Source: Fimbriimonadaceae bacterium | Lineage (GTDB): Bacteria > Armatimonadota > Fimbriimonadia > Fimbriimonadales > Fimbriimonadaceae | Assembly: GCA_024710805.1 (NCBI GenBank) | Contig: JANJUB010000048.1 | Span: forward strand, 1 to 53,347 | Reading direction: 5' to 3' | Length of the DNA: 53,347 bases | In this document: piece after piece, positions 1 to 53,347 of the stretch | Position numbering within the stretch: position 1 is the first letter of the stretch | How the letters are laid out: every line of letters begins with the position of its first letter | Position numbers and translations under genes: made by a program | Notes under the pieces: model-generated | Databases searched by the model: none | Told to the model about the DNA's origin: nothing | Seen by the model: only the letters and a program-made list of their open reading frames with translations

Positions 1-1
1 G

Positions 2-247
2 TTTGTGTTTACCGACATCGGCCGCGATGGCACGCTTGCCGGGCCGAACATCGACGCGCTCTCCACGTTTATGGCGCAGGCCGATGTCCCGGTGATTGCC
101 AGCGGCGGCGTTGGCGGCTATGCGCATGTCGAGGCCCTCGCTAAACTGGAGTCCCCGCCCGAGGGCGTGATCGTAGGTAAGGCGATCTACGAGGGTCACG
201 TCGATGTCAGCCAACTCGTTCGTGACTTCCAACGTCCCGACGTCTAG
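2..247 (+). CDS. hisA: HisA, C-terminal part (5' end outside window)
   Basis: This is the last ~80 residues of phosphoribosylformimino-5-aminoimidazole carboxamide ribotide isomerase, the cytoplasmic TIM-barrel enzyme of histidine biosynthesis. The segment TDIGRDGTLAGPN carries the second-half phosphate-binding and catalytic Asp region of HisA, and VIASGGVGG plus GVIVGKAIYEG are the last two beta/alpha units with their phosphate-binding glycines. The reading frame is open at the window edge, so the true start lies upstream. HisF is the nearest alternative, but the DGTLAGPN form and the GKAIYEG ending are those of HisA. The stop lies 16 bp before the next gene. Confidence 0.93.
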   Translation, partial: FVFTDIGRDGTLAGPNIDALSTFMAQADVPVIASGGVGGYAHVEALAKLESPPEGVIVGKAIYEGHVDVSQLVRDFQRPDV

Positions 248-263
248 AACGCGTCCTATCCCC

Positions 264-2021
264 ATGAACCGAGTGTTGCGGTATCTGAGCCTCGGCCTCA
301 TCGCCGGGGTGATCCTGGCCTGCGGAGGCTCAGGCTCGGGAGTCCCCGGGGCAACCCTGATCGTGGAGACCGATTGGCGATCACGTGGCCTTCCCGGAGG
401 GGGTCTGTCGCAGCGACTCACGCTGACGGATGCGCGAGGTACGGTCGTGCGAAGCCTGGCGATCGACTCGAAGTCGGCGGACATCGAATCCGTACGCATC
501 GATGGGATTGCCGCCGGCAGCTATCGATTCACGTCGACGCTCTTCAGCCTTACGGGGCTCAACGGAACCACCGTTGGGATCCTGGAGATGCCCATCCAAG
601 TCAGCGGTGAGACCCGACTGCCCGTCGCGGTCGGCGCTCCCCCCGCGTCGGTTCAGGTTCTGCCCACGACCGCCGAAGTGACCGTTCCGCAGAGCACGCG
701 CTTCTCCGCCCATCAGCGGACGAGTAGCGGGGTGGCGACCTTCTCTCCCCCGGGGTCGTTCATCTGGACCAGCACCGGGGCCGCCGGGACTGTGAACACC
801 GAAGGCGTGTTTCAATCAGCGGCGGCGGGTGCCGCGACCGTCACCGTCCGCGCCCCCAATCTCCCAACCGCGAGCGCCGCGGTTACGGTGCGTGCCGCAC
901 AGACTCAAACCAGCCGCTGGACGGTCTTGGTGTACATGAGCGCGGCCAGCGACCTGTATCCCTTCAGCGATCTCAACATCAACCAGATGGAGCGCGTCGC
1001 GGGCAATGATCAGGTCCGCTTCGTGGTGCAATGGAAGCAGTCGCGGGCTCGTTACCCCTCGTCGAGCTTCGACGGCACGAGGCGGTATCTCGTGCGCCCC
1101 GATAACGGGAATACGGTTGCGAGCGAGGTTGTCCAAGATCTGGGCGGTACCGTCGACATGGGCAAATGGGAATCGTTGCGCGAGTTCGTGCAATGGGGCA
1201 AGACCTACTACCCGGCCGAACGCACCGTGCTCGTCATTTGGGGTCACGGCAACGGCTGGCGGCGCAAACCCGACCAGCCGATGTCCCGCGCGGTCGCCTA
1301 CGATGATGAGTCGGGCAGCGCCATCCAGATTTGGGATTTGGAGAAGGCACTGGTCGGCACCCCCGTGGACATCCTCGCGTGGGATGCCAGCCTGATGCAG
1401 ATGATCGAGGTGGCCTACGAAGTTCGCGACGTGTGCGACTATGTCGTCGGCAGCGAAGAGAGTCCGCCCGCCGAGGGGTATCCCTACGACGCCGTCTTCG
1501 GACGGTTCCGCGATGCCTCGACCGCCCCGACGCGGGACTTGACCAAAGCATTCGTCGATGCCATGATCGCCGCTCCGGGCTACGCGAGCCGGAAGATCAC
1601 CCAGAGCGTGCTCGACACCTCGCGGCTCAACGCCCTGGAGCGTGCGGTGGACAGCCTCGCGGCTCAGCTGATCATCCACGGCGGAGCCCTGACCACGGTC
1701 ATTCCTCAGGTTCGCAGCGCCGCCCAGGCCTACACCCCCCAGAGTTCGCCCCCGCGCTTCTATCGGGATCTGTACGATGTTTGCCTCAAACTGGAAGCCA
1801 CGACCAACATCGCCGACGTCAGGTCGGCGGCCGCGCTCGTTCGAGCCCGGCTTGAGGAAGCCGTCGTCTGGGAAGGGCACAATACCAACTCGCCGGGCAG
1901 CCGAGGGATCAGCATCGACCTGACGCCTGGCCAACTCTTCCTCAACTCGGCCAGCGATTACCAGCAGCTCGAGTTCGGAAGGGTGAACCGTTGGGACGAT
2001 TGGATGGCGATGTCACCCTAG
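264..2021 (+). CDS. Clostripain-family (C11) lipoprotein with Cys-to-Ser active site
   Basis: This is a 585-residue exported lipoprotein of the clostripain/C11 peptidase family. The ATG at 264 was chosen because it gives a clean lipoprotein signal with lipobox VILAC (Cys20). Residues ~125-210 look like a bacterial Ig-like domain. The peptidase domain follows, from WTVLVYMSAASDLYPF, with the catalytic-His motif VIWGHGNGW. The catalytic-Cys motif, normally DACLM, reads WDASLMQM: the codon at 1389-1391 is AGC (Ser). The protein may therefore be a non-proteolytic binder or may use Ser; family membership is secure, activity is not. It lies 16 bp after hisA, with no shared function apparent. Confidence 0.85.
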   Translation: MNRVLRYLSLGLIAGVILACGGSGSGVPGATLIVETDWRSRGLPGGGLSQRLTLTDARGTVVRSLAIDSKSADIESVRIDGIAAGSYRFTSTLFSLTGLNGTTVGILEMPIQVSGETRLPVAVGAPPASVQVLPTTAEVTVPQSTRFSAHQRTSSGVATFSPPGSFIWTSTGAAGTVNTEGVFQSAAAGAATVTVRAPNLPTASAAVTVRAAQTQTSRWTVLVYMSAASDLYPFSDLNINQMERVAGNDQVRFVVQWKQSRARYPSSSFDGTRRYLVRPDNGNTVASEVVQDLGGTVDMGKWESLREFVQWGKTYYPAERTVLVIWGHGNGWRRKPDQPMSRAVAYDDESGSAIQIWDLEKALVGTPVDILAWDASLMQMIEVAYEVRDVCDYVVGSEESPPAEGYPYDAVFGRFRDASTAPTRDLTKAFVDAMIAAPGYASRKITQSVLDTSRLNALERAVDSLAAQLIIHGGALTTVIPQVRSAAQAYTPQSSPPRFYRDLYDVCLKLEATTNIADVRSAAALVRARLEEAVVWEGHNTNSPGSRGISIDLTPGQLFLNSASDYQQLEFGRVNRWDDWMAMSP

Positions 2022-2049
2022 CGGGGAATCTGAGCGCCGCATCAGGAGT

Positions 2050-2055
2050 TACAAT
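2050..2055 (+). promoter_or_regulatory. -10 hexamer TACAAT just upstream of ATG 2061
   Basis: TACAAT ends 5 nt before the start codon of the next gene. This is the same arrangement as at several other genes here and fits a leaderless or nearly leaderless transcript. An AGGAG at 2043-2047 offers a conventional ribosome site instead if transcription starts further upstream. Confidence 0.4.
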
Positions 2056-2060
2056 GAAGT

Positions 2061-3716
2061 ATGCGACGCTTACCCTTCCTCCTCACCTTGCTGATGGTCT
2101 CGGGACTCGCAAGCGCCCAGATCACGGTGTTCGTTAACGGCCAGTCCGTTCAGTTTACGGGCACCGGCCCCCAGCGGATCGACGGGCGAATCATGGTTCC
2201 TCTTCGGGGAGTCATGGAGAAGATCGGAGCCGAAGTGAAGTGGGAGGGCGCAACCCGCACCGTTTCCGCGATCCGAGGCACCTCCACGTTGCAGATGAGG
2301 CTGGGCGAGCGAACCGCGGTCGTCAACGGCAACCTGGTTACACTCGACGTTCCCGCCCAACAGATCAACGGCGTTACGATGGTTCCCCTCCGGTTCATGG
2401 GTGAAGCGCTCGGGGCCGAAGTCGAATGGAACGGGGCGATGCAGCGCATCGACATCAAGGTGGGCGAGGCGTCTGGCGGAGGAACCGGCACAGGAACGGG
2501 GACCGGAACGACGACCGGTAACGTGGCGATCAGCAACTTCGCTATCGTAAGAGATGAGTGGGTCCGCCCCGGCGGGGTCATTCAGATCACGATGACCGGT
2601 ACACCCGGTGGCATCGCGACCGCTTCGATCGGAGGCGTTCAAGATCCGATCACCCTCACCGAGAGCCAGTCTGGAACCTACCGGGGAACGTGGACGGCAC
2701 CTCAGTCGGGCTTGGTCCTCCAGGGTACGAGCATCATCGGCAGCTTGCGCGTTGGCACTTCAGAGAAGCTGATCCAGGCGGCAACTTCGATCAACATCGA
2801 CACGGACAGCCCGACCTTCAGGGCGATCAATCCCGAAACCGGGGCAAGAGTGACGATCGCCCAACCCGACATCTCGGGCATCTTTGAGGATGTCGGTTCG
2901 GGCATCGACCGGGCGAGCGTGGTCATTCTTGTGAATGGCCAGAACGTGACCGGCCGTGCCACGATTACCGACAACTTTTTCCTTTACCGGCCGACGGCGA
3001 ATCTTGCCAACGGCGCGGCGACCATCGAGATTCAGGTGAAGGATCGCGCGGGCAACGCTCGCGTGCATCGTTCGTCGTTCATCGTAGACGCAGGCGGCGG
3101 GGCAGCCGTGCGGTCGTTCCAGCATACGGCGCGCTATTACGCTCAGGTCGGCAAGCCGATCGGTTTCAAGATCGAAGCCGAGCCCGGCGCCAAGGTGACG
3201 GTCTCCGCAGGCAGCGCCATCCAAAATCTGGCCCTGCGCGAGAGCCCGGCGGGTGTCTACCAGGGCAGCTACGTCGTCAAGGCGAACGACCGATTCGATA
3301 ACACACTCGTGACCGCGAAGGTCGTGCTCAAGTCGGGCGCATCGTTCGACATCGAGGCGCCCAACCGAATTCCGAAGGTGCTCACCGCGACGGCTGCATT
3401 CGGCCCGGCAACGATCACCTCGATTGCCAACGGCGCAACCGTTCCGAACCCGATGGTGCTCGCCGGTAAAGCTCTGGCAAACACCAAGGTTCAGATCAAG
3501 GTCACCTATTCCACAAACGTGCTGGGGGCGCTCCGGGTGAACGGGACGATCACCGAGGCGACGGTCGATGTCGATGCCCAGGGCGTCTGGCGCAGCGGCT
3601 CGATCAACATGTCGCTCCCGGTGCGAGGCTCGGGCACGGAATACACCGTCACGGTGACCGCGATCAACACCGACGGCACCAAGGCCAATCCGACCACCAT
3701 CAAGCTCAAGGGTTGA
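2061..3716 (+). CDS. Secreted protein with copper amine oxidase N-terminal-like domain
   Basis: This is a 551-residue exported protein with a Sec signal (MRRLPFLLTLLMVSGLASAQ). Residues ~20-135 contain two copies of the copper-amine-oxidase N-terminal (stalk) motif: GRIMVPLRGVMEKIGAEVKW and GVTMVPLRFMGEALGAEVEW. A Gly-Thr linker (DNA repeat about 2480-2516) leads into ~400 residues of beta-rich, Ig-like sequence. One stretch (SPTFRAINPETGARV ... DISGIFEDVGSGID) resembles Ig-like domains of surface proteins. No catalytic amine-oxidase domain is present. The likely role is envelope or matrix binding (inference). The stop codon overlaps the next start (TGATG). Confidence 0.75.
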   Translation: MRRLPFLLTLLMVSGLASAQITVFVNGQSVQFTGTGPQRIDGRIMVPLRGVMEKIGAEVKWEGATRTVSAIRGTSTLQMRLGERTAVVNGNLVTLDVPAQQINGVTMVPLRFMGEALGAEVEWNGAMQRIDIKVGEASGGGTGTGTGTGTTTGNVAISNFAIVRDEWVRPGGVIQITMTGTPGGIATASIGGVQDPITLTESQSGTYRGTWTAPQSGLVLQGTSIIGSLRVGTSEKLIQAATSINIDTDSPTFRAINPETGARVTIAQPDISGIFEDVGSGIDRASVVILVNGQNVTGRATITDNFFLYRPTANLANGAATIEIQVKDRAGNARVHRSSFIVDAGGGAAVRSFQHTARYYAQVGKPIGFKIEAEPGAKVTVSAGSAIQNLALRESPAGVYQGSYVVKANDRFDNTLVTAKVVLKSGASFDIEAPNRIPKVLTATAAFGPATITSIANGATVPNPMVLAGKALANTKVQIKVTYSTNVLGALRVNGTITEATVDVDAQGVWRSGSINMSLPVRGSGTEYTVTVTAINTDGTKANPTTIKLKG

Positions 3717-4792
3717 TGTCGTCATTTCTCGCCGAAGCCGAGCGTTGGCTGTTAGAGGAGGTTCGCCCCCGGGCGAACCTCCTCGACATTGATCCCGATG
3801 CGCTAGGCGAGGCTCTGGGCGAACAAGCCGCGCGAGGCTGGATGGCGCTTAAGCGGCCCGTTGAGTTCGGCGGCCCCGCCCTGTCCGAATCGGAGTTTCG
3901 GCAGTTCCAGGAACTCGTTGCGCGAGCCTCGGGCGCGCTTGCCTTCCTCCAGACTCAGCACCAAAGCGCGGCCTCCTTGATCGCGAAGGGTTCGAACGAG
4001 GCGCTGAAGCACGAGGTGCTTCCCAAGATGCACGGGGCCGACCGGCTCATGGGGATTGGCTTCAGCCAACTGCGCCGGCCAGGGCCGCCCTTGCTGCGCG
4101 CCTCCGCCACCGCCGATGGATACCGCTTGAGCGGCCATGTGCCGTGGGTGACCGGCTGGAGCATCTTCCCCGAGTTCGTGATCGGTGCCGCCCTGCCCGA
4201 CGGTGAATCGGTGTTTGGGATCGTGCCGCTTGTGGACAGTGAGTTGCACGGTGGCGAGATTCGGTTTTCGCCGCCAATGCAGCTTGCCGCGATGGAGTCG
4301 GCCCAAACGGTCACCGCCGAACTGGACAACTGGCTGCTGTCCCCGGCCCACATCGTGGATGTGAGGCCGCCCGGCTGGATTCAGAACAACGACCAAATCA
4401 ACGTGACGTTGCAGGGGCATTTTGCGCTCGGCTGCGCCCAGGCGGGCATCGACGTGGTGTCTGAGAACTTCGAAAAGCGGGGACACGAGTTCCTCGCGCG
4501 CACCCGCGATGCGCTCTCGGCTGAGTTGGTTGCTTGTCGCGAGGCGCTGGCCGGAAGCTCGATGGAGATCGCCGACGCGGACCGGCTGCAGCGACGGGCG
4601 TGGGCGATCGATCTCGCCGCCCGGTGCGCGCATGCCGCGGTGGTGAGTTCCGCCGGCGCGGCGAACTCGGGGGACCACCCAGCCCAGCGGATTTATCGAG
4701 AGGCGCTGGTGTTCAGTGTCTCCGCGCAGACGACGTCGATCATGGAAGCGACGTTGGAGCGGCTGGTTGCTCGGGGCGACACCCTCTCCTGA
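3716..4792 (+). CDS. Acyl-CoA dehydrogenase-like protein
   Basis: This 358-residue soluble protein matches the acyl-CoA dehydrogenase fold: an alpha-helical N-terminus (GWMALKRPVEFGGPALSESEF), a middle beta domain (GIGFSQLRRPGPPLLRASATADGYRLSGHVPWVTG) and a C-terminal helical bundle. The ATG at 3716 overlaps the upstream stop; a TTG at 3713 is a poorer option. It is shorter than usual (~380), and the C-terminal EGT-type motif after IYREALVF is not recognisable (it reads SVSAQTTSIMEATLERL). It may therefore be a divergent flavoprotein rather than a classical beta-oxidation enzyme. No electron-transfer flavoprotein or thiolase gene is nearby. Confidence 0.75.
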   Translation: MSSFLAEAERWLLEEVRPRANLLDIDPDALGEALGEQAARGWMALKRPVEFGGPALSESEFRQFQELVARASGALAFLQTQHQSAASLIAKGSNEALKHEVLPKMHGADRLMGIGFSQLRRPGPPLLRASATADGYRLSGHVPWVTGWSIFPEFVIGAALPDGESVFGIVPLVDSELHGGEIRFSPPMQLAAMESAQTVTAELDNWLLSPAHIVDVRPPGWIQNNDQINVTLQGHFALGCAQAGIDVVSENFEKRGHEFLARTRDALSAELVACREALAGSSMEIADADRLQRRAWAIDLAARCAHAAVVSSAGAANSGDHPAQRIYREALVFSVSAQTTSIMEATLERLVARGDTLS

Positions 4793-4834
4793 ACCTCTGG
4801 GAGGGTCGTGCCACGAGTCGGGTTAGGGCGGGCA

Positions 4835-4865
4835 TTGCCAGAAGACCACGCTGCCGCAGTATGAT
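4835..4865 (+). promoter_or_regulatory. Promoter TTGCCA-19-TATGAT, leaderless position
   Basis: TTGCCA (4835-4840) and TATGAT (4860-4865) are separated by 19 bp. The -10 ends 6 nt before ATG 4872, so transcription would begin at or next to the start codon. No Shine-Dalgarno sequence is visible. Confidence 0.5.
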
Positions 4866-4871
4866 GGTGCC

Positions 4872-5876
4872 ATGTCCCAGGGGCCGCCACTCACCGCCCT
4901 TCGGTCGGCGTGGGGAGTCACAATCCCTGAACGCACTCTTGGCCCGTTCTTCGCAAACCTCTCTCGGTTGATCGGTTCAGGTACGAGTATTCCCGCCTCG
5001 CTGATCGCGTCCTCGAAGGCCCTCGACCCCGAGCTCGACTCGATCTGCGCGTCCATCGAGCCCCGGCTCCGCGCGGGAGTCGCCCTCCACGAGGCGCTCG
5101 TTCCCTATCGGTTGCGATTTCCCGAGTTGGTCATTCCCGTCCTCGAGGTCGGCGAGGTCTCGGGCACCCTCGACACCGCCTGCGACCGACTCGCCAAGAC
5201 CTTCCAGGCGATCGACGGCTACCGCGTGCGTTACCGCGACGTGGCGATCGAGCCGATCAAGGTCATCGCTGGCGTGACGCTCTTCAAGGTCGTGTTCTCG
5301 CTGGGGGCCAGCCCGGTCGAGATGCTGAAGATCGCGGCCACCACCGCCGCCGAACTCGCCCTCGTCTACATCCTCCTGCGGCTCGCCTATCGCAACCTGT
5401 GGCGCTGGCCCGCTCTCCACCGGCTCGTCGACAAAATCCACCTCGCGATTCCCCATGTCGGCGCCATCGAGCGCAACCTGGCCACCGCGCGCTGGGCGAG
5501 GTCGTTCGCCACCATGTGGCACGCCGGCGTCCCGATTTCGCGTGCGCTGGACGTGTCCTCACGCTCAACGCTGAACGCCTACTACGAGCAGTTGCTCCAA
5601 AAGGCGGTGGTCCTGACCCGGCAGGGAAGCAGCCTCACCGAGAGTCTGGAGCATGTCGAACTGACGCCCCTCCATCTGCTGCCCTTGCTCAAGGTGGGGG
5701 AAGACACGGCCCGGTTCGGCGAGGCGCTCGACCGCTATGTGGACGTGCTGGAAGACGAGGCGCTAGTGAAGGCTCAGCAGGAGTCGATGTCGGCGATGCT
5801 GATCGGCTACTTGCTGGCCGGGCTCCTCGCGGTCATGATCGCCTTCGGCGCGTCGATGCCCTGGCTGACGGGGTGA
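4872..5876 (+). CDS. GspF/PilC-type inner-membrane platform protein (orphan)
   Basis: This 334-residue membrane protein has the two tandem T2SF domains of type II secretion and type IV pilus platform proteins. The first domain spans residues ~20-140 (LSRLIGSGTSIPASL ... VIPVLEVGEVSGTLDTA). The second spans ~210-310 (SFATMWHAGVPISRALDVSS ... LLPLLKVGEDTARFGEALDRYVDVLEDE). Hydrophobic segments lie around 140-175 and at the C-terminus (SAMLIGYLLAGLLAVMIAF). Such proteins anchor pseudopilus assembly in the inner membrane. No GspE ATPase or secretin is adjacent, so its partners must be elsewhere; the prepilin at 12644 is a possible client. The family assignment is strong, the substrate unknown. 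Confidence 0.85.
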   Translation: MSQGPPLTALRSAWGVTIPERTLGPFFANLSRLIGSGTSIPASLIASSKALDPELDSICASIEPRLRAGVALHEALVPYRLRFPELVIPVLEVGEVSGTLDTACDRLAKTFQAIDGYRVRYRDVAIEPIKVIAGVTLFKVVFSLGASPVEMLKIAATTAAELALVYILLRLAYRNLWRWPALHRLVDKIHLAIPHVGAIERNLATARWARSFATMWHAGVPISRALDVSSRSTLNAYYEQLLQKAVVLTRQGSSLTESLEHVELTPLHLLPLLKVGEDTARFGEALDRYVDVLEDEALVKAQQESMSAMLIGYLLAGLLAVMIAFGASMPWLTG

Positions 5877-5933
5877 GTCTGCAGAAGGGCGACTGTGGCG
5901 GGAGGGAGACGCAGTCTCCTAACCCCGTTTATC

Positions 5934-6329
5934 TTACTCTTGATGGACAGTCCCGTCCATTCTAATGGCAAGGATTTGCTTAGTTGCTTTCGAACTTGCA
6001 ATAAGAAGGTCCGCGCCAGGTTCCATGTCCGCCATTGACCTTCCAACAACTGCGGGATCGAAGGAGACCACAATATCTGCACAAGCAGGCGATTTCGATT
6101 CAAGACCGCTCGACAAGATGACTCCATGATGATCCTCGGCATGCTCAAGAAGCATGTATCGTTGCTCACGCAAGCACGACCACAGCGAGAGCTTTGCTGC
6201 GGCATCTAGCGCTGAAGAGCGAGCAGCAATTCGATCTTGCATGAAGTAGTAAAATGCAAGTCCGGCCATCAGCACGGACACTAGCGTCCAGGCGGCTTTA
6301 TGTTGTAGTTCTTTCGACACCAAGCCCAT
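5934..6329 (-). CDS. Small single-pass membrane protein, candidate Rhs immunity
   Basis: This 131-residue protein is not recognised. One transmembrane segment lies near the N-terminus (AAWTLVSVLMAGLAFYYFM), followed by a ~95-residue soluble domain. A purine-rich ribosome site (GGAGCTAGAGAG) precedes the ATG. The start lies only 7 bp after the stop of the truncated Rhs fragment at 6337-6564, which is the usual position of an immunity gene behind an Rhs C-terminal toxin. Base composition is visibly less GC-rich than the flanking chromosomal genes, which suggests transfer. The immunity role is inferred from position only; the cognate toxin appears to be lost. Confidence 0.55.
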   Translation of the reverse strand: MGLVSKELQHKAAWTLVSVLMAGLAFYYFMQDRIAARSSALDAAAKLSLWSCLREQRYMLLEHAEDHHGVILSSGLESKSPACADIVVSFDPAVVGRSMADMEPGADLLIASSKATKQILAIRMDGTVHQE

Positions 6330-6336
6330 CCGCTCT

Positions 6337-6564
6337 CTAGCTCCTTCTTGTCACGACGTTCTTCAGGAACAAGGATATGAGATCACTGTAGTAGCGCAGC
6401 TCGCCGTACGGCCAATGCGAGAACGTGTTCGTCACCGTCCCTGCATCGTCGATCAGCGCGATGGTGTTCCCCAAGGCGTCATGCTGGTGGTAGCGGCGCT
6501 GCCCGTTCCGCTTCTCAGCGATGATCCGCCCGTTCGCATTCGTCACTCTTGCCGACATCGCCAT
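6337..6564 (-). pseudogene. Truncated Rhs tip fragment
   Basis: The first ~57 codons repeat the start of the larger Rhs gene at 7382-8170 (NGRI(I/V)AEKRNGQR, HQHDALG, TIALI, GTVTNTF, WPYGEL). The reading frame then departs after GELR into ~18 unrelated residues and a stop, so the core motif, the DPTG junction and any toxin are missing. It is best read as the remnant of a displaced Rhs C-terminus. The next gene downstream (5934-6329) would be its surviving immunity gene. It could still be expressed as a 75-residue peptide, but nothing shows that it is functional. Confidence 0.75.
6394..6563 (-). repeat. Rhs direct repeat, copy 2
   Basis: This 170-bp segment matches 8000-8169 without gaps at roughly 85% or better by eye. 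Homology stops abruptly at GACATCGCC on the right and just after the GAGCTGCGC codons on the left. It is a candidate recombination sequence for Rhs tip exchange. Confidence 0.85.
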
Positions 6565-6607
6565 AAACTTCGGACACCTACATAAGCTCGCAGAATAGAC
6601 AGCTCAT

Positions 6608-7363
6608 TCATTTGGATACCTTTCCAAGATATACCAGGGCCTTCTGGCGCACCTCTCGACTGTACCGGGCGTTCGCTGCGATCCTAGTGAGCATCTTACG
6701 GCTCGTTGCGCAAGGCATCTGACCAATAGTTCCAACGACAATTGATGCGCTCCGTGTTTGCAAACGCTCTGCGTCAATGTAATGCAACACTGATGCATCG
6801 GCAATCCTAAGAATCGATGTCGATGCATACTTGCTTCCGAGAGCATCGTCTGCTTGGAGTTGCTTAGCCAATATCCTAACGATTGTCTGCTGATCGCCTG
6901 CGGAGTAAAGCGTCTTGCGCGGACCGAAGCCATCCTCCTGGTAGTGGCAATACTCCGGCACCGTCCAGATCGCAAGCAATAACTGCTCGCGACTATCTGG
7001 TTCACGCAGAATACTCAAGAGACTGGAAGCTGCGACGGGCGATCTGAGCTCCGCAAACACCCACGACCAGATCGTGACCTGGTAGAGACCTCTGGACGCT
7101 CCACTTACAATACGCCGGAAGACGTCGGGTTGACCGAAGTAGGCTTTTTTGTCCAATACGATGACTTGAAGCTTCATCAGTGGCCGCATGTCGTGAGAAT
7201 CGAACAGCGGTTCAAGCTTGGCCAGTTCCGCCCCCTCCCAATCGCGGATTTCGGCCAGAGCTGGCTCGTCACCGGCCAGCGCTTTTTGGACAATCGGGTC
7301 CAGTGGACTGCGTTGTGGGCCCACAACTATAGCTGAAAGAACAATGAAGCCAAGGATGCTCAC
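6608..7363 (-). CDS. Secreted or anchored helical-repeat protein, candidate Rhs immunity
   Basis: This 251-residue protein starts at GTG 7363, preceded by an AGGAGA ribosome site. The N-terminus is a short signal or anchor (ILGFIVLSAIVVG). The remainder is alpha-helical with a HEAT-like rhythm (for example SPVAASSLLSILREPDSREQLLLAIWT, and the final TSRKMLTRIAANARYSREVRQKALVYLG); this is a weak, by-eye assignment. It lies 18 bp after the Rhs gene at 7382-8170 and shares its lower GC, which is the position expected for an immunity protein. It is not recognised as a known family. Confidence 0.6.
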   Translation of the reverse strand: MSILGFIVLSAIVVGPQRSPLDPIVQKALAGDEPALAEIRDWEGAELAKLEPLFDSHDMRPLMKLQVIVLDKKAYFGQPDVFRRIVSGASRGLYQVTIWSWVFAELRSPVAASSLLSILREPDSREQLLLAIWTVPEYCHYQEDGFGPRKTLYSAGDQQTIVRILAKQLQADDALGSKYASTSILRIADASVLHYIDAERLQTRSASIVVGTIGQMPCATSRKMLTRIAANARYSREVRQKALVYLGKVSK

Positions 7364-7381
7364 CTTTGTTAACTCTCCTAC

Positions 7382-8170
7382 TTAAAAGGCCACCATGGCC
7401 ATAGCGGCGGCAGCTGAGGGCCTATCAACAATTGGCCCACCCCAAGAGCCCAGGCGCTTCTTGAGCAGTTCTTTGAGCAAAGCTGTGCCCAGATTTCCCG
7501 GCATTGCCCCTTTCTCTAAGCAACCACGTTGCTTAGAACTGAATGAGTGCGAGAATACTAGAGCGCCGCCAGCTGATGACGAAGAGCGACCTCTGTGCAG
7601 AATATCAATGAAGCCCTCCAGGCCGTGCCTACAGGGGACTGCTTTGCTGTACCCGCAATGCGAGGAGACGTTCGCAACCGGTGGAGCAGACTCCGAAAAC
7701 TCAATTTCCTTTTCGTAGGTTCTGTGCTGCCCGTTCATGCAGAAGAAGCTTCCCTTAAAATAAACTGTTGTCGGAACTGCGCAGCATGCCGCTCCTGTCG
7801 GATCAACGAACGTTAGTGGTCCGAAGTCGCCATACACATAGGCCATCTCCCACGGCCACAGCGGATCGACGGTCAACCACCGTGTCAGCACAGGCCGATA
7901 CGTCCTCGCTCGCACGTAGATACGACCCGTGGTGTCCGTGTAATAGCCCCACCGTCCGCAGTAGAGGAACGGGGTCGGCAAGTTTCCAATCACCGGGGTG
8001 CGCAACTCGCCGTACGGCCAATACTCGAACGTGTTCGTCACCGTGCCTGCGTCATTGATCAGCGCAATGGTGCTTCCCAGCGCGTCATGCTGGTGGTAGC
8101 TGCGCTGACCGTTTCGCTTCTCAGCAACGATCCGCCCGTTCGCATTCGTCACTCGCGCCGACATCGCCAC
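7382..8170 (-). CDS. Rhs core tip with variable C-terminal domain
   Basis: This 262-residue protein begins with the last Rhs/YD units (HQHDALGSTIALINDAGTV, FEYWPYGELR). It continues into the hallmark Rhs-associated core (GRWGYYTDTTGRIYVRARTY, LTRWLTVDPLWPWEMAYVYG, LTFVDPTGA, ending near residue 127). Residues ~128-262 are an unrelated Cys-rich C-terminal domain that I cannot assign. In Rhs systems this position holds the toxin. No export signal or full Rhs shell is present, so this is an orphan tip. The GTG start is separated by one nucleotide from the stop of an upstream Rhs remnant (8171-8235), so it may be the frameshifted end of a longer gene. The probable immunity gene follows 18 bp later. 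Confidence 0.75.
   Translation of the reverse strand: MAMSARVTNANGRIVAEKRNGQRSYHQHDALGSTIALINDAGTVTNTFEYWPYGELRTPVIGNLPTPFLYCGRWGYYTDTTGRIYVRARTYRPVLTRWLTVDPLWPWEMAYVYGDFGPLTFVDPTGAACCAVPTTVYFKGSFFCMNGQHRTYEKEIEFSESAPPVANVSSHCGYSKAVPCRHGLEGFIDILHRGRSSSSAGGALVFSHSFSSKQRGCLEKGAMPGNLGTALLKELLKKRLGSWGGPIVDRPSAAAAMAMVAF
8000..8169 (-). repeat. Rhs direct repeat, copy 1
   Basis: Partner of 6394-6563, in the same orientation and of the same length. It encodes the segment from AMSARVTNANG to WPYGELR of the Rhs tip. Confidence 0.85.
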
Positions 8171-8235
8171 GTCAGTTCACTTCTCCCAGGTAGTCCGTGC
8201 CATCCCAGATCATCGTCGTCACCGAACCGCTCGCG
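8171..8235 (-). pseudogene. Remnant of upstream Rhs coding sequence
   Basis: In the minus frame that ends at the TGA at 8171-8173, the sequence reads SGSVTTMIWDGTDYLGEVN and then stop. WDGTDYLGE is typical of the YD-repeat segment just before the Rhs tip. The following gene lies in the next frame, so one indel would join them. Upstream of about 8235 (to 8402) I see no recognisable Rhs sequence and no other gene. Confidence 0.5.
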
Positions 8236-8402
8236 CGTGATCGAGGCATGACGTTATCATACAGCAACTTAGCGGCATTTACAAGGAAAAAGTTTCTGGC
8301 AACTGTGAGGACGATGCAACCCACAGCCTCAGGGGAGCGAGAGCCAAACCAGCGGCACGTATCATCCGCTGAATACGACAGACACTTTCACCCGAGCCCG
8401 GC

Positions 8403-9887
8403 TTACAGCTCGTAGATCACGCGGTACTTCGCGTCCAATCCCGCGAGGTAGTCCTCGGCACCCATCGGCTTGCCCGTGACGCGCATCACCAGCTCCTTCG
8501 GCGGATACTTGCACCCCTGACGGTACACCTTCTCCTGCAGCCAGCCGAGGATCGGCGCGAACTCGCCGCGGGCGATCATTCCATCCACATCGCCGAGGTC
8601 GGCGACCAGCTTGTTCCAGATCTGGTAGCTCAGCAGGTTGCCCATCGAGTAGGTCGGGAAGTAGCCAATGGCCCCCATCGACCAGTGCACGTCCTGCAGA
8701 CATCCTTCCGAGTCGGTCTTTGGGCGAATGCCGAGGTACGCCTCGTACTTCGCATTCCAGGCCTCGGGCATATCCTTAACCGCCAGCTTGCCGGTGAGCA
8801 CGTCGCACTCGATCTCGAACCGCACGAGCACGTGCAGGTTGTACGTGACTTCGTCGGCCTCGACACGGATGAACGACGGCTCGACCTTGTTGATCATTCG
8901 GTACCAGTCGGCGAGCGATATGTCGGCGAGCGTCGGGAACTTCGCCTGGAGGTCGGGCAGGAATCGCTGCCAGAACGCCTTCGAGCGGCCGACGATGTTC
9001 TCCCAGGTACGACTTTGGCTCTCGTGGATCCCCAGCGACACGCCGCCGGCGAGCGGGGTGCGATCCCACGCCATGGGGCTTCCCTGCTCGTACATACCGT
9101 GGCCGGCTTCGTGGAGCGATCCGAAAATCGCCGATCCGATGTACGGCTTGTATCGCGTGGTCAGCCGCACGTCTCCGATGGAGAAGGTCGTGCAGAACGG
9201 GTGCGGGGCAGTGTCCTGTCGGCCCCGATCAAAGTCGAACCCGATTGCCTTGACGATGTGTTCGGTGAACTCGCTCTGCGCTTGGTTGGGCCACTCGCCG
9301 TGCAGGCGGGAGTCGTCGATGGGGCGGCCACGCTCCTTGATCGCCTTCACCAGCTCGACGTTCGGACCCTTGAGGGCCTCGAACATGCGCACGCAGTCCG
9401 CAGCCTTGGCTCCTTCCTCGTATTGGTCGAGGAGGGCATCATAGATGTGGTCGGTGTAGCCGAGATACTCCGCCTCTTGGCGGGCGATCTCGAACATGCG
9501 CTCCAGCGTCGGCGCGAACCCGGCGAAGTTGTTCTCGGCGCGGGCCTTCACCCAGTCTTCGTGGGCAATGGCGGCGAGCCGCGACTTTTCGGCAACGAGC
9601 TCCGCGGGAATCTTGGTCTTCAGATCGTACTCGCGTTGCAGAACCCGGACCATGGCGAGGTCGTCCTCGGACTGAGCCTCGTTCTTGCTCTGGCTGACGA
9701 GTTTGCCAAAGGCATCGTCGGTGCTGAGTTCGTGGGCCATGCGGCTGAGGGCACCGACGTGCTCCGCGCGAGCCTCGGCCGCACCGCGAGGCATGTAGGT
9801 CTGCTGATCCCAGTCCATGATCGCGATCGCGGACGAGAGCGCGTTGATGTCGGCGTAGCGGGCCTTAAGATCGTTCAGGGCGGACAT
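8403..9887 (-). CDS. Carboxypeptidase Taq (peptidase M32)
   Basis: This 494-residue zinc metallocarboxypeptidase matches the usual M32 length of ~500. The zinc motif HEAGH lies in GSLHEAGHGMYEQG. Other family landmarks are HPFCTTFSIGDVRLTTRY, SLGIHESQSRTWENIVGRS and HWSMGAIGYFPTYSMGNL. It would remove C-terminal residues from peptides in the cytoplasm. The ATG at 9887 gives the MSALNDLKARYADINALSSA start expected of the family; the longer reading frame adds an unrelated extension. TAAACT lies 7 nt upstream of this ATG, again a leaderless arrangement. It is monocistronic by position. Confidence 0.95.
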   Translation of the reverse strand: MSALNDLKARYADINALSSAIAIMDWDQQTYMPRGAAEARAEHVGALSRMAHELSTDDAFGKLVSQSKNEAQSEDDLAMVRVLQREYDLKTKIPAELVAEKSRLAAIAHEDWVKARAENNFAGFAPTLERMFEIARQEAEYLGYTDHIYDALLDQYEEGAKAADCVRMFEALKGPNVELVKAIKERGRPIDDSRLHGEWPNQAQSEFTEHIVKAIGFDFDRGRQDTAPHPFCTTFSIGDVRLTTRYKPYIGSAIFGSLHEAGHGMYEQGSPMAWDRTPLAGGVSLGIHESQSRTWENIVGRSKAFWQRFLPDLQAKFPTLADISLADWYRMINKVEPSFIRVEADEVTYNLHVLVRFEIECDVLTGKLAVKDMPEAWNAKYEAYLGIRPKTDSEGCLQDVHWSMGAIGYFPTYSMGNLLSYQIWNKLVADLGDVDGMIARGEFAPILGWLQEKVYRQGCKYPPKELVMRVTGKPMGAEDYLAGLDAKYRVIYEL

Positions 9888-10038
9888 GTCGTGGAGTTTA
9901 CCGGCGACTCTGATCGAGCAGGAGCGCGGGTTAGCGGGGTCGGCTCGGGTTGGATCGGAGTTACAAGATCGAATCCCGCACCTTCCCACCGGCAACGCGT
10001 GACCTCACCCGCGTGCGTGTGTCATAATCTCCGCCGAC

Positions 10039-10113
10039 GCCGACGTAGCTCAGTGGTAGAGCAGCTGTTTCGTAAACAGCAGGTCACCGGTTCGAATCCG
10101 GTCGTCGGCTCCA
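10039..10113 (+). tRNA. tRNA-Thr (CGT)
   Basis: A complete cloverleaf can be drawn. The acceptor GCCGACG pairs with CGTCGGC, the D arm is GCTC...GAGC, the anticodon stem GCTGT/ACAGC carries loop TTCGTAA with anticodon CGT at 10071-10073, and the T arm ACCGG/CCGGT has loop TTCGAAT. The discriminator is T and CCA is encoded. It decodes ACG (Thr). Confidence 0.96.
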
Positions 10114-10154
10114 GTTCATTTGAACCTAGCCATAGTTGCCCGGGCAGCTAACGG

Positions 10155-11441
10155 TTATTCAACGAAGAGCGGCACATTCGCCACGGCCGCGAGGCCCGCG
10201 TCGTCGTACACGTAGGCGAACAAACGGTATCCACCGCTCTTGGTGGGCAACTTCACTCTGGCTGTTCGCTCGTTCGACTCCAGGATCGCTTCGGGATAGC
10301 TGGCGGGGACCCGCTCGTCGCGGCCCGCGGTCAGTCGCTCCACCGCTTCTCCTGTGAGCATCCACCGGACTCTCAGCGGGCGCTTCTCCGGATCGTTCGC
10401 AACCAGACTTCCTTCGAGTACCTGGCCCTGCTTCAGCCGATCCGACTGGGGCACCGATAGCTTCTCGATGCGCGGCGCAAGGTTGGGGCGGCGCTTTCCG
10501 GTCCACAGCTCGGAAATCGTCTCGACTGCGCCAAGCGGAGTCCCGTCCGGCAAGAGCATGCCAAACCACGTTGCCGTCGCTTCCTGCTTATTGCCCCATA
10601 GGAAGGCGTACGACCCGAGACAGGTGCCCTTCGCCCGGACGACGGCCGCCTCATAGGACCGGCGGTAGAAATCGGCCTTCTCGGTGCTCGTGGCTTCGAT
10701 CGGAGCGTCCCATCGCGTCTTCGGTACTTCCCACTGACCCAGGGGGCCGAACTCGGTGACGACGTAAGGCTTGCGTCCGCCCTGCTTGGCATACCGCTCG
10801 GCCACCGTCGGGGCGCCGCCGTAGCTGTTGATGCCAATGATGTCGATGCTGGGGCACAACTCCTGAATCGACTTGACTTTATCGTCGCCGATCTCCGCGA
10901 TCACGGTCATCGTGGGGTGATTGGGATCGATGCGCTTGCTCATCGCGGCGATCGCCTCGACGGCTTGCCACACCTTGGGGTCTTTGCCATTCCCTTCCAT
11001 TTCGTTGCCGAAGGCCCACATGAGGAGCGCCGGGTGATTCTTGTAGCGCTCGACCACCTCTTTGCACATTTCGAACTGCTGCTTGACCGCGGCCGGATCG
11101 CTGTAGTTGAAACCGCCGGTGTGACCCAGCCAGATGCCCGCCGTCACGGTGAGCCCGTGTCGGTGCGCTTCGTCGAGGGTCTGGCCCAGTTGCTCAGCCC
11201 CCCAGGTGCGGATCGAGTTCCCGCCGATTTCGACGAGCAGTTTCATGGAGCCATTACCCCCGACCCCGTTGATGAAGTAGGGTTGGCCGTTTCGCACGAG
11301 ATGAAACTTCCCCGGAGTGCCCGCCACCTTCACGACGCTGGGTTTGTCCGATGTGGTTTGCCGCGCATGACCGAAGATGGACGACGCGCACAAGGCGAGA
11401 CCGGCGAGGGCGATCATGTGAGAAACGTTTCCCAAAACCAT
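10155..11441 (-). CDS. Exported GH2-type (clan A) glycoside hydrolase
   Basis: This 428-residue exported TIM-barrel hydrolase starts at ATG 11441, preceded by TACAAT at leaderless distance. A signal peptide (HMIALAGLALCASSIFGHA) is followed by a GH2-like barrel: FINGVGGNGSMKLLVEIGGNSIRTW, then the acid/base Glu147 in WAFGNEMEG and the nucleophile Glu230 in PYVVTEFGPLG. Residues ~340-428 form a small beta domain. The substrate is unknown; a beta-linked oligosaccharide is likely. A LacI-type operator (11422-11431) lies inside codons 4-7, linking it to the divergent regulator gene and the sugar uptake genes beyond. Confidence 0.82.
   Translation of the reverse strand: MVLGNVSHMIALAGLALCASSIFGHARQTTSDKPSVVKVAGTPGKFHLVRNGQPYFINGVGGNGSMKLLVEIGGNSIRTWGAEQLGQTLDEAHRHGLTVTAGIWLGHTGGFNYSDPAAVKQQFEMCKEVVERYKNHPALLMWAFGNEMEGNGKDPKVWQAVEAIAAMSKRIDPNHPTMTVIAEIGDDKVKSIQELCPSIDIIGINSYGGAPTVAERYAKQGGRKPYVVTEFGPLGQWEVPKTRWDAPIEATSTEKADFYRRSYEAAVVRAKGTCLGSYAFLWGNKQEATATWFGMLLPDGTPLGAVETISELWTGKRRPNLAPRIEKLSVPQSDRLKQGQVLEGSLVANDPEKRPLRVRWMLTGEAVERLTAGRDERVPASYPEAILESNERTARVKLPTKSGGYRLFAYVYDDAGLAAVANVPLFVE
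11422..11431. promoter_or_regulatory. LacI-type operator 1 (GAAACGTTTC) inside the hydrolase 5' end
   Basis: This is a perfect 10-bp palindrome with the same core as the sites at 11604-11615 and 18633-18648. It lies 10-19 nt inside the coding sequence of the minus-strand hydrolase, directly downstream of that gene's likely transcription start. A bound repressor would block initiation or clearance. Confidence 0.75.
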
Positions 11442-11447
11442 GGCTGC

Positions 11448-11453
11448 ATTGTA
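11448..11453 (-). promoter_or_regulatory. -10 TACAAT of the hydrolase gene
   Basis: TACAAT on the minus strand ends 6 nt before ATG 11441, so the mRNA is predicted to be leaderless. No convincing -35 is seen. Confidence 0.5.
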
Positions 11454-11554
11454 ACACGGGTTTGGTGACAGCACGCCAACTTCGCTCCAATTCGCTCAGC
11501 CATCTGGCACTGTTAGGTTCAAAAGTGGGGGTGAAAGAAAAAAACTCAAAATTC

Positions 11555-11585
11555 TCGACCAAATCTGCACTTTGTCTCGTATAAT
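11555..11585 (+). promoter_or_regulatory. Promoter of the LacI-family gene
   Basis: There is a perfect -10 TATAAT at 11580-11585, with only a weak -35 (TCGACC at 11555-11560, 19 bp spacer). The predicted start near 11592 places operator 2 immediately downstream. Confidence 0.6.
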
Positions 11586-11603
11586 GCGAATCAAGGCGTT
11601 TTG

Positions 11604-11615
11604 CGAAACGTTTCG
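11604..11615. promoter_or_regulatory. LacI-type operator 2 (CGAAACGTTTCG)
   Basis: This is a perfect 12-bp palindrome between the TATAAT promoter and ATG 11622 of the regulator gene. Its position implies autorepression. Confidence 0.85.
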
Positions 11616-11621
11616 GGAACC

Positions 11622-12647
11622 ATGGCAAGCACGATCAAAGACATCGCCAAGCGGCTAGATATCTCGGTCAGCACGGTCAGTTACGCACTGAACGGAGGCC
11701 CGCGCAAGGTTCCGTCAAGCGTCCGTGCCCAGGTTCTCGCCGTAGCCAAGGAACTCGACTACCGGCCAAACCGGGTAGCGCGATCGATGGTCACGGGCCG
11801 AAGCGACACGATCGGAATCGTTCCGCCCGAAGTCTCCGAAGACGTCTTCCTCAGCCCTTACCTCCATCTGGCCCTGAACGGAATCTTCAACGAGGCCGGG
11901 CGATTGCATCAAGACGTGCTCCTCTTCACGCGCTGCAACGAGACGGATCGCGAAGAGTTGACTTCGGTCCTCGTAGACGGGCGCGTCGACGGCGTGATCT
12001 TCATTGCCCCGCACTTCAGCGAGAAGGCGGTGGAGATCGCCATGAGCACGCGCGCCCCATGTGTGAGCATCTCCGGAGTGCCCCTGGAAGGCGTTCTGAG
12101 TTTCTGCGTCGACAATGAGGCGGGCGTCAATATGGCGCTCCAGCACCTGTACGACCTCGGTCATCGAAAAATCGCCCATATCGCGGGCCGACTGGACATG
12201 CAGGATGCGCTCGTTCGACTTCAGGCCTACCAGGCGTTCTTGCGTTCAAAGCGCATCCCGTACCGCGAAGAGTGGGTAGGGATGGGCCAGTTCATGATCG
12301 AAGGCGGGCGCCGTGCGATGAACGCACTGCTATCCCTGCCCGAGCCTCCCACCGCTGTTTTCTGTGCCAACGACGAGATGGCCATCGGGGCCACTTTGGA
12401 AGCCTATGCATGCAACCGAAGGGTGCCCGAGGACATTTCGATCGTTGGATTCGACAACTCGCCGGGTGCCGAACACGTGTATCCGGCGATCACGACCGTC
12501 GCCCAACCGATCAGCGATCTTGGCGCGGCCGCCGTGCGCGCGCTCCGGGCAATCGTCGAGAACCGAGAACCCGAAGACACCCCGACTCTTCCTGCCGAGC
12601 TCATCGTTCGAGCCTCAACTGCACGTCCAACGGAGAACCCACAATGA
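11622..12647 (+). CDS. LacI/GalR-family transcriptional repressor
   Basis: This 341-residue regulator has an N-terminal LacI helix-turn-helix (TIKDIAKRLDISVSTVSYAL, then the hinge ELDYRPNRVARSM). The periplasmic-binding-like sensor domain follows: DTIGIVPPE, NEAGVNMALQHLYDLGHRKIAHIAG, PTAVFCANDEMAIGATLEAY, DISIVGFDNSPGAEHVYPAITTVAQP. ATG 11622 was chosen because it starts exactly at the HTH; the longer frame would translate the operator. Its own gene, the divergent hydrolase and the PEP-CTERM gene all carry the same GAAACGTTTC palindrome, so it probably represses all three until a sugar ligand binds. Its stop overlaps the prepilin start (ATGA), so regulator and downstream operon are likely co-transcribed. 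Confidence 0.95.
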   Translation: MASTIKDIAKRLDISVSTVSYALNGGPRKVPSSVRAQVLAVAKELDYRPNRVARSMVTGRSDTIGIVPPEVSEDVFLSPYLHLALNGIFNEAGRLHQDVLLFTRCNETDREELTSVLVDGRVDGVIFIAPHFSEKAVEIAMSTRAPCVSISGVPLEGVLSFCVDNEAGVNMALQHLYDLGHRKIAHIAGRLDMQDALVRLQAYQAFLRSKRIPYREEWVGMGQFMIEGGRRAMNALLSLPEPPTAVFCANDEMAIGATLEAYACNRRVPEDISIVGFDNSPGAEHVYPAITTVAQPISDLGAAAVRALRAIVENREPEDTPTLPAELIVRASTARPTENPQ

Positions 12648-13498
12648 CAAAGAAAAATGGAGCGTTTACGCTCATCGAGCTTCTGGTCGTCATCGCGATC
12701 ATCGCGATTCTGGCGGCCATCCTCTTCCCCGTCTTCGCCCAAGCCAAGACCGCGGCAAAGAAGATCGCTTCGGTCTCAAACATGAAGCAGGTTCTGACCG
12801 CAATCAACCTGTACGTGGGCGACTACGACGATACCTATATGAAACGGGGCACGATGAACGGCAACGGCCAATCGTGGACAACCGGCAGCTGCAACGTAGA
12901 GTCGTGGGGCTGCGCTTCGTGGGATAAGGTCATCTACCCTTACCAGAAGAGCTACCCGCTGTTCGAATCGGGTCTTGACCGCTCCCCGAGGAAGCCGTCG
13001 AACATCGGCGAGATCAAGCGATCCTACCGCGTCGCCAGTAACCTCATCCGCGGCGTGGGCGGCGTGAACACCTGGGGTGGCACGACCGAGAACTTCGTCC
13101 AGGTTTATTCAACGACCGCGATCCCCGCTCCGGCCAGCTCGATTCTTCTGACGGACCAGCGTAACGAAGCCCAGTTCTACACCGGCGACTACTGGATTTG
13201 GTCGACGTTCTGGGAAGAGTGGGTTTGGGGTACCGGTTCGCAGAACACGCTTTCGTATGAAGACGTGAACCCCGCGCAACTCTGGTCCGGCATCGACTAC
13301 AAGTCGGGCGTGACGGCCAACTTCGGATTTGCCGACGGCCACGTCAAGGCCTTTGCTCGCGGCTACCTGTTCCCGGGCTATCGCCAATCGCGAGCTTACA
13401 ATCAGCCGGTTGACCCGAATCTGAAGGGCATCTGCCTCGATGCGGACGACTACTCGGGCAATGGCCCCGCCAACGACTGCCCGCTGCCGCAAGAGTAA
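12644..13498 (+). CDS. Prepilin-type protein with C-terminal H-X-DG-like element
   Basis: This 284-residue pseudopilin-like protein has a type III prepilin signal: a short basic leader (MTKKNGA), then FTLIELLVVIAIIAILAA with Glu5 of the mature form, and FPVFAQAKTAAKK. The leader would be cut by a PilD-type peptidase and N-methylated at Phe. The C-terminal part has VTANFGFADGHVKAFARG, matching the DGH element common in Planctomycetes and Armatimonadota DUF1559-like pilins. The start overlaps the repressor stop by ATGA, which places it firmly in the sugar operon. Its role is unknown; surface capture of a glycan or secretion of the hydrolases is possible but inferred. Confidence 0.88.
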   Translation: MTKKNGAFTLIELLVVIAIIAILAAILFPVFAQAKTAAKKIASVSNMKQVLTAINLYVGDYDDTYMKRGTMNGNGQSWTTGSCNVESWGCASWDKVIYPYQKSYPLFESGLDRSPRKPSNIGEIKRSYRVASNLIRGVGGVNTWGGTTENFVQVYSTTAIPAPASSILLTDQRNEAQFYTGDYWIWSTFWEEWVWGTGSQNTLSYEDVNPAQLWSGIDYKSGVTANFGFADGHVKAFARGYLFPGYRQSRAYNQPVDPNLKGICLDADDYSGNGPANDCPLPQE

Positions 13499-13510
13499 GC
13501 GTTATTGTTG

Positions 13511-13539
13511 CGAGGCGGCAAGCTTGTCTTGCCGCCTCG
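13511..13539. terminator. Strong intergenic hairpin without U-tract
   Basis: A perfect 12-bp stem CGAGGCGGCAAG/CTTGCCGCCTCG has a 5-nt loop. No T-run follows on either strand. It may trim or stabilise the mRNA 3' of the prepilin and allow higher prepilin than transporter expression. It could also terminate weakly. Confidence 0.5.
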
Positions 13540-13560
13540 ACCTGACCCCAACTTAATGCC

Positions 13561-13824
13561 ATGAAAAAGGAAATTCCAACTTGGGCAGTCATTGCCTCCA
13601 TTGCCGCTGTCGTTCTTCTCGGCGGTCTGTTTGTTGGCCTTGGAGCCCTCGGGCCGGGCGAACTGCCTGCTCCCAAGATCAAGGTTAAGCAAGAGGTGCC
13701 CGAGCATTTGAAGGGCAAGCTCTCTCCGGAAGTCGAGGCCCAGATTCGCGAACAAACTCAGAAGTACGGCGAGATCGACCCTAACGCTCCGGCGCCGACG
13801 CCAAGAGTCCCCTCCGACCAGTAA
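13561..13824 (+). CDS. Small single-pass membrane protein
   Basis: This 87-residue protein is not recognised. An N-terminal anchor (WAVIASIAAVVLLGGLFVGLGAL) is followed by a charged, Pro-rich ~60-residue tail (HLKGKLSPEVEAQIREQTQKYG). It lies between the prepilin and the transporter gene, all in the same direction, with 19 bp to the next start, so it is probably part of the same operon. It may be an accessory of the pilin or the transporter; nothing in the sequence decides which. Confidence 0.7.
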   Translation: MKKEIPTWAVIASIAAVVLLGGLFVGLGALGPGELPAPKIKVKQEVPEHLKGKLSPEVEAQIREQTQKYGEIDPNAPAPTPRVPSDQ

Positions 13825-13843
13825 TCCGGTTCCGAGGTCAAAC

Positions 13844-16249
13844 GTGAGACGATTCGTCCTCCTGCTGACCACCCTTGCTCTCGTAGCGGGGATGGCGATG
13901 CTTCCTACGTCCGCCCGAGCGGCGGTCGAGCTTCGCTTGGTCGTTTGGGATGGTGATGAGAGCTTACGCGTCCTCCAGCAAGTGACCCGCGACTTCGAGC
14001 GGGCACACCCGGGCATCAAGGTTCGGCTGGAGAATGTCGACTATCGCTACTTCTTTCAACGGCTGCTAACTCAGATCGCGGGCAACTCAGCCCCCGACGT
14101 CGCCATGCTCGACCCGCAGAACATGCAAATGTTCGCCAAGCGCGGGACTCTGTTGCCGCTCGATCCGCTGATTGCCGAGACTCCCGATTTCCGCCTGGAA
14201 GAGTACTACGAACCCATCGTGAGTGTTCACCGCTGGGAGGGGACACTCTACGTCCTCCCCCGCGACATCGCGCCGATCGGCCTGATCTACTACAACAAGC
14301 GCCTCTTTCGCGAGGCCGGGTTGGCGGAGCCCGATGGGTCTTGGACTTGGGACTTCGAACCTCGCCCCGAGCTCGGATCCCGTTGTTTCACCCATGTGAT
14401 GAGCCGCCTCACCCGCCGGGATGCCGGGGGCAAGGTACGCCAATGGGGCTTTGCTCCTTCCTGGACCGGTGCGTTCACCGATACGGTCGTGTTCTCGCAG
14501 GGTGCGCGCTATGTCGATGATCCCGAAGCTTTCGATCGGATGAACTTCACCGATCCGCGGGTTGTTCGTGCGTTCGATTTCGTTGCCAGCCTCGCGAACG
14601 AGAAGAAGTGGATGCCCAGCCAATCCGAGCTGACCTCGGTGGTGCAGTCCACCGCGGTGGACCTCTTCATTTCTCAGCGGGTTGCGATGTACCAGTGCGG
14701 GATCTGGGATGTACCTAAAATCCGCAAAGCGCTACAACCTGGGTCGCCCGACTTCTTCGAGTGGGATATCACCCTCGCCCCGGGCTACAAAGACCCCGTA
14801 ACGGGCACCGTTTCGCGCGCCGCGCCCACGGGAGGCTCGGGGTACGGAGTCCTTGCTTCGACCCGATATCCGAAAGAGGCCTGGCTACTCACCCAGTGGA
14901 TGGCCGGTGAACCCGGGATGCGGGCGATGGCCAAGGCGGGCATCGCTCAACCGGCGATCAAGCGGTTGGCCCAAGGCGAGGATTGGATTCCCGGACCCAA
15001 TACACCCCTCGAGCAGCGCTACCCCGCAAACCGGATCGTCACCGACGTCGCGGCCCAACAAGTCGTCTTCCCTCCTACCGCCGACTACTGGATGGAAGTT
15101 AGCGGACTCGTGTTCTCCAAGACGGAGCCGATCTACCTTGGCACCGCAACGGCAGAAGAGGCGTTGACAGAGGGTCAGCGCATTGCATCGACCCGGTTGG
15201 AAACCATCCTCAAAGAAGAAGCGCTTCCGCCGTTCGACTGGCGAATCGGCGGTGTCGCGGGCTTCGCTCTCCTTGCCGCAACGATTGCTTGGGTCTATGG
15301 CCCAGAGCTTCGAAAGAAGCGCTCGTCCGCCCAGCGCCTGGAGAACCGGCTGAGCCTGCTCTTCCTGTCGCCGTGGATTCTAGGCACGCTGTTCTTTGCC
15401 GTGGGCCCCATGATCTTCTCCCTCTTGATGAGCTTCTCGAAGTGGGACATTATCCAGGCCGCTGACTACCGGGGACTCGGCAACTACAACGAGGCCCTCT
15501 TTCAAGACCCGCGCTTCTGGACAACGGTCAAGGTCACGGGTGTCTATACGCTGGTATCGGTTCCGCTCGGAATGGTGTTCGCGCTCGCGCTGGCTCTCCT
15601 GCTCAACACCAAAGTGCGCGGAATGCCCATCTACCGCACGTTTTTCTATCTGCCCGCTCTGGCGAGCGCCGTAGCTTCTGCCCTCATTTGGCGCAAGATC
15701 TTCCAACCTGAAGGAGGGTTGCTGAACGCCGCCCTGTTCGGCAGCGATGGTCGGGGAGACCTCTTCGGAGTCGCCTCATGGTTGGCACCGGGCGGCGAAC
15801 TGCCCAACTGGTTAGGCGATGAGCGCTTGGCCCTGCCATCGCTCATTATCATGAGCCTTTGGGGCGTGGGTGGCAGCATGGTGATCCTGTTGGCGGGCCT
15901 CCAGGGGATTCCCGACTACTACTACGAAGCGGCCACTCTGGATGGAGCCGGCATATGGAGTAAGTTCCGCGTCGTAACCCTTCCGTTGGTCTCGCCGTCG
16001 CTCTTTTTCACGCTGATTACCGGAGTCATTGGCAGCCTCCAAGTCTTCACTCAGGCCTTTGTCATGACTCAGGGCGGCCCGAACGACTCGACGAGGTTCT
16101 ACATGCTGCACCTCTACGACCAGTCCTTTGGCAGCCTTCGAATGGGCTATGCATCCGCGCTGGCGTGGCTGCTGTTTGTCGCCGTCTTTGTGGCCACTCG
16201 TCTGCAGTGGCGTCTCAACAAGTACGTGTACTACGAGGGGGCAGCATGA
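13844..16249 (+). CDS. Fused sugar-binding protein and MalF-type permease
   Basis: This 801-residue protein joins two ABC-importer subunits that are normally separate. Residues 1-27 are a signal sequence. Residues ~28-440 are an extracellular solute-binding protein of the family-1 type (LRLVVWDGDESLRVLQQVTRDFERAHPGIKV, SAPDVAMLD, GTLYVLPRDIAPIGLIYYNKRLF). A transmembrane helix follows (GVAGFALLAATIAWVYG, ~457-473), then a full MalF/UgpA-like permease (LLFLSPWILGTLFFAVGPMIF) with the EAA loop EAATLDGAGIWSKFRVVTLP at ~695-714. The topology is sensible: binding domain outside, permease start inside. The GTG start has a GAGG ribosome site. The second permease follows with ATGA overlap. No ATPase gene is in the window. 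Confidence 0.9.
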   Translation: MRRFVLLLTTLALVAGMAMLPTSARAAVELRLVVWDGDESLRVLQQVTRDFERAHPGIKVRLENVDYRYFFQRLLTQIAGNSAPDVAMLDPQNMQMFAKRGTLLPLDPLIAETPDFRLEEYYEPIVSVHRWEGTLYVLPRDIAPIGLIYYNKRLFREAGLAEPDGSWTWDFEPRPELGSRCFTHVMSRLTRRDAGGKVRQWGFAPSWTGAFTDTVVFSQGARYVDDPEAFDRMNFTDPRVVRAFDFVASLANEKKWMPSQSELTSVVQSTAVDLFISQRVAMYQCGIWDVPKIRKALQPGSPDFFEWDITLAPGYKDPVTGTVSRAAPTGGSGYGVLASTRYPKEAWLLTQWMAGEPGMRAMAKAGIAQPAIKRLAQGEDWIPGPNTPLEQRYPANRIVTDVAAQQVVFPPTADYWMEVSGLVFSKTEPIYLGTATAEEALTEGQRIASTRLETILKEEALPPFDWRIGGVAGFALLAATIAWVYGPELRKKRSSAQRLENRLSLLFLSPWILGTLFFAVGPMIFSLLMSFSKWDIIQAADYRGLGNYNEALFQDPRFWTTVKVTGVYTLVSVPLGMVFALALALLLNTKVRGMPIYRTFFYLPALASAVASALIWRKIFQPEGGLLNAALFGSDGRGDLFGVASWLAPGGELPNWLGDERLALPSLIIMSLWGVGGSMVILLAGLQGIPDYYYEAATLDGAGIWSKFRVVTLPLVSPSLFFTLITGVIGSLQVFTQAFVMTQGGPNDSTRFYMLHLYDQSFGSLRMGYASALAWLLFVAVFVATRLQWRLNKYVYYEGAA

Positions 16250-17109
16250 GCGCTCGGCGAGATGCGATGCGAACCCGACTGGCCCTGTCCTTCGGAAAGG
16301 TCACACTGATCATGCTGCTGGCGTTGGGGTGCTTGGTCTTCGCAATGCCCGTCTACACGTCGTTTGCGATGTCGCTCAAGACCCCGTCTGAGTTGGCGAC
16401 CACGGCAGCGTGGAGTTGGCCGAAGCAACCGACCTGGGCTAACTACGAAGAAGTGCTGAGCAATCCAAGCGTCAACTTCTTCCGCCTCTTCTGGAACACG
16501 GTTACCATCTCGACCCTCGGAACCATCGGCACGGTATTGAGTGCGAGTCTCGTTGCTTACGCTTTCGCGAAGATGAACTTCTCGGGACGGGACCGGCTGT
16601 TCGCGGTGCTGCTCAGTACGATGATGCTTCCCGCCATCGTAACGATGATCCCGACCTACATTCTCTTCAAGGAACTTCACTGGGTGAACACGATGCTTCC
16701 GTTGACGGTTCCCGCGTTCTTTGGCGGGGGAGCTTTCAATATCTTCCTGCTGCGCCAGTTCTTTATGGGTATTCCGAAGGAACTCGATGAGGCGGCGAAG
16801 ATCGAAGGAGCGGGCCACTGGACGATCTACTCAAGGGTCGTTATGCCGCTCTCAGGATCGGCATTGGCGACGGTCGGCGTATTTTGCTTCATCTACAACT
16901 GGCGCGACTTCATGGGACCGCTTATCTACCTAAACGATCCTCAGCTGCAAACATTGGAGACTGGACTCGCTACGTACAACTCCCTACGGGCTGAACAGTG
17001 GCATCTGCTCATGGCGGGAAGCATCTTGGTGACGATTCCGCTGATCGTGATCTTCTTTCTCGGACAACGCTACTTCGTCAAAGGCATTTCGATGACGGGA
17101 TTGAAGTAG
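16246..17109 (+). CDS. MalG/UgpE-type sugar ABC permease
   Basis: This 287-residue inner-membrane permease has about six hydrophobic segments and the EAA motif EAAKIEGAGHWTIYSRVVMPL at residue ~183, which docks the ATPase. Other landmarks are PVYTSFAMSLKTPSEL and STMMLPAIVTMIPTYILF. ATG 16246 overlaps the stop of the fused binding-protein/permease gene (ATGA), so the two are translated together and form the heterodimeric channel of a carbohydrate importer. The missing ATPase is presumably a shared MsmX/MalK-like protein encoded elsewhere. Confidence 0.93.
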   Translation: MSARRDAMRTRLALSFGKVTLIMLLALGCLVFAMPVYTSFAMSLKTPSELATTAAWSWPKQPTWANYEEVLSNPSVNFFRLFWNTVTISTLGTIGTVLSASLVAYAFAKMNFSGRDRLFAVLLSTMMLPAIVTMIPTYILFKELHWVNTMLPLTVPAFFGGGAFNIFLLRQFFMGIPKELDEAAKIEGAGHWTIYSRVVMPLSGSALATVGVFCFIYNWRDFMGPLIYLNDPQLQTLETGLATYNSLRAEQWHLLMAGSILVTIPLIVIFFLGQRYFVKGISMTGLK

Positions 17110-17134
17110 TCCATCGGACTACGTGGAAAGACAA

Positions 17135-18550
17135 ATGAAATTTAAAGATAACTTTGTATGGGGCGCCGCAACCGCTGCTTATCAGATTGAAGGAGCAGCT
17201 CAAAGGGGAGGTCGGGGCGCTTCGGTTTGGGACATGTTTTCGCGCTGGCCCGGTGCCGTTCTGGGTGGTCAGAGCGGCGAAGTCGCATGCGACCATTACC
17301 ACCGGTATCGCGAAGACGTCGCCATCATGCGCGAGTTGGAGCTTCATGCTTACCGATTCTCGTTCTCCTGGTCTCGCATTCTTCCTTCCGGCCAAGGGCC
17401 GGTCAATCATGAAGGAGTTGAGTTCTATGACCGCTTGATCGACTCCCTGCTGGAATCTGGGATCACCCCTTATGCGACCCTGTTCCACTGGGACTTCCCC
17501 CACGAGTTGTTTCTCCGCGGGGGCTGGCTGAACCGCGACTCGGTCGAGTGGTTTGGTGAGTATTCCGAGGTGCTAGCGGAGAAGTTCTCCGACCGCATCC
17601 AGAACTGGTGGACCCTCAATGAGCCCCCCTGTTTTCTGGGGCTGGGCCACGTTGACGGTATCCATGCCCCGGGACTCAAGTTGGATTGGCCCGAGTTCTT
17701 TATCGCGACGAAGCACGCTCTGATGGCCCACGGGCGAGCGGTTCAGGTGCTACGCGCCAAAGCTAAGACCCCTCCGGTGATCGGCTACGTACCGATCAGC
17801 CACATCGGCATCCCCGCTGACGAGTCGCCGGAGAACATTCAAGCGGCACGCGACTTCACGTTCGGAGTACCGGATGCCTCCCGCAAGTTTTGGTTCGCGC
17901 GGCTGTATCTCGATCCTGTTGTGCTTGGCGAGTGGCCAGAAGAGTGCGTCCGTGTCTTCACGGAGCTCGGGCCAAGCGTCACGAAAGACGATCTCGAGTT
18001 GATGTCTCAGCCGATCGACATGCTTGGACTGAACTTCTACTCCGCCCCGACCATTCGACGGGGTGAGAGCGGAAAGCCGGAGGAGGTCACGGGGAAGCCG
18101 GGTGGGCCGCGCACCGGCTTTGACTGGCCCATTACTCCCGAAGGACTTTATTGGTCGGTGCACTTCCACCACGAGCGCTACGGACTGCCCATCATGATCG
18201 CGGAGAACGGCCTGAGCTCTCTCGATTGGGTTTCGGAAGATGGCGCCGTTCATGACCCCCAACGAATCGACTTCACCTCCCGCTACTTGCGGAGCCTGCA
18301 TCGGGCCGACGCCGAGGGCTACCCCATCGAAGGGTACTTCCATTGGTCGCTGCTCGACAACTTCGAGTGGGCGGAGGGATATCGTCACCGGTTTGGTCTG
18401 GTGCACGTGGACTTCGAGACGCAGAAACGAACCATCAAGGACTCGGGCCGGTGGTATCGGAACGTGATCCGACGCAACGGACTGGAGCACCCGCACCGGC
18501 TTGACCCTTTCGCCGTCATCGAGGCGGAATCCAGCCGACGCGCAGTGTGA
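17135..18550 (+). CDS. bglA: GH1 beta-glucosidase
   Basis: This 471-residue cytoplasmic enzyme of glycoside hydrolase family 1 splits beta-glucosides or related disaccharides. Family features are FVWGAATAAYQIEGA at the N-terminus, the acid/base Glu163 in TLNEPP, the nucleophile Glu357 in MIAENG, and the aglycone/glycone-site segment HWSLLDNFEWAEGY. No signal peptide is present, so it acts after import. ATG 17135 has GGAAAG upstream; the GTG at 17123 is a poorer start. It lies 25 bp after the permease gene, which suggests that the operon imports and cleaves a beta-linked oligosaccharide. Confidence 0.95.
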   Translation: MKFKDNFVWGAATAAYQIEGAAQRGGRGASVWDMFSRWPGAVLGGQSGEVACDHYHRYREDVAIMRELELHAYRFSFSWSRILPSGQGPVNHEGVEFYDRLIDSLLESGITPYATLFHWDFPHELFLRGGWLNRDSVEWFGEYSEVLAEKFSDRIQNWWTLNEPPCFLGLGHVDGIHAPGLKLDWPEFFIATKHALMAHGRAVQVLRAKAKTPPVIGYVPISHIGIPADESPENIQAARDFTFGVPDASRKFWFARLYLDPVVLGEWPEECVRVFTELGPSVTKDDLELMSQPIDMLGLNFYSAPTIRRGESGKPEEVTGKPGGPRTGFDWPITPEGLYWSVHFHHERYGLPIMIAENGLSSLDWVSEDGAVHDPQRIDFTSRYLRSLHRADAEGYPIEGYFHWSLLDNFEWAEGYRHRFGLVHVDFETQKRTIKDSGRWYRNVIRRNGLEHPHRLDPFAVIEAESSRRAV

Positions 18551-18570
18551 GGGAGATCCGCATATTTATG

Positions 18571-18590
18571 CCCGTAAAAATACGGGTTCT
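18571..18590 (+). terminator. Hairpin at end of the sugar operon
   Basis: The stem CCCGTA/TACGGG with an AAAA loop is followed by TTCT. It is short but suitably placed 20 bp after the beta-glucosidase stop and before the next promoter. Confidence 0.5.
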
Positions 18591-18615
18591 ACTTCTGACT
18601 TGACAAATCCTGACG

Positions 18616-18621
18616 TATAAT
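18616..18621 (+). promoter_or_regulatory. -10 TATAAT of the PEP-CTERM gene
   Basis: This is a perfect -10 directly upstream of operator 3. The best -35 by spacing is the poor TTCTGA at 18593-18598; a TTGACA at 18600-18605 is only 10 bp away and cannot pair with it. Confidence 0.6.
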
Positions 18622-18632
18622 GAGAAACGATT

Positions 18633-18648
18633 CGCGAAACGTTTCGCG
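18633..18648. promoter_or_regulatory. LacI-type operator 3 (CGCGAAACGTTTCGCG)
   Basis: This perfect 16-bp palindrome is the most symmetrical of the three sites. It starts 11 bp after the TATAAT and precedes ATG 18665. A related half-site (GAAACGATTC) lies just upstream at 18623-18632. Confidence 0.87.
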
Positions 18649-18664
18649 CACTGTGAGGAATCCG

Positions 18665-19405
18665 ATGAACTTGAACTTTGCTCGACTTGCAACGCTTGCT
18701 CTCGCGACGGCCATGTCGGCCGTTTCGCTCGGAGCCCTGACCCCCTACTCGCAGAACTTCGAGGGGATGAACATCGCCTCGCCGAGTGCGCTGGCGGACG
18801 ACGGCTGGCTGGTGTACGGCAATGTCTTCGAAGGCGGCAACTGGCTCTACGGCTACGGTCCATTCGCGGCGCCCAACGGTGGCGGCGGCTTTTCGGCGGT
18901 TGCGACTGGTGAAGGCGGTGCCGCCCAGGGTCAGCAGTATCTGAACGCCTACAGCGACTACAACAACGGCGACCACGCCCTCGGCCGCATCATCGAAGCG
19001 AACGTATTCCAAGAGCGGACGATCTCTGCGGGCGACTTGGGATCGAGCTACAACTTCACCTTCGACTACAAGGCCTCGAGCCAGAGCGGCCCCGGCGGGC
19101 AGACCCGCACGATGGCGTTCATCAAGGTGCTCAACCCCGGAGCAGGATACGCGATGGTCGCGTTCCCAACCTTGGAGACCACGGCCGCGTCCACCACCGA
19201 CTGGGCACCGGGCGCGTTGAACATCACGATCGACAACGCGTGGTCTGGCCACATTCTGCAGTTCGGGTTCTTGAGCACGGCGACGCTCTATGAGCCGTCG
19301 GGCGTGTACTACGACAACATCAACTTCCAGGCGGTGCCCGAGCCGGCGACGCTAACCGCGTTGGCGCTTGGTGCTACGGCGCTTCTTCGCCGCCGCCGAA
19401 AGTAA
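18665..19405 (+). CDS. PEP-CTERM surface protein under LacI-type control
   Basis: This 246-residue exported protein has an N-terminal signal peptide (LATLALATAMSAVSLGA), a beta-rich body (YSQNFEGMNIASPSAL, YDNINFQ) resembling jelly-roll carbohydrate-binding folds, and a classic PEP-CTERM tail: VPEPATLTALALGATALLRRRRK. Such tails are processed by an exosortase. ATG 18665 follows GTGAGGA; the upstream in-frame start would translate the operator. With operator 3 in its leader it belongs to the sugar regulon and may hold substrate near the cell (inference). Confidence 0.88.
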   Translation: MNLNFARLATLALATAMSAVSLGALTPYSQNFEGMNIASPSALADDGWLVYGNVFEGGNWLYGYGPFAAPNGGGGFSAVATGEGGAAQGQQYLNAYSDYNNGDHALGRIIEANVFQERTISAGDLGSSYNFTFDYKASSQSGPGGQTRTMAFIKVLNPGAGYAMVAFPTLETTAASTTDWAPGALNITIDNAWSGHILQFGFLSTATLYEPSGVYYDNINFQAVPEPATLTALALGATALLRRRRK

Positions 19406-19427
19406 CACCAAGGAGCGTGATGTCCCC

Positions 19428-19456
19428 GGCCCCAAGAGCCATGTGCTCTTGGGGCC
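19428..19456. terminator. Bidirectional terminator hairpin
   Basis: A perfect 12-bp stem GGCCCCAAGAGC/GCTCTTGGGGCC with a 5-nt loop lies between two convergent genes, the PEP-CTERM gene and the minus-strand gene ending at 19477. Confidence 0.75.
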
Positions 19457-19476
19457 AGATTCTATGTGGACCCCGA

Positions 19477-21105
19477 TCAGTCGGCCGCTTCTTGTCGGGT
19501 GACAATCGGTACGTAACCGACTTCAAGGCCCTTCGGCGGGGTGACCAGCAGGGCGCGATCGAGTGCGACCAGTTTCCCTCGGGTGGGCGGGGCCATGTAG
19601 TCTCGGTTCGTCGGCCAGTTCGCGTGCAGTCTTTCGACCAGGCGTTGCAGCTTCGCCTTCTTGTCGGCGGGCCAGTTGTACTGCTGGAATGACGGCTGGT
19701 CCACGAATCGATACCACGAGTAGGTCACGACGGATCCGTCGGCGAGCTTGACCCGGAAAGGTCCAAGCTTGGGCCCAGGCTTTGCCCAAGCGCCAACGAT
19801 GGGCGACGTGTAGGGCGCCCCTTTGCCCGCCAGGGCGAACTCCGCGGACAGCAACTTGGTTTCAGCCGGCACGTCCTCCGGAGCGACGACTTGGCGCTCC
19901 TCACCGACCTGCTTGTAGTACTGCGGGAAGTGCCCTGGCTTCGCGGCCGACCCGCCGAACCACTGAAGACCCCACACATTGCCCTCGAAGATCCGCGTAT
20001 CGAACGCACCCTCGACGCCGACGATCTTCTTCCCCGCCTGATCGTATCGGGTCGTTCTAGTGTTCAGCTTGGGCTTGTACGCTTGCTTCCCGTCGAATCG
20101 TCCATCGGAGGCGGGCCCACCGTCGCGCCACGCCTTGAAAGCGTCATACAGCGCGGCCTTCGAGTAGTAGGTGACATCCTGAACCAGGATCGCGCGCCCC
20201 TGAGCATCTACGGGGAACTGCAGCTTGGGAAGCTTTGAGTAGACCGTCCCCTGGGCGTCCTTACTGTCGAGTCGAGGCACGGTGTTGATTTCCATTGCGC
20301 CGCCGCCCATGATCCCCGGGCGAGCATCGAGGCCGCGCCCGTAGAGGAACGGATAGTCAAACAGCTTGCCGATCTTGCTCCACGTCTCCGGGATGTAATA
20401 GGCGATCGGACCCTTGAAGTTCGCGGCACTCAGGAAACACGTCCAGCTCTGGTCGCCCGTTGGCGGATCTCCCGAGGTCGGGTCAGTGAAGGGGAGGGCC
20501 ATCCAACTGTAGCCGAGGAACTCGCCATTGGGATTGCCCTGGAAGGGCAGTCCATCCGGCGGAATCAGCAGCCGGTTGCTGAGCTGCGCAATGCCAAGCC
20601 GATCATCCGGAAGAGCCTCGTTGCTGTAGAAGAACGACCAGCCCGGCGAGCCCACTTCGTAGTCGTAGCACTGCGGGGTGGCGTTCATGCTGAACTTGGG
20701 TGGGCCGTAACGGAAGTGGTTTCTGGCCCAATATCCCAAGCCGCCCTCCACCGTCTGAAAGACCGTGCTCCACGTCGGCCCGCGTTCCTTCCACTTTCGG
20801 GCTAACGTGCCCTCCGGTGCGAGCGGAGTGGACTTGTTGTCGGAGTTGTCGGGCTGAATCCATGAACTCGGCAAGCCGATCTGAAAACCGGCGAGCGGCT
20901 GGTCGGCAAGCGGCCACACGGCCGCGTAGAATCCCATCCCGGCGGTGTAGCCCCCTTCCGCCGGCAAGGGTTCGTGGCCGAATCCAATGTAGCCGTGAAG
21001 TCCTTGCGAGTGGGATGTGACTTGACCAACGCTCGCGGAGGACGCATCTGAAGCCGATTGGGGACTGCCGAGCATGGTCAAGGCAACGATCACGTGGACG
21101 TTCAT
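19477..21105 (-). CDS. Secreted protein of unknown function
   Basis: This 542-residue protein has a probable signal peptide (MNVHVIVALTMLGSPQSAS) and a GAGGTGA ribosome site before ATG 21105. I do not recognise the family. The composition is Gly-, Trp- and Tyr-rich and beta-like (GFGHEPLPAEGGYTAG, GLGYWARNHFRYGPP, GLQWFGGSAAKPGHFPQYY), as in many extracellular carbohydrate-active or binding proteins. No catalytic motif can be named. It converges on the sugar regulon across a terminator and carries no GAAACGTTTC site, so co-regulation is not supported. Confidence 0.75.
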   Translation of the reverse strand: MNVHVIVALTMLGSPQSASDASSASVGQVTSHSQGLHGYIGFGHEPLPAEGGYTAGMGFYAAVWPLADQPLAGFQIGLPSSWIQPDNSDNKSTPLAPEGTLARKWKERGPTWSTVFQTVEGGLGYWARNHFRYGPPKFSMNATPQCYDYEVGSPGWSFFYSNEALPDDRLGIAQLSNRLLIPPDGLPFQGNPNGEFLGYSWMALPFTDPTSGDPPTGDQSWTCFLSAANFKGPIAYYIPETWSKIGKLFDYPFLYGRGLDARPGIMGGGAMEINTVPRLDSKDAQGTVYSKLPKLQFPVDAQGRAILVQDVTYYSKAALYDAFKAWRDGGPASDGRFDGKQAYKPKLNTRTTRYDQAGKKIVGVEGAFDTRIFEGNVWGLQWFGGSAAKPGHFPQYYKQVGEERQVVAPEDVPAETKLLSAEFALAGKGAPYTSPIVGAWAKPGPKLGPFRVKLADGSVVTYSWYRFVDQPSFQQYNWPADKKAKLQRLVERLHANWPTNRDYMAPPTRGKLVALDRALLVTPPKGLEVGYVPIVTRQEAAD

Positions 21106-21185
21106 TTCACCTCACGGTGCTCCCGGATCCGGCACCGACTCCACGTTACCTGGCGTTTCGCCTCCAGGTGGGGGCGCCAGCGAGC

Positions 21186-21527
21186 CTAGAGATTCGCCAC
21201 GGGCGGGGGCGTGGGCGCGAATGTCGCCGCGGTGAACCAGATCAGCCACACCGTCACATAGGCGGCGCTGCCCCAAAGGGACGCCTGCCTAACGAAACGC
21301 AGATTGTACTGCGCATACCAAGCAAGGACCAGCCACCCCGCGACCAGCGTTAGCCCCTTCACCAAAGCGAAGAGCCACTCGCTCTGCTCGATGAACACAC
21401 GCATGAGCGGATTGAGCTCGACGATCTGACCCTGGGCGTGTAACACGGCCGTCACCACCAAATCGATCAAACCGATTCCGATGAACAACAAGATCGCTCG
21501 CGTGGGGATGGCTTCTTTCAGAGTCAT
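21186..21527 (-). CDS. DUF5658-like small membrane protein
   Basis: This 113-residue protein has about three hydrophobic segments: AILLFIGIGLIDLVVTAVLHA, then the conserved VELNPLM element, FALVKGLTLVAGWLVLAW, and AAYVTVWLIWFTAATF. The D-x(n)-ELNPLM arrangement is that of DUF5658. The function is unknown. The ATG at 21527 lies inside the open frame of the upstream DD-peptidase gene, so the two are translationally linked at the end of the envelope operon. Confidence 0.75.
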   Translation of the reverse strand: MTLKEAIPTRAILLFIGIGLIDLVVTAVLHAQGQIVELNPLMRVFIEQSEWLFALVKGLTLVAGWLVLAWYAQYNLRFVRQASLWGSAAYVTVWLIWFTAATFAPTPPPVANL

Positions 21528-22818
21528 GGCTAACGTCAACCTCAAAATCCGTGCCGCCCGGTGCTCCTATCTTAGCCACGATTTCGTCTTGGAGGGCCCG
21601 AATTTGGGTCGCGGAAGCCACAAAGTTGTTGAAAACAAGTGCTATTGCCAGGGATTCTCCTGCCGGGTCTGTGGAAAGGCCGCTGAGCGATGAGACCGAG
21701 CTCAGAGAACCTGTTTTGCCTCGGAAGTTGACCCCAGCGAGGCGGTTGGTCAGCGTTCCCTCGCCCGGCCCAGCCAGCCAGGATCGCCACTCCGGCCAGG
21801 TCCGATCGGCAAACAACAGCAGCTGGATCAAAACTCGTGGAGTAACCAGGTTGTGCCGAGACAGGCCGCTGCCGTCGATCGGGCGAAGATCGTCGGGATC
21901 GATGCCTGCGGCCGCCACGAGTCGCTTCTCCATGCGGTCGGCGGCCTCGGCGTAGGGCTCGTTGGGGTCCGCAAAGGGAGCCTCCGCGCACGCAGCGTTC
22001 AGCATGAGGCACTCGGCCAAGAAGTTGTCACTCTTAACCAGACACTCACGAACGATCTCGCTCAGCGGCGGAGCTTCCAGAACCACATCCGGCGAGCGAT
22101 TCGGCACGGCCGCCACGGGAGCCGTGAACTTGGTGCCCAGAGCAAGCGCGGCGGCTCGTTCGGGGTCAGGAACAGCCAAGGTATCAAGGCGCTGGGTCTC
22201 CTTGGGAAGAATCGACGGCACCCAAGCCGTGCCGCGTATAGGGTCGTAACGAAGCTTACGGCCCGGCTGAGTTGACACACCATAGTTCGCCGGGCGGAAC
22301 ACCGGCTTGCCACCTTGGTTCCACAGCTCAAAGCCGCCTCGATCCACCGCAAAGGCGGAAGGCTGGGCGGCGTAACGATTTGGAAGGTCGTCGTGCTCCC
22401 AAGTCGGGGGAATTCCGGCACGGTAGGGTGCCTTCAAGTACAGCTTGGTTCCGGGGGGAACCTGAAGCAGTTCACGTGCGGTGACGAGGTCCGCGTAGGT
22501 CAGCATCGGATGAGCGACCGCTTCGACGTGGATCATATCGTGCGTCTTCCACAGCCGCACCTGGCCGCGGTATTCGGGCCCGAGCACCAACAGTGCATAG
22601 ATGCACGACAAGATCTTCTGGTTGCTGGCGGGCACCATTCGGCGGTCAGCATTGCGGGAGTACCGCAAGTTGCCTGCGGCATCGGAGATGGCGGCTCCGA
22701 CGGTCGCGCCACGAGTCACGGGGCGATCGAGATAGGCGTCGAGGTCTTGGGCACCCGATGGCGCGGCCGAGAGAGCAACGACCAGAACCAGCCACTTCGG
22801 GCTACAGAACTTCGGCAT
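21289..22818 (-). CDS. dacB: D-alanyl-D-alanine carboxypeptidase/endopeptidase, PBP4 type (S13)
   Basis: This 509-residue periplasmic peptidoglycan hydrolase of the DacB/PBP4 family has a signal peptide (KWLVLVVALSAAPSGAQ) and the three penicillin-binding motifs in order: S-x-x-K in MVPASNQKILS, S-x-N as KSDNFLAE, and KTG in FRGKTGSL. PBP4 proteins cut peptide crosslinks or terminal D-Ala in the periplasm. The start (22818) overlaps the ATPase stop. The normal fold should end near GAPGGTDFE, but the frame stays open for ~80 more codons that are an out-of-frame reading of the DUF5658 gene. This may be a lost stop or a sequencing indel; TGA and TAG lie in the next frame at that point. Confidence 0.9.
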   Translation of the reverse strand: MPKFCSPKWLVLVVALSAAPSGAQDLDAYLDRPVTRGATVGAAISDAAGNLRYSRNADRRMVPASNQKILSCIYALLVLGPEYRGQVRLWKTHDMIHVEAVAHPMLTYADLVTARELLQVPPGTKLYLKAPYRAGIPPTWEHDDLPNRYAAQPSAFAVDRGGFELWNQGGKPVFRPANYGVSTQPGRKLRYDPIRGTAWVPSILPKETQRLDTLAVPDPERAAALALGTKFTAPVAAVPNRSPDVVLEAPPLSEIVRECLVKSDNFLAECLMLNAACAEAPFADPNEPYAEAADRMEKRLVAAAGIDPDDLRPIDGSGLSRHNLVTPRVLIQLLLFADRTWPEWRSWLAGPGEGTLTNRLAGVNFRGKTGSLSSVSSLSGLSTDPAGESLAIALVFNNFVASATQIRALQDEIVAKIGAPGGTDFEVDVSHDSERSHPHASDLVVHRNRFDRFGGDGRVTRPGSDRRAQSAHACVHRAERVALRFGEGANAGRGVAGPCLVCAVQSAFR

Positions 22819-23542
22819 CGCCGTGCATATAGGCATCGAGCACCTCATCCGGCTTCCCTTCTCGTTCAATAACGCCGTGATGCAGCCAAACGCACCGGTC
22901 GGCCAACATCCGAGCCTGATCGAGATTGTGGGACACAAACAGAATGGATCCGCCGTTCGCGCGGAACTCGTTGATCCGAGTGAAGCACTTGGCTTCAAAC
23001 GCATAGTCTCCGACCGCAAGGACTTCATCGACGATCAGGAGCTCCGCATCCACATGCACCGCAACGGCAAACCCCAGCCGCGCAAGCATTCCGCTGGAAT
23101 AGGAACGCACCGGCGCGTCGATATGGCGGTGGAGTTCGGCAAAGTCGATGATCGCATCGGTTCGCTCGAGGATCTGCTTGCGCGTTAGGCCAAGGATCAC
23201 GCCATTGAAAAAGACATTTTCGCGGCCCGACAGGTCGGGGTGGAAGCCGGCCCCCAGTTCGAGCAGCGGCGCAACGCGGCCGTTGACCTGAATCTGCCCC
23301 GAGGTCGGCTTGTACACCCGGGCGATCAGCGCGAGCAACGTGCTCTTCCCCGCCCCGTTTCGACCCACGAGCGCGACCGTCTCGCCGCGTTTGATTTCGA
23401 GGTCGATGCCACGAAGCACCTCCAGCCGTTCGATCCTTCGCTGTCGCCACCAAAGCATGGCGGTCTTCAGCGAACCCGATCCGCTGTGGCTCAGCAGGAA
23501 CGTCTTGTGGAGGTCGCGAATCGAGACGATGGAGTCGCTCAT
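22802..23542 (-). CDS. O-antigen/teichoic-acid-type ABC exporter ATPase
   Basis: This 246-residue ATP-binding subunit of a polysaccharide or polyol exporter (Wzt/TagH type) has Walker A GRNGAGKST, signature YSSGM (LSGGQ replacement typical of this subfamily), and Walker B LLIVDEVLAVGD with the switch His in VSHNLD. It ends soon after the ATPase core (AYMHGDAEVL), so the C-terminal carbohydrate-binding domain of long Wzt proteins is absent. ATG 23542 overlaps the permease stop (ATGA), and its own stop overlaps the dacB start. The exported substrate is unknown; no glycosyltransferases are nearby. Confidence 0.92.
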   Translation of the reverse strand: MSDSIVSIRDLHKTFLLSHSGSGSLKTAMLWWRQRRIERLEVLRGIDLEIKRGETVALVGRNGAGKSTLLALIARVYKPTSGQIQVNGRVAPLLELGAGFHPDLSGRENVFFNGVILGLTRKQILERTDAIIDFAELHRHIDAPVRSYSSGMLARLGFAVAVHVDAELLIVDEVLAVGDYAFEAKCFTRINEFRANGGSILFVSHNLDQARMLADRCVWLHHGVIEREGKPDEVLDAYMHGDAEVL

Positions 23543-24399
23543 GGCCGCTCGACGAACCTCCATTTCATTCGATTGAACACGTGGTAACCAAGAACGAGAA
23601 TCCCGAATGACATCAGTGCGGCGATGCCGAACAGCCCCCAATCCAAGTCGAGCGGCTGAAGCGTTTCACCGCCCATTCGAACCGGCGTCGGCGCGAGGAG
23701 CACCTTTTTGTAGGTGGTGCAAAGCGTCGCCATCGGGTTCAGGTGATACAGGATGTAGAGCAGGTCGCCGCGCGGGCCCATCTGAGACGTCGCATGGCGG
23801 ACGTTCTCGCTGAAGTACATCACCGGTGTGAGGAAGAACATGATGTACAGCACCGCGCCCATGATGTACTTCACGTCTTCGTAGAACGTGTTCAGTGCGC
23901 TGATGATGAGACTGAGCCCGGTCGCCAACGCCAAGTTCACGAGCAACACCAGCGGCAGGATCACGACGGTCGGCCGAATCGGAAACTCACCCGGTGTTCG
24001 CAGCCAAACCAGAATCGAGATCACCACAAACACGCCGAGCGCAAGCACCAGATGGATGAAGTTGGCGAAGATCTGGGCGAGAGGCAGCACCTCGCGCGGG
24101 AAATACACCTTGCGCACCATCGGCAGCGACACGAGGATCGACTGCGCCGAGTCCATCAGTGCGAACTGGAAGAACGCGTAGGGGATGTAGGCGGCAAGCA
24201 CGTAGAGCGTATAGCTGCCCACGCCTTGACTCAGGAAGTACTTGAAGACGATCGACATCACCAAAGCGGTGACGAGGGGATTGACAAGCGACCAGAGAAA
24301 TCCCAGCGCGCTGTTCTTGTAGCGGATGCGCAGTTCCCGCTCGGTGAGGCTGATCAATAACTCGCGGAACCGCCACAGCTCCTTGAGTTCTGCCCACAT
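23539..24399 (-). CDS. ABC-2-type polysaccharide exporter permease
   Basis: This 286-residue inner-membrane protein of the Wzm/TagG family has the N-terminal amphipathic segment before the membrane (LTERELRIRYKNSALGFLWSLVNPL, a family hallmark) and six hydrophobic segments. It also has the FLTPVMYFSE and LYHLNPMATLCTTYKKVLL elements typical of O-antigen exporters. ATG 24399 was preferred over an upstream in-frame start that overlaps the FKBP gene. It is coupled to the ATPase by ATGA overlap. Confidence 0.93.
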   Translation of the reverse strand: MWAELKELWRFRELLISLTERELRIRYKNSALGFLWSLVNPLVTALVMSIVFKYFLSQGVGSYTLYVLAAYIPYAFFQFALMDSAQSILVSLPMVRKVYFPREVLPLAQIFANFIHLVLALGVFVVISILVWLRTPGEFPIRPTVVILPLVLLVNLALATGLSLIISALNTFYEDVKYIMGAVLYIMFFLTPVMYFSENVRHATSQMGPRGDLLYILYHLNPMATLCTTYKKVLLAPTPVRMGGETLQPLDLDWGLFGIAALMSFGILVLGYHVFNRMKWRFVERP

Positions 24400-24409
24400 G
24401 ACGCCGATT

Positions 24410-24799
24410 CTACCTACCGGCAACCTGAATCAGATTCACCGTGAGCTGGAGGGTGGCGTTGGGCGGCACGATCGGCACCAGCCCGGTCTGGCCAAAGGCC
24501 CGCTCCGGTGGAAAGGCGGCGAGCCGGATTCCGCCGGTCCGCATCCCAACCACGGCGCGGCTGAGCAGATCATACGGCTCGGCCGTGACCACGAACGTAA
24601 ACGGCAACCCACGCTTGCGCGAGTTCGCGAGTTCGTTTCCCTCGGGGGTCGCCGCGAGGAAGTGGATGGTGACCCGGTCGCCGATTACAACGGCATTGCC
24701 CGAACCGACACGCAACTCCTGCCAGCCCGGCTCGAGGTTGGGCACATTGCCCCACACCGAGAGGCCGATGCCGAGGCTAACCAGCGCGTCTTTGAACAT
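24410..24799 (-). CDS. FKBP-type peptidyl-prolyl isomerase
   Basis: This 129-residue single-domain FKBP has recognisable segments: V-x-IGDRVTIHFLAATPEG, PFTFVV, LLSRAVVGMRTGGIRLAAFPPERAFG, and the final beta strand LQLTVNLIQV. The N-terminus (MFKDALVSLGIGLSVWG) is mildly hydrophobic and could direct export. These enzymes catalyse proline isomerisation in protein folding. It lies 10 bp before the exporter permease and 50 bp after the 207-residue membrane protein, so it is probably part of the riboswitch-led operon. Confidence 0.85.
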   Translation of the reverse strand: MFKDALVSLGIGLSVWGNVPNLEPGWQELRVGSGNAVVIGDRVTIHFLAATPEGNELANSRKRGLPFTFVVTAEPYDLLSRAVVGMRTGGIRLAAFPPERAFGQTGLVPIVPPNATLQLTVNLIQVAGR

Positions 24800-24849
24800 G
24801 TCTACCCACTAAGGATAGACGGACACAACCTGCCAATGTTGCCGGGTGT

Positions 24850-25473
24850 TTAGCTCTCGAAGTAACCGACCGAGCGGTAGCTGAGCCCCAGTCGAGTTGC
24901 GGCATGACGCAGGGCTTCTAGCTGGGTGTCGAGATTGCTGCGATCGCTGCTGCCCAGACTGCGGCGGGCGGCGAGCAAGTGGTCGGTTCCGCATCGGATC
25001 AAGTAGGTCTCGGCGGCCGAGGCGTTGCCGGTAAGGCTCAGGGCCTCGCTGATCTGCTCGCGCAAAACGCGGTCGTCCAGCGAAGCCGAAACGAGGATCG
25101 AGCCAGCGTAGCCAACCAGCATGCTGCCGAACATGATGCCGAAGCCCATCCAGAACCGGTCCACAAAGGACACTTGCCCCAGCAACACGATGCAGAATCC
25201 GATGAAGGTCGTAACCAGCCACGGGGCCCAAACGTAGGCGGGGCGCATGAAAACGCCTCGCAATCTCATGCAGAACGCAAGCGCGAGACCGAAGTCGATT
25301 TCGGCATCGGTCAGGTCGGTCAGTGCCTTCTCGGAAACGCGGACCGTCCACCCCGAGACGCGGATGCGCAGCGCTTCTCGCCCCCGCGAAGAAACCACCC
25401 GCACTCGCGGGATAGAGGTTTCGAGTCGGCGGGCGAGGTGCTCGACACGTTGGACGAATTCTTGCTCGGTCAT
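24850..25473 (-). CDS. Membrane protein, first gene after the riboswitch
   Basis: This 207-residue protein has two hydrophobic segments around residues 80-125 (YVWAPWLVTTFIGFCIVLLG and GFGIMFGSMLVGYAGSIL). The segment before them, VSEKALTDLTDAEIDFGLALAF, resembles the helix that carries HExxH in M48 peptidases, but no HExxH is present, so any such relationship is speculative and activity unlikely. ATG 25473 follows AAGAAGA. It lies ~180 bp after the terminator of the c-di-AMP riboswitch, with only repeats between, and is the most direct target of that switch. Its function is unknown. Confidence 0.7.
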   Translation of the reverse strand: MTEQEFVQRVEHLARRLETSIPRVRVVSSRGREALRIRVSGWTVRVSEKALTDLTDAEIDFGLALAFCMRLRGVFMRPAYVWAPWLVTTFIGFCIVLLGQVSFVDRFWMGFGIMFGSMLVGYAGSILVSASLDDRVLREQISEALSLTGNASAAETYLIRCGTDHLLAARRSLGSSDRSNLDTQLEALRHAATRLGLSYRSVGYFES

Positions 25474-25580
25474 GAGTCTTCTTGACTTTATGATCGGCAC
25501 GCGAGGTGGTGGATTGCAGGACGTCGCCCGATAGCTCGTGGTTGTACGGGGCTCGGGGGCTCGGGGCTCGCAGGGTTGGA

Positions 25581-25633
25581 CATCCGACATCCGACATCCG
25601 ACACGCCAACAAGCCAACACGCCAACTTGCCCA
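25581..25633. repeat. Short tandem repeats: (CATCCGA)x3 then 8-mers
   Basis: CATCCGA is repeated three times at 25581-25601. Four imperfect 8-mers of the type CACGCCAA follow (25602-25633). The heptamer is the reverse complement of TCGGATG found at 28381-28401. This is the non-coding stretch between the riboswitch terminator and the 207-residue gene. Confidence 0.8.
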
Positions 25634-25650
25634 TCCCACCACAAAGCAAG

Positions 25651-25676
25651 AGGGCCCTCCGTTTCCGAAGGGCCCT
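25651..25676 (-). terminator. Terminator of the c-di-AMP riboswitch
   Basis: AGGGCCCT ... AGGGCCCT is self-complementary and forms an 8-bp GC-rich stem with a 10-nt loop. On the minus strand it is followed by CTTGCTTTG, a modest U-tract. It lies between aptamer and first gene, as expected for transcription-termination control. Confidence 0.75.
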
Positions 25677-25696
25677 GCTCAACAGGAGGTGCTCAC

Positions 25697-25718
25697 CCAA
25701 CCTCAAGCACGAGGTTGG
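25697..25718 (-). promoter_or_regulatory. Expression-platform hairpin between aptamer and terminator
   Basis: The perfect stem CCAACCTC/GAGGTTGG has a 6-nt loop. It lies 20 nt before the terminator stem and may be part of the expression platform or a passive hairpin. Confidence 0.55.
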
Positions 25719-25739
25719 TTTGGCCGAAAGTGCGTGTGT

Positions 25740-25922
25740 CGCAACCGACGACATCGCTGCCGCGGTATCGACTCCCGCTTCGCCTACGGAGTTAGCTGTC
25801 GGGTTCGGGCCAAGAGTTACCCTAGGGGACCACGATCGGCCTCCATTCACCCCAAGTTACGGTTCCCCCGCTCCCCGGTTGCCCGGAGATTAGACGTGGC
25901 TTTCGCCATATCTTGAGACGAA
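25740..25922 (-). promoter_or_regulatory. c-di-AMP riboswitch (ydaO/yuaA motif)
   Basis: Read on the minus strand, the conserved blocks of this class appear in order: GGGGGAACCG, CTTGGGGTGAATGG, TAGGGTAACTCTTGG, then GCCCGAACCCGACAGCTAAC and TCCGTAGGCG. The block CCCGAA-CCGACAGCTAAC-CGTA-GGCG is the signature of the ydaO aptamer, and spacing is also right. A GNRA hairpin (TGGCGAAAGCCA) and a CTCCGGG/CCGGGGAG stem precede it. In known cases c-di-AMP binding turns off cell-wall, osmolyte or potassium genes. Here the switch precedes a membrane protein, FKBP, polysaccharide exporter and PBP4 operon. Exact aptamer ends are approximate. Confidence 0.92.
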
Positions 25923-25998
25923 GACAAGCCGCCCAAAGGTTCCCTTTTGCGTCGGCTTTGTGCCATAATCCCATTCGGCCTCAGGAGGCCCCGATTTC

Positions 25999-26256
25999 AT
26001 GAAGGCAGATATCCATCCCGCGAATCATCCCGTGCTGTTCATCGATGGCGACCACGAGTGGGTCGGCGTTTCGACGCTCACGTCGAACGAAACGAAGGTC
26101 ATCGAAGGCATCACGCACTATGTGGTCCCGGTGGACATCAGCGCGTTCAGCCATCCGTTCTACACGGGCACGAAGCGTCTCGTCGATACCGCCGGCCGCG
26201 TCGAGAAGTTCATGCGCCGCTACGGCAACCAGATGCAGAACCAGGGCAAGAAGTAA
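25999..26256 (+). CDS. rpmE2: Ribosomal protein bL31, type B (zinc-free)
   Basis: This 85-residue protein of the 50S subunit begins MKADIHPANHPVLFIDG. The core STLTSNETKV, the FSHPFYTGTKRLVDTAGRVEKFMRRYG block, and the complete lack of cysteine identify the zinc-independent B form. Such forms can replace zinc-type bL31 in zinc limitation, though here it may be the only copy. An AGGAGG ribosome site lies at 25983-25988, so this gene has a conventional leader, with a CATAAT -10 at 25964-25969. It is divergent from the riboswitch. Confidence 0.96.
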   Translation: MKADIHPANHPVLFIDGDHEWVGVSTLTSNETKVIEGITHYVVPVDISAFSHPFYTGTKRLVDTAGRVEKFMRRYGNQMQNQGKK

Positions 26257-26281
26257 GCCCTCTTCATCCGGTTTCAGTTTG

Positions 26282-26316
26282 CGAGCCCTGCCGATTCGGC
26301 AGGGCTCGTTTTGTTT
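26282..26316 (+). terminator. Rho-independent terminator of bL31
   Basis: The stem CGAGCCCTGCC/GGCAGGGCTCG is followed by TTTTGTTTT. It is a textbook terminator 25 bp after the stop. Confidence 0.93.
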
Positions 26317-26337
26317 TCAACCACCCAAGCGCCAAGT

Positions 26338-26441
26338 GTAGGCGCAGGTTTCGAGTCCCGCAGTGACGAGGCCCTGCGCTCCATGCCGAGTTACGCGGGG
26401 CCTCGGCTCTCGCAAGCTCGCGACTCGAAACCCGCGCCTAC
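26338..26441. repeat. 104-bp imperfect inverted repeat
   Basis: The ends GTAGGCGCAGGTTTCGAGTC and GACTCGAAACCCGCGCCTAC are reverse complements with one mismatch. Internal arms (CGAGGCCC/GGGGCCTCG) extend the pairing, and the centre is about 20 nt. It contains no gene. It looks like a palindromic intergenic element (REP or MITE-like), located between convergent bL31 and rarA. Confidence 0.85.
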
Positions 26442-26486
26442 TTTCACGTTCATGGCGCTGACGGAGCAGCGCCCTCCCAGCAGGCC

Positions 26487-27752
26487 TCAATCCTTCAGCT
26501 TCCCTTCCCAACCCCGCGGGGTCGGACGGTAATACACCCGCCCCCGCAGCGTTTCCGGCAGGTGCTCCTGATCCACTTTTGCGTCCTCGGCGTCGTGGGC
26601 GTACTGATACCCTTCTCCGTAGCCGAGGTTCTTCATGAGCTTTGTCGGCGCATTGCGCAGGTGAAGCGGCACCGGGTCGTTCCTGGTTTCCTGGACGTCC
26701 TTCACCGCCTCCTTGTAAGCGCGGTAAACCGCATTGCTCTTGGGGGCCAGCGCGAGGAACACAACCGCTTCGGCGAGGGCCAGAGCCGCCTCGGGCATCC
26801 CCATGGTGTGAACGGCCTGTTGCGCGGCGATGGTCAGCGGCAGAGCCTGAGGCTGCGCAAGGCCGATATCTTCAGTCGCCATGCGGATCAGCCGGCGCGC
26901 GATGTACATCGGGTCTTCCCCACCCTCCAGCATCCGCGCCAGCCAATAGAGCGAAGCGTCGGGGTCGCTGTCGCGCACGCACTTGTGCAGCGCAGAGATC
27001 AGATCGAAATGCTGCTCGCCGCCTTTGTCGTAGGCGATCTGCCGACGCTGGATGACTTCCTTGACCTGTTCGAACGTGACGGGGTCCTCACCGGTTGCGG
27101 CGGCGAGTTCGAGCATGCCCAGTGCCGCCCGAGCATCGCCATTGGCCAGGTTCACAATGAGCGCCTTGGCCTCGGGCTCGAAGTTGGCCCTCAGCCCCCG
27201 CTCATCATTCAAGGCGCGATCGATGACTTCGTTGATGCTCTCGTCGGTCAGCGGCTGCAGCACGAAAACGCGCGCCCGCGACAGGAGCGCCGAGTTCACC
27301 TCGAAGCTCGGGTTCTCGGTAGTGGCTCCGATCAGCGTGATCGTGCCGTCTTCGACCACGGGCAGAATCGCGTCCTGTTGAGCCTTGTTGAATCGGTGAA
27401 TCTCGTCGATGAACAACACGGTGCGGACTCGCTCGCGCAAGGCTCGACGAGCCTGGTCGATGATCTTGCGAAGTTCGGGGACGCCGGCCTGGACAGCGCT
27501 CACCTTCGCGATGTTGGAGCTGGAAAGCTTCGCCAAGATGTCCGCGAGGGTGGTCTTACCGACGCCCGGCGGCCCCCACAGGATGATCGAGCCGAGTTTG
27601 CCGGCCTCGGCCGCCTTGCGGAAGGCGCTGTCGGGACGGGTGAGATCGGGTTGGCCGATGATGTCGTCGAGCGTTTGCGGGCGCATCCGCGCCGCGAGCG
27701 GCATGGAGGCGAGATCGGGCTCGACTGGACCGAACAAGTCGCCTTCGCTCAT
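26487..27752 (-). CDS. rarA: Replication-associated recombination ATPase RarA (MgsA)
   Basis: This 421-residue AAA+ ATPase related to clamp loaders acts at stalled replication forks. Landmarks are PLAARMRPQTLDDIIGQ at the N-terminus, Walker A GPPGVGKTT, Walker B LFIDEIHRFNKAQQDAILP, sensor 1 LIGATTENPSFEVN, arginine-finger region ALLSRARVFVL, and the C-terminal tetramerisation block (QHFDLISALHKCVRDSDPDASLYWLARML). Length matches the family. A CACAAT hexamer ends 6 nt before the ATG, another leaderless layout. It diverges from accB. Confidence 0.96.
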   Translation of the reverse strand: MSEGDLFGPVEPDLASMPLAARMRPQTLDDIIGQPDLTRPDSAFRKAAEAGKLGSIILWGPPGVGKTTLADILAKLSSSNIAKVSAVQAGVPELRKIIDQARRALRERVRTVLFIDEIHRFNKAQQDAILPVVEDGTITLIGATTENPSFEVNSALLSRARVFVLQPLTDESINEVIDRALNDERGLRANFEPEAKALIVNLANGDARAALGMLELAAATGEDPVTFEQVKEVIQRRQIAYDKGGEQHFDLISALHKCVRDSDPDASLYWLARMLEGGEDPMYIARRLIRMATEDIGLAQPQALPLTIAAQQAVHTMGMPEAALALAEAVVFLALAPKSNAVYRAYKEAVKDVQETRNDPVPLHLRNAPTKLMKNLGYGEGYQYAHDAEDAKVDQEHLPETLRGRVYYRPTPRGWEGKLKD

Positions 27753-27857
27753 GATTCGATTGTGGCGCGGGGCGGAGAGGATTGGCTCGGCTCAGCGAGG
27801 TGTCGCTCGGGTCGGCGCGGACAGGAGTGCCACTCAGAGCATCGATTGTCATCCACT

Positions 27858-27899
27858 AATCTGAAATCTGGCCTCTGCAACCTGCAATCTCTGTCCTGT
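27858..27899. repeat. Six imperfect heptamers (AATCTGC type)
   Basis: Consecutive 7-mers AATCTGA, AATCTGG, CCTCTGC, AACCTGC, AATCTCT and GTCCTGT lie in the rarA-accB promoter interval, directly upstream of the accB -10 hexamer. Confidence 0.75.
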
Positions 27900-27900
27900 G

Positions 27901-27906
27901 TACAAT
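27901..27906 (+). promoter_or_regulatory. -10 TACAAT of accB, leaderless position
   Basis: The hexamer ends 7 nt before GTG 27914, and no ribosome site lies between. The predicted transcript begins at the start codon. Confidence 0.5.
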
Positions 27907-27913
27907 ACTGCCC

Positions 27914-28369
27914 GTGGAAGATCTGGCCGCACGCACAACCGAACTCGCTGACCTCATGGACGAGTTTCGCCTCGAAGAGGCCAAGCTCGAGGGCGACGGC
28001 TGGAAGGTCGTGCTCCGTCGGAAGAGGCGAACAAACGGGGGAGGAGCGGTGCTCGTTTCGTCGGCCAACAGCGAATCACCCGCCGAGGATCCGATCGAGG
28101 ATGACCCAATCGCCGCGACGCCAGTGACCCCAACCGGCATCCCCGTCAACAGCCCGATGAACGGCATCTACTATGCGTCGCCGAGCCCTTCTTCCCCGCC
28201 GTTCGTAAAGGAAGGCGAGTCGGTCATGGCGGACCAGGTGGTGGGGTTGATCGAAGCGATGAAGGTCTTCAACGAGATCGTCGCCCCAATCAGCGGCACG
28301 GTGATCAAGCTCGTCGCCAAGAATGGCGAGTTGGTCAATCCGGGCGACCCTTTGCTGTATATCGGCTGA
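27914..28369 (+). CDS. accB: Biotin carboxyl carrier protein of acetyl-CoA carboxylase
   Basis: This 151-residue carrier has a helical N-terminus (LADLMDEFRLEEAKLEGDGWKVVLRRKR), a Pro/Ala/Ser linker, and the biotinyl domain with the modified Lys in LIEAMKVFNEI, followed by GTVIKLVAKNGELVNPGDPLLYIG. A thumb-like insertion (YASPSPSSPPFVKEGESV) is as in AccB. It carries CO2 for malonyl-CoA synthesis. The start is GTG with a -10 at leaderless distance. The usual partner accC does not follow; the next gene is a polysaccharide-export gene. Confidence 0.95.
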   Translation: MEDLAARTTELADLMDEFRLEEAKLEGDGWKVVLRRKRRTNGGGAVLVSSANSESPAEDPIEDDPIAATPVTPTGIPVNSPMNGIYYASPSPSSPPFVKEGESVMADQVVGLIEAMKVFNEIVAPISGTVIKLVAKNGELVNPGDPLLYIG

Positions 28370-28380
28370 AGAGTTGAATG

Positions 28381-28430
28381 TCGGATGTGGGATGTCGGAT
28401 ATGCCTTCGATGCGCCACATTCCACATCCA
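28381..28430. repeat. TCGGATG heptamers forming a hairpin
   Basis: TCGGATG, TGGGATG and TCGGATA run at 28381-28401. The later CCACATTCCACATCC (28416-28430) is nearly complementary to GGATGTGGGATGT, giving a ~14-bp imperfect stem after accB. It uses the same heptamer as 25581-25601 in the opposite orientation. No T-run follows. The rest of 28370-28538 shows no gene. Confidence 0.7.
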
Positions 28431-28538
28431 ACGCTCCACACACGACCCGTAGCACTGTGGAAAACTTGTCGGTCGGTGCCTAGGTTCAGCAGGTAATCTC
28501 TCCGGGTTCCGCAGCAGGTGCGGAGCATTCCGCCGATC

Positions 28539-31500
28539 ATGATCTTCCGCGACCATTTACGATTGTCGATGGTGGTGCTAGCGCTAGGCGCTTCGCTGCT
28601 TGCTTGGCCCCAGACGGGTGAGCCGCCTGTTAAGCAGACGCCCCCTCCTACGGAGCAGAAGCAACAGGAGGACCCCCTCCAAAAGATTCGGGATGCCCAA
28701 GGTCGCAGTTCCAAGGCTGTGGACACGTTCACGATGGATACCGTTGGCGTGCGCCGCGGCAAGGTCAAAGAACTCATCACGTTTAAGGCTCTTGTGCGCA
28801 ATAGCCGCCAAGAGATCGTGAGCCTGCTGTTCTCCTTGCAGGATGCACCCCGCGATGCTCAGATCGACCCGAACACCGGGACGTTCGCCTGGGTGCCGAT
28901 GCAGGCCGGCTCTTACATTTTTGACATCGTTGCCACCGATCCCGCGGACCCGCTCAAGACCGCGCGGCAGCGCGTGACGATCGTCGTTACGAAGCCGCTC
29001 GAGCACTTTGGCTACGAGTTCTTCGCCGCTCCCCGGGCCGCAATCATGGGCCGAATGATGGCGATCCAACAGGGACTCGCCAAGCCCGGGATTCCCTTCT
29101 CGGCCAGGCAGGGCATGTCGGATAGCCTGCTTCCCGACGCCGTTAACCAAGCCGTCAATCCCGATAGGGAACTCGGGTTCCCGCCAAAAACCGGAAACGG
29201 GAACGGCAGTGGCAATGGCAATGACAACGGGAACGGCAATGGGAACGGCAAAGCCGGCACGAATGGCCAGCCTCCAACTCAGGGCGGCAACGGCCAAACC
29301 GGAACAGAAACCGGACAGACGCCCCCCGTGCATGGAGGGCAGGCGACCCAGCCTTCGACTTCGTTTGGCCAGCCGAATCTGAACCCGTGGAGCGTCGCAA
29401 CGCAGGGCCAAGACCCCAGCTTTATCCAGTCGATCGATGCCCTCAAGTACTTTGTCGGCCCGTTCGATATGATGGGCTCGAACGTGTTTGTTCCCGCGCC
29501 CGAACGATACCAACTCGGGACCGGGGATGTGCTCAACCTTCGCGTGTGGAGCCCAACCGTCGATGCGAAGGAGTACACCGCGAAGATCGACGCGCAAGGC
29601 GGCATCAATCTCCCCACCAGCGGTCGGCGTCTAGTGCTGCGGGGTCAAACGCTGGCCCAAGTCGAGGGACTGCTCCGCAAGGAACTGCGGCGTGATCTCC
29701 GTGACGCGGATGTCACCGTCACGCTCCGCGAACTGCGGACGATGACCCTGACCGTCCTCGGTGAGGCGTTCATGCCTGGCAGCTATCAGGTCCCGGCCGT
29801 GGCGACGCTCTTCAATGCGATTTACATGTTTGGTGGCCCGACCGAAAACGGCACGCTCCGCCGAATCGAGCTGCGCCGCAACGACGGCACCAAGCGCACT
29901 TTCGATCTCTACAAGTTCCTCGTGTATGGCGAGAGTCAGCAAGATGTGCCGCTGCAACCCGGCGACACGATCTTCATACCGCCCGTCGAGAGCCGCATCA
30001 CCGTTCAGGGTGAAGTCGGGCGTCCGGCGATTTACGAATCCTTGCCCGGAGAGCGGCTGAAGCAGATCCTCGGATTCGCGGGCTCGGTCAAGCCGACGGG
30101 CGTCTCTCAGCGCATCTCGCACTCCACCGTCGCGCCCGGTCAGGGCCTCAAGCTCGTCGACGTCGACTTAACCGCTACTGGCCCTGCGAACGACCCTCCG
30201 GTCTACGCAGGCGACACCATCGACGTGTTCTCGGTCCGGCCTGAACTCACCAATGTGATTACCCTGGAGGGCGCCGTGGACCAGCCGGGCCAGTACGCGC
30301 TCGCCGAGGGTATGACGGTGCTCAGCCTAATCCAGCGCGCCCGCGGGCTCTTGCCGGACGCCTACCGCGCCCGAGCCGACCTGTTCCGGCAAAACGACGA
30401 CAAGTCGCTGACCCTGATTCCCATCGACCTGGCCAGTGCGCTTGCGGGCGATGCAAGCCACAATGTTCCCCTGAAAGCCTTCGACCGGCTGAAGATCTAC
30501 GGAGTCGATGATGTCCAGTGGATGGGAACGCGGCAAGTGATTGTCCGCGGTGCCGTTCGCAAGCCGGGCTCGTTCTACCGAGCGGACAGCATGCGCGTCG
30601 TCGACCTACTCATCCAAAGCGGCGGGCTCTCCGGCGAGGCCTTCCAGGAACAGGGCTTCCTGCAGCGCTACAACGACGATGGCACCATCGGCGATGTCAT
30701 CAAGATCGACTTCCGCAAGGTCGCCGTGGGCGATCAGCAGCACAACGTCGAGTTGCGGGACCGCGACGTGCTCATGGTTCAATCGGTGACGGAAGCGCAG
30801 TTTGTACCGGAGCAGCAGGTTCAGGTGTTGGGTGCGGTGCAGAGCCCGGGGACCTTCACGCGAGCCGCCAACCTGCGACTTGCCGATCTTCTTCAGATGG
30901 CAGGCGGCCTCATGCCCAATGCCGGGGACATGATCGAGATCGCGAGTGCTCGCGTTCCCGACGGCACCAAGGCGAGGCAGTATCGAGTCGCCGACGTGCT
31001 GAGCGGCGCGGCCAACCCCGAGATCGAGGCGGGTGACCTCGTCTCCGTACCCCAGCTCAGCCAGTTCCAGATGAGCCCGCGCACGGTGATTCTGATGGGC
31101 GCGGTAAAGCGCCCTGGCACCTATGCCATCAACGCTACGACGGAGCGAATCTCCGATCTGATCGAGCGAGCCGGTGGACTTAACCCGACCGCGTTCACCC
31201 GCGGTGCGCAGTTCGTCCGTGAACCCGGGCGCTTGTCGACCCTCTCTCAGGTGCGCCTCTCTCCGCGAATCCGTGAGGTTCTGGAGCGCGTCAACGAGGA
31301 AGAGTACAAGCGCGCGATGGCCAAGGCCGAAGTCGAGAAGCTGCGAGTTGTGAAGAGCATCGCCGGAGGATCGACGTCGGACACGAATGTGGCCGCCGCC
31401 GCCCTCGGGTTGGGAGCGGCGGGAGCCGCGCTGCCCAAGAATGAAACCCTCCCCAAGGTTCAGCTGCAAGGGACCACGGTCAGCCCGGCGCGTGAGTTTG

Positions 31501-31946
31501 AAGACCGGGAGCTGAGCCCCTTGGGCAACCTCAACGTTCGCCTCGATGAGGCCCTGAAGCATAAGGGGTCCCCGGCCGACCTCGTCCTCGAAGAAGGCGA
31601 TGTGATCATCGTGCCTGAGACGCCGTCCACGGTGACGATCGGAGGCGCGGTCATGGTGCCGTCCGCGGTGCTGTTCGTCTCGGGGAAGACGGTTAGCTAC
31701 TACGTCGAACGCAGCGGCGGTTTCACCGTCGATGTGGCGAAGGATCGAATTCTCGTGATCCGGGCCGGTGGTGAAGTTCTCCGAGCAACCGCACGCACGC
31801 GCGTCGAGCTTGGCGACTTCATTTTCGTTCCTTCCAAGGTCATGGCCGAGCGGCTCTCCGATCGGCAAGCCGATATCGACGCAATCTCGAAGAACATCAC
31901 GTCAGCGGGCATCATCTTCGCGATCATTCGTTCGCTGCTGCCCTGA
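28539..31946 (+). CDS. Multi-SLBB polysaccharide export protein
   Basis: This 1135-residue exported protein starts at ATG 28539 (MIFRDHLRLSMVVLALGASLLAWPQ signal); an upstream GTG at 28518 is possible. Residues ~55-150 form an Ig/cadherin-like domain. A Gly-Asn low-complexity linker lies at ~220-245. The Wza-type Poly_export domain (YQLGTGDVLNLRVWSP ... AKIDAQGGINLP) is at ~325-415, followed by about seven SLBB units, recognised by repeats such as VLGEAFMPGSYQV, VQGEVGRPAIYES, VRGAVRKPGSFYRA, VLGAVQSPGTFTRA and LMGAVKRPGTYAI. This is far longer than Wza (~380). The C-terminus is hydrophobic. A likely role is an outer-membrane or periplasmic conduit for exopolysaccharide. Confidence 0.9.
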   Translation: MIFRDHLRLSMVVLALGASLLAWPQTGEPPVKQTPPPTEQKQQEDPLQKIRDAQGRSSKAVDTFTMDTVGVRRGKVKELITFKALVRNSRQEIVSLLFSLQDAPRDAQIDPNTGTFAWVPMQAGSYIFDIVATDPADPLKTARQRVTIVVTKPLEHFGYEFFAAPRAAIMGRMMAIQQGLAKPGIPFSARQGMSDSLLPDAVNQAVNPDRELGFPPKTGNGNGSGNGNDNGNGNGNGKAGTNGQPPTQGGNGQTGTETGQTPPVHGGQATQPSTSFGQPNLNPWSVATQGQDPSFIQSIDALKYFVGPFDMMGSNVFVPAPERYQLGTGDVLNLRVWSPTVDAKEYTAKIDAQGGINLPTSGRRLVLRGQTLAQVEGLLRKELRRDLRDADVTVTLRELRTMTLTVLGEAFMPGSYQVPAVATLFNAIYMFGGPTENGTLRRIELRRNDGTKRTFDLYKFLVYGESQQDVPLQPGDTIFIPPVESRITVQGEVGRPAIYESLPGERLKQILGFAGSVKPTGVSQRISHSTVAPGQGLKLVDVDLTATGPANDPPVYAGDTIDVFSVRPELTNVITLEGAVDQPGQYALAEGMTVLSLIQRARGLLPDAYRARADLFRQNDDKSLTLIPIDLASALAGDASHNVPLKAFDRLKIYGVDDVQWMGTRQVIVRGAVRKPGSFYRADSMRVVDLLIQSGGLSGEAFQEQGFLQRYNDDGTIGDVIKIDFRKVAVGDQQHNVELRDRDVLMVQSVTEAQFVPEQQVQVLGAVQSPGTFTRAANLRLADLLQMAGGLMPNAGDMIEIASARVPDGTKARQYRVADVLSGAANPEIEAGDLVSVPQLSQFQMSPRTVILMGAVKRPGTYAINATTERISDLIERAGGLNPTAFTRGAQFVREPGRLSTLSQVRLSPRIREVLERVNEEEYKRAMAKAEVEKLRVVKSIAGGSTSDTNVAAAALGLGAAGAALPKNETLPKVQLQGTTVSPAREFEDRELSPLGNLNVRLDEALKHKGSPADLVLEEGDVIIVPETPSTVTIGGAVMVPSAVLFVSGKTVSYYVERSGGFTVDVAKDRILVIRAGGEVLRATARTRVELGDFIFVPSKVMAERLSDRQADIDAISKNITSAGIIFAIIRSLLP

Positions 31947-33142
31947 TGAGCAAGCGTGTTGCGGTCGTCGGCGCAGGGGTCATCGGCCTCTGCGCCGCTG
32001 CCGAGGCCGCCGAACGGGGGCACCAGGTGGTCGTGTACGACCGTCAACCGGAGGACGCCGATCGATGCTCAACCGGCAATGCCGGAATGGTCGTCCCCAG
32101 CCACGTCATCCCACTCGCGGCCCCGGGCATGGTCGGTCTGGGGATGCGCATGATGCTCAACCCTCGGGGCCCGTTCCGCATTCGTCCGCGGCTCGACCTC
32201 GATCAGCTGCGCTGGATGTGGCAGTTCATGAGGTCCGCGAACCAGCAAAACGTGGACGCTGGCGGTCCTGCCCTTCGCGACCTCAGCTTGCTCTCGCGCA
32301 AGCGCTATCTTGAACTCGCCGAGGCAGACGACTTTGGCCTCGTTAAGCGGGGCCTGGTCATGGTGTGTCAACGCCCAGAGACCCTAGAGGAAGAACGCCA
32401 CACCGTGGAGTTCGCTCGAAAGCTCGGCTTGACCGCCGAGATGCTGAACGACGAAGAACTGGCCAAGCTCGATCCAGGTGTCCGCTACGCCGCCGTTGGT
32501 GGCGCTTTCTTTCCCGACGACTGTCACCTGAACCCCGCCGCTTTCCTGACCTCGCTGCGACGACGAGTTCGGGCGGCGGGAGGCACGTTTCACTACGGTC
32601 AGCAGCCGAAGGACCTAGGGACGATCGAGGCCGATCACGTGGTCCTTGCGGCAGGGGTTTGGACCCGCGAACTCGCTCGTCAGATCGGACTGAATCTGCC
32701 CCTCGTGTCGGGCAAAGGTTACTCGATGACGTTGAACCAGCCACCCGTGCTTCCCGAGGTATGCAGCATTCTCGTGGAGGGTCGCGTCGCCGTCACCCCG
32801 TTGGGTGCAAGCCTGCGCGTAGGAGGGACGATGGAGATCGGGGGCGCCGAGGGAACGATCGACCAACGGAGAGTCGACGGCATCGCCGACAGTTTCTGCC
32901 GGTATGTGCCCGCCTGCCCAAGGAACGCCTTCGACGGCCAACCCGTGTGGCACGGTCTACGACCTTGTTCGCCCGACGGACTGCCTTACATCGGCCAAGT
33001 CGATCGCTACACGATCGCCGCCGGACACGCCATGATGGGGCTCAGCTTAGGGCCGGCGACAGGCATCGTCGCGGCCGAGCTCATCGACGGCCATCCGCCT
33101 ACGGTGAATCTTTCGGCATTTGATCCGCGGCGCTTCGCGTGA
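31946..33142 (+). CDS. FAD-dependent amino-acid oxidase, DadA-like
   Basis: This 398-residue flavoenzyme of the DAO family has an N-terminal dinucleotide fold (VAVVGAGVIGLCAAAEAAERGHQVVVYDRQ) and the DadA-like SGNAGMVVPSH-type segment (STGNAGMVVPSH). Later features are VLAAGVWTRELARQIG, SGKGYSMTL and the closing FAD loop GHAMMGLSLGPATGIVAAELI. It probably oxidises D-amino acids, donating electrons to the respiratory chain; glycine oxidase-like activity is an alternative. ATG 31946 overlaps the upstream stop (TGATG). The 3' end overlaps the convergent lipoprotein gene by 44 bp. Confidence 0.88.
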   Translation: MSKRVAVVGAGVIGLCAAAEAAERGHQVVVYDRQPEDADRCSTGNAGMVVPSHVIPLAAPGMVGLGMRMMLNPRGPFRIRPRLDLDQLRWMWQFMRSANQQNVDAGGPALRDLSLLSRKRYLELAEADDFGLVKRGLVMVCQRPETLEEERHTVEFARKLGLTAEMLNDEELAKLDPGVRYAAVGGAFFPDDCHLNPAAFLTSLRRRVRAAGGTFHYGQQPKDLGTIEADHVVLAAGVWTRELARQIGLNLPLVSGKGYSMTLNQPPVLPEVCSILVEGRVAVTPLGASLRVGGTMEIGGAEGTIDQRRVDGIADSFCRYVPACPRNAFDGQPVWHGLRPCSPDGLPYIGQVDRYTIAAGHAMMGLSLGPATGIVAAELIDGHPPTVNLSAFDPRRFA

Positions 33143-33569
33143 CGGTAATCACGAACAGCGTTCCGCCTTGGTTTCCTGCGGCTTCGTTGGCGGTGACGCG
33201 GACTCGTTCGCCCCGAGAGTTCAGGCCCTCGATGACCACGGCTCCGCCCGCCCGTGTTTCGACCGCCTCGACAAGGCGAGCCATGTAGAAAGCGGCCACT
33301 TCGTCAACCGACCCCGCCGTCTGCCGATACGCATCGAGGGTGATCCCTTCTCTGCCGACGGTCGCGACGCCATCCATGCCGCCGCCATCCAGAGCCGCTG
33401 AACTCTTGAAGACTTCGACGCCGAGTTCCTGCGCCAGCTGAGCCACGTCCTCGGTCGGCTTAGGGGCTTGCTCTGCTTCACGTTGAATTTCCGCTGCGGT
33501 CTTCCCGGGCGGCCCTCCGCAACCCACGGCGATCAGGAGCACGAGCCAAGCGGCAAGCACGCTACGCAT
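33099..33569 (-). CDS. Small lipoprotein of unknown function
   Basis: This 156-residue protein has a lipobox (WLVLLIAVGCGG, Cys17) and a soluble domain of mixed alpha/beta character (GSVDEVAAFYMARLVEAVETRAGGAVVIEGLNSRG). No family is recognised. It is 2 bp after the secreted protein gene at 33572-34531 and ends inside the last codons of the convergent dadA-like gene. Confidence 0.7.
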   Translation of the reverse strand: MRSVLAAWLVLLIAVGCGGPPGKTAAEIQREAEQAPKPTEDVAQLAQELGVEVFKSSAALDGGGMDGVATVGREGITLDAYRQTAGSVDEVAAFYMARLVEAVETRAGGAVVIEGLNSRGERVRVTANEAAGNQGGTLFVITVTRSAADQMPKDSP

Positions 33570-33571
33570 GA

Positions 33572-34531
33572 TCAGCTCTTGCGGACCAACTTCAGCACCG
33601 TATGCCCCCGTAGCTTCTGCTCGATGTAAGGGTCGTCGGGGTACTCCGTGACCACGATCTTAAAGCCGCCTTCGGACTTTGCATCGGCTTTGATCGTGTG
33701 CCCCGTCTTGAGGTCGAGGTCAAAATCGATCTTCGCCTTAAGCTGGAACCCAATCTCGTTGAAGTGGACCGCCATCTTCGAGAGGTCGACGGTGTCGCGA
33801 ATGAACTGAAGCAGGTCGGTCTTCATGTCCAGCGTCGCGACCACGCGATGCACCTTCTGGCCGCCCGACTCAACGATGCCATCGTAGGTGTAGACGTAAT
33901 CGAGCCGCTGCATCACCATCTTGCCGTCTTTGCTCGCGAGTTTTTGGGGCGAGTAGCTGACGGTGCGACGCCACGAGTCGCCCTTACTCACTTCGCGGAT
34001 GTCCAGCTTGGGCTGGAAGTCGATCGCACTGTCGATCGATCCAATGAACAGCGCAAGGCGTTGGATCTCGCTGACGAACTGGCCGAGGATTCCCCCCAGG
34101 GCCCCCTGTTGACCCGCAACGCCTACCGGAGCCACCGCAAACAGGCCTCCACCGGGCTTTGCAGCCGGTTTCTTGGGCGTCAGGTCCTTCACCTCGAGGA
34201 ACTCATTGATCGGGCTCAACGTGATGAGCAGGTCGAAGTTTGGCTTTTCGACCGTCTTCTTGCCCCCTTCCTCGATGTTCATCGTCGGACGCTTGTATCG
34301 AAAGTCGTAGATGCCATCCGGTTTGGTGCCGGTGGCTTCGGCGGTGAAGTCGTAGGCGATATCCACCGTCGATGGGATGAACGTGGTGACCCCGATACTC
34401 TGTGTCTCGGTCACGAGGTACGAGCGGACCGAATAGTCGAGCTTCTCGCCCGGCTTCGAGGTTCGCTGCAACTGAACCGGCGCATCCGTCGATACTCCGA
34501 TCGCCGCTAAAAGTAGGAGCGCAGTCATCAT
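33572..34531 (-). CDS. Secreted protein of unknown function
   Basis: This 319-residue protein starts at one of two adjacent ATGs (34531 or 34528) and has a short signal peptide (MMTALLLLAAIGVSTDA). The rest is beta-rich with alternating charged strands (LDYSVRSYLVTETQSIGVTTF, FDLDLKTGHTIKADAKSEGGFKIVV) and a Gly-rich loop at ~150-175. It resembles general periplasmic lipid- or protein-binding beta proteins, but I recognise no family. It lies 8 bp downstream of isocitrate dehydrogenase, so it is co-transcribed. Confidence 0.7.
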   Translation of the reverse strand: MMTALLLLAAIGVSTDAPVQLQRTSKPGEKLDYSVRSYLVTETQSIGVTTFIPSTVDIAYDFTAEATGTKPDGIYDFRYKRPTMNIEEGGKKTVEKPNFDLLITLSPINEFLEVKDLTPKKPAAKPGGGLFAVAPVGVAGQQGALGGILGQFVSEIQRLALFIGSIDSAIDFQPKLDIREVSKGDSWRRTVSYSPQKLASKDGKMVMQRLDYVYTYDGIVESGGQKVHRVVATLDMKTDLLQFIRDTVDLSKMAVHFNEIGFQLKAKIDFDLDLKTGHTIKADAKSEGGFKIVVTEYPDDPYIEQKLRGHTVLKLVRKS

Positions 34532-34539
34532 GGTCTCTC

Positions 34540-35556
34540 TTACGACGCTTTGACGTGATGCATAACTTCGGCGATGTACTCTTGCGTGCTGGCCTTCCCA
34601 CCGAGGTCTCCGGTCAGGCACTTGCCGTCGTCGCAGACCCTCATGACCGAGTTGGTTATCCGATCCGCCATCTCAGGCTCGCCCAAGTGGCGCAGCATCA
34701 TGACTGAGCTGAAGATCAGCGCGGTTGGATTCGCCACGCCCTTCCCCGCGATGTCCGGGGCCGAGCCGTGTACGGCCTCAAAGACCGCGTGGTGGGTGCC
34801 GATGTTCGCACCTGGTGCCAGGCCCAAGCCACCGACCAAACCTGCGCAGAGATCACTTACGATGTCGCCGTAGAGGTTCTCGGTCACGAACACGTCGAAC
34901 TGCTCAGGACGCGTCACGAGCTGCATGCAGCAATTGTCGACGATGATGTCGTCCGCCTGAATGTCGGGAAAGTCATTGGCAACGCGATAGAACTCTTCTA
35001 GAAACATCCCGTCGCACAGTTTCATGATGTTGGCCTTGTGCACCGCAGTCACCCGCTTACGCTGCTGCCGGCGCGCCATACCGAACGCATAGAGACAGAT
35101 ACGGTGGCACCCGGGTCGGGTGATGACCTTCACACCCTGGGCCATGTCGGGATGGGGCTGAAACTCGATGCCCGCGTACAGGTCTTCCGTGTTCTCGCGG
35201 ACGATGATGATGTCGAGGTCCTTGTGCGCAAAGGGCCCTTTGACGCCGGGCAAGCTCTTGGCGGGACGAACGTTGGCAAACAGATCGAGAGCCTTGCGGA
35301 GGGCGACGTTGGCACTGGAGTGCCCCGTGCCGCTGGGTGTCGTAGTCGGGCTCTTCAGGGCAATGCCGATCTCCCGGATTCGCTCGATGGTCTCCTGGGG
35401 CATCGCCGGCAGTCCCTTCTCGACTGCGGAGAGTCCCGCCTCAAGGGGAATCCAAGTGGCCTCAAAGCCCACTGACTCCAGGACCATCAGGGTGGCATCC
35501 ATAATCTCGGGGCCGATGCCATCCCCGGGGATAATCGCAATCTCGCGCTTTGACAT
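34540..35556 (-). CDS. NAD-dependent isocitrate dehydrogenase family enzyme
   Basis: This 338-residue decarboxylating dehydrogenase begins with IAIIPGDGIGPEIMDATLMVLE. The substrate segment TPSGTGHSSANVALRKALDLFANVRP (TP-x-GTG-x-xS-NVALRK-x-LDLYAN pattern) is that of NAD-type isocitrate dehydrogenases. VRENTEDLYAGIEF, the metal-binding DIIVDNCCMQLVTRPEQFDVFVTENLYGDIVSDL block, and GSAPDIAGKGVANPTA are also as expected. 3-isopropylmalate or homoisocitrate dehydrogenase are the alternatives, disfavoured by the S-x-NVALRK motif. It would serve the TCA cycle in the cytoplasm. A GGGGAG ribosome site precedes the ATG. Confidence 0.92.
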   Translation of the reverse strand: MSKREIAIIPGDGIGPEIMDATLMVLESVGFEATWIPLEAGLSAVEKGLPAMPQETIERIREIGIALKSPTTTPSGTGHSSANVALRKALDLFANVRPAKSLPGVKGPFAHKDLDIIIVRENTEDLYAGIEFQPHPDMAQGVKVITRPGCHRICLYAFGMARRQQRKRVTAVHKANIMKLCDGMFLEEFYRVANDFPDIQADDIIVDNCCMQLVTRPEQFDVFVTENLYGDIVSDLCAGLVGGLGLAPGANIGTHHAVFEAVHGSAPDIAGKGVANPTALIFSSVMMLRHLGEPEMADRITNSVMRVCDDGKCLTGDLGGKASTQEYIAEVMHHVKAS

Positions 35557-35590
35557 ACTCCCCTAATTCTGGCGGATTTCGAAGCCGGAG

Positions 35591-35779
35591 TTAGGCTCCG
35601 ATCGGGTCCGGCAACGAATCAGAAATACGGCGCTCGAGTTCTTCTAGACGATCTTGGATGTTGCTGGAGAGTGCCTCGGGTTCGCCAGCGCAGATTTCCT
35701 GGCGTCGACGCCAAGCGAGCAACAAGCCGACGGTGCCCAACGCAACCGTAATCAAAAGCACACTTTTTCCACCACGCAC
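35591..35779 (-). CDS. Small single-pass membrane protein
   Basis: This 62-residue candidate starts at GTG 35779, with TAAAAC 6 nt upstream on the same strand. A transmembrane segment (VLLITVALGTVGLLLAW) and a basic patch (RRRQE) are followed by an acidic amphipathic helix (NIQDRLEELERRISDSL). It is 34 bp upstream of isocitrate dehydrogenase. The membrane protein pattern is clear, the family unknown, and expression unproven. Confidence 0.55.
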   Translation of the reverse strand: MRGGKSVLLITVALGTVGLLLAWRRRQEICAGEPEALSSNIQDRLEELERRISDSLPDPIGA

Positions 35780-35816
35780 GGGTCTGTTTTACCTTTTCAG
35801 ACGACCCACATGGAAA

Positions 35817-35850
35817 CGGGGCCCGGATTCCCGAAGGAACCCGAGCCCCG
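35817..35850 (-). terminator. Terminator of the giant SBBP-repeat gene
   Basis: On the minus strand, CGGGGCTCGGGTTCC pairs imperfectly with GGAATCCGGGCCCCG around the loop TTCG, followed by TTTCC, 20 bp after the stop at 35871. Confidence 0.7.
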
Positions 35851-35870
35851 CTGGTCGATCGCCTGCTTCT

Positions 35871-38800
35871 TTACTGAGGCCGCAGGGTAAGCACGTCGCT
35901 CACCGACTGGGACCGCTGGCTGAAGAAGGCCGTGATCTGGGTGGCCACCACTCGCGAGACCGGGAGGGTGTTCAGCGTGATCGTGACCGAACTGGCGCCT
36001 GCTGGGATCGTCACCGTCGCCGGGACCGCCACATACGGGGCACCGGTCGCGTTCAGATCCTTCTCCAGGTTGACCGTGAGACCGCCCGCCGGAGCGTTGC
36101 GATCGATGGTCACCGTGGCCTGCACCGAGTTGCCACCGATGACCGTGTTCGGGTTCAGCACCAACGACACCAGGGTCGGGGCGAGAACCTCGAGGGTCAC
36201 CGTCCGGCTTGCGCCGGCGTAGCTTGCGGTGATGGTCACGCTCGTGTCCACCGACACGGCCGTCGTGGTCACGTCGAACCGATTGAAGGTGGTACCACCA
36301 GCGATCGGCACCGAAGCCGGAACCTGGACGATGTTCGCGTTACCGCTGACCAGCGGTACGCTGATGCCACCTGCCGGAGCCGGGACATTCATCGTCAGCG
36401 AGCCTCGAGTGGAGTCTCCACCAATCAGGCTATAGGTATCCAACGCCAGCTGCAGGATCCGCGGCGCGAATACCTTCAGGATGGCCGTGCCCGTCTTGCC
36501 CGATGGCAGGCGAGCCGTGATGACCACGTCGACGTCTGTCGCAACCGGGTTGCTCGTGATCGCGAACGTGCGGTTGTTGAGGCCTTGCGGAATCACCACC
36601 GACGTCGGCATGTTGATTGCGTTGGAGTTGCGCGTCAGCGTGACGGTAATACCGCCAACGGGCGCGTTACCGCCAATCGTGACCAAGCCGGTCGAGTTCT
36701 GCGTACCGCCGAACACCTGCGTCGGGTTCACCGACACAAGGACGCCGAGCGCCTGAACCTGCATCGTCGTGGTCGCCGTACGACCCGACTGCAGTCGAGC
36801 ACTGATGACCACGGTGGTGTTGGTCGCGACCATCGATGTGGTGATCACGAACTTGCCAAGGGTCTGGCCGGCGTTGACTCGCATGCTCGAAGGCACCGAA
36901 GCCACTGCGGGGTTGCCGCTGGTGAGGTTCACCAGGGTGCCGCCCGCCGGAGCCGGAGCACTGATGACCACATCGCCCACGGTGTTCTGGACGCCGCCTA
37001 CGACGGAGTTCGGATTGACCGTGACTTGGATGTTGAGTGCGGTGACCCGAAGGATCGCCGTGGCCGTAACGCCTGCCGGGGTTCGAGCCGTGATCGTTAC
37101 ATCCGTGTCGGCGCCCACCTGGAACGTCGGGATGTTGAACGAGCCCTGCGTCTGACCTTCGGCGATGATGATCGACGAGGTCACAACCGCGGCAGCGGTA
37201 TTCGAGCTCGTCAGGCTGATGCGGACACCGCCCGTTCCCGCCGCCGCACCGAGGGTCACGTTACCGGTGGAGTTGAGGCCACCCGTGACGACCGGCGGAT
37301 TAAGCGTGAGCGAGATGCTGAGCGGATTGACCGTTCGCGTAACCGACTTGACGAGCGGCGTCGGCAGCGTGTCCACGCTGGCGGTCAGCGTGACCGACGT
37401 GGGAACCGTAACGCTGCGGGTGATGCCCTCGAAGTTGACCGCGGATTGGCCCGAGTTGAGCTTCACCGTGGCCGGCACGATGCAGACATTGGTGTTGCTG
37501 CTCGTGAGGTTGAACGTGATGCCCGCGGCCGGAGCGACTTCGCCATTGCTGAGCGTGATGCCCATCGCGAAGTTCTGTGATCCGCCGACGACCGAGTTCG
37601 GATTCGCCGTAAGGGTGTAATCCAGCGGTCGGAGCGTCAGGTCGCGGAACCTCACCGGGTAGCCAGGCTTGTCGGTGCTGATTCGCGCAACGATGTTGCC
37701 GGGACCTCGGTGCAACTTCGTCGTGATGAGGAAGTTGTTCGAGCGGATCGCGCCCGGCGGCACATAAGCCTCGATCTGAGTCTTGGTGCCGAACGGAGCG
37801 TACGTTCCATTGTCCGTGTTGACCTTCACCCGGAAGCCGCTCGGCGAGGCCGGCTGAGTCAGGGTCACGTGACCCGTCACAATCGTTCCACCGAGGACGC
37901 TCACGTTGTCCAGATTGACCGCATCGATGCCGGTGGCATCCACGAAGATCGTTCCGGTACGAGACTGGATCGGATTCTTATCCAGCCGCTCGGCGATGAC
38001 GTTGCGGAAGGTATTCCCCGTCGCGACGCCAGCCGTTGCCTTGAAGGTGGTCAACTTGCCCTTCTCGACGTCGCCACCCGCATCGCGGCGCACGTACACC
38101 GCGTAGGTGACCTGACCGTTCGGGAAGGTGACGCCAACCGGCGGGTTACCCGTCGAGCCCAGTCGAAGATCGACTCGGATCGGGGTCGGGCCGGCTTCGC
38201 CGTCGAGGAGCACGGTGCCGGTCGTCTGCTCACCACCGTTGACCCGGTTCGGGTCGAAGGTGAGGCTGCGCAGGCTGGCCGGAAGGATCTGCAAGACCTG
38301 CGAGCGCGTGACCTGAAGGTTCGGCGTCGTGACCTTGGTGAGAATGGTGACCGTCGCCGGCGTATCCACGCCGCGGGTCAGGATGTCGAAGGTCGCCGTC
38401 GTGTCGCCCGTAGGCACCACGAAGCTGCTGATCTGCGTACCGGCCGAATCAACCGCATAGGCGAGGGCCGGGTTGCTGGACGAGACGGAGACCGTCATGC
38501 CCGCTGGCGCAGGTCGGAACAGATTGACGCGACCCGTGACCCGGTTTCCACCAACGATGGTATTCGGGCTGAGGATCATGTTGGTCAGCCAAGGCGCGAC
38601 CGTGAGGTTCGTCGTCTTGGTGTCGCCTTCGAGTTCCGCCGTAAAAGTTACGACGAACTGAGACACGACGTCCGAAGTGGTCACCCGGATCGGCGGGAAG
38701 GTCGTTTGGCCCTCCGGAATCACGATCTGGTCGAGCAGGTTGCCGCCCGCATCGACCGGACGGGCAACGGCTTCGTTGAGCGAGCGGATGCGAATCACCG

Positions 38801-41165
38801 CGCCGCCGGGCGAGGCCGGGCCGTTCAGGCTGATGTTGAGCTGCGCTTCTTCGGTACCCGCGACCGAACCCGGCGTGATGTCAATCGGGTTGAGCAGCGG
38901 AGACGGGCGAACCTTGACCTTCAGAAGGAATCCATCCCAGAAGGGCAGGTTAGGCGCGTTGTCATTGAACATCGTCGGCTTGAAGACGCCGGCGGTGGTC
39001 GGGAAGGCGACCTTGTTGGCTGCCGTCCAAGAGTTGGTCACACCAACGAGGTAGGCGTTGCGAGAGCGATCGACGTAGAGGCCGAGAGCCAGGTCGTCTT
39101 CTTCGCCGCCGAAGTAGCTACCGTAGAGCAGATTCGAACCGGCCTCATCGAGCGCCTGCAGATAGGCGTCACCGATGCGGAGCGGGTTGTTCGGACCGTT
39201 GTACGTGGTGTCGTCGCCGGTCGGCGTCGTGACGATGAACGGGTTGACGTAGCCGGCGATGTAAGCAACGCCGAGGTCGTCGACCGCGATGGCCTGCTGC
39301 GAACCGCCACCTCCCATGAAGGTCGAATAGACAAGCGAAGCGCCGTCGATCGCGATCTTGGTGGTGAAGTTTTCACCCGGCGGATTGAACACGGTGTCGA
39401 AAGCACCTTGGGTCCGCGGGAAGTCGACCGACTGGGTCGCACCGATGATGTAGGCGTTGCCCGAGTTGTCGATCGCAATCGAACTTGCCGATTCACCAGC
39501 GCTACCACCGATAAAGGTGGAGTAGTCCAGCGAGGTGCCGCTCGGCACCAGCTTCGAGACGAACGCGTCGCCGCCCTGCATGGTGGTGTCGAACGAACCG
39601 GCTACGGTCGGGAAGTTCGGCGAACTGGTCGAACCCACGAGGAATGCGTTGCCGACCGCGTCGACCGCGACGCCGGCGACGACATCGCTCTGGTTACCGC
39701 CGATGTGGGTGCCGTAGTCGTAAACATTGGTCGCGCTGATCCGAGCGACGAAGCCGTCGGTGTTGCCACCGCCAAACGTCGGCTGAAGCACGCCTGCGGT
39801 TCGCGGGAAGTTCGCGCCTTCCACCTGGCCGACAACATAGGCGTTGCCATTGCTGTCAACCCCAATATCGAAGCCGATATCGGCGGGCGGGAACGGGTTA
39901 TCGGTGAACGAACCCATGTACGTGCCGTACTCGAGCGCGTTGCCGTTGGTCGAGATGCGCGCCACAAAGGCGTCGCCACCGCCGCCGCGGTAGATCGTCT
40001 GGACGGCATCCGGCGTGGTCGGGAAGGCTCCCGCCGAAGGAACGTCCGGCGAAGTGGTGATACCGGTGATCCACGCACGACCCTGAAGGTCGAGCGCGAT
40101 GCCATACGCCTCTTCGGCACCGTTTCCGCCAATAACCGTGGAGTAGATCAGGCTGGTCGCGTCACTCGAAAACTTCGTGATGAACGCGTCGAATCCCTGA
40201 ACCGTGTTATCGTAGGCTCCGTTGGTGATCGGGTAGTTCACCGAGGTGGTCGAGCCCGCGATGTGAGGCTGGTTGACATGGTCGACGGCGACGTCGTACG
40301 CAATGTCATCTCCAGGAGCGGCGATCGTCGCAAAGCCACCGTACAGCGTCGAATAGACGACGGGGTCGATGACCAGCGGCTTCGACGGATCGTAGCCGTC
40401 GACTTCGAATCCGAACGTGCCGTCGGCGTTTTTCACGAACTTACACTGGACTTGCCGGTCTTCGTTCGCGATGCGCTGGTAGGCGTACAGATCCGTGACC
40501 GCGACCTCGCCGTAGCGGGTCGTTACCGCCATGGTGTCGTCGTTCTTGATCCGAGCCGACTGCGCGCCGACGTACTTAAACTTGATGCTTTCGGGGCGGG
40601 CGCCGGGGGCGACCACGAGGTCGAATCGCGGGGCTCCGCCATCGCGATAAACACGCATGTTGACGCCCGTGTAAAGCTCGTTGACCCAAGCTTCATTGAA
40701 CGTCTTCACCCCAGCGTGAGTGGTGTTCCCGCGGATGAAGTTGACTTCACCGGGGCGCTCGCCGAGTCCATGCGCGCCCGAACCCATGTTCGCGCCCATA
40801 AACTGCAGCTCGATAACTTGGCCCGACCGCGTGCGCGGCTTGGCCATGCCCTTGCCGTTCTGGCGCCAGGCGATGTCACCAAGCCGATAAAAGTCGTACT
40901 TGATGCCAGAACGGGTCACCCACACGTCCATGCCCTTCCACCCTGAGTAGAAGCGAGCATCCTCGTGCCACTGACCCTTGTTCTCGATGAAGCCGAAATC
41001 CCATCCATTGGGCTTGACAGCTTGCTTCGCAGGCTGCGGGGGCGGCGCGCCGGCAACCCCAGCGCTTCCAGCATCCGCATCCCGGAAAGCCAATCCGGCC
41101 ATGGTAATGGCCAGGGCGCCTCCTAAAAAGGCTCCCCAACGCAACGTCGTTTTCCTAACGATCAC
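35871..41165 (-). CDS. Giant SBBP beta-propeller surface protein with ten Ig-like repeats
   Basis: This protein of about 1764 residues starts at GTG 41165 (AGAGGTGG ribosome site upstream). Its signal region is RWGAFLGGALAITMAGLAF. A domain beginning GWDFGFIENKGQWHEDARFYSG is typical of SBBP-repeat proteins. A run of SBBP propeller units follows, each with YSTxxGG ... GNAYxVGxTxSxxFP ... GAF..T...GGDAFVxK. From about residue 795 to the end there are ten ~95-residue Ig-like repeats marked by NPNxVxGG near each start and APAGG in the middle; the last five are most alike. It ends without a sorting tail. It is probably a secreted or surface adhesin-like protein. The extreme coding bias makes long shadow frames on the other strand. 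Confidence 0.88.
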   Translation of the reverse strand: MIVRKTTLRWGAFLGGALAITMAGLAFRDADAGSAGVAGAPPPQPAKQAVKPNGWDFGFIENKGQWHEDARFYSGWKGMDVWVTRSGIKYDFYRLGDIAWRQNGKGMAKPRTRSGQVIELQFMGANMGSGAHGLGERPGEVNFIRGNTTHAGVKTFNEAWVNELYTGVNMRVYRDGGAPRFDLVVAPGARPESIKFKYVGAQSARIKNDDTMAVTTRYGEVAVTDLYAYQRIANEDRQVQCKFVKNADGTFGFEVDGYDPSKPLVIDPVVYSTLYGGFATIAAPGDDIAYDVAVDHVNQPHIAGSTTSVNYPITNGAYDNTVQGFDAFITKFSSDATSLIYSTVIGGNGAEEAYGIALDLQGRAWITGITTSPDVPSAGAFPTTPDAVQTIYRGGGGDAFVARISTNGNALEYGTYMGSFTDNPFPPADIGFDIGVDSNGNAYVVGQVEGANFPRTAGVLQPTFGGGNTDGFVARISATNVYDYGTHIGGNQSDVVAGVAVDAVGNAFLVGSTSSPNFPTVAGSFDTTMQGGDAFVSKLVPSGTSLDYSTFIGGSAGESASSIAIDNSGNAYIIGATQSVDFPRTQGAFDTVFNPPGENFTTKIAIDGASLVYSTFMGGGGSQQAIAVDDLGVAYIAGYVNPFIVTTPTGDDTTYNGPNNPLRIGDAYLQALDEAGSNLLYGSYFGGEEDDLALGLYVDRSRNAYLVGVTNSWTAANKVAFPTTAGVFKPTMFNDNAPNLPFWDGFLLKVKVRPSPLLNPIDITPGSVAGTEEAQLNISLNGPASPGGAVIRIRSLNEAVARPVDAGGNLLDQIVIPEGQTTFPPIRVTTSDVVSQFVVTFTAELEGDTKTTNLTVAPWLTNMILSPNTIVGGNRVTGRVNLFRPAPAGMTVSVSSSNPALAYAVDSAGTQISSFVVPTGDTTATFDILTRGVDTPATVTILTKVTTPNLQVTRSQVLQILPASLRSLTFDPNRVNGGEQTTGTVLLDGEAGPTPIRVDLRLGSTGNPPVGVTFPNGQVTYAVYVRRDAGGDVEKGKLTTFKATAGVATGNTFRNVIAERLDKNPIQSRTGTIFVDATGIDAVNLDNVSVLGGTIVTGHVTLTQPASPSGFRVKVNTDNGTYAPFGTKTQIEAYVPPGAIRSNNFLITTKLHRGPGNIVARISTDKPGYPVRFRDLTLRPLDYTLTANPNSVVGGSQNFAMGITLSNGEVAPAAGITFNLTSSNTNVCIVPATVKLNSGQSAVNFEGITRSVTVPTSVTLTASVDTLPTPLVKSVTRTVNPLSISLTLNPPVVTGGLNSTGNVTLGAAAGTGGVRISLTSSNTAAAVVTSSIIIAEGQTQGSFNIPTFQVGADTDVTITARTPAGVTATAILRVTALNIQVTVNPNSVVGGVQNTVGDVVISAPAPAGGTLVNLTSGNPAVASVPSSMRVNAGQTLGKFVITTSMVATNTTVVISARLQSGRTATTTMQVQALGVLVSVNPTQVFGGTQNSTGLVTIGGNAPVGGITVTLTRNSNAINMPTSVVIPQGLNNRTFAITSNPVATDVDVVITARLPSGKTGTAILKVFAPRILQLALDTYSLIGGDSTRGSLTMNVPAPAGGISVPLVSGNANIVQVPASVPIAGGTTFNRFDVTTTAVSVDTSVTITASYAGASRTVTLEVLAPTLVSLVLNPNTVIGGNSVQATVTIDRNAPAGGLTVNLEKDLNATGAPYVAVPATVTIPAGASSVTITLNTLPVSRVVATQITAFFSQRSQSVSDVLTLRPQ

Positions 41166-41364
41166 CGACTTCCACCTCTTTCCCTTTGGACTGAATTGAA
41201 CCGCGGGGCGACGCGATCCACGCCCAGTTACCCGTATTTTAACCACGTTCGGCGGAAATTGCATAGACCGAGGCGTGGTTGAATCATGCACCAGACGTTT
41301 TTTAGCGGGGGAAAGTTCTTGATTTCCTTCCTCCGCTGTCGGCGGGTCAATGGTCCCGAGGGAT

Positions 41365-41393
41365 TTGGCCCCCTGCAACATTCGCCCTATAAT
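41365..41393 (+). promoter_or_regulatory. Promoter TTGGCC-17-TATAAT
   Basis: This is a perfect -10 (41388-41393) with a moderate -35 (41365-41370) at ideal spacing, driving the small membrane protein at 41445. A CCTCA/TGAGG hairpin lies in the leader at 41415-41428. The divergent giant gene has only a TAAAAT -10 candidate at 41236-41241; the rest of 41166-41444 holds no gene. Confidence 0.75.
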
Positions 41394-41444
41394 CACCGAC
41401 TAAGTAAACAGACGCCTCAGAGTTGAGGCAAGGAAACACAAACC

Positions 41445-41636
41445 ATGTCGGGAAGCGTAAAGTTGGGACTGCTGATCATCGGGCTCGTGCTGCTCGGCGG
41501 AATGCTCCTAAAATTCACCCTCAGCCTCATCGCCTGGCTCACTCCGATCCTGATCGTCGTCGCTATCGGCCTGATCTTGTTCGGCGCGGCCTCGAAGAAG
41601 GCCCTCGGTGGCAGCCGCCGCCGGTATCTCCCATAA
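41445..41636 (+). CDS. Small two-pass membrane protein
   Basis: This 63-residue protein is almost entirely two hydrophobic helices (LGLLIIGLVLLGGMLLKF and LIAWLTPILIVVAIGLILFG) ending in a basic tail (SKKALGGSRRRYLP). The promoter, AAGGAAA ribosome site and ATG are all well placed, so the gene is convincing. The function is unknown. Confidence 0.75.
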   Translation: MSGSVKLGLLIIGLVLLGGMLLKFTLSLIAWLTPILIVVAIGLILFGAASKKALGGSRRRYLP

Positions 41637-41680
41637 GCCCCGCAAGCCTCGAGCGCGGCCAGACGCGCTAACATAGGCTC

Positions 41681-43876
41681 ATGCTCGCGGCCTGTCTCAG
41701 TCTTCTCACCTTCACCTCGGCCGACATGCCAGCGAAGGTGACCCGGGTGGCGTACGGCGTCCCCCACATCACCGCCCCCTCGCTCACCGAGGCCTTCGAG
41801 GGCATGGGCTACGCAGTTGCTCAGGATCGGCTGTGGCAAATGGAAAACAGTCGCCGAGTGGCCCTCGGCACGCTCGCCGAAGTCCTTGGGCCCGAAGCCG
41901 CCGCTTCTGACCGCGAGATTCTCCGGTCCGGCTACACCCACGAGGAGTTCGATGCCCAGTTCGCGAAGCTCCCCGCCGACATCCGCGACGCCTTCGACGC
42001 CTACGCTCGGGGGGTCAATCGGTGGATCACCGAGGCCAAGACCGCTCGGACGTTGCCCTCCGGCTATGCACAGCATGGATTTGAGCCCGCGCCATGGACC
42101 TCCCGCGACTCGGTAGCGATCGCGGTAAGGCTGTATCAGCAGTTTGGACGCGGAGGGGCCGGAGAGATCCGCAACATGGCCCTCCTGGGCTATCTGGGCT
42201 CGATGGCCAAACTCAAGGGGCGAGAACTCGATATCTTTGATGATCTTGCTTGGCAGAACGATCCCCGTTCGACGACGACCCTCAGCAAGCAGGACGAGGC
42301 GAAGAACCCGCCGGCGATCTTTGCGCCCTTCGACCGCAAAGTCACCGAGGCCCATCAGGCTCGGCTGCCCAAACTCAGCGTGCTCGAACTGCTTCCGGGC
42401 GTGCGGCTGGCGGAGCGGACAGAATCGACCCGGATTGCCGAGTCGGTCGCCGCTCCTTACAAAGTTGGCTCGTACGCCATCGTCGTCGATGCCAAGCGGT
42501 CCGCCAATGGCCGGGCGTTGTTGCTCTCGGGGCCGCAGATGGGCTTCCGCGCGCCCAGCATCGTGCACGAAGTCGGCATTGCCGTACCCGGACAGACCCT
42601 CGTGGGAGCAGATGTGCCGGGAGTCCCGGGGGTGATCGTTGGGCATACCGACCACCTTGCGTGGGGCTTGACGAGCGGCGTCGCTGACACCGACGACGTG
42701 TTCGTGGCTGAGCTCGTCGACGCCGACCATTACCGGTGGGGCAGCGAAACTCGACCGATCGAGACCGTCCGTCGGACGCTCAAGATCAAGGGACGGGATG
42801 ACGAAACCATCATCCAGCGCCGAACCCACCTCGGCCCCATCGTGCTTGAGCCACGCTCGGCCAAGGTCGTCTTCATTCGACGCGCCGGAGCCGCGCAACG
42901 GGAAATGGAGAGCATGAAGGCGCTCTTCGGGCTGTACGCCGCAAAGTCCGTCAGCGAAGCCGATGCCGCCGGGCACCACGCCACGGCGAACTTTAATGTC
43001 TTTGTCGCCGACACGAAGGGCAACATCGGCTACCGATTTGCCGGGCTGATCCCCATCCGCGCTGAGGGCATTGACCCCCGCCTACCTACTCCGGCAGACC
43101 CCAAGTTCGATTGGCGCGGGTTTGTCACTCCAGCGCAGATGCCAAGCTCCATCAACCCTCGATCCGGCGTGCTCATCAACTGGAACAACAAGCCCGTGAG
43201 CTGGTGGCCCAATGGCGATACCCCGGCATGGGGCCGCATCTTCCGCGATAGTCTGCTGCGGACCGCCCTCGACAAGTCCAAGCTCGCCACAGCTGACCTC
43301 GAGTACGCCATCTGGCAAGTTGCGAGGCAGGACTACAACTACGCCGCGTTCTCGGGACACCTGAAGGGGATCGATCCTGATCTAGATGCCTTCGACGGGC
43401 GGATGCTCGCGGGCGACCCAGCCGCAGGACTCTACCGGCGGTTCTTCGACGAGATTCGAGTCGAACTTTTCACCGGTGCGGTGGGCAGCTTCCTCACCCC
43501 CGACAATTTCCGGCTTGCGCTGCAACCTTCGCTGATGCTGGACGCGCTGGAAGGTCGGACCAAGTTCGACTATCTCGCCGGCCGCAAGTTGGCCGACATC
43601 CTCAAAGCGGCGTGGGGACGAGTCGAGGGAGCGCGACGGGATGAGGCCTATCCTGACAACCTGAGATTCTCGCCGCCCTCGATCGGAGTCCCCGAAGAGC
43701 CCGCGATTCCCTACTCCGACCGAGGAACCGTCATCCAGATTATCGAGATGTTCCAGCGTCCGCGTGGCCGCAATGTGCTGACTCCGGGGATCGCCGAGAT
43801 CGGACCCCACAGCCGAGATCAGGCTCCCTTGGCCCGGGCGTGGACTTACAAGCCGATGCTCGTACCAAAACCCTAG
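41681..43876 (+). CDS. Penicillin acylase-family (Ntn) amidohydrolase
   Basis: This 731-residue exported protein of the penicillin G acylase/cephalosporin acylase family has a short signal peptide (MLAACLSLLTFTSA), an alpha-chain start VTRVAYGVPHITAPSLTEAFEGMGYAVAQDRLWQME, and a processing site before Ser264 in YKVGSYAIVV, where the family has GSNAW. The beta chain follows with SANGRALLLSGPQMGF and FNVFVADTKGNIGYRFAG. The nucleophile Ser is retained, but the next residue is Tyr instead of Asn. Natural substrates may be acyl-homoserine lactones or N-acyl peptides. It is 24 bp before the S9 peptidase gene. Confidence 0.88.
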   Translation: MLAACLSLLTFTSADMPAKVTRVAYGVPHITAPSLTEAFEGMGYAVAQDRLWQMENSRRVALGTLAEVLGPEAAASDREILRSGYTHEEFDAQFAKLPADIRDAFDAYARGVNRWITEAKTARTLPSGYAQHGFEPAPWTSRDSVAIAVRLYQQFGRGGAGEIRNMALLGYLGSMAKLKGRELDIFDDLAWQNDPRSTTTLSKQDEAKNPPAIFAPFDRKVTEAHQARLPKLSVLELLPGVRLAERTESTRIAESVAAPYKVGSYAIVVDAKRSANGRALLLSGPQMGFRAPSIVHEVGIAVPGQTLVGADVPGVPGVIVGHTDHLAWGLTSGVADTDDVFVAELVDADHYRWGSETRPIETVRRTLKIKGRDDETIIQRRTHLGPIVLEPRSAKVVFIRRAGAAQREMESMKALFGLYAAKSVSEADAAGHHATANFNVFVADTKGNIGYRFAGLIPIRAEGIDPRLPTPADPKFDWRGFVTPAQMPSSINPRSGVLINWNNKPVSWWPNGDTPAWGRIFRDSLLRTALDKSKLATADLEYAIWQVARQDYNYAAFSGHLKGIDPDLDAFDGRMLAGDPAAGLYRRFFDEIRVELFTGAVGSFLTPDNFRLALQPSLMLDALEGRTKFDYLAGRKLADILKAAWGRVEGARRDEAYPDNLRFSPPSIGVPEEPAIPYSDRGTVIQIIEMFQRPRGRNVLTPGIAEIGPHSRDQAPLARAWTYKPMLVPKP

Positions 43877-43899
43877 CTCGGTCGGGTAGAACCCGCCGC

Positions 43900-46734
43900 A
43901 TGACAAGGCTTCTCATCGCGTCCGCGGTGGTGCTGGGTGCATCGATGCAACTGGCCGCCGCCCAAAAGAAGATCCTCGACCATTCGGTGTACGACGGCTG
44001 GAAGTCGATTCGAAGCACCTCGCTCACCGATGACGGCAAGTGGCTCGGCCTGATCATTGCCCCACAAGAGGGTGACCCCGTGCTGCACATCCGTTCGACT
44101 TCGAGCGAGAAAGCGTACGTGATCGACCAGGGTTCGACATTCCGATTCTCCGGCGATTCCAAGTTCGCGGTCATCACCGTTTCTCCAAAGAACGAGGAGA
44201 TGAAAAAGGCGCGCCGCGATAAGGTCAAGCCGGAAGATATGCCGAAGACGGCGCTGCTGATCCTGAACCTGGAGACGGGCGACAAGTTCGAGAAGGAGAA
44301 GGTCACCAGCTACTTGATGGCTGAAGAAGACATGGGTTGGGTGGTGTACCGTCCCGAGCCGCCGCGGCCGACTCCGGCAGCCCCTGGGGCCGCCCCTGGA
44401 GGTGCACCGGCACGGCCCGCCGAGGGACAAGCGAAGCCCGCCGACCAGAAGCCGAAGAAGAAGACTGAGCATCGCCCTGGTGAGACCCGGATTCTGCGCG
44501 AGTTGGCAACTGGCAAGGAGACAACGCTCACCGATGTCGCCAACCTGCGGTTCAACCGCACGGGCAGCCACATGGTGGTTGCACTCAGCACCAAGGACGG
44601 CGAGAAGGACGGCGTCGTTGTCTACGATTTAGCTGGAGGCAAGACAACAACCGTCGCCGAGGGGTTAGGCCGCTACAACAGCATCGTCCTCTCGAACGAC
44701 GGCAGCAAGGTCGCGTTCCTGACCGACCGCGACGACTATGCGGCGAAGCGACCCACGTTTGCGCTTCACGTCGGGCCGAGCAACGGCGCAACCAAGCCGA
44801 TGACTTTGGACAGCGTTCCGAAGGGCTGGAGCCTTGCCGACAGCGGCAATGTCCGATTCAGCGAAAGCGGGGCCCGCGTCTTCGTCCCAACCCGACCCAC
44901 CCCTCCGGAGGAAGTACCGAATCCCATTCCTGAAGAGGAGCGCGTATCGGTGGACCTCTGGTCATGGACGGATCCGCTGATGATGCCGCAGCAGCTGCTT
45001 CAAGCCGGGGCCGAAAGGAACCGGACATTCGACGTGATGCTCGATGTGGCGAGCGGTCGAACGGTTCGGCTGGCCGACGAAATGACGACGTCGGTGAGCG
45101 TTTCCAACAAGATGGATGGGCAGTATGCGCTCGCCAGCTCCAACCGCAACTACCGCCGCGAGATCTCGTGGGGTCTGAGCTACACGGATTACGACCTGCT
45201 CGATCTGACCACAGGCGAGCGGGCTCGCTTGCTTACCAAGTTCTCGGGATCGTTGATCCTCTCTCCGACGGGGCGGTTCGCTTACGGCTTCGATCGCCCG
45301 GCCCAAGAGGTCTTCGCGATCCATCTCTCGACTGGGAAGCGTGCCGCGCTCAACCAGGGCATTCCGCACCCGGTGTTCAACGAGATCAGCGACGTGCCTG
45401 ACGACCCCGGCATGTACGGCTTCGGCGGTTGGATGAAGAACGACGACGCGGTCGTTATCTACGATCGATTTGACGCCTGGCAGTGCGACCCTACGGGCAA
45501 GAAGGCTCCGATCCGGCTCACGTTCGGTCGAGAGACGCAGCAGGCCTACCGACTCCTTCGGCTCGACCCCGAGCAGGAGGATGTTGGCGGCCAGATGTAT
45601 GCCTCAGTGACCGACCAACGAAACTACGCATCGGGCATCTACCGCATCGACTTTACGTCGACACGTCCCATCGCGACGAAGCTCATTTGGGGCGACAAGC
45701 GATTCGGCGTTGCCGCGTTCTCGAAGAAGTCGGATCGCATGGCGATCACTCGGCAAGACTTTGTTGAGTTTCCCGACGTGTGGCTAACCGACAAGAACCT
45801 GAGCAATCCGATCAAGGTCACCGACGCCAATCCGCAGCAGAAGGAATACAACTGGGGCAAGGCAGAACTCGTCTACTGGCGATCCAACGATGGTGAGGAA
45901 CTCACAGGCATTCTGATCAAACCGGAGGACTTTGACTACGGCAAGAAGTATCCGATGATCGCTTACTTCTACGAGCGAGACTCGGACACCGTCCATGGCT
46001 ACCGGCCGCCCGCTCCGAGCGCATCGACGATCAACCTGCCGATGTACGCCAGCAACGGCTACCTCATCTTCATTCCGGACATTCCCTACAAGAATGGCTA
46101 TCCGGGTGAGAGCGCGGTGTCGGCAATCACGAGCGGAGTCAACAGCATCGTCGCCCGAGGCTACGTCGATCCGAAGCGATTGGCCATCCAGGGCCAGAGC
46201 TGGGGCGGGTATCAGGTGGCTTACCTGATCACCGAGACGAACATGTTCCGGGCGGCCTGTGCGGGCGCACCGGTATCCAATATGTTCAGCGCCTACGGCG
46301 GTATCCGCTGGGGATCGGGACTCGTTCGACAAATGCAGTATGAGAAGGGCCAAAGCCGGATCGACGGTACGATCTGGGACAAACCCCTTCGGTACTTGGA
46401 GAACAGTCCGCTGTTCTTTGCCGACAAGATCCAGACGCCGTTGCTCATGATGGCTAACGATAAAGATGGCGCGGTGCCCTGGTATCAAGGGATCGAGTTC
46501 TTCGCGGCGCTACGTCGTTTGGAGAAACCGGTCTGGATGGCGGTCTACAACGACGAAGACCATAATCTGATTCAGCGCAAGAATCGCAAGGATTGGTCGA
46601 TCCGTATGCAACAGTTCTTCGACCACTACCTAAAGGATGCTCCGGCACCGAAGTGGATGGTCGAGGGCATTCCCGCCACCGAGAAGGGCAAAACGATGGG
46701 CTTCGAGCTCGTGGGCGAAAAGAAAGGCGGCTAA
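43900..46734 (+). CDS. S9 family peptidase (prolyl oligopeptidase type)
   Basis: This 944-residue exported serine peptidase has a signal peptide ([21 protein letters not shown]), a long beta-propeller region and a C-terminal alpha/beta hydrolase. The catalytic Ser767 lies in GQSWGGYQ, the Asp region in [10 protein letters not shown], and the His in YNDEDHN. A Pro/Ala-rich insertion ([17 protein letters not shown]) lies at ~155-200. It is closest to the dipeptidyl/acylaminoacyl-peptidase branch that cleaves short peptides, probably in the periplasm. It is close behind the penicillin acylase and probably co-transcribed. Its stop overlaps the stop of convergent carB. Confidence 0.92.
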
Positions 46735-48227
46735 GCGTCGCCGAACGCTTCCTGCGTTGCGTAGTAATAGGGAGTTCGAGATTCGAACTCCCCTGCGCAG
46801 GTATCGACCATCTTGTAGACGGGCGACGCTACCGGCTCGACCGGATTGGCCACCATGGCCGCCATCTTGCGCAAGAACCAGCGATCCACGCGGCACAGCT
46901 TGTGGACTTCGTCAACACCGAATCCGCGCCGCAGTCCCTCGGCGATCGCCCAGAGGCGCTCGTCAGTGGGCTGCTTGATGGCCGCGCGGAGCTCATCATC
47001 CGCCTGGTCCGCAAACTTCTCATGCCGCAGATCCCGCTGCTTGACCTCCAAACCTCGAACGGCCTTCATCAGCGCCGCCTCAAACGAGCGGTCGATCGCC
47101 ATGACCTCGCCCGTCGCCTTCATCTGAGTGAAGAGCGTGCGATCGCCAGAGGCGAACTTGTCGAACGGCCAGCGGGGAATCTTCACGACGCAGTAGTCGA
47201 GCGCAGGCTCAAAACACGCCTTGGTGGTCTTCGTCACCTGATTCTCGATCTCATCCAAGGTGAGACCGACGGCGATCTTTGCCGCCACCCGGGCGATGGG
47301 ATAGCCCGTGGCCTTGGAGGCGAGAGCTGAGGAGCGCGAAACGCGTGGGTTGACTTCGATGATGTAGTAGTCGAATCCGTCGGGGTTCAGGGCCATCTGA
47401 ACGTTGCAGCCACCCTCGATGCCCAGCGCGTTGATGATCTTCAGCGATGCGGTCCGCATCATGTGGTATTCGAGGTCGCTCAGGGTCTGCGAAGGAGCGA
47501 CGACGATGGAGTCACCGGTGTGCACGCCCATGGGGTCAAAGTTCTCCATGTTGCACACCGTGATGCAGTTCCCCTTCGAGTCGCGCATCACCTCGTACTC
47601 AATCTCCTTCCATCCGAGCAGGCTGCGCTCCACCATGATCTGGCTTCGCAAAGAAAGCTTAAGGCCGATATTGCCGATCTCGAGGAGTTCATCGCGGGTG
47701 TTGGCGATGCCGCCTCCGGTTCCTCCAAGGGTGTAAGCCGGGCGAATGATGCACGGATACGGAACGACGTCCAGGAGTTCTTCGAGTTGCTCAGGCGTCT
47801 CGACGATCCAGCTTTCCGGGACGGGCTCCTTGATCTCGCGCATCAGCGCGCGGAACTGCTCGCGGTCTTCCGCCTTGCGGATCGCAGTTAACGGCGTGCC
47901 CAAGAGCTTCACGTCGTACTTCTCCAGAATTCCTTGATCGCTCAGCTGGGTGGCAAGGTTGAGGCCGGTCTGCCCGCCAAGCGTGGGCAACAACGCGTCG
48001 GGACGCTCTCGAGCGATCACCCGCTCGCAAAAGTCGACATTGAGCGGCTCGATGTAAAGCGCATCAGCCACCCCCGGATCGGTCATGATCGTCGCGGGGT
48101 TGGAGTTGATGAGGACGACCTCATGGCCTTCCTCTTTCAAGCTCTTGCAGGCCTGAGTGCCGGCATAGTCGAACTCGGCGGCTTGGCCGATGACAATAGG
48201 GCCGGAACCGATGACGAGTATCTTCAC
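46731..48227 (-). CDS. carB1: Carbamoyl-phosphate synthase large subunit, N-terminal half only
   Basis: This 498-residue protein covers only the carboxyphosphate-synthesising ATP-grasp half and oligomerisation region of CarB (normally ~1070). It starts [30 protein letters not shown] and contains [46 protein letters not shown] and [22 protein letters not shown]. It ends just after [19 protein letters not shown], exactly where the second half would begin. The stop is followed at once by the convergent S9 gene, so the second half is not adjacent. Split CarB is known in some archaea and Aquifex. It acts in pyrimidine and arginine synthesis. Confidence 0.93.
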
Positions 48228-48266
48228 GCTCGCTTCGCCTCCGACCGCCCGCTCACGCCTAAGATG

Positions 48267-49427
48267 TTACCAAGCCTGAGCCGCCGCCTGGGTGAGGTCC
48301 GCAGTCAAATCCTCCATCTCCTCGAGACCGGCGTAGAGTCGAACGAGCCTACGCGGGCCATCCCAACCCATCGGCCAGATTTCTAGCGGAACCGCCAAAC
48401 TTTCAAATCCTCCCCAACTTACGCCCAGTTGGAACAGTTCCAACGACTCGATGAAACGTCGTAGCTTCTCGCCGTCTTGGTCCTTGGGCTCGAACGACAA
48501 CAGGCTCGAGCTTCCGCACATCTGAGCGTCACGAAGGTCGCGCTGAGGGAAATCGTCCAGCCCCACGTGGTGAACGCGCTCGACCCACGGCTGCGCGATC
48601 AGGAACTGCGCAAGAGCATTACCTTGCTCCTCCGCGTGGCGCATGCGCAGCTTCAACGTCCGCATGCCGCGCATCAGCAGCCAGGCACCCATCGGCATGA
48701 TAAGGCCACCCAGCCAGTTGATTTCGCGCTCAGTCAGCCGGTCGATAAACTGCTCCGACCCCGCGACTACCCCCGCAACCAGATCGCTGTGACCCGCGAG
48801 GTACTTCGTCGCGCTATGGACGACGACGTCTACCCCCATCGTGGCCGGCTTCTGGTGGATTCCGCCGGAGTAGGAGTTGTCGGTGATCGTCGTGACGCCT
48901 CGCCGACGGCACTCGTCGGTGATCGTGCGGAAGTCCTGCATCCGGAAGATCAGGCTGCTCGGCGACTCGAGATAGAGCGCCGTCGTTTCGGGGCGAATCG
49001 CGGCCAGTAGTTCATCGGTGTCTAGACCCGAGACATAGCTGACTGTAACTCCGAACCGGTTCAGATACTCGTTGAGAAAGCCCTGGGTGGGTCCGTAGCA
49101 CATGTCGACGGCAAGCACGTGGCTTCCCTGCTCCACGCAAGCCAAAAGGGCCGCCGAGATGGCGGCCATTCCGCTCCCGAACACCTTCGCCTTGTCCGTT
49201 CGCTCGAGCGCGGCGATCTTCTTCTCGACAATCGTGAGCGATGGATTTCCCAGTCGGCTGTAGGAAAACCCGGGGCCGTCGGGTTTGCGATCGCGGCTCA
49301 AGAACACGTCGAGATCGTCAAACACGAAGAGCGAGTTCTGGAAGATCGGCGGATTCACGGCCCCGCAGTGCTTGACTTCCTCTCCGACATGCTGAAGGCG
49401 GGTTCCGTCACCCCATTGCTGATCCAT
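48267..49427 (-). CDS. Cystathionine gamma-synthase/lyase-family PLP enzyme
   Basis: This 386-residue cytoplasmic PLP enzyme of the Cys/Met metabolism family has the SRLGNPSLTIVEKKIAALE motif, FGSGMAAISAALLA, the AVDMCYGPTQGF active-site Tyr segment, TDNSYSGG with the cofactor Asp, and the PLP-binding Lys in HSATKYLAGHSD. It could act as cystathionine gamma-synthase, beta- or gamma-lyase, or an O-acetylhomoserine sulfhydrylase; sequence alone does not decide. ATG 49427 was preferred to a longer start. It diverges from aspartate kinase, the first enzyme of the same methionine pathway, supporting a methionine-related role. Confidence 0.9.
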   Translation of the reverse strand: MDQQWGDGTRLQHVGEEVKHCGAVNPPIFQNSLFVFDDLDVFLSRDRKPDGPGFSYSRLGNPSLTIVEKKIAALERTDKAKVFGSGMAAISAALLACVEQGSHVLAVDMCYGPTQGFLNEYLNRFGVTVSYVSGLDTDELLAAIRPETTALYLESPSSLIFRMQDFRTITDECRRRGVTTITDNSYSGGIHQKPATMGVDVVVHSATKYLAGHSDLVAGVVAGSEQFIDRLTEREINWLGGLIMPMGAWLLMRGMRTLKLRMRHAEEQGNALAQFLIAQPWVERVHHVGLDDFPQRDLRDAQMCGSSSLLSFEPKDQDGEKLRRFIESLELFQLGVSWGGFESLAVPLEIWPMGWDGPRRLVRLYAGLEEMEDLTADLTQAAAQAW

Positions 49428-49526
49428 GCGGCGAGTGATACCAGATCGGTTCCAAACGGGGTCGCACCCGGTAAAATGTAGGAAGCCCAACACGCTCGAT
49501 GGGGAGCGCAGTGGCCCGCGACTCCC

Positions 49527-51374
49527 ATGCATCAAGAAACCGCTTTCGAGCGCCCCCGAGGCGTCCACCGGATCGAGACCCGCGAGGGTTTCTCCCAAGT
49601 TCACGTTGCTCCGCGGCAAGACCGTGCCGAAGTCCTCTCGGCGGTCGCGGGCGCGGGCGTCAGCATCGACTTTGTCAAGCTCACCCCGGGCGGGTTATCG
49701 TTTATCGTGCCGCAGTCGGATGCCGCGGCTGTCGCCGAGGCGCTCCAGGACCAGGCCAGCGTCGAGATTCGCCCGGATCGCTCAATCGTCCTCGTCCACG
49801 CTGTGAACATCCGCGACGAAGAGGGTTTGATTGCGAAGATCGTCCGCGTCGCGACCGAAGCTGGGGTCGAGATCGACCACATCGGCGACATGCACGATCG
49901 TCTGCTGCTGGTGGTCCCTGCCTCAGCCGCACCGCGACTCTCATCGGCCATCCAAGAAGCTCAGGATCGCGAAGGTTGGATTGGGCAGTTGCGTCCGAGC
50001 ATTCCTTTCAACTCCCCGGCTCGGTCTGAGCGGGGCAACCGCATCAAGGTCATGAAGTTCGGCGGCACGAGCGTCGCCAGCGCCAAGAACCGCATGCTTG
50101 CCGCCCTTAAGGTCGTCTCCGCCAAAGAGCAGGGCTTTCTTCCGGTCGTGGTCGTCTCCGCTATCGGCCGTAAGGGTGATCCCTACGCGACCGACACGCT
50201 GCTCGGGATGATCAAAGAGATCGACCCCAATATCGCCCCCGATGCACGCGAGGTCGATCTGCTCATGGCGTGCGGCGAGATCTTGTCGTCGGTGATCTTC
50301 GCGCACACGCTGAAGAGCCTGGGCCAACGCTCAAGCTCGTACCGTGGTGGTCAGGCCGGGATCCGAACCGACGGCGTCTACGGCAATGCCCGTATTGCGA
50401 GCATCAACCCGGTCGCGATCTTCAGCGCGCTTGAGCAAGGCGTGATTCCCGTAATCTGCGGCTTCCAGGGCGTCTACGTGGCGGGGGATGGACTGCCCGG
50501 TGGTGAACTGACGACGCTCGGCCGCGGCGGCTCCGACACCACCGCTTCCGCGATGGGTGCCGCGCTGAACGCCGATGCCGTCGAGATCTTCACGGACGTC
50601 GAAGGGGTTAAGACTGCTGATCCCGATTTCGTGCCCCACGCCCCAACCTTGCGGAAGGTCACTTACGACGAGGTCGCCGAGATCGCGCACTTGGGTGCCA
50701 AAGTTGTCCATCCCCGGGCCGCGGAAATCGCGATGAAGTTCGACATCCCGCTATGGGTGAAGAGCACCTTCAGCGACGACGAGGGCACCGAGATTGTCCA
50801 GCGCGCCCAGTTCCCTGGTCGCCGGGTTACCGGGGTCACCCACACGGGCAAGCTCGTGTATCTGCAGTTCCACATGGAGTCGGTCGAGGAGGCCGCCCGT
50901 CGACACCTTGAGAGCTGCCTCTATGAGGCACTGGCTCGGTTCAATGTGAACCTTTACATGGTGAACGTCTCACCGAGCGGTACCGGGTTCGCGGTTCTGC
51001 GCGACCACTATCCCATCGTGCGCGACGTGTTCGACGGACTGGTCGTACCGGTTCCCGGCGGAGGCACGTGCCTGTTGCAGATCGGTGCTGCCTCGCCTGA
51101 GGTCGAAACACAGGCGGCTTTGCTCGGCGATGAGCTCATTCGAGTTCCGGCCTCGTTGACCGAGGGTTGCACGATGGTTTCGTTGGTTGGGCACGAGTAC
51201 ATGCAGCAGCCGGGCGTGTACCATCGCACACTGGCCGCGCTCGCCGATGCGGGCATCTCTGTGCTGCAAACGACGGACTCCGACTTCTCGCTGTCGTGCC
51301 TGATTCCCGAGTCCGAGTGCCATCGCGCGGTGCGCATTCTGCACGACGCTTTTGGACTGGCCGAAGCGCAGTAA
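49527..51374 (+). CDS. Aspartate kinase with extra N-terminal ACT region
   Basis: This 615-residue enzyme is longer than the usual ~400-450. The kinase domain begins at residue ~174 with KVMKFGGTSVAS and contains LLMACGEILSS, GFQGV, LGRGGSDTTASAMGAALNAD, FTDVEGVKTADP and GAKVVHPRAAEIAM. Usual C-terminal ACT modules follow (VTGVTHTGKLVYLQFHM, TMVSLVGHEYMQQPGVYHRTLAALADAGISVLQ). Unusually, residues ~20-150 form another ACT-like pair (GFSQVHVAPRQDRAEVLSAVAGAGVSIDFV and SIVLVHAVNIRDEEGLIAKI). It starts the aspartate pathway (Lys, Thr, Met) and is probably feedback controlled. The gene is divergent from the cystathionine synthase-like gene, and a TAAAAT at 49471-49476 could be its -10. Confidence 0.93.
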   Translation: MHQETAFERPRGVHRIETREGFSQVHVAPRQDRAEVLSAVAGAGVSIDFVKLTPGGLSFIVPQSDAAAVAEALQDQASVEIRPDRSIVLVHAVNIRDEEGLIAKIVRVATEAGVEIDHIGDMHDRLLLVVPASAAPRLSSAIQEAQDREGWIGQLRPSIPFNSPARSERGNRIKVMKFGGTSVASAKNRMLAALKVVSAKEQGFLPVVVVSAIGRKGDPYATDTLLGMIKEIDPNIAPDAREVDLLMACGEILSSVIFAHTLKSLGQRSSSYRGGQAGIRTDGVYGNARIASINPVAIFSALEQGVIPVICGFQGVYVAGDGLPGGELTTLGRGGSDTTASAMGAALNADAVEIFTDVEGVKTADPDFVPHAPTLRKVTYDEVAEIAHLGAKVVHPRAAEIAMKFDIPLWVKSTFSDDEGTEIVQRAQFPGRRVTGVTHTGKLVYLQFHMESVEEAARRHLESCLYEALARFNVNLYMVNVSPSGTGFAVLRDHYPIVRDVFDGLVVPVPGGGTCLLQIGAASPEVETQAALLGDELIRVPASLTEGCTMVSLVGHEYMQQPGVYHRTLAALADAGISVLQTTDSDFSLSCLIPESECHRAVRILHDAFGLAEAQ

Positions 51375-51377
51375 ACT
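51372..51377 (+). promoter_or_regulatory. -10 TAAACT before McsB-like gene
   Basis: The hexamer includes the aspartate kinase stop codon and ends 6 nt before ATG 51384. It may give a leaderless internal transcript; co-transcription with aspartate kinase is the alternative. Confidence 0.35.
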
Positions 51378-51383
51378 CCTGCC

Positions 51384-52400
51384 ATGCCGAGGAACCCTGC
51401 CCCCGACTCGTGGCGTCGGATGGTGCTTTCCTCGATGCCCAGTCCGGCGTGGCTGGCGAACGACGCCCCGCACAGCGATGTGGTTCTGAGTTCACGAGTG
51501 CGCGTCATGCGCAACTTGGTCGGCTACCGCTTTCCGCATCAGGCCACACATCCGGAGTTGCTCGAGGTTCAGCGACTGGTCTTGGCGAGCCTCGCCGACC
51601 AACCGTTCAACGTGCATCGGTTCCTCTCGCTGGCCGAACGTGACCACTTGGTCGGGTGCCGGCTGATGTCGCCCGACTTTCACTATGACGGACCAGGCCG
51701 CGCCATGCTCATCGACGAGCAACGAACTACGGGCATGATGATCAACGAGGAGGACCATATCCGACTTCAGACACTCACCGGTGGCTGGTCGCCCGAGAAC
51801 GCCGATTCGATTGCTACACAGACTCTGGAGGTGGTCTCACGGCGCATCGACTTCGCTTGGTCGCCGCGCTTTGGACATCTGGCGGCGAGTCCCTTCAATG
51901 CCGGAGAGGGGCGTCGGCTATCCGCGATGTTCCACCTGATCGGCCTTGCCCACACGAAGCGGTTGCCGGGGGTCTTGCGCGCTTTGCACGCCAAGGGGAT
52001 CGCCTCGCGCGGCCTGTTTGGTGAATCGAGCCGGGCGATTGGAGCCTTCGTTCAAGTCAGCATCACCGACTCACGTCGTTCGGACTTCATAGGGGCGGGC
52101 GACTACTTGATGCAGGAAGAGCGAGCCGCCCGAACGGAAGTGGGGCGTGAGGAGCTCACGGAACGTGCACGACAAGCGATCGAGTTTGCGATCGCATCGC
52201 CCACGATCACGCTCGCGGACTCGTTTCGAGTGCTGGGATGGGCGCGATGGGCAGCGGTCGCGGGGGTACCCAACACCCACTACTCCCCGCGGCAAGTCGA
52301 CACGTGGTTGACGGTCGTCGAGCTCCAGAGCGCCCCTCAGAATGACAAGGTGGGCCAGGCGCGAGCAGCGTTTCTGCGCGAGTGTTTGGAATCCGGCTAA
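51384..52400 (+). CDS. Divergent McsB-like protein-arginine kinase (phosphagen kinase family)
   Basis: This 338-residue protein matches the guanidino kinase/McsB fold. ATP-binding arginines lie in VVLSSRVRVMRNLVGYRFP, the catalytic glutamates in INEEDHIRLQ, and the C-terminal KGIASRGLFGESSRAIGAFVQVS resembles the family's RGxYGEGSEA segment. The substrate-site CPTN-VGTGLR block is altered to SPFNAGEGRR: the conserved Cys is Ser (codon 51888-51890). McsB marks proteins with phospho-arginine for ClpCP degradation in Gram-positives; here no mcsA, ctsR or clpC is adjacent. Function is thus likely but unproven, and the changed site may alter activity. Confidence 0.82.
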   Translation: MPRNPAPDSWRRMVLSSMPSPAWLANDAPHSDVVLSSRVRVMRNLVGYRFPHQATHPELLEVQRLVLASLADQPFNVHRFLSLAERDHLVGCRLMSPDFHYDGPGRAMLIDEQRTTGMMINEEDHIRLQTLTGGWSPENADSIATQTLEVVSRRIDFAWSPRFGHLAASPFNAGEGRRLSAMFHLIGLAHTKRLPGVLRALHAKGIASRGLFGESSRAIGAFVQVSITDSRRSDFIGAGDYLMQEERAARTEVGREELTERARQAIEFAIASPTITLADSFRVLGWARWAAVAGVPNTHYSPRQVDTWLTVVELQSAPQNDKVGQARAAFLRECLESG

Positions 52401-52409
52401 CGATCTACT

Positions 52410-52415
52410 TATACT
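52410..52415 (+). promoter_or_regulatory. -10 TATACT, leaderless position
   Basis: TATACT ends 5 nt before ATG 52421, and no ribosome site is visible. Confidence 0.5.
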
Positions 52416-52420
52416 GGTGC

Positions 52421-52687
52421 ATGAACCGTCCGGGTGTTCTCGTCACCCTCTCCGTCCTCTTCCTGTGCGCCGGATTAGGCTCACTCCTTCTCCTGATCTT
52501 CTATGACTTCCCAGTGCTAATGGGCAGGGTGATCATCGATGCCTACGATCCCGAAACTGGTCGTCTGCGAGCCGTACACCCAACGCCTGCGGGCGTCTTG
52601 TTGCGCGTGGCGTTCTCTGTGATTGGCCCGATCTACGGTGTCCGCTTTTGGAGGCGAGCCCTTGCCCTCTACGCGGAAGAGCCCTGA
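52421..52687 (+). CDS. Small membrane protein
   Basis: This 88-residue protein has an N-terminal helix (VLVTLSVLFLCAGLGSLLLLIFY) and a second hydrophobic stretch (GVLLRVAFSVIGPIYGVRFW). No family is recognised. The gene has its own leaderless-type promoter and a strong terminator, so it is probably real. Confidence 0.65.
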   Translation: MNRPGVLVTLSVLFLCAGLGSLLLLIFYDFPVLMGRVIIDAYDPETGRLRAVHPTPAGVLLRVAFSVIGPIYGVRFWRRALALYAEEP

Positions 52688-52697
52688 AAAACAAAAA

Positions 52698-52725
52698 AGA
52701 CCCACGTAAACGTGGGTCTCTTTTT
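52698..52725. terminator. Bidirectional rho-independent terminator
   Basis: The 9-bp stem AGACCCACG/CGTGGGTCT has loop TAAA, a T-run on the plus strand (CTTTTT) and an A-rich run upstream that becomes TTTTTTG on the minus strand. It ends both the small gene and the rRNA operon. Confidence 0.93.
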
Positions 52726-52738
52726 AAGATTAACTATC

Positions 52739-52852
52739 CGGGCAGCGTGCTTATCTTCCGGGAACTTGCGAACCAAGTACTTCCGCCGCTGAGGGGCTTA
52801 ACTGCCGTGTTCGGGATGGGAACGGGTGTTTCCCCCTCGCCATGGCCACCCG
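52739..52852 (-). rRNA. rrf: 5S ribosomal RNA
   Basis: This 114-nt 5S rRNA on the minus strand contains the conserved CCCATCCCGAACACGGCAGT and AAGCCCCTCAGCGGC segments. Its ends (CGGGTGGC and GCTGCCCG) pair with G-U allowance. It is separated by ~77 bp from the 23S 3' end. Confidence 0.95.
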
Positions 52853-52929
52853 AATAGAAACTTTCTAGCGCCAAGCGCTTAGAAAGTTGCACAGATGTGA
52901 TTTGAAGAACCGAGTCTCAAAAGAAGGTG

Positions 52930-53347
<418 letters not shown>

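Follow-up and report, generated by a model that had tools for sequence, protein, structure and literature searches.

A c-di-AMP aptamer in Fimbriimonadaceae that appears to belong to a self-contained RNA rather than to the leader of an envelope operon

Background

c-di-AMP riboswitches have so far been described as leaders of genes. The known ones of the ydaO type are off-switches, and in Actinobacteria many of them sit ahead of cell-wall genes (PMC9960051). With other ligands, riboswitches also occur on RNAs that are not simple leaders. SreA of Listeria monocytogenes binds SAM and controls its downstream operon in cis but also acts in trans, and Rli55 is a non-coding RNA controlled by a B12 riboswitch, in which the ligand halts transcription before the effector domain (PMC8079631). 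In the literature that we searched, which was largely open-access, we found no c-di-AMP counterpart of these RNAs and nothing relevant on trans-acting c-di-AMP small RNAs, on riboswitches in organisms with names beginning Armatimonad, on c-di-AMP in Fimbriimonas, or on c-di-AMP riboswitches and histidine biosynthesis.

Does a c-di-AMP aptamer necessarily control the gene that follows it? The question is raised by the window analyzed here, a stretch of 53,347 nucleotides from a Fimbriimonadaceae bacterium (contig JANJUB010000048.1). A preliminary description of its minus strand had proposed a c-di-AMP riboswitch with terminator, leading an envelope operon and having a target different from the usual potassium-transport or Rpf type. 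If the RNA were instead a gene of its own, the sensing of second messengers would reach beyond gene leaders to an RNA that stands by itself and may act in trans, and caution would be due in assigning riboswitch targets by the next gene alone.

Results

The window carries a complete c-di-AMP aptamer

By class, the element in the window is confirmed as a genuine c-di-AMP aptamer on covariance grounds. Rfam cmscan of the window matched RF00379 on the minus strand at 25906-25767 with 77.2 bits, well above the gathering cut-off of 38 (E = 2.9e-16), and the match covers the full length of the model (1-134 of 134). When the whole source genome was scanned, four RF00379 matches were returned, the window locus among them (E = 4.2e-18). 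All ydaO/yuaA signature blocks named in the preliminary description were found in the order claimed there, and so was the GC-rich terminator behind them. The description had also suggested c-di-AMP signalling in this lineage, which is borne out by the aptamers and by a CdaA-CdaR locus: the genome has one diadenylate cyclase, CdaA (CdaA_N, 3.1e-09; DAC, 1.7e-38), which has its membrane domain and is followed by a YbbR/CdaR gene. A DAC gene is present in 60 of the 61 genomes searched. The features of the locus are as follows.

25999..26256, plus strand: divergent upstream gene, ribosomal protein L31 type B by sequence reading (ORF)
25897..25908, minus strand: P0, 5' cap hairpin TGGC-GAAA-GCCA just ahead of the aptamer (hairpin scan)
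25767..25906, minus strand: c-di-AMP (ydaO/yuaA) riboswitch aptamer, RF00379 (Rfam covariance match, 77.2 bits)
25744..25766, minus strand: hairpin accgcggcagcgatgtcgtcggt, 3' of the aptamer (minimum-energy fold of the post-aptamer segment)
25643..25718, minus strand: 3' domain, homologous to the post-aptamer domain of genus g19 (covariance model R1)
25697..25718, minus strand: hairpin ccaacctcgtgcttgaggttgg (fold), inside the R1 match
25681..25693, minus strand: hairpin AGCA-CCUCC-UGUU, exposing an anti-Shine-Dalgarno sequence (CCTCCT conservation, stem pairing)
25642..25676, minus strand: intrinsic terminator, with hairpin agggcccttcGGAAACggagggccct at 25676-25651 (GC-rich, -24 to -26 kcal/mol) and T-rich tail at 25650-25642
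24850..25473, minus strand: P0001, 207 aa, genus-specific, probably outside the unit of the RNA (ORF, no Pfam match)
24410..24799, minus strand: FKBP-type peptidyl-prolyl isomerase, a neighbour (PF00254, 4.8e-13)
23539..24423, minus strand: ABC-2 permease, probably for polysaccharide export, a neighbour (PF01061, 8.2e-13)
22802..23542, minus strand: ABC transporter ATPase, a neighbour (PF00005, 1e-21)

The region of the CCUCC hairpin (GCACCTCCTGTTGAG) occurs once in the genome, at the window locus, and CCUCC hairpin and terminator are 98% identical between the window copy and that of its congener.

A long RNA form occurs at most once per genome

We searched RF00379 in 61 genomes and then in 85 genomes of the family (that of the window and 84 related ones), extracted the sequence flanking 135 further matches, in which genes were called by means of a custom hexamer model. 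The loci fell into three architectures, with class labels assigned by hand and gene calls that are our own. In class I (63 loci, a residual class with a few odd members), a strong Shine-Dalgarno sequence and a small ORF mostly come no more than 100 nt after the aptamer, and a promoter-like -10 mostly sits right where the aptamer begins. Such an arrangement resembles cis control of translation. Class III, to which the window belongs (50 loci), is composed of a 5' hairpin, the aptamer, 60-190 nt of further sequence, CACCUCCUG and a terminator. Class II (15 loci) is a different long RNA that replaces class III; it has a terminator in most cases and often precedes an MFS transporter. A purine-rich GGAGGAGG often follows the aptamer in class II (L055, L068, L098, L103 and L194), with about 150-300 nt more after it.

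A long form was present in 65 of the 74 aptamer-bearing genomes of the family (50 class III and 15 class II), and 9 had neither. It never occurs more than once per genome, and classes II and III never co-occur. Family f5 has a related long form in all eight of its genomes (8/8); at L065, L079, L090 and L097 it precedes a gene for a SurA/PpiC-type isomerase, with a MazG-like gene next in three.

Each of the other three aptamers of the source genome (L037, L038 and L036 in G000) stands 21-47 nt ahead of a small ORF (97-117 aa) that has no Pfam match and, in most cases, a strong Shine-Dalgarno sequence. Most class I aptamers in the relatives are also followed by small ORFs of this kind, helix-rich in appearance. 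In three genomes outside the family (L073, L094 and L112) the aptamer lies 80-111 nt before genes that read as asparagine-synthase-like or dehydrogenase-like.

Conservation extends beyond the aptamer to the terminator

Class III differs from class I at both ends. A strong P0 hairpin was found at 38 of the 50 class III loci, with 26 different stem-loop sequences, compared to 6 of 63 in class I; a terminator of at most -15 kcal/mol within 330 nt at 41/50 compared to 11/63; and both together at 30/50 compared to 1/63.

The segment in between is also conserved. CCTCC is present in about 45 of the 50 class III loci, and CCTCCT is invariant in 22/22 aligned loci, which were picked for having the element. 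The stem that carries it is moderately supported by the alignment: 85.7% paired against 80.3% in shuffles (0/500), with 82/500 for pairs with compensatory change. In a post-aptamer alignment of eight loci of genus g19, 19 of 53 pairs showed compensatory change, compared to a shuffle mean of 10.2 (0/500). There, 91.7% of cells were paired compared to 35-49% with slid partners, a lenient control, as the alignment had also supplied the structure.

From the last 156 positions of these eight loci, excluding the aptamer and the genus of the window, we built covariance model R1. Searched with E up to 1, R1 gave 19 matches in 569 kb and 15 in 225 kb. Compared by hand for strand and position, the matches fell at class III loci, apart from weak ones at three f5 loci and at one class II locus; no class I locus in either set was matched. 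On the window copy R1 scored 36 bits (E = 1.6e-06, 25643-25718), which was also its sole match over the whole source genome (E = 9.1e-06). Nine class III genomes searched whole gave one match each in seven and none in G018 and G032, so that the model misses some copies; scores were weak or absent at several distant copies of the window type. Three whole genomes lacking a class III copy gave no match.

Rfam returned no known family for the post-aptamer region of three loci, with one sub-threshold ctRNA match over the CCUCC and terminator end. Two further ideas on this region were discarded: a hidden small ORF (MTLAFVV, in two genomes) lacked conservation by eye, and potential pairing between the CCUCC element and GGGGUG in the core of the aptamer was not enriched over shuffles (mean z +0.58).

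The genes downstream vary and a switch at the terminator is not apparent

One alternative, the view of the preliminary description, is a classical cis riboswitch, in which c-di-AMP would promote termination at 25651 and lower transcription of P0001, FKBP and the ABC export genes. Aptamer, terminator and same-strand gene do stand in the usual order, and the known members of the class are off-switches, many of the actinobacterial ones preceding cell-wall genes (PMC9960051). However, P0001 turned up in just two of 41 genomes, G000 and G001, and is thus confined to the genus of the window; TAAAGT lies 11 nt ahead of its ATG. The membrane-protein gene expected after the terminator is there as a same-strand gene, with a membrane nature that comes from reading a hydrophobic stretch and no Pfam family; its interpretation as a degenerate M48 peptidase also received no support from Pfam. 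The spacer between terminator and P0001 contains imprecise short repeats (ttggcgtgttggcttg, gtcggatgtcggatgtcggatg; 25578-25625).

At about 23 of the 50 class III loci, hisB comes next. At 16 it is another gene on the same strand, at 9 one on the opposite strand, and 2 loci have no next gene. These counts include L157 and L193, assigned to hisB on sequence reading; automated gene calls gave 21, 17, 10 and 2. Outside the hisB loci, the ratio of same to opposite strand (16:9) is indistinguishable from chance, with shared ancestry uncorrected. At L049, L166 and L181 a convergent gene, in two cases with a Pfam family, ends 11, 18 and 5 nt past the terminator and thus leaves no room for a target in cis. 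No same-strand target gene of the kind that marks a cis attenuator is conserved downstream of class III.

Most downstream genes also have a promoter-like motif of their own at the start codon. In 16 of 37 (43%), TAnnnT is found 4-14 nt ahead of the start; across all genes of the loci it occurs in 32% of those preceded by a gap of at least 80 nt compared to 8% inside operons, most often at a distance of 6 nt. With TATAAn added, a variant admitted only after misses were seen, the figure is 24/37, compared to 0-4/37 at other offsets. The RNA itself seems to be preceded by a distinct arrangement: GGAAC near -43 with TAnnnT near -19 was found upstream of 20/50 class III loci and 1/63 class I loci, and class I has TAnnnT at -1 to -5. 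The window copy has GGAAC at -37 and lacks a clear TAnnnT (-10) at the position used in the family, a point against an autonomous RNA and in favor of the cis riboswitch.

A terminator that switches would be expected to have a competing partner. We found no consistent antiterminator for its 5' arm (mean z +0.18 over 37 loci, against shuffles that preserve base composition alone), and upstream segments able to pair with the arm occur at L083, L086 and L182 (z about -3 to -4). Identity falls past the terminator from 68-93% to 33-38% in L060/L178, L153/L154, L156/L166 and L166/L173, L163/L164 having been left out because the terminator finder cut this pair badly; there is no such drop in the close pair L083/L185 or between the window and its congener (82% in the spacer vs 87% in the mid region).

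Overall, the family-wide conservation of the RNA beside unrelated or opposite-strand genes speaks against its leading an envelope operon, as does the lack of an antiterminator trend, and we regard the cis riboswitch as rather unlikely. The proposal of an unusual target holds only insofar as a target in cis may be absent altogether.

A contig titled Methanoregulaceae archaeon (JADZEW010000026.1) encodes P0001 at 97% identity. The title is probably a binning or naming error, since the rRNA of the window matches the bacterial LSU model.

hisB is a frequent neighbour but not a constant one

A role in cis is possible at the copies adjacent to hisB, given that hisB adjoins about 23 of the 50. This would fit a dual RNA of the SreA type, for which the SAM riboswitch of Listeria is a precedent (PMC8079631): terminated transcripts would act in trans and read-through would control any gene downstream, ancestrally hisB. 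On the other hand, the architecture is kept where hisB lies elsewhere. The gene is on another contig in G000, G001, G010, G014, G065, G068, G072-G076, G078 and others, and it was not detected in G018, G023 and G093, although the RNA is present. Moreover, most hisB copies that do follow the RNA have promoter-like motifs between terminator and ATG. We consider the dual RNA unlikely. The narrower idea of a hisB control or new his regulon was rejected: many genomes retain the RNA with hisB placed elsewhere or undetected, and the gene often comes with a promoter motif of its own.

At L047, L060, L070, L077, L091 and other loci, hisB-hisH-hisA, identified by Pfam IGPD, GATase and His_biosynth, lies 180-380 nt after the aptamer, sometimes with a small membrane-protein gene. 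At L048, L050 and L072 (G003, G021 and G012) the HisB-like proteins have changes in the usual metal-binding histidines (DDHFAVEG, DDFHLVQD and DEHHTFEE).

Discussion

Comparison among relatives shows, at the level of sequence, an aptamer, a co-varying 3' domain and a terminator, in a long form found at most once per genome and independent of any particular downstream gene. We propose, with a probability of roughly 0.58, that the locus is an autonomous gene for a small RNA that senses c-di-AMP, and not the leader of the neighbouring envelope genes. Its 5' half appears to be a capped aptamer and its 3' half a structured domain with the CCUCC hairpin and an apparently constitutive terminator.

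Such an RNA would be transcribed as one unit of about 270 nt. Binding of c-di-AMP may alter its stability or how far the CCUCC loop is exposed, and the loop may in turn block the Shine-Dalgarno sequence of those mRNAs, a minority, in which it is strong. Among the 466 genes called with confidence, just 40 have GGAGG no more than 18 nt from the start, so that the loop could be selective. Targets might include the small-protein mRNAs led by the other c-di-AMP aptamers of the same genomes. Action in trans through an anti-Shine-Dalgarno loop is perhaps what the RNA does. The full version of this proposal, a dedicated family-wide non-coding RNA whose ydaO aptamer senses c-di-AMP and whose CCUCC loop regulates Shine-Dalgarno-led mRNAs in trans, in one regulon with the aptamer-led small-protein genes, is tentative.

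The autonomous RNA could also work through a protein. The 3' domain would then bind and sequester it, as Rli55 does with EutV (PMC8079631), and the CCUCC loop would be a protein site rather than a pairing seed. The large co-varying 3' domain with its several conserved hairpins is compatible with this variant. We hold it to be quite improbable, as the invariant loop is an exact anti-Shine-Dalgarno sequence and no candidate protein was seen.

Compared to known systems, the autonomous RNA that we favor shares aptamer sequence and structure with the ydaO/yuaA members of RF00379, such as those of B. subtilis kimA (ydaO) and C. glutamicum nlpC. These are gene leaders, whereas the window RNA runs on into a conserved, co-varying 3' domain, and the genes beyond its end differ among relatives, with no potassium, osmolyte or cell-wall-hydrolase gene directly after it. 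Like SreA/SreB, it would join a ligand aptamer to a terminated transcript potentially able to affect translation in trans; unlike SreA, which binds SAM and controls genes in cis, its ligand class is c-di-AMP and control in cis is unsupported. With Rli55 it shares the joining of a riboswitch to a non-coding RNA domain. In Rli55 the ligand-dependent stop precedes the effector domain, whereas the only consistent terminator of the window RNA follows the 3' domain.
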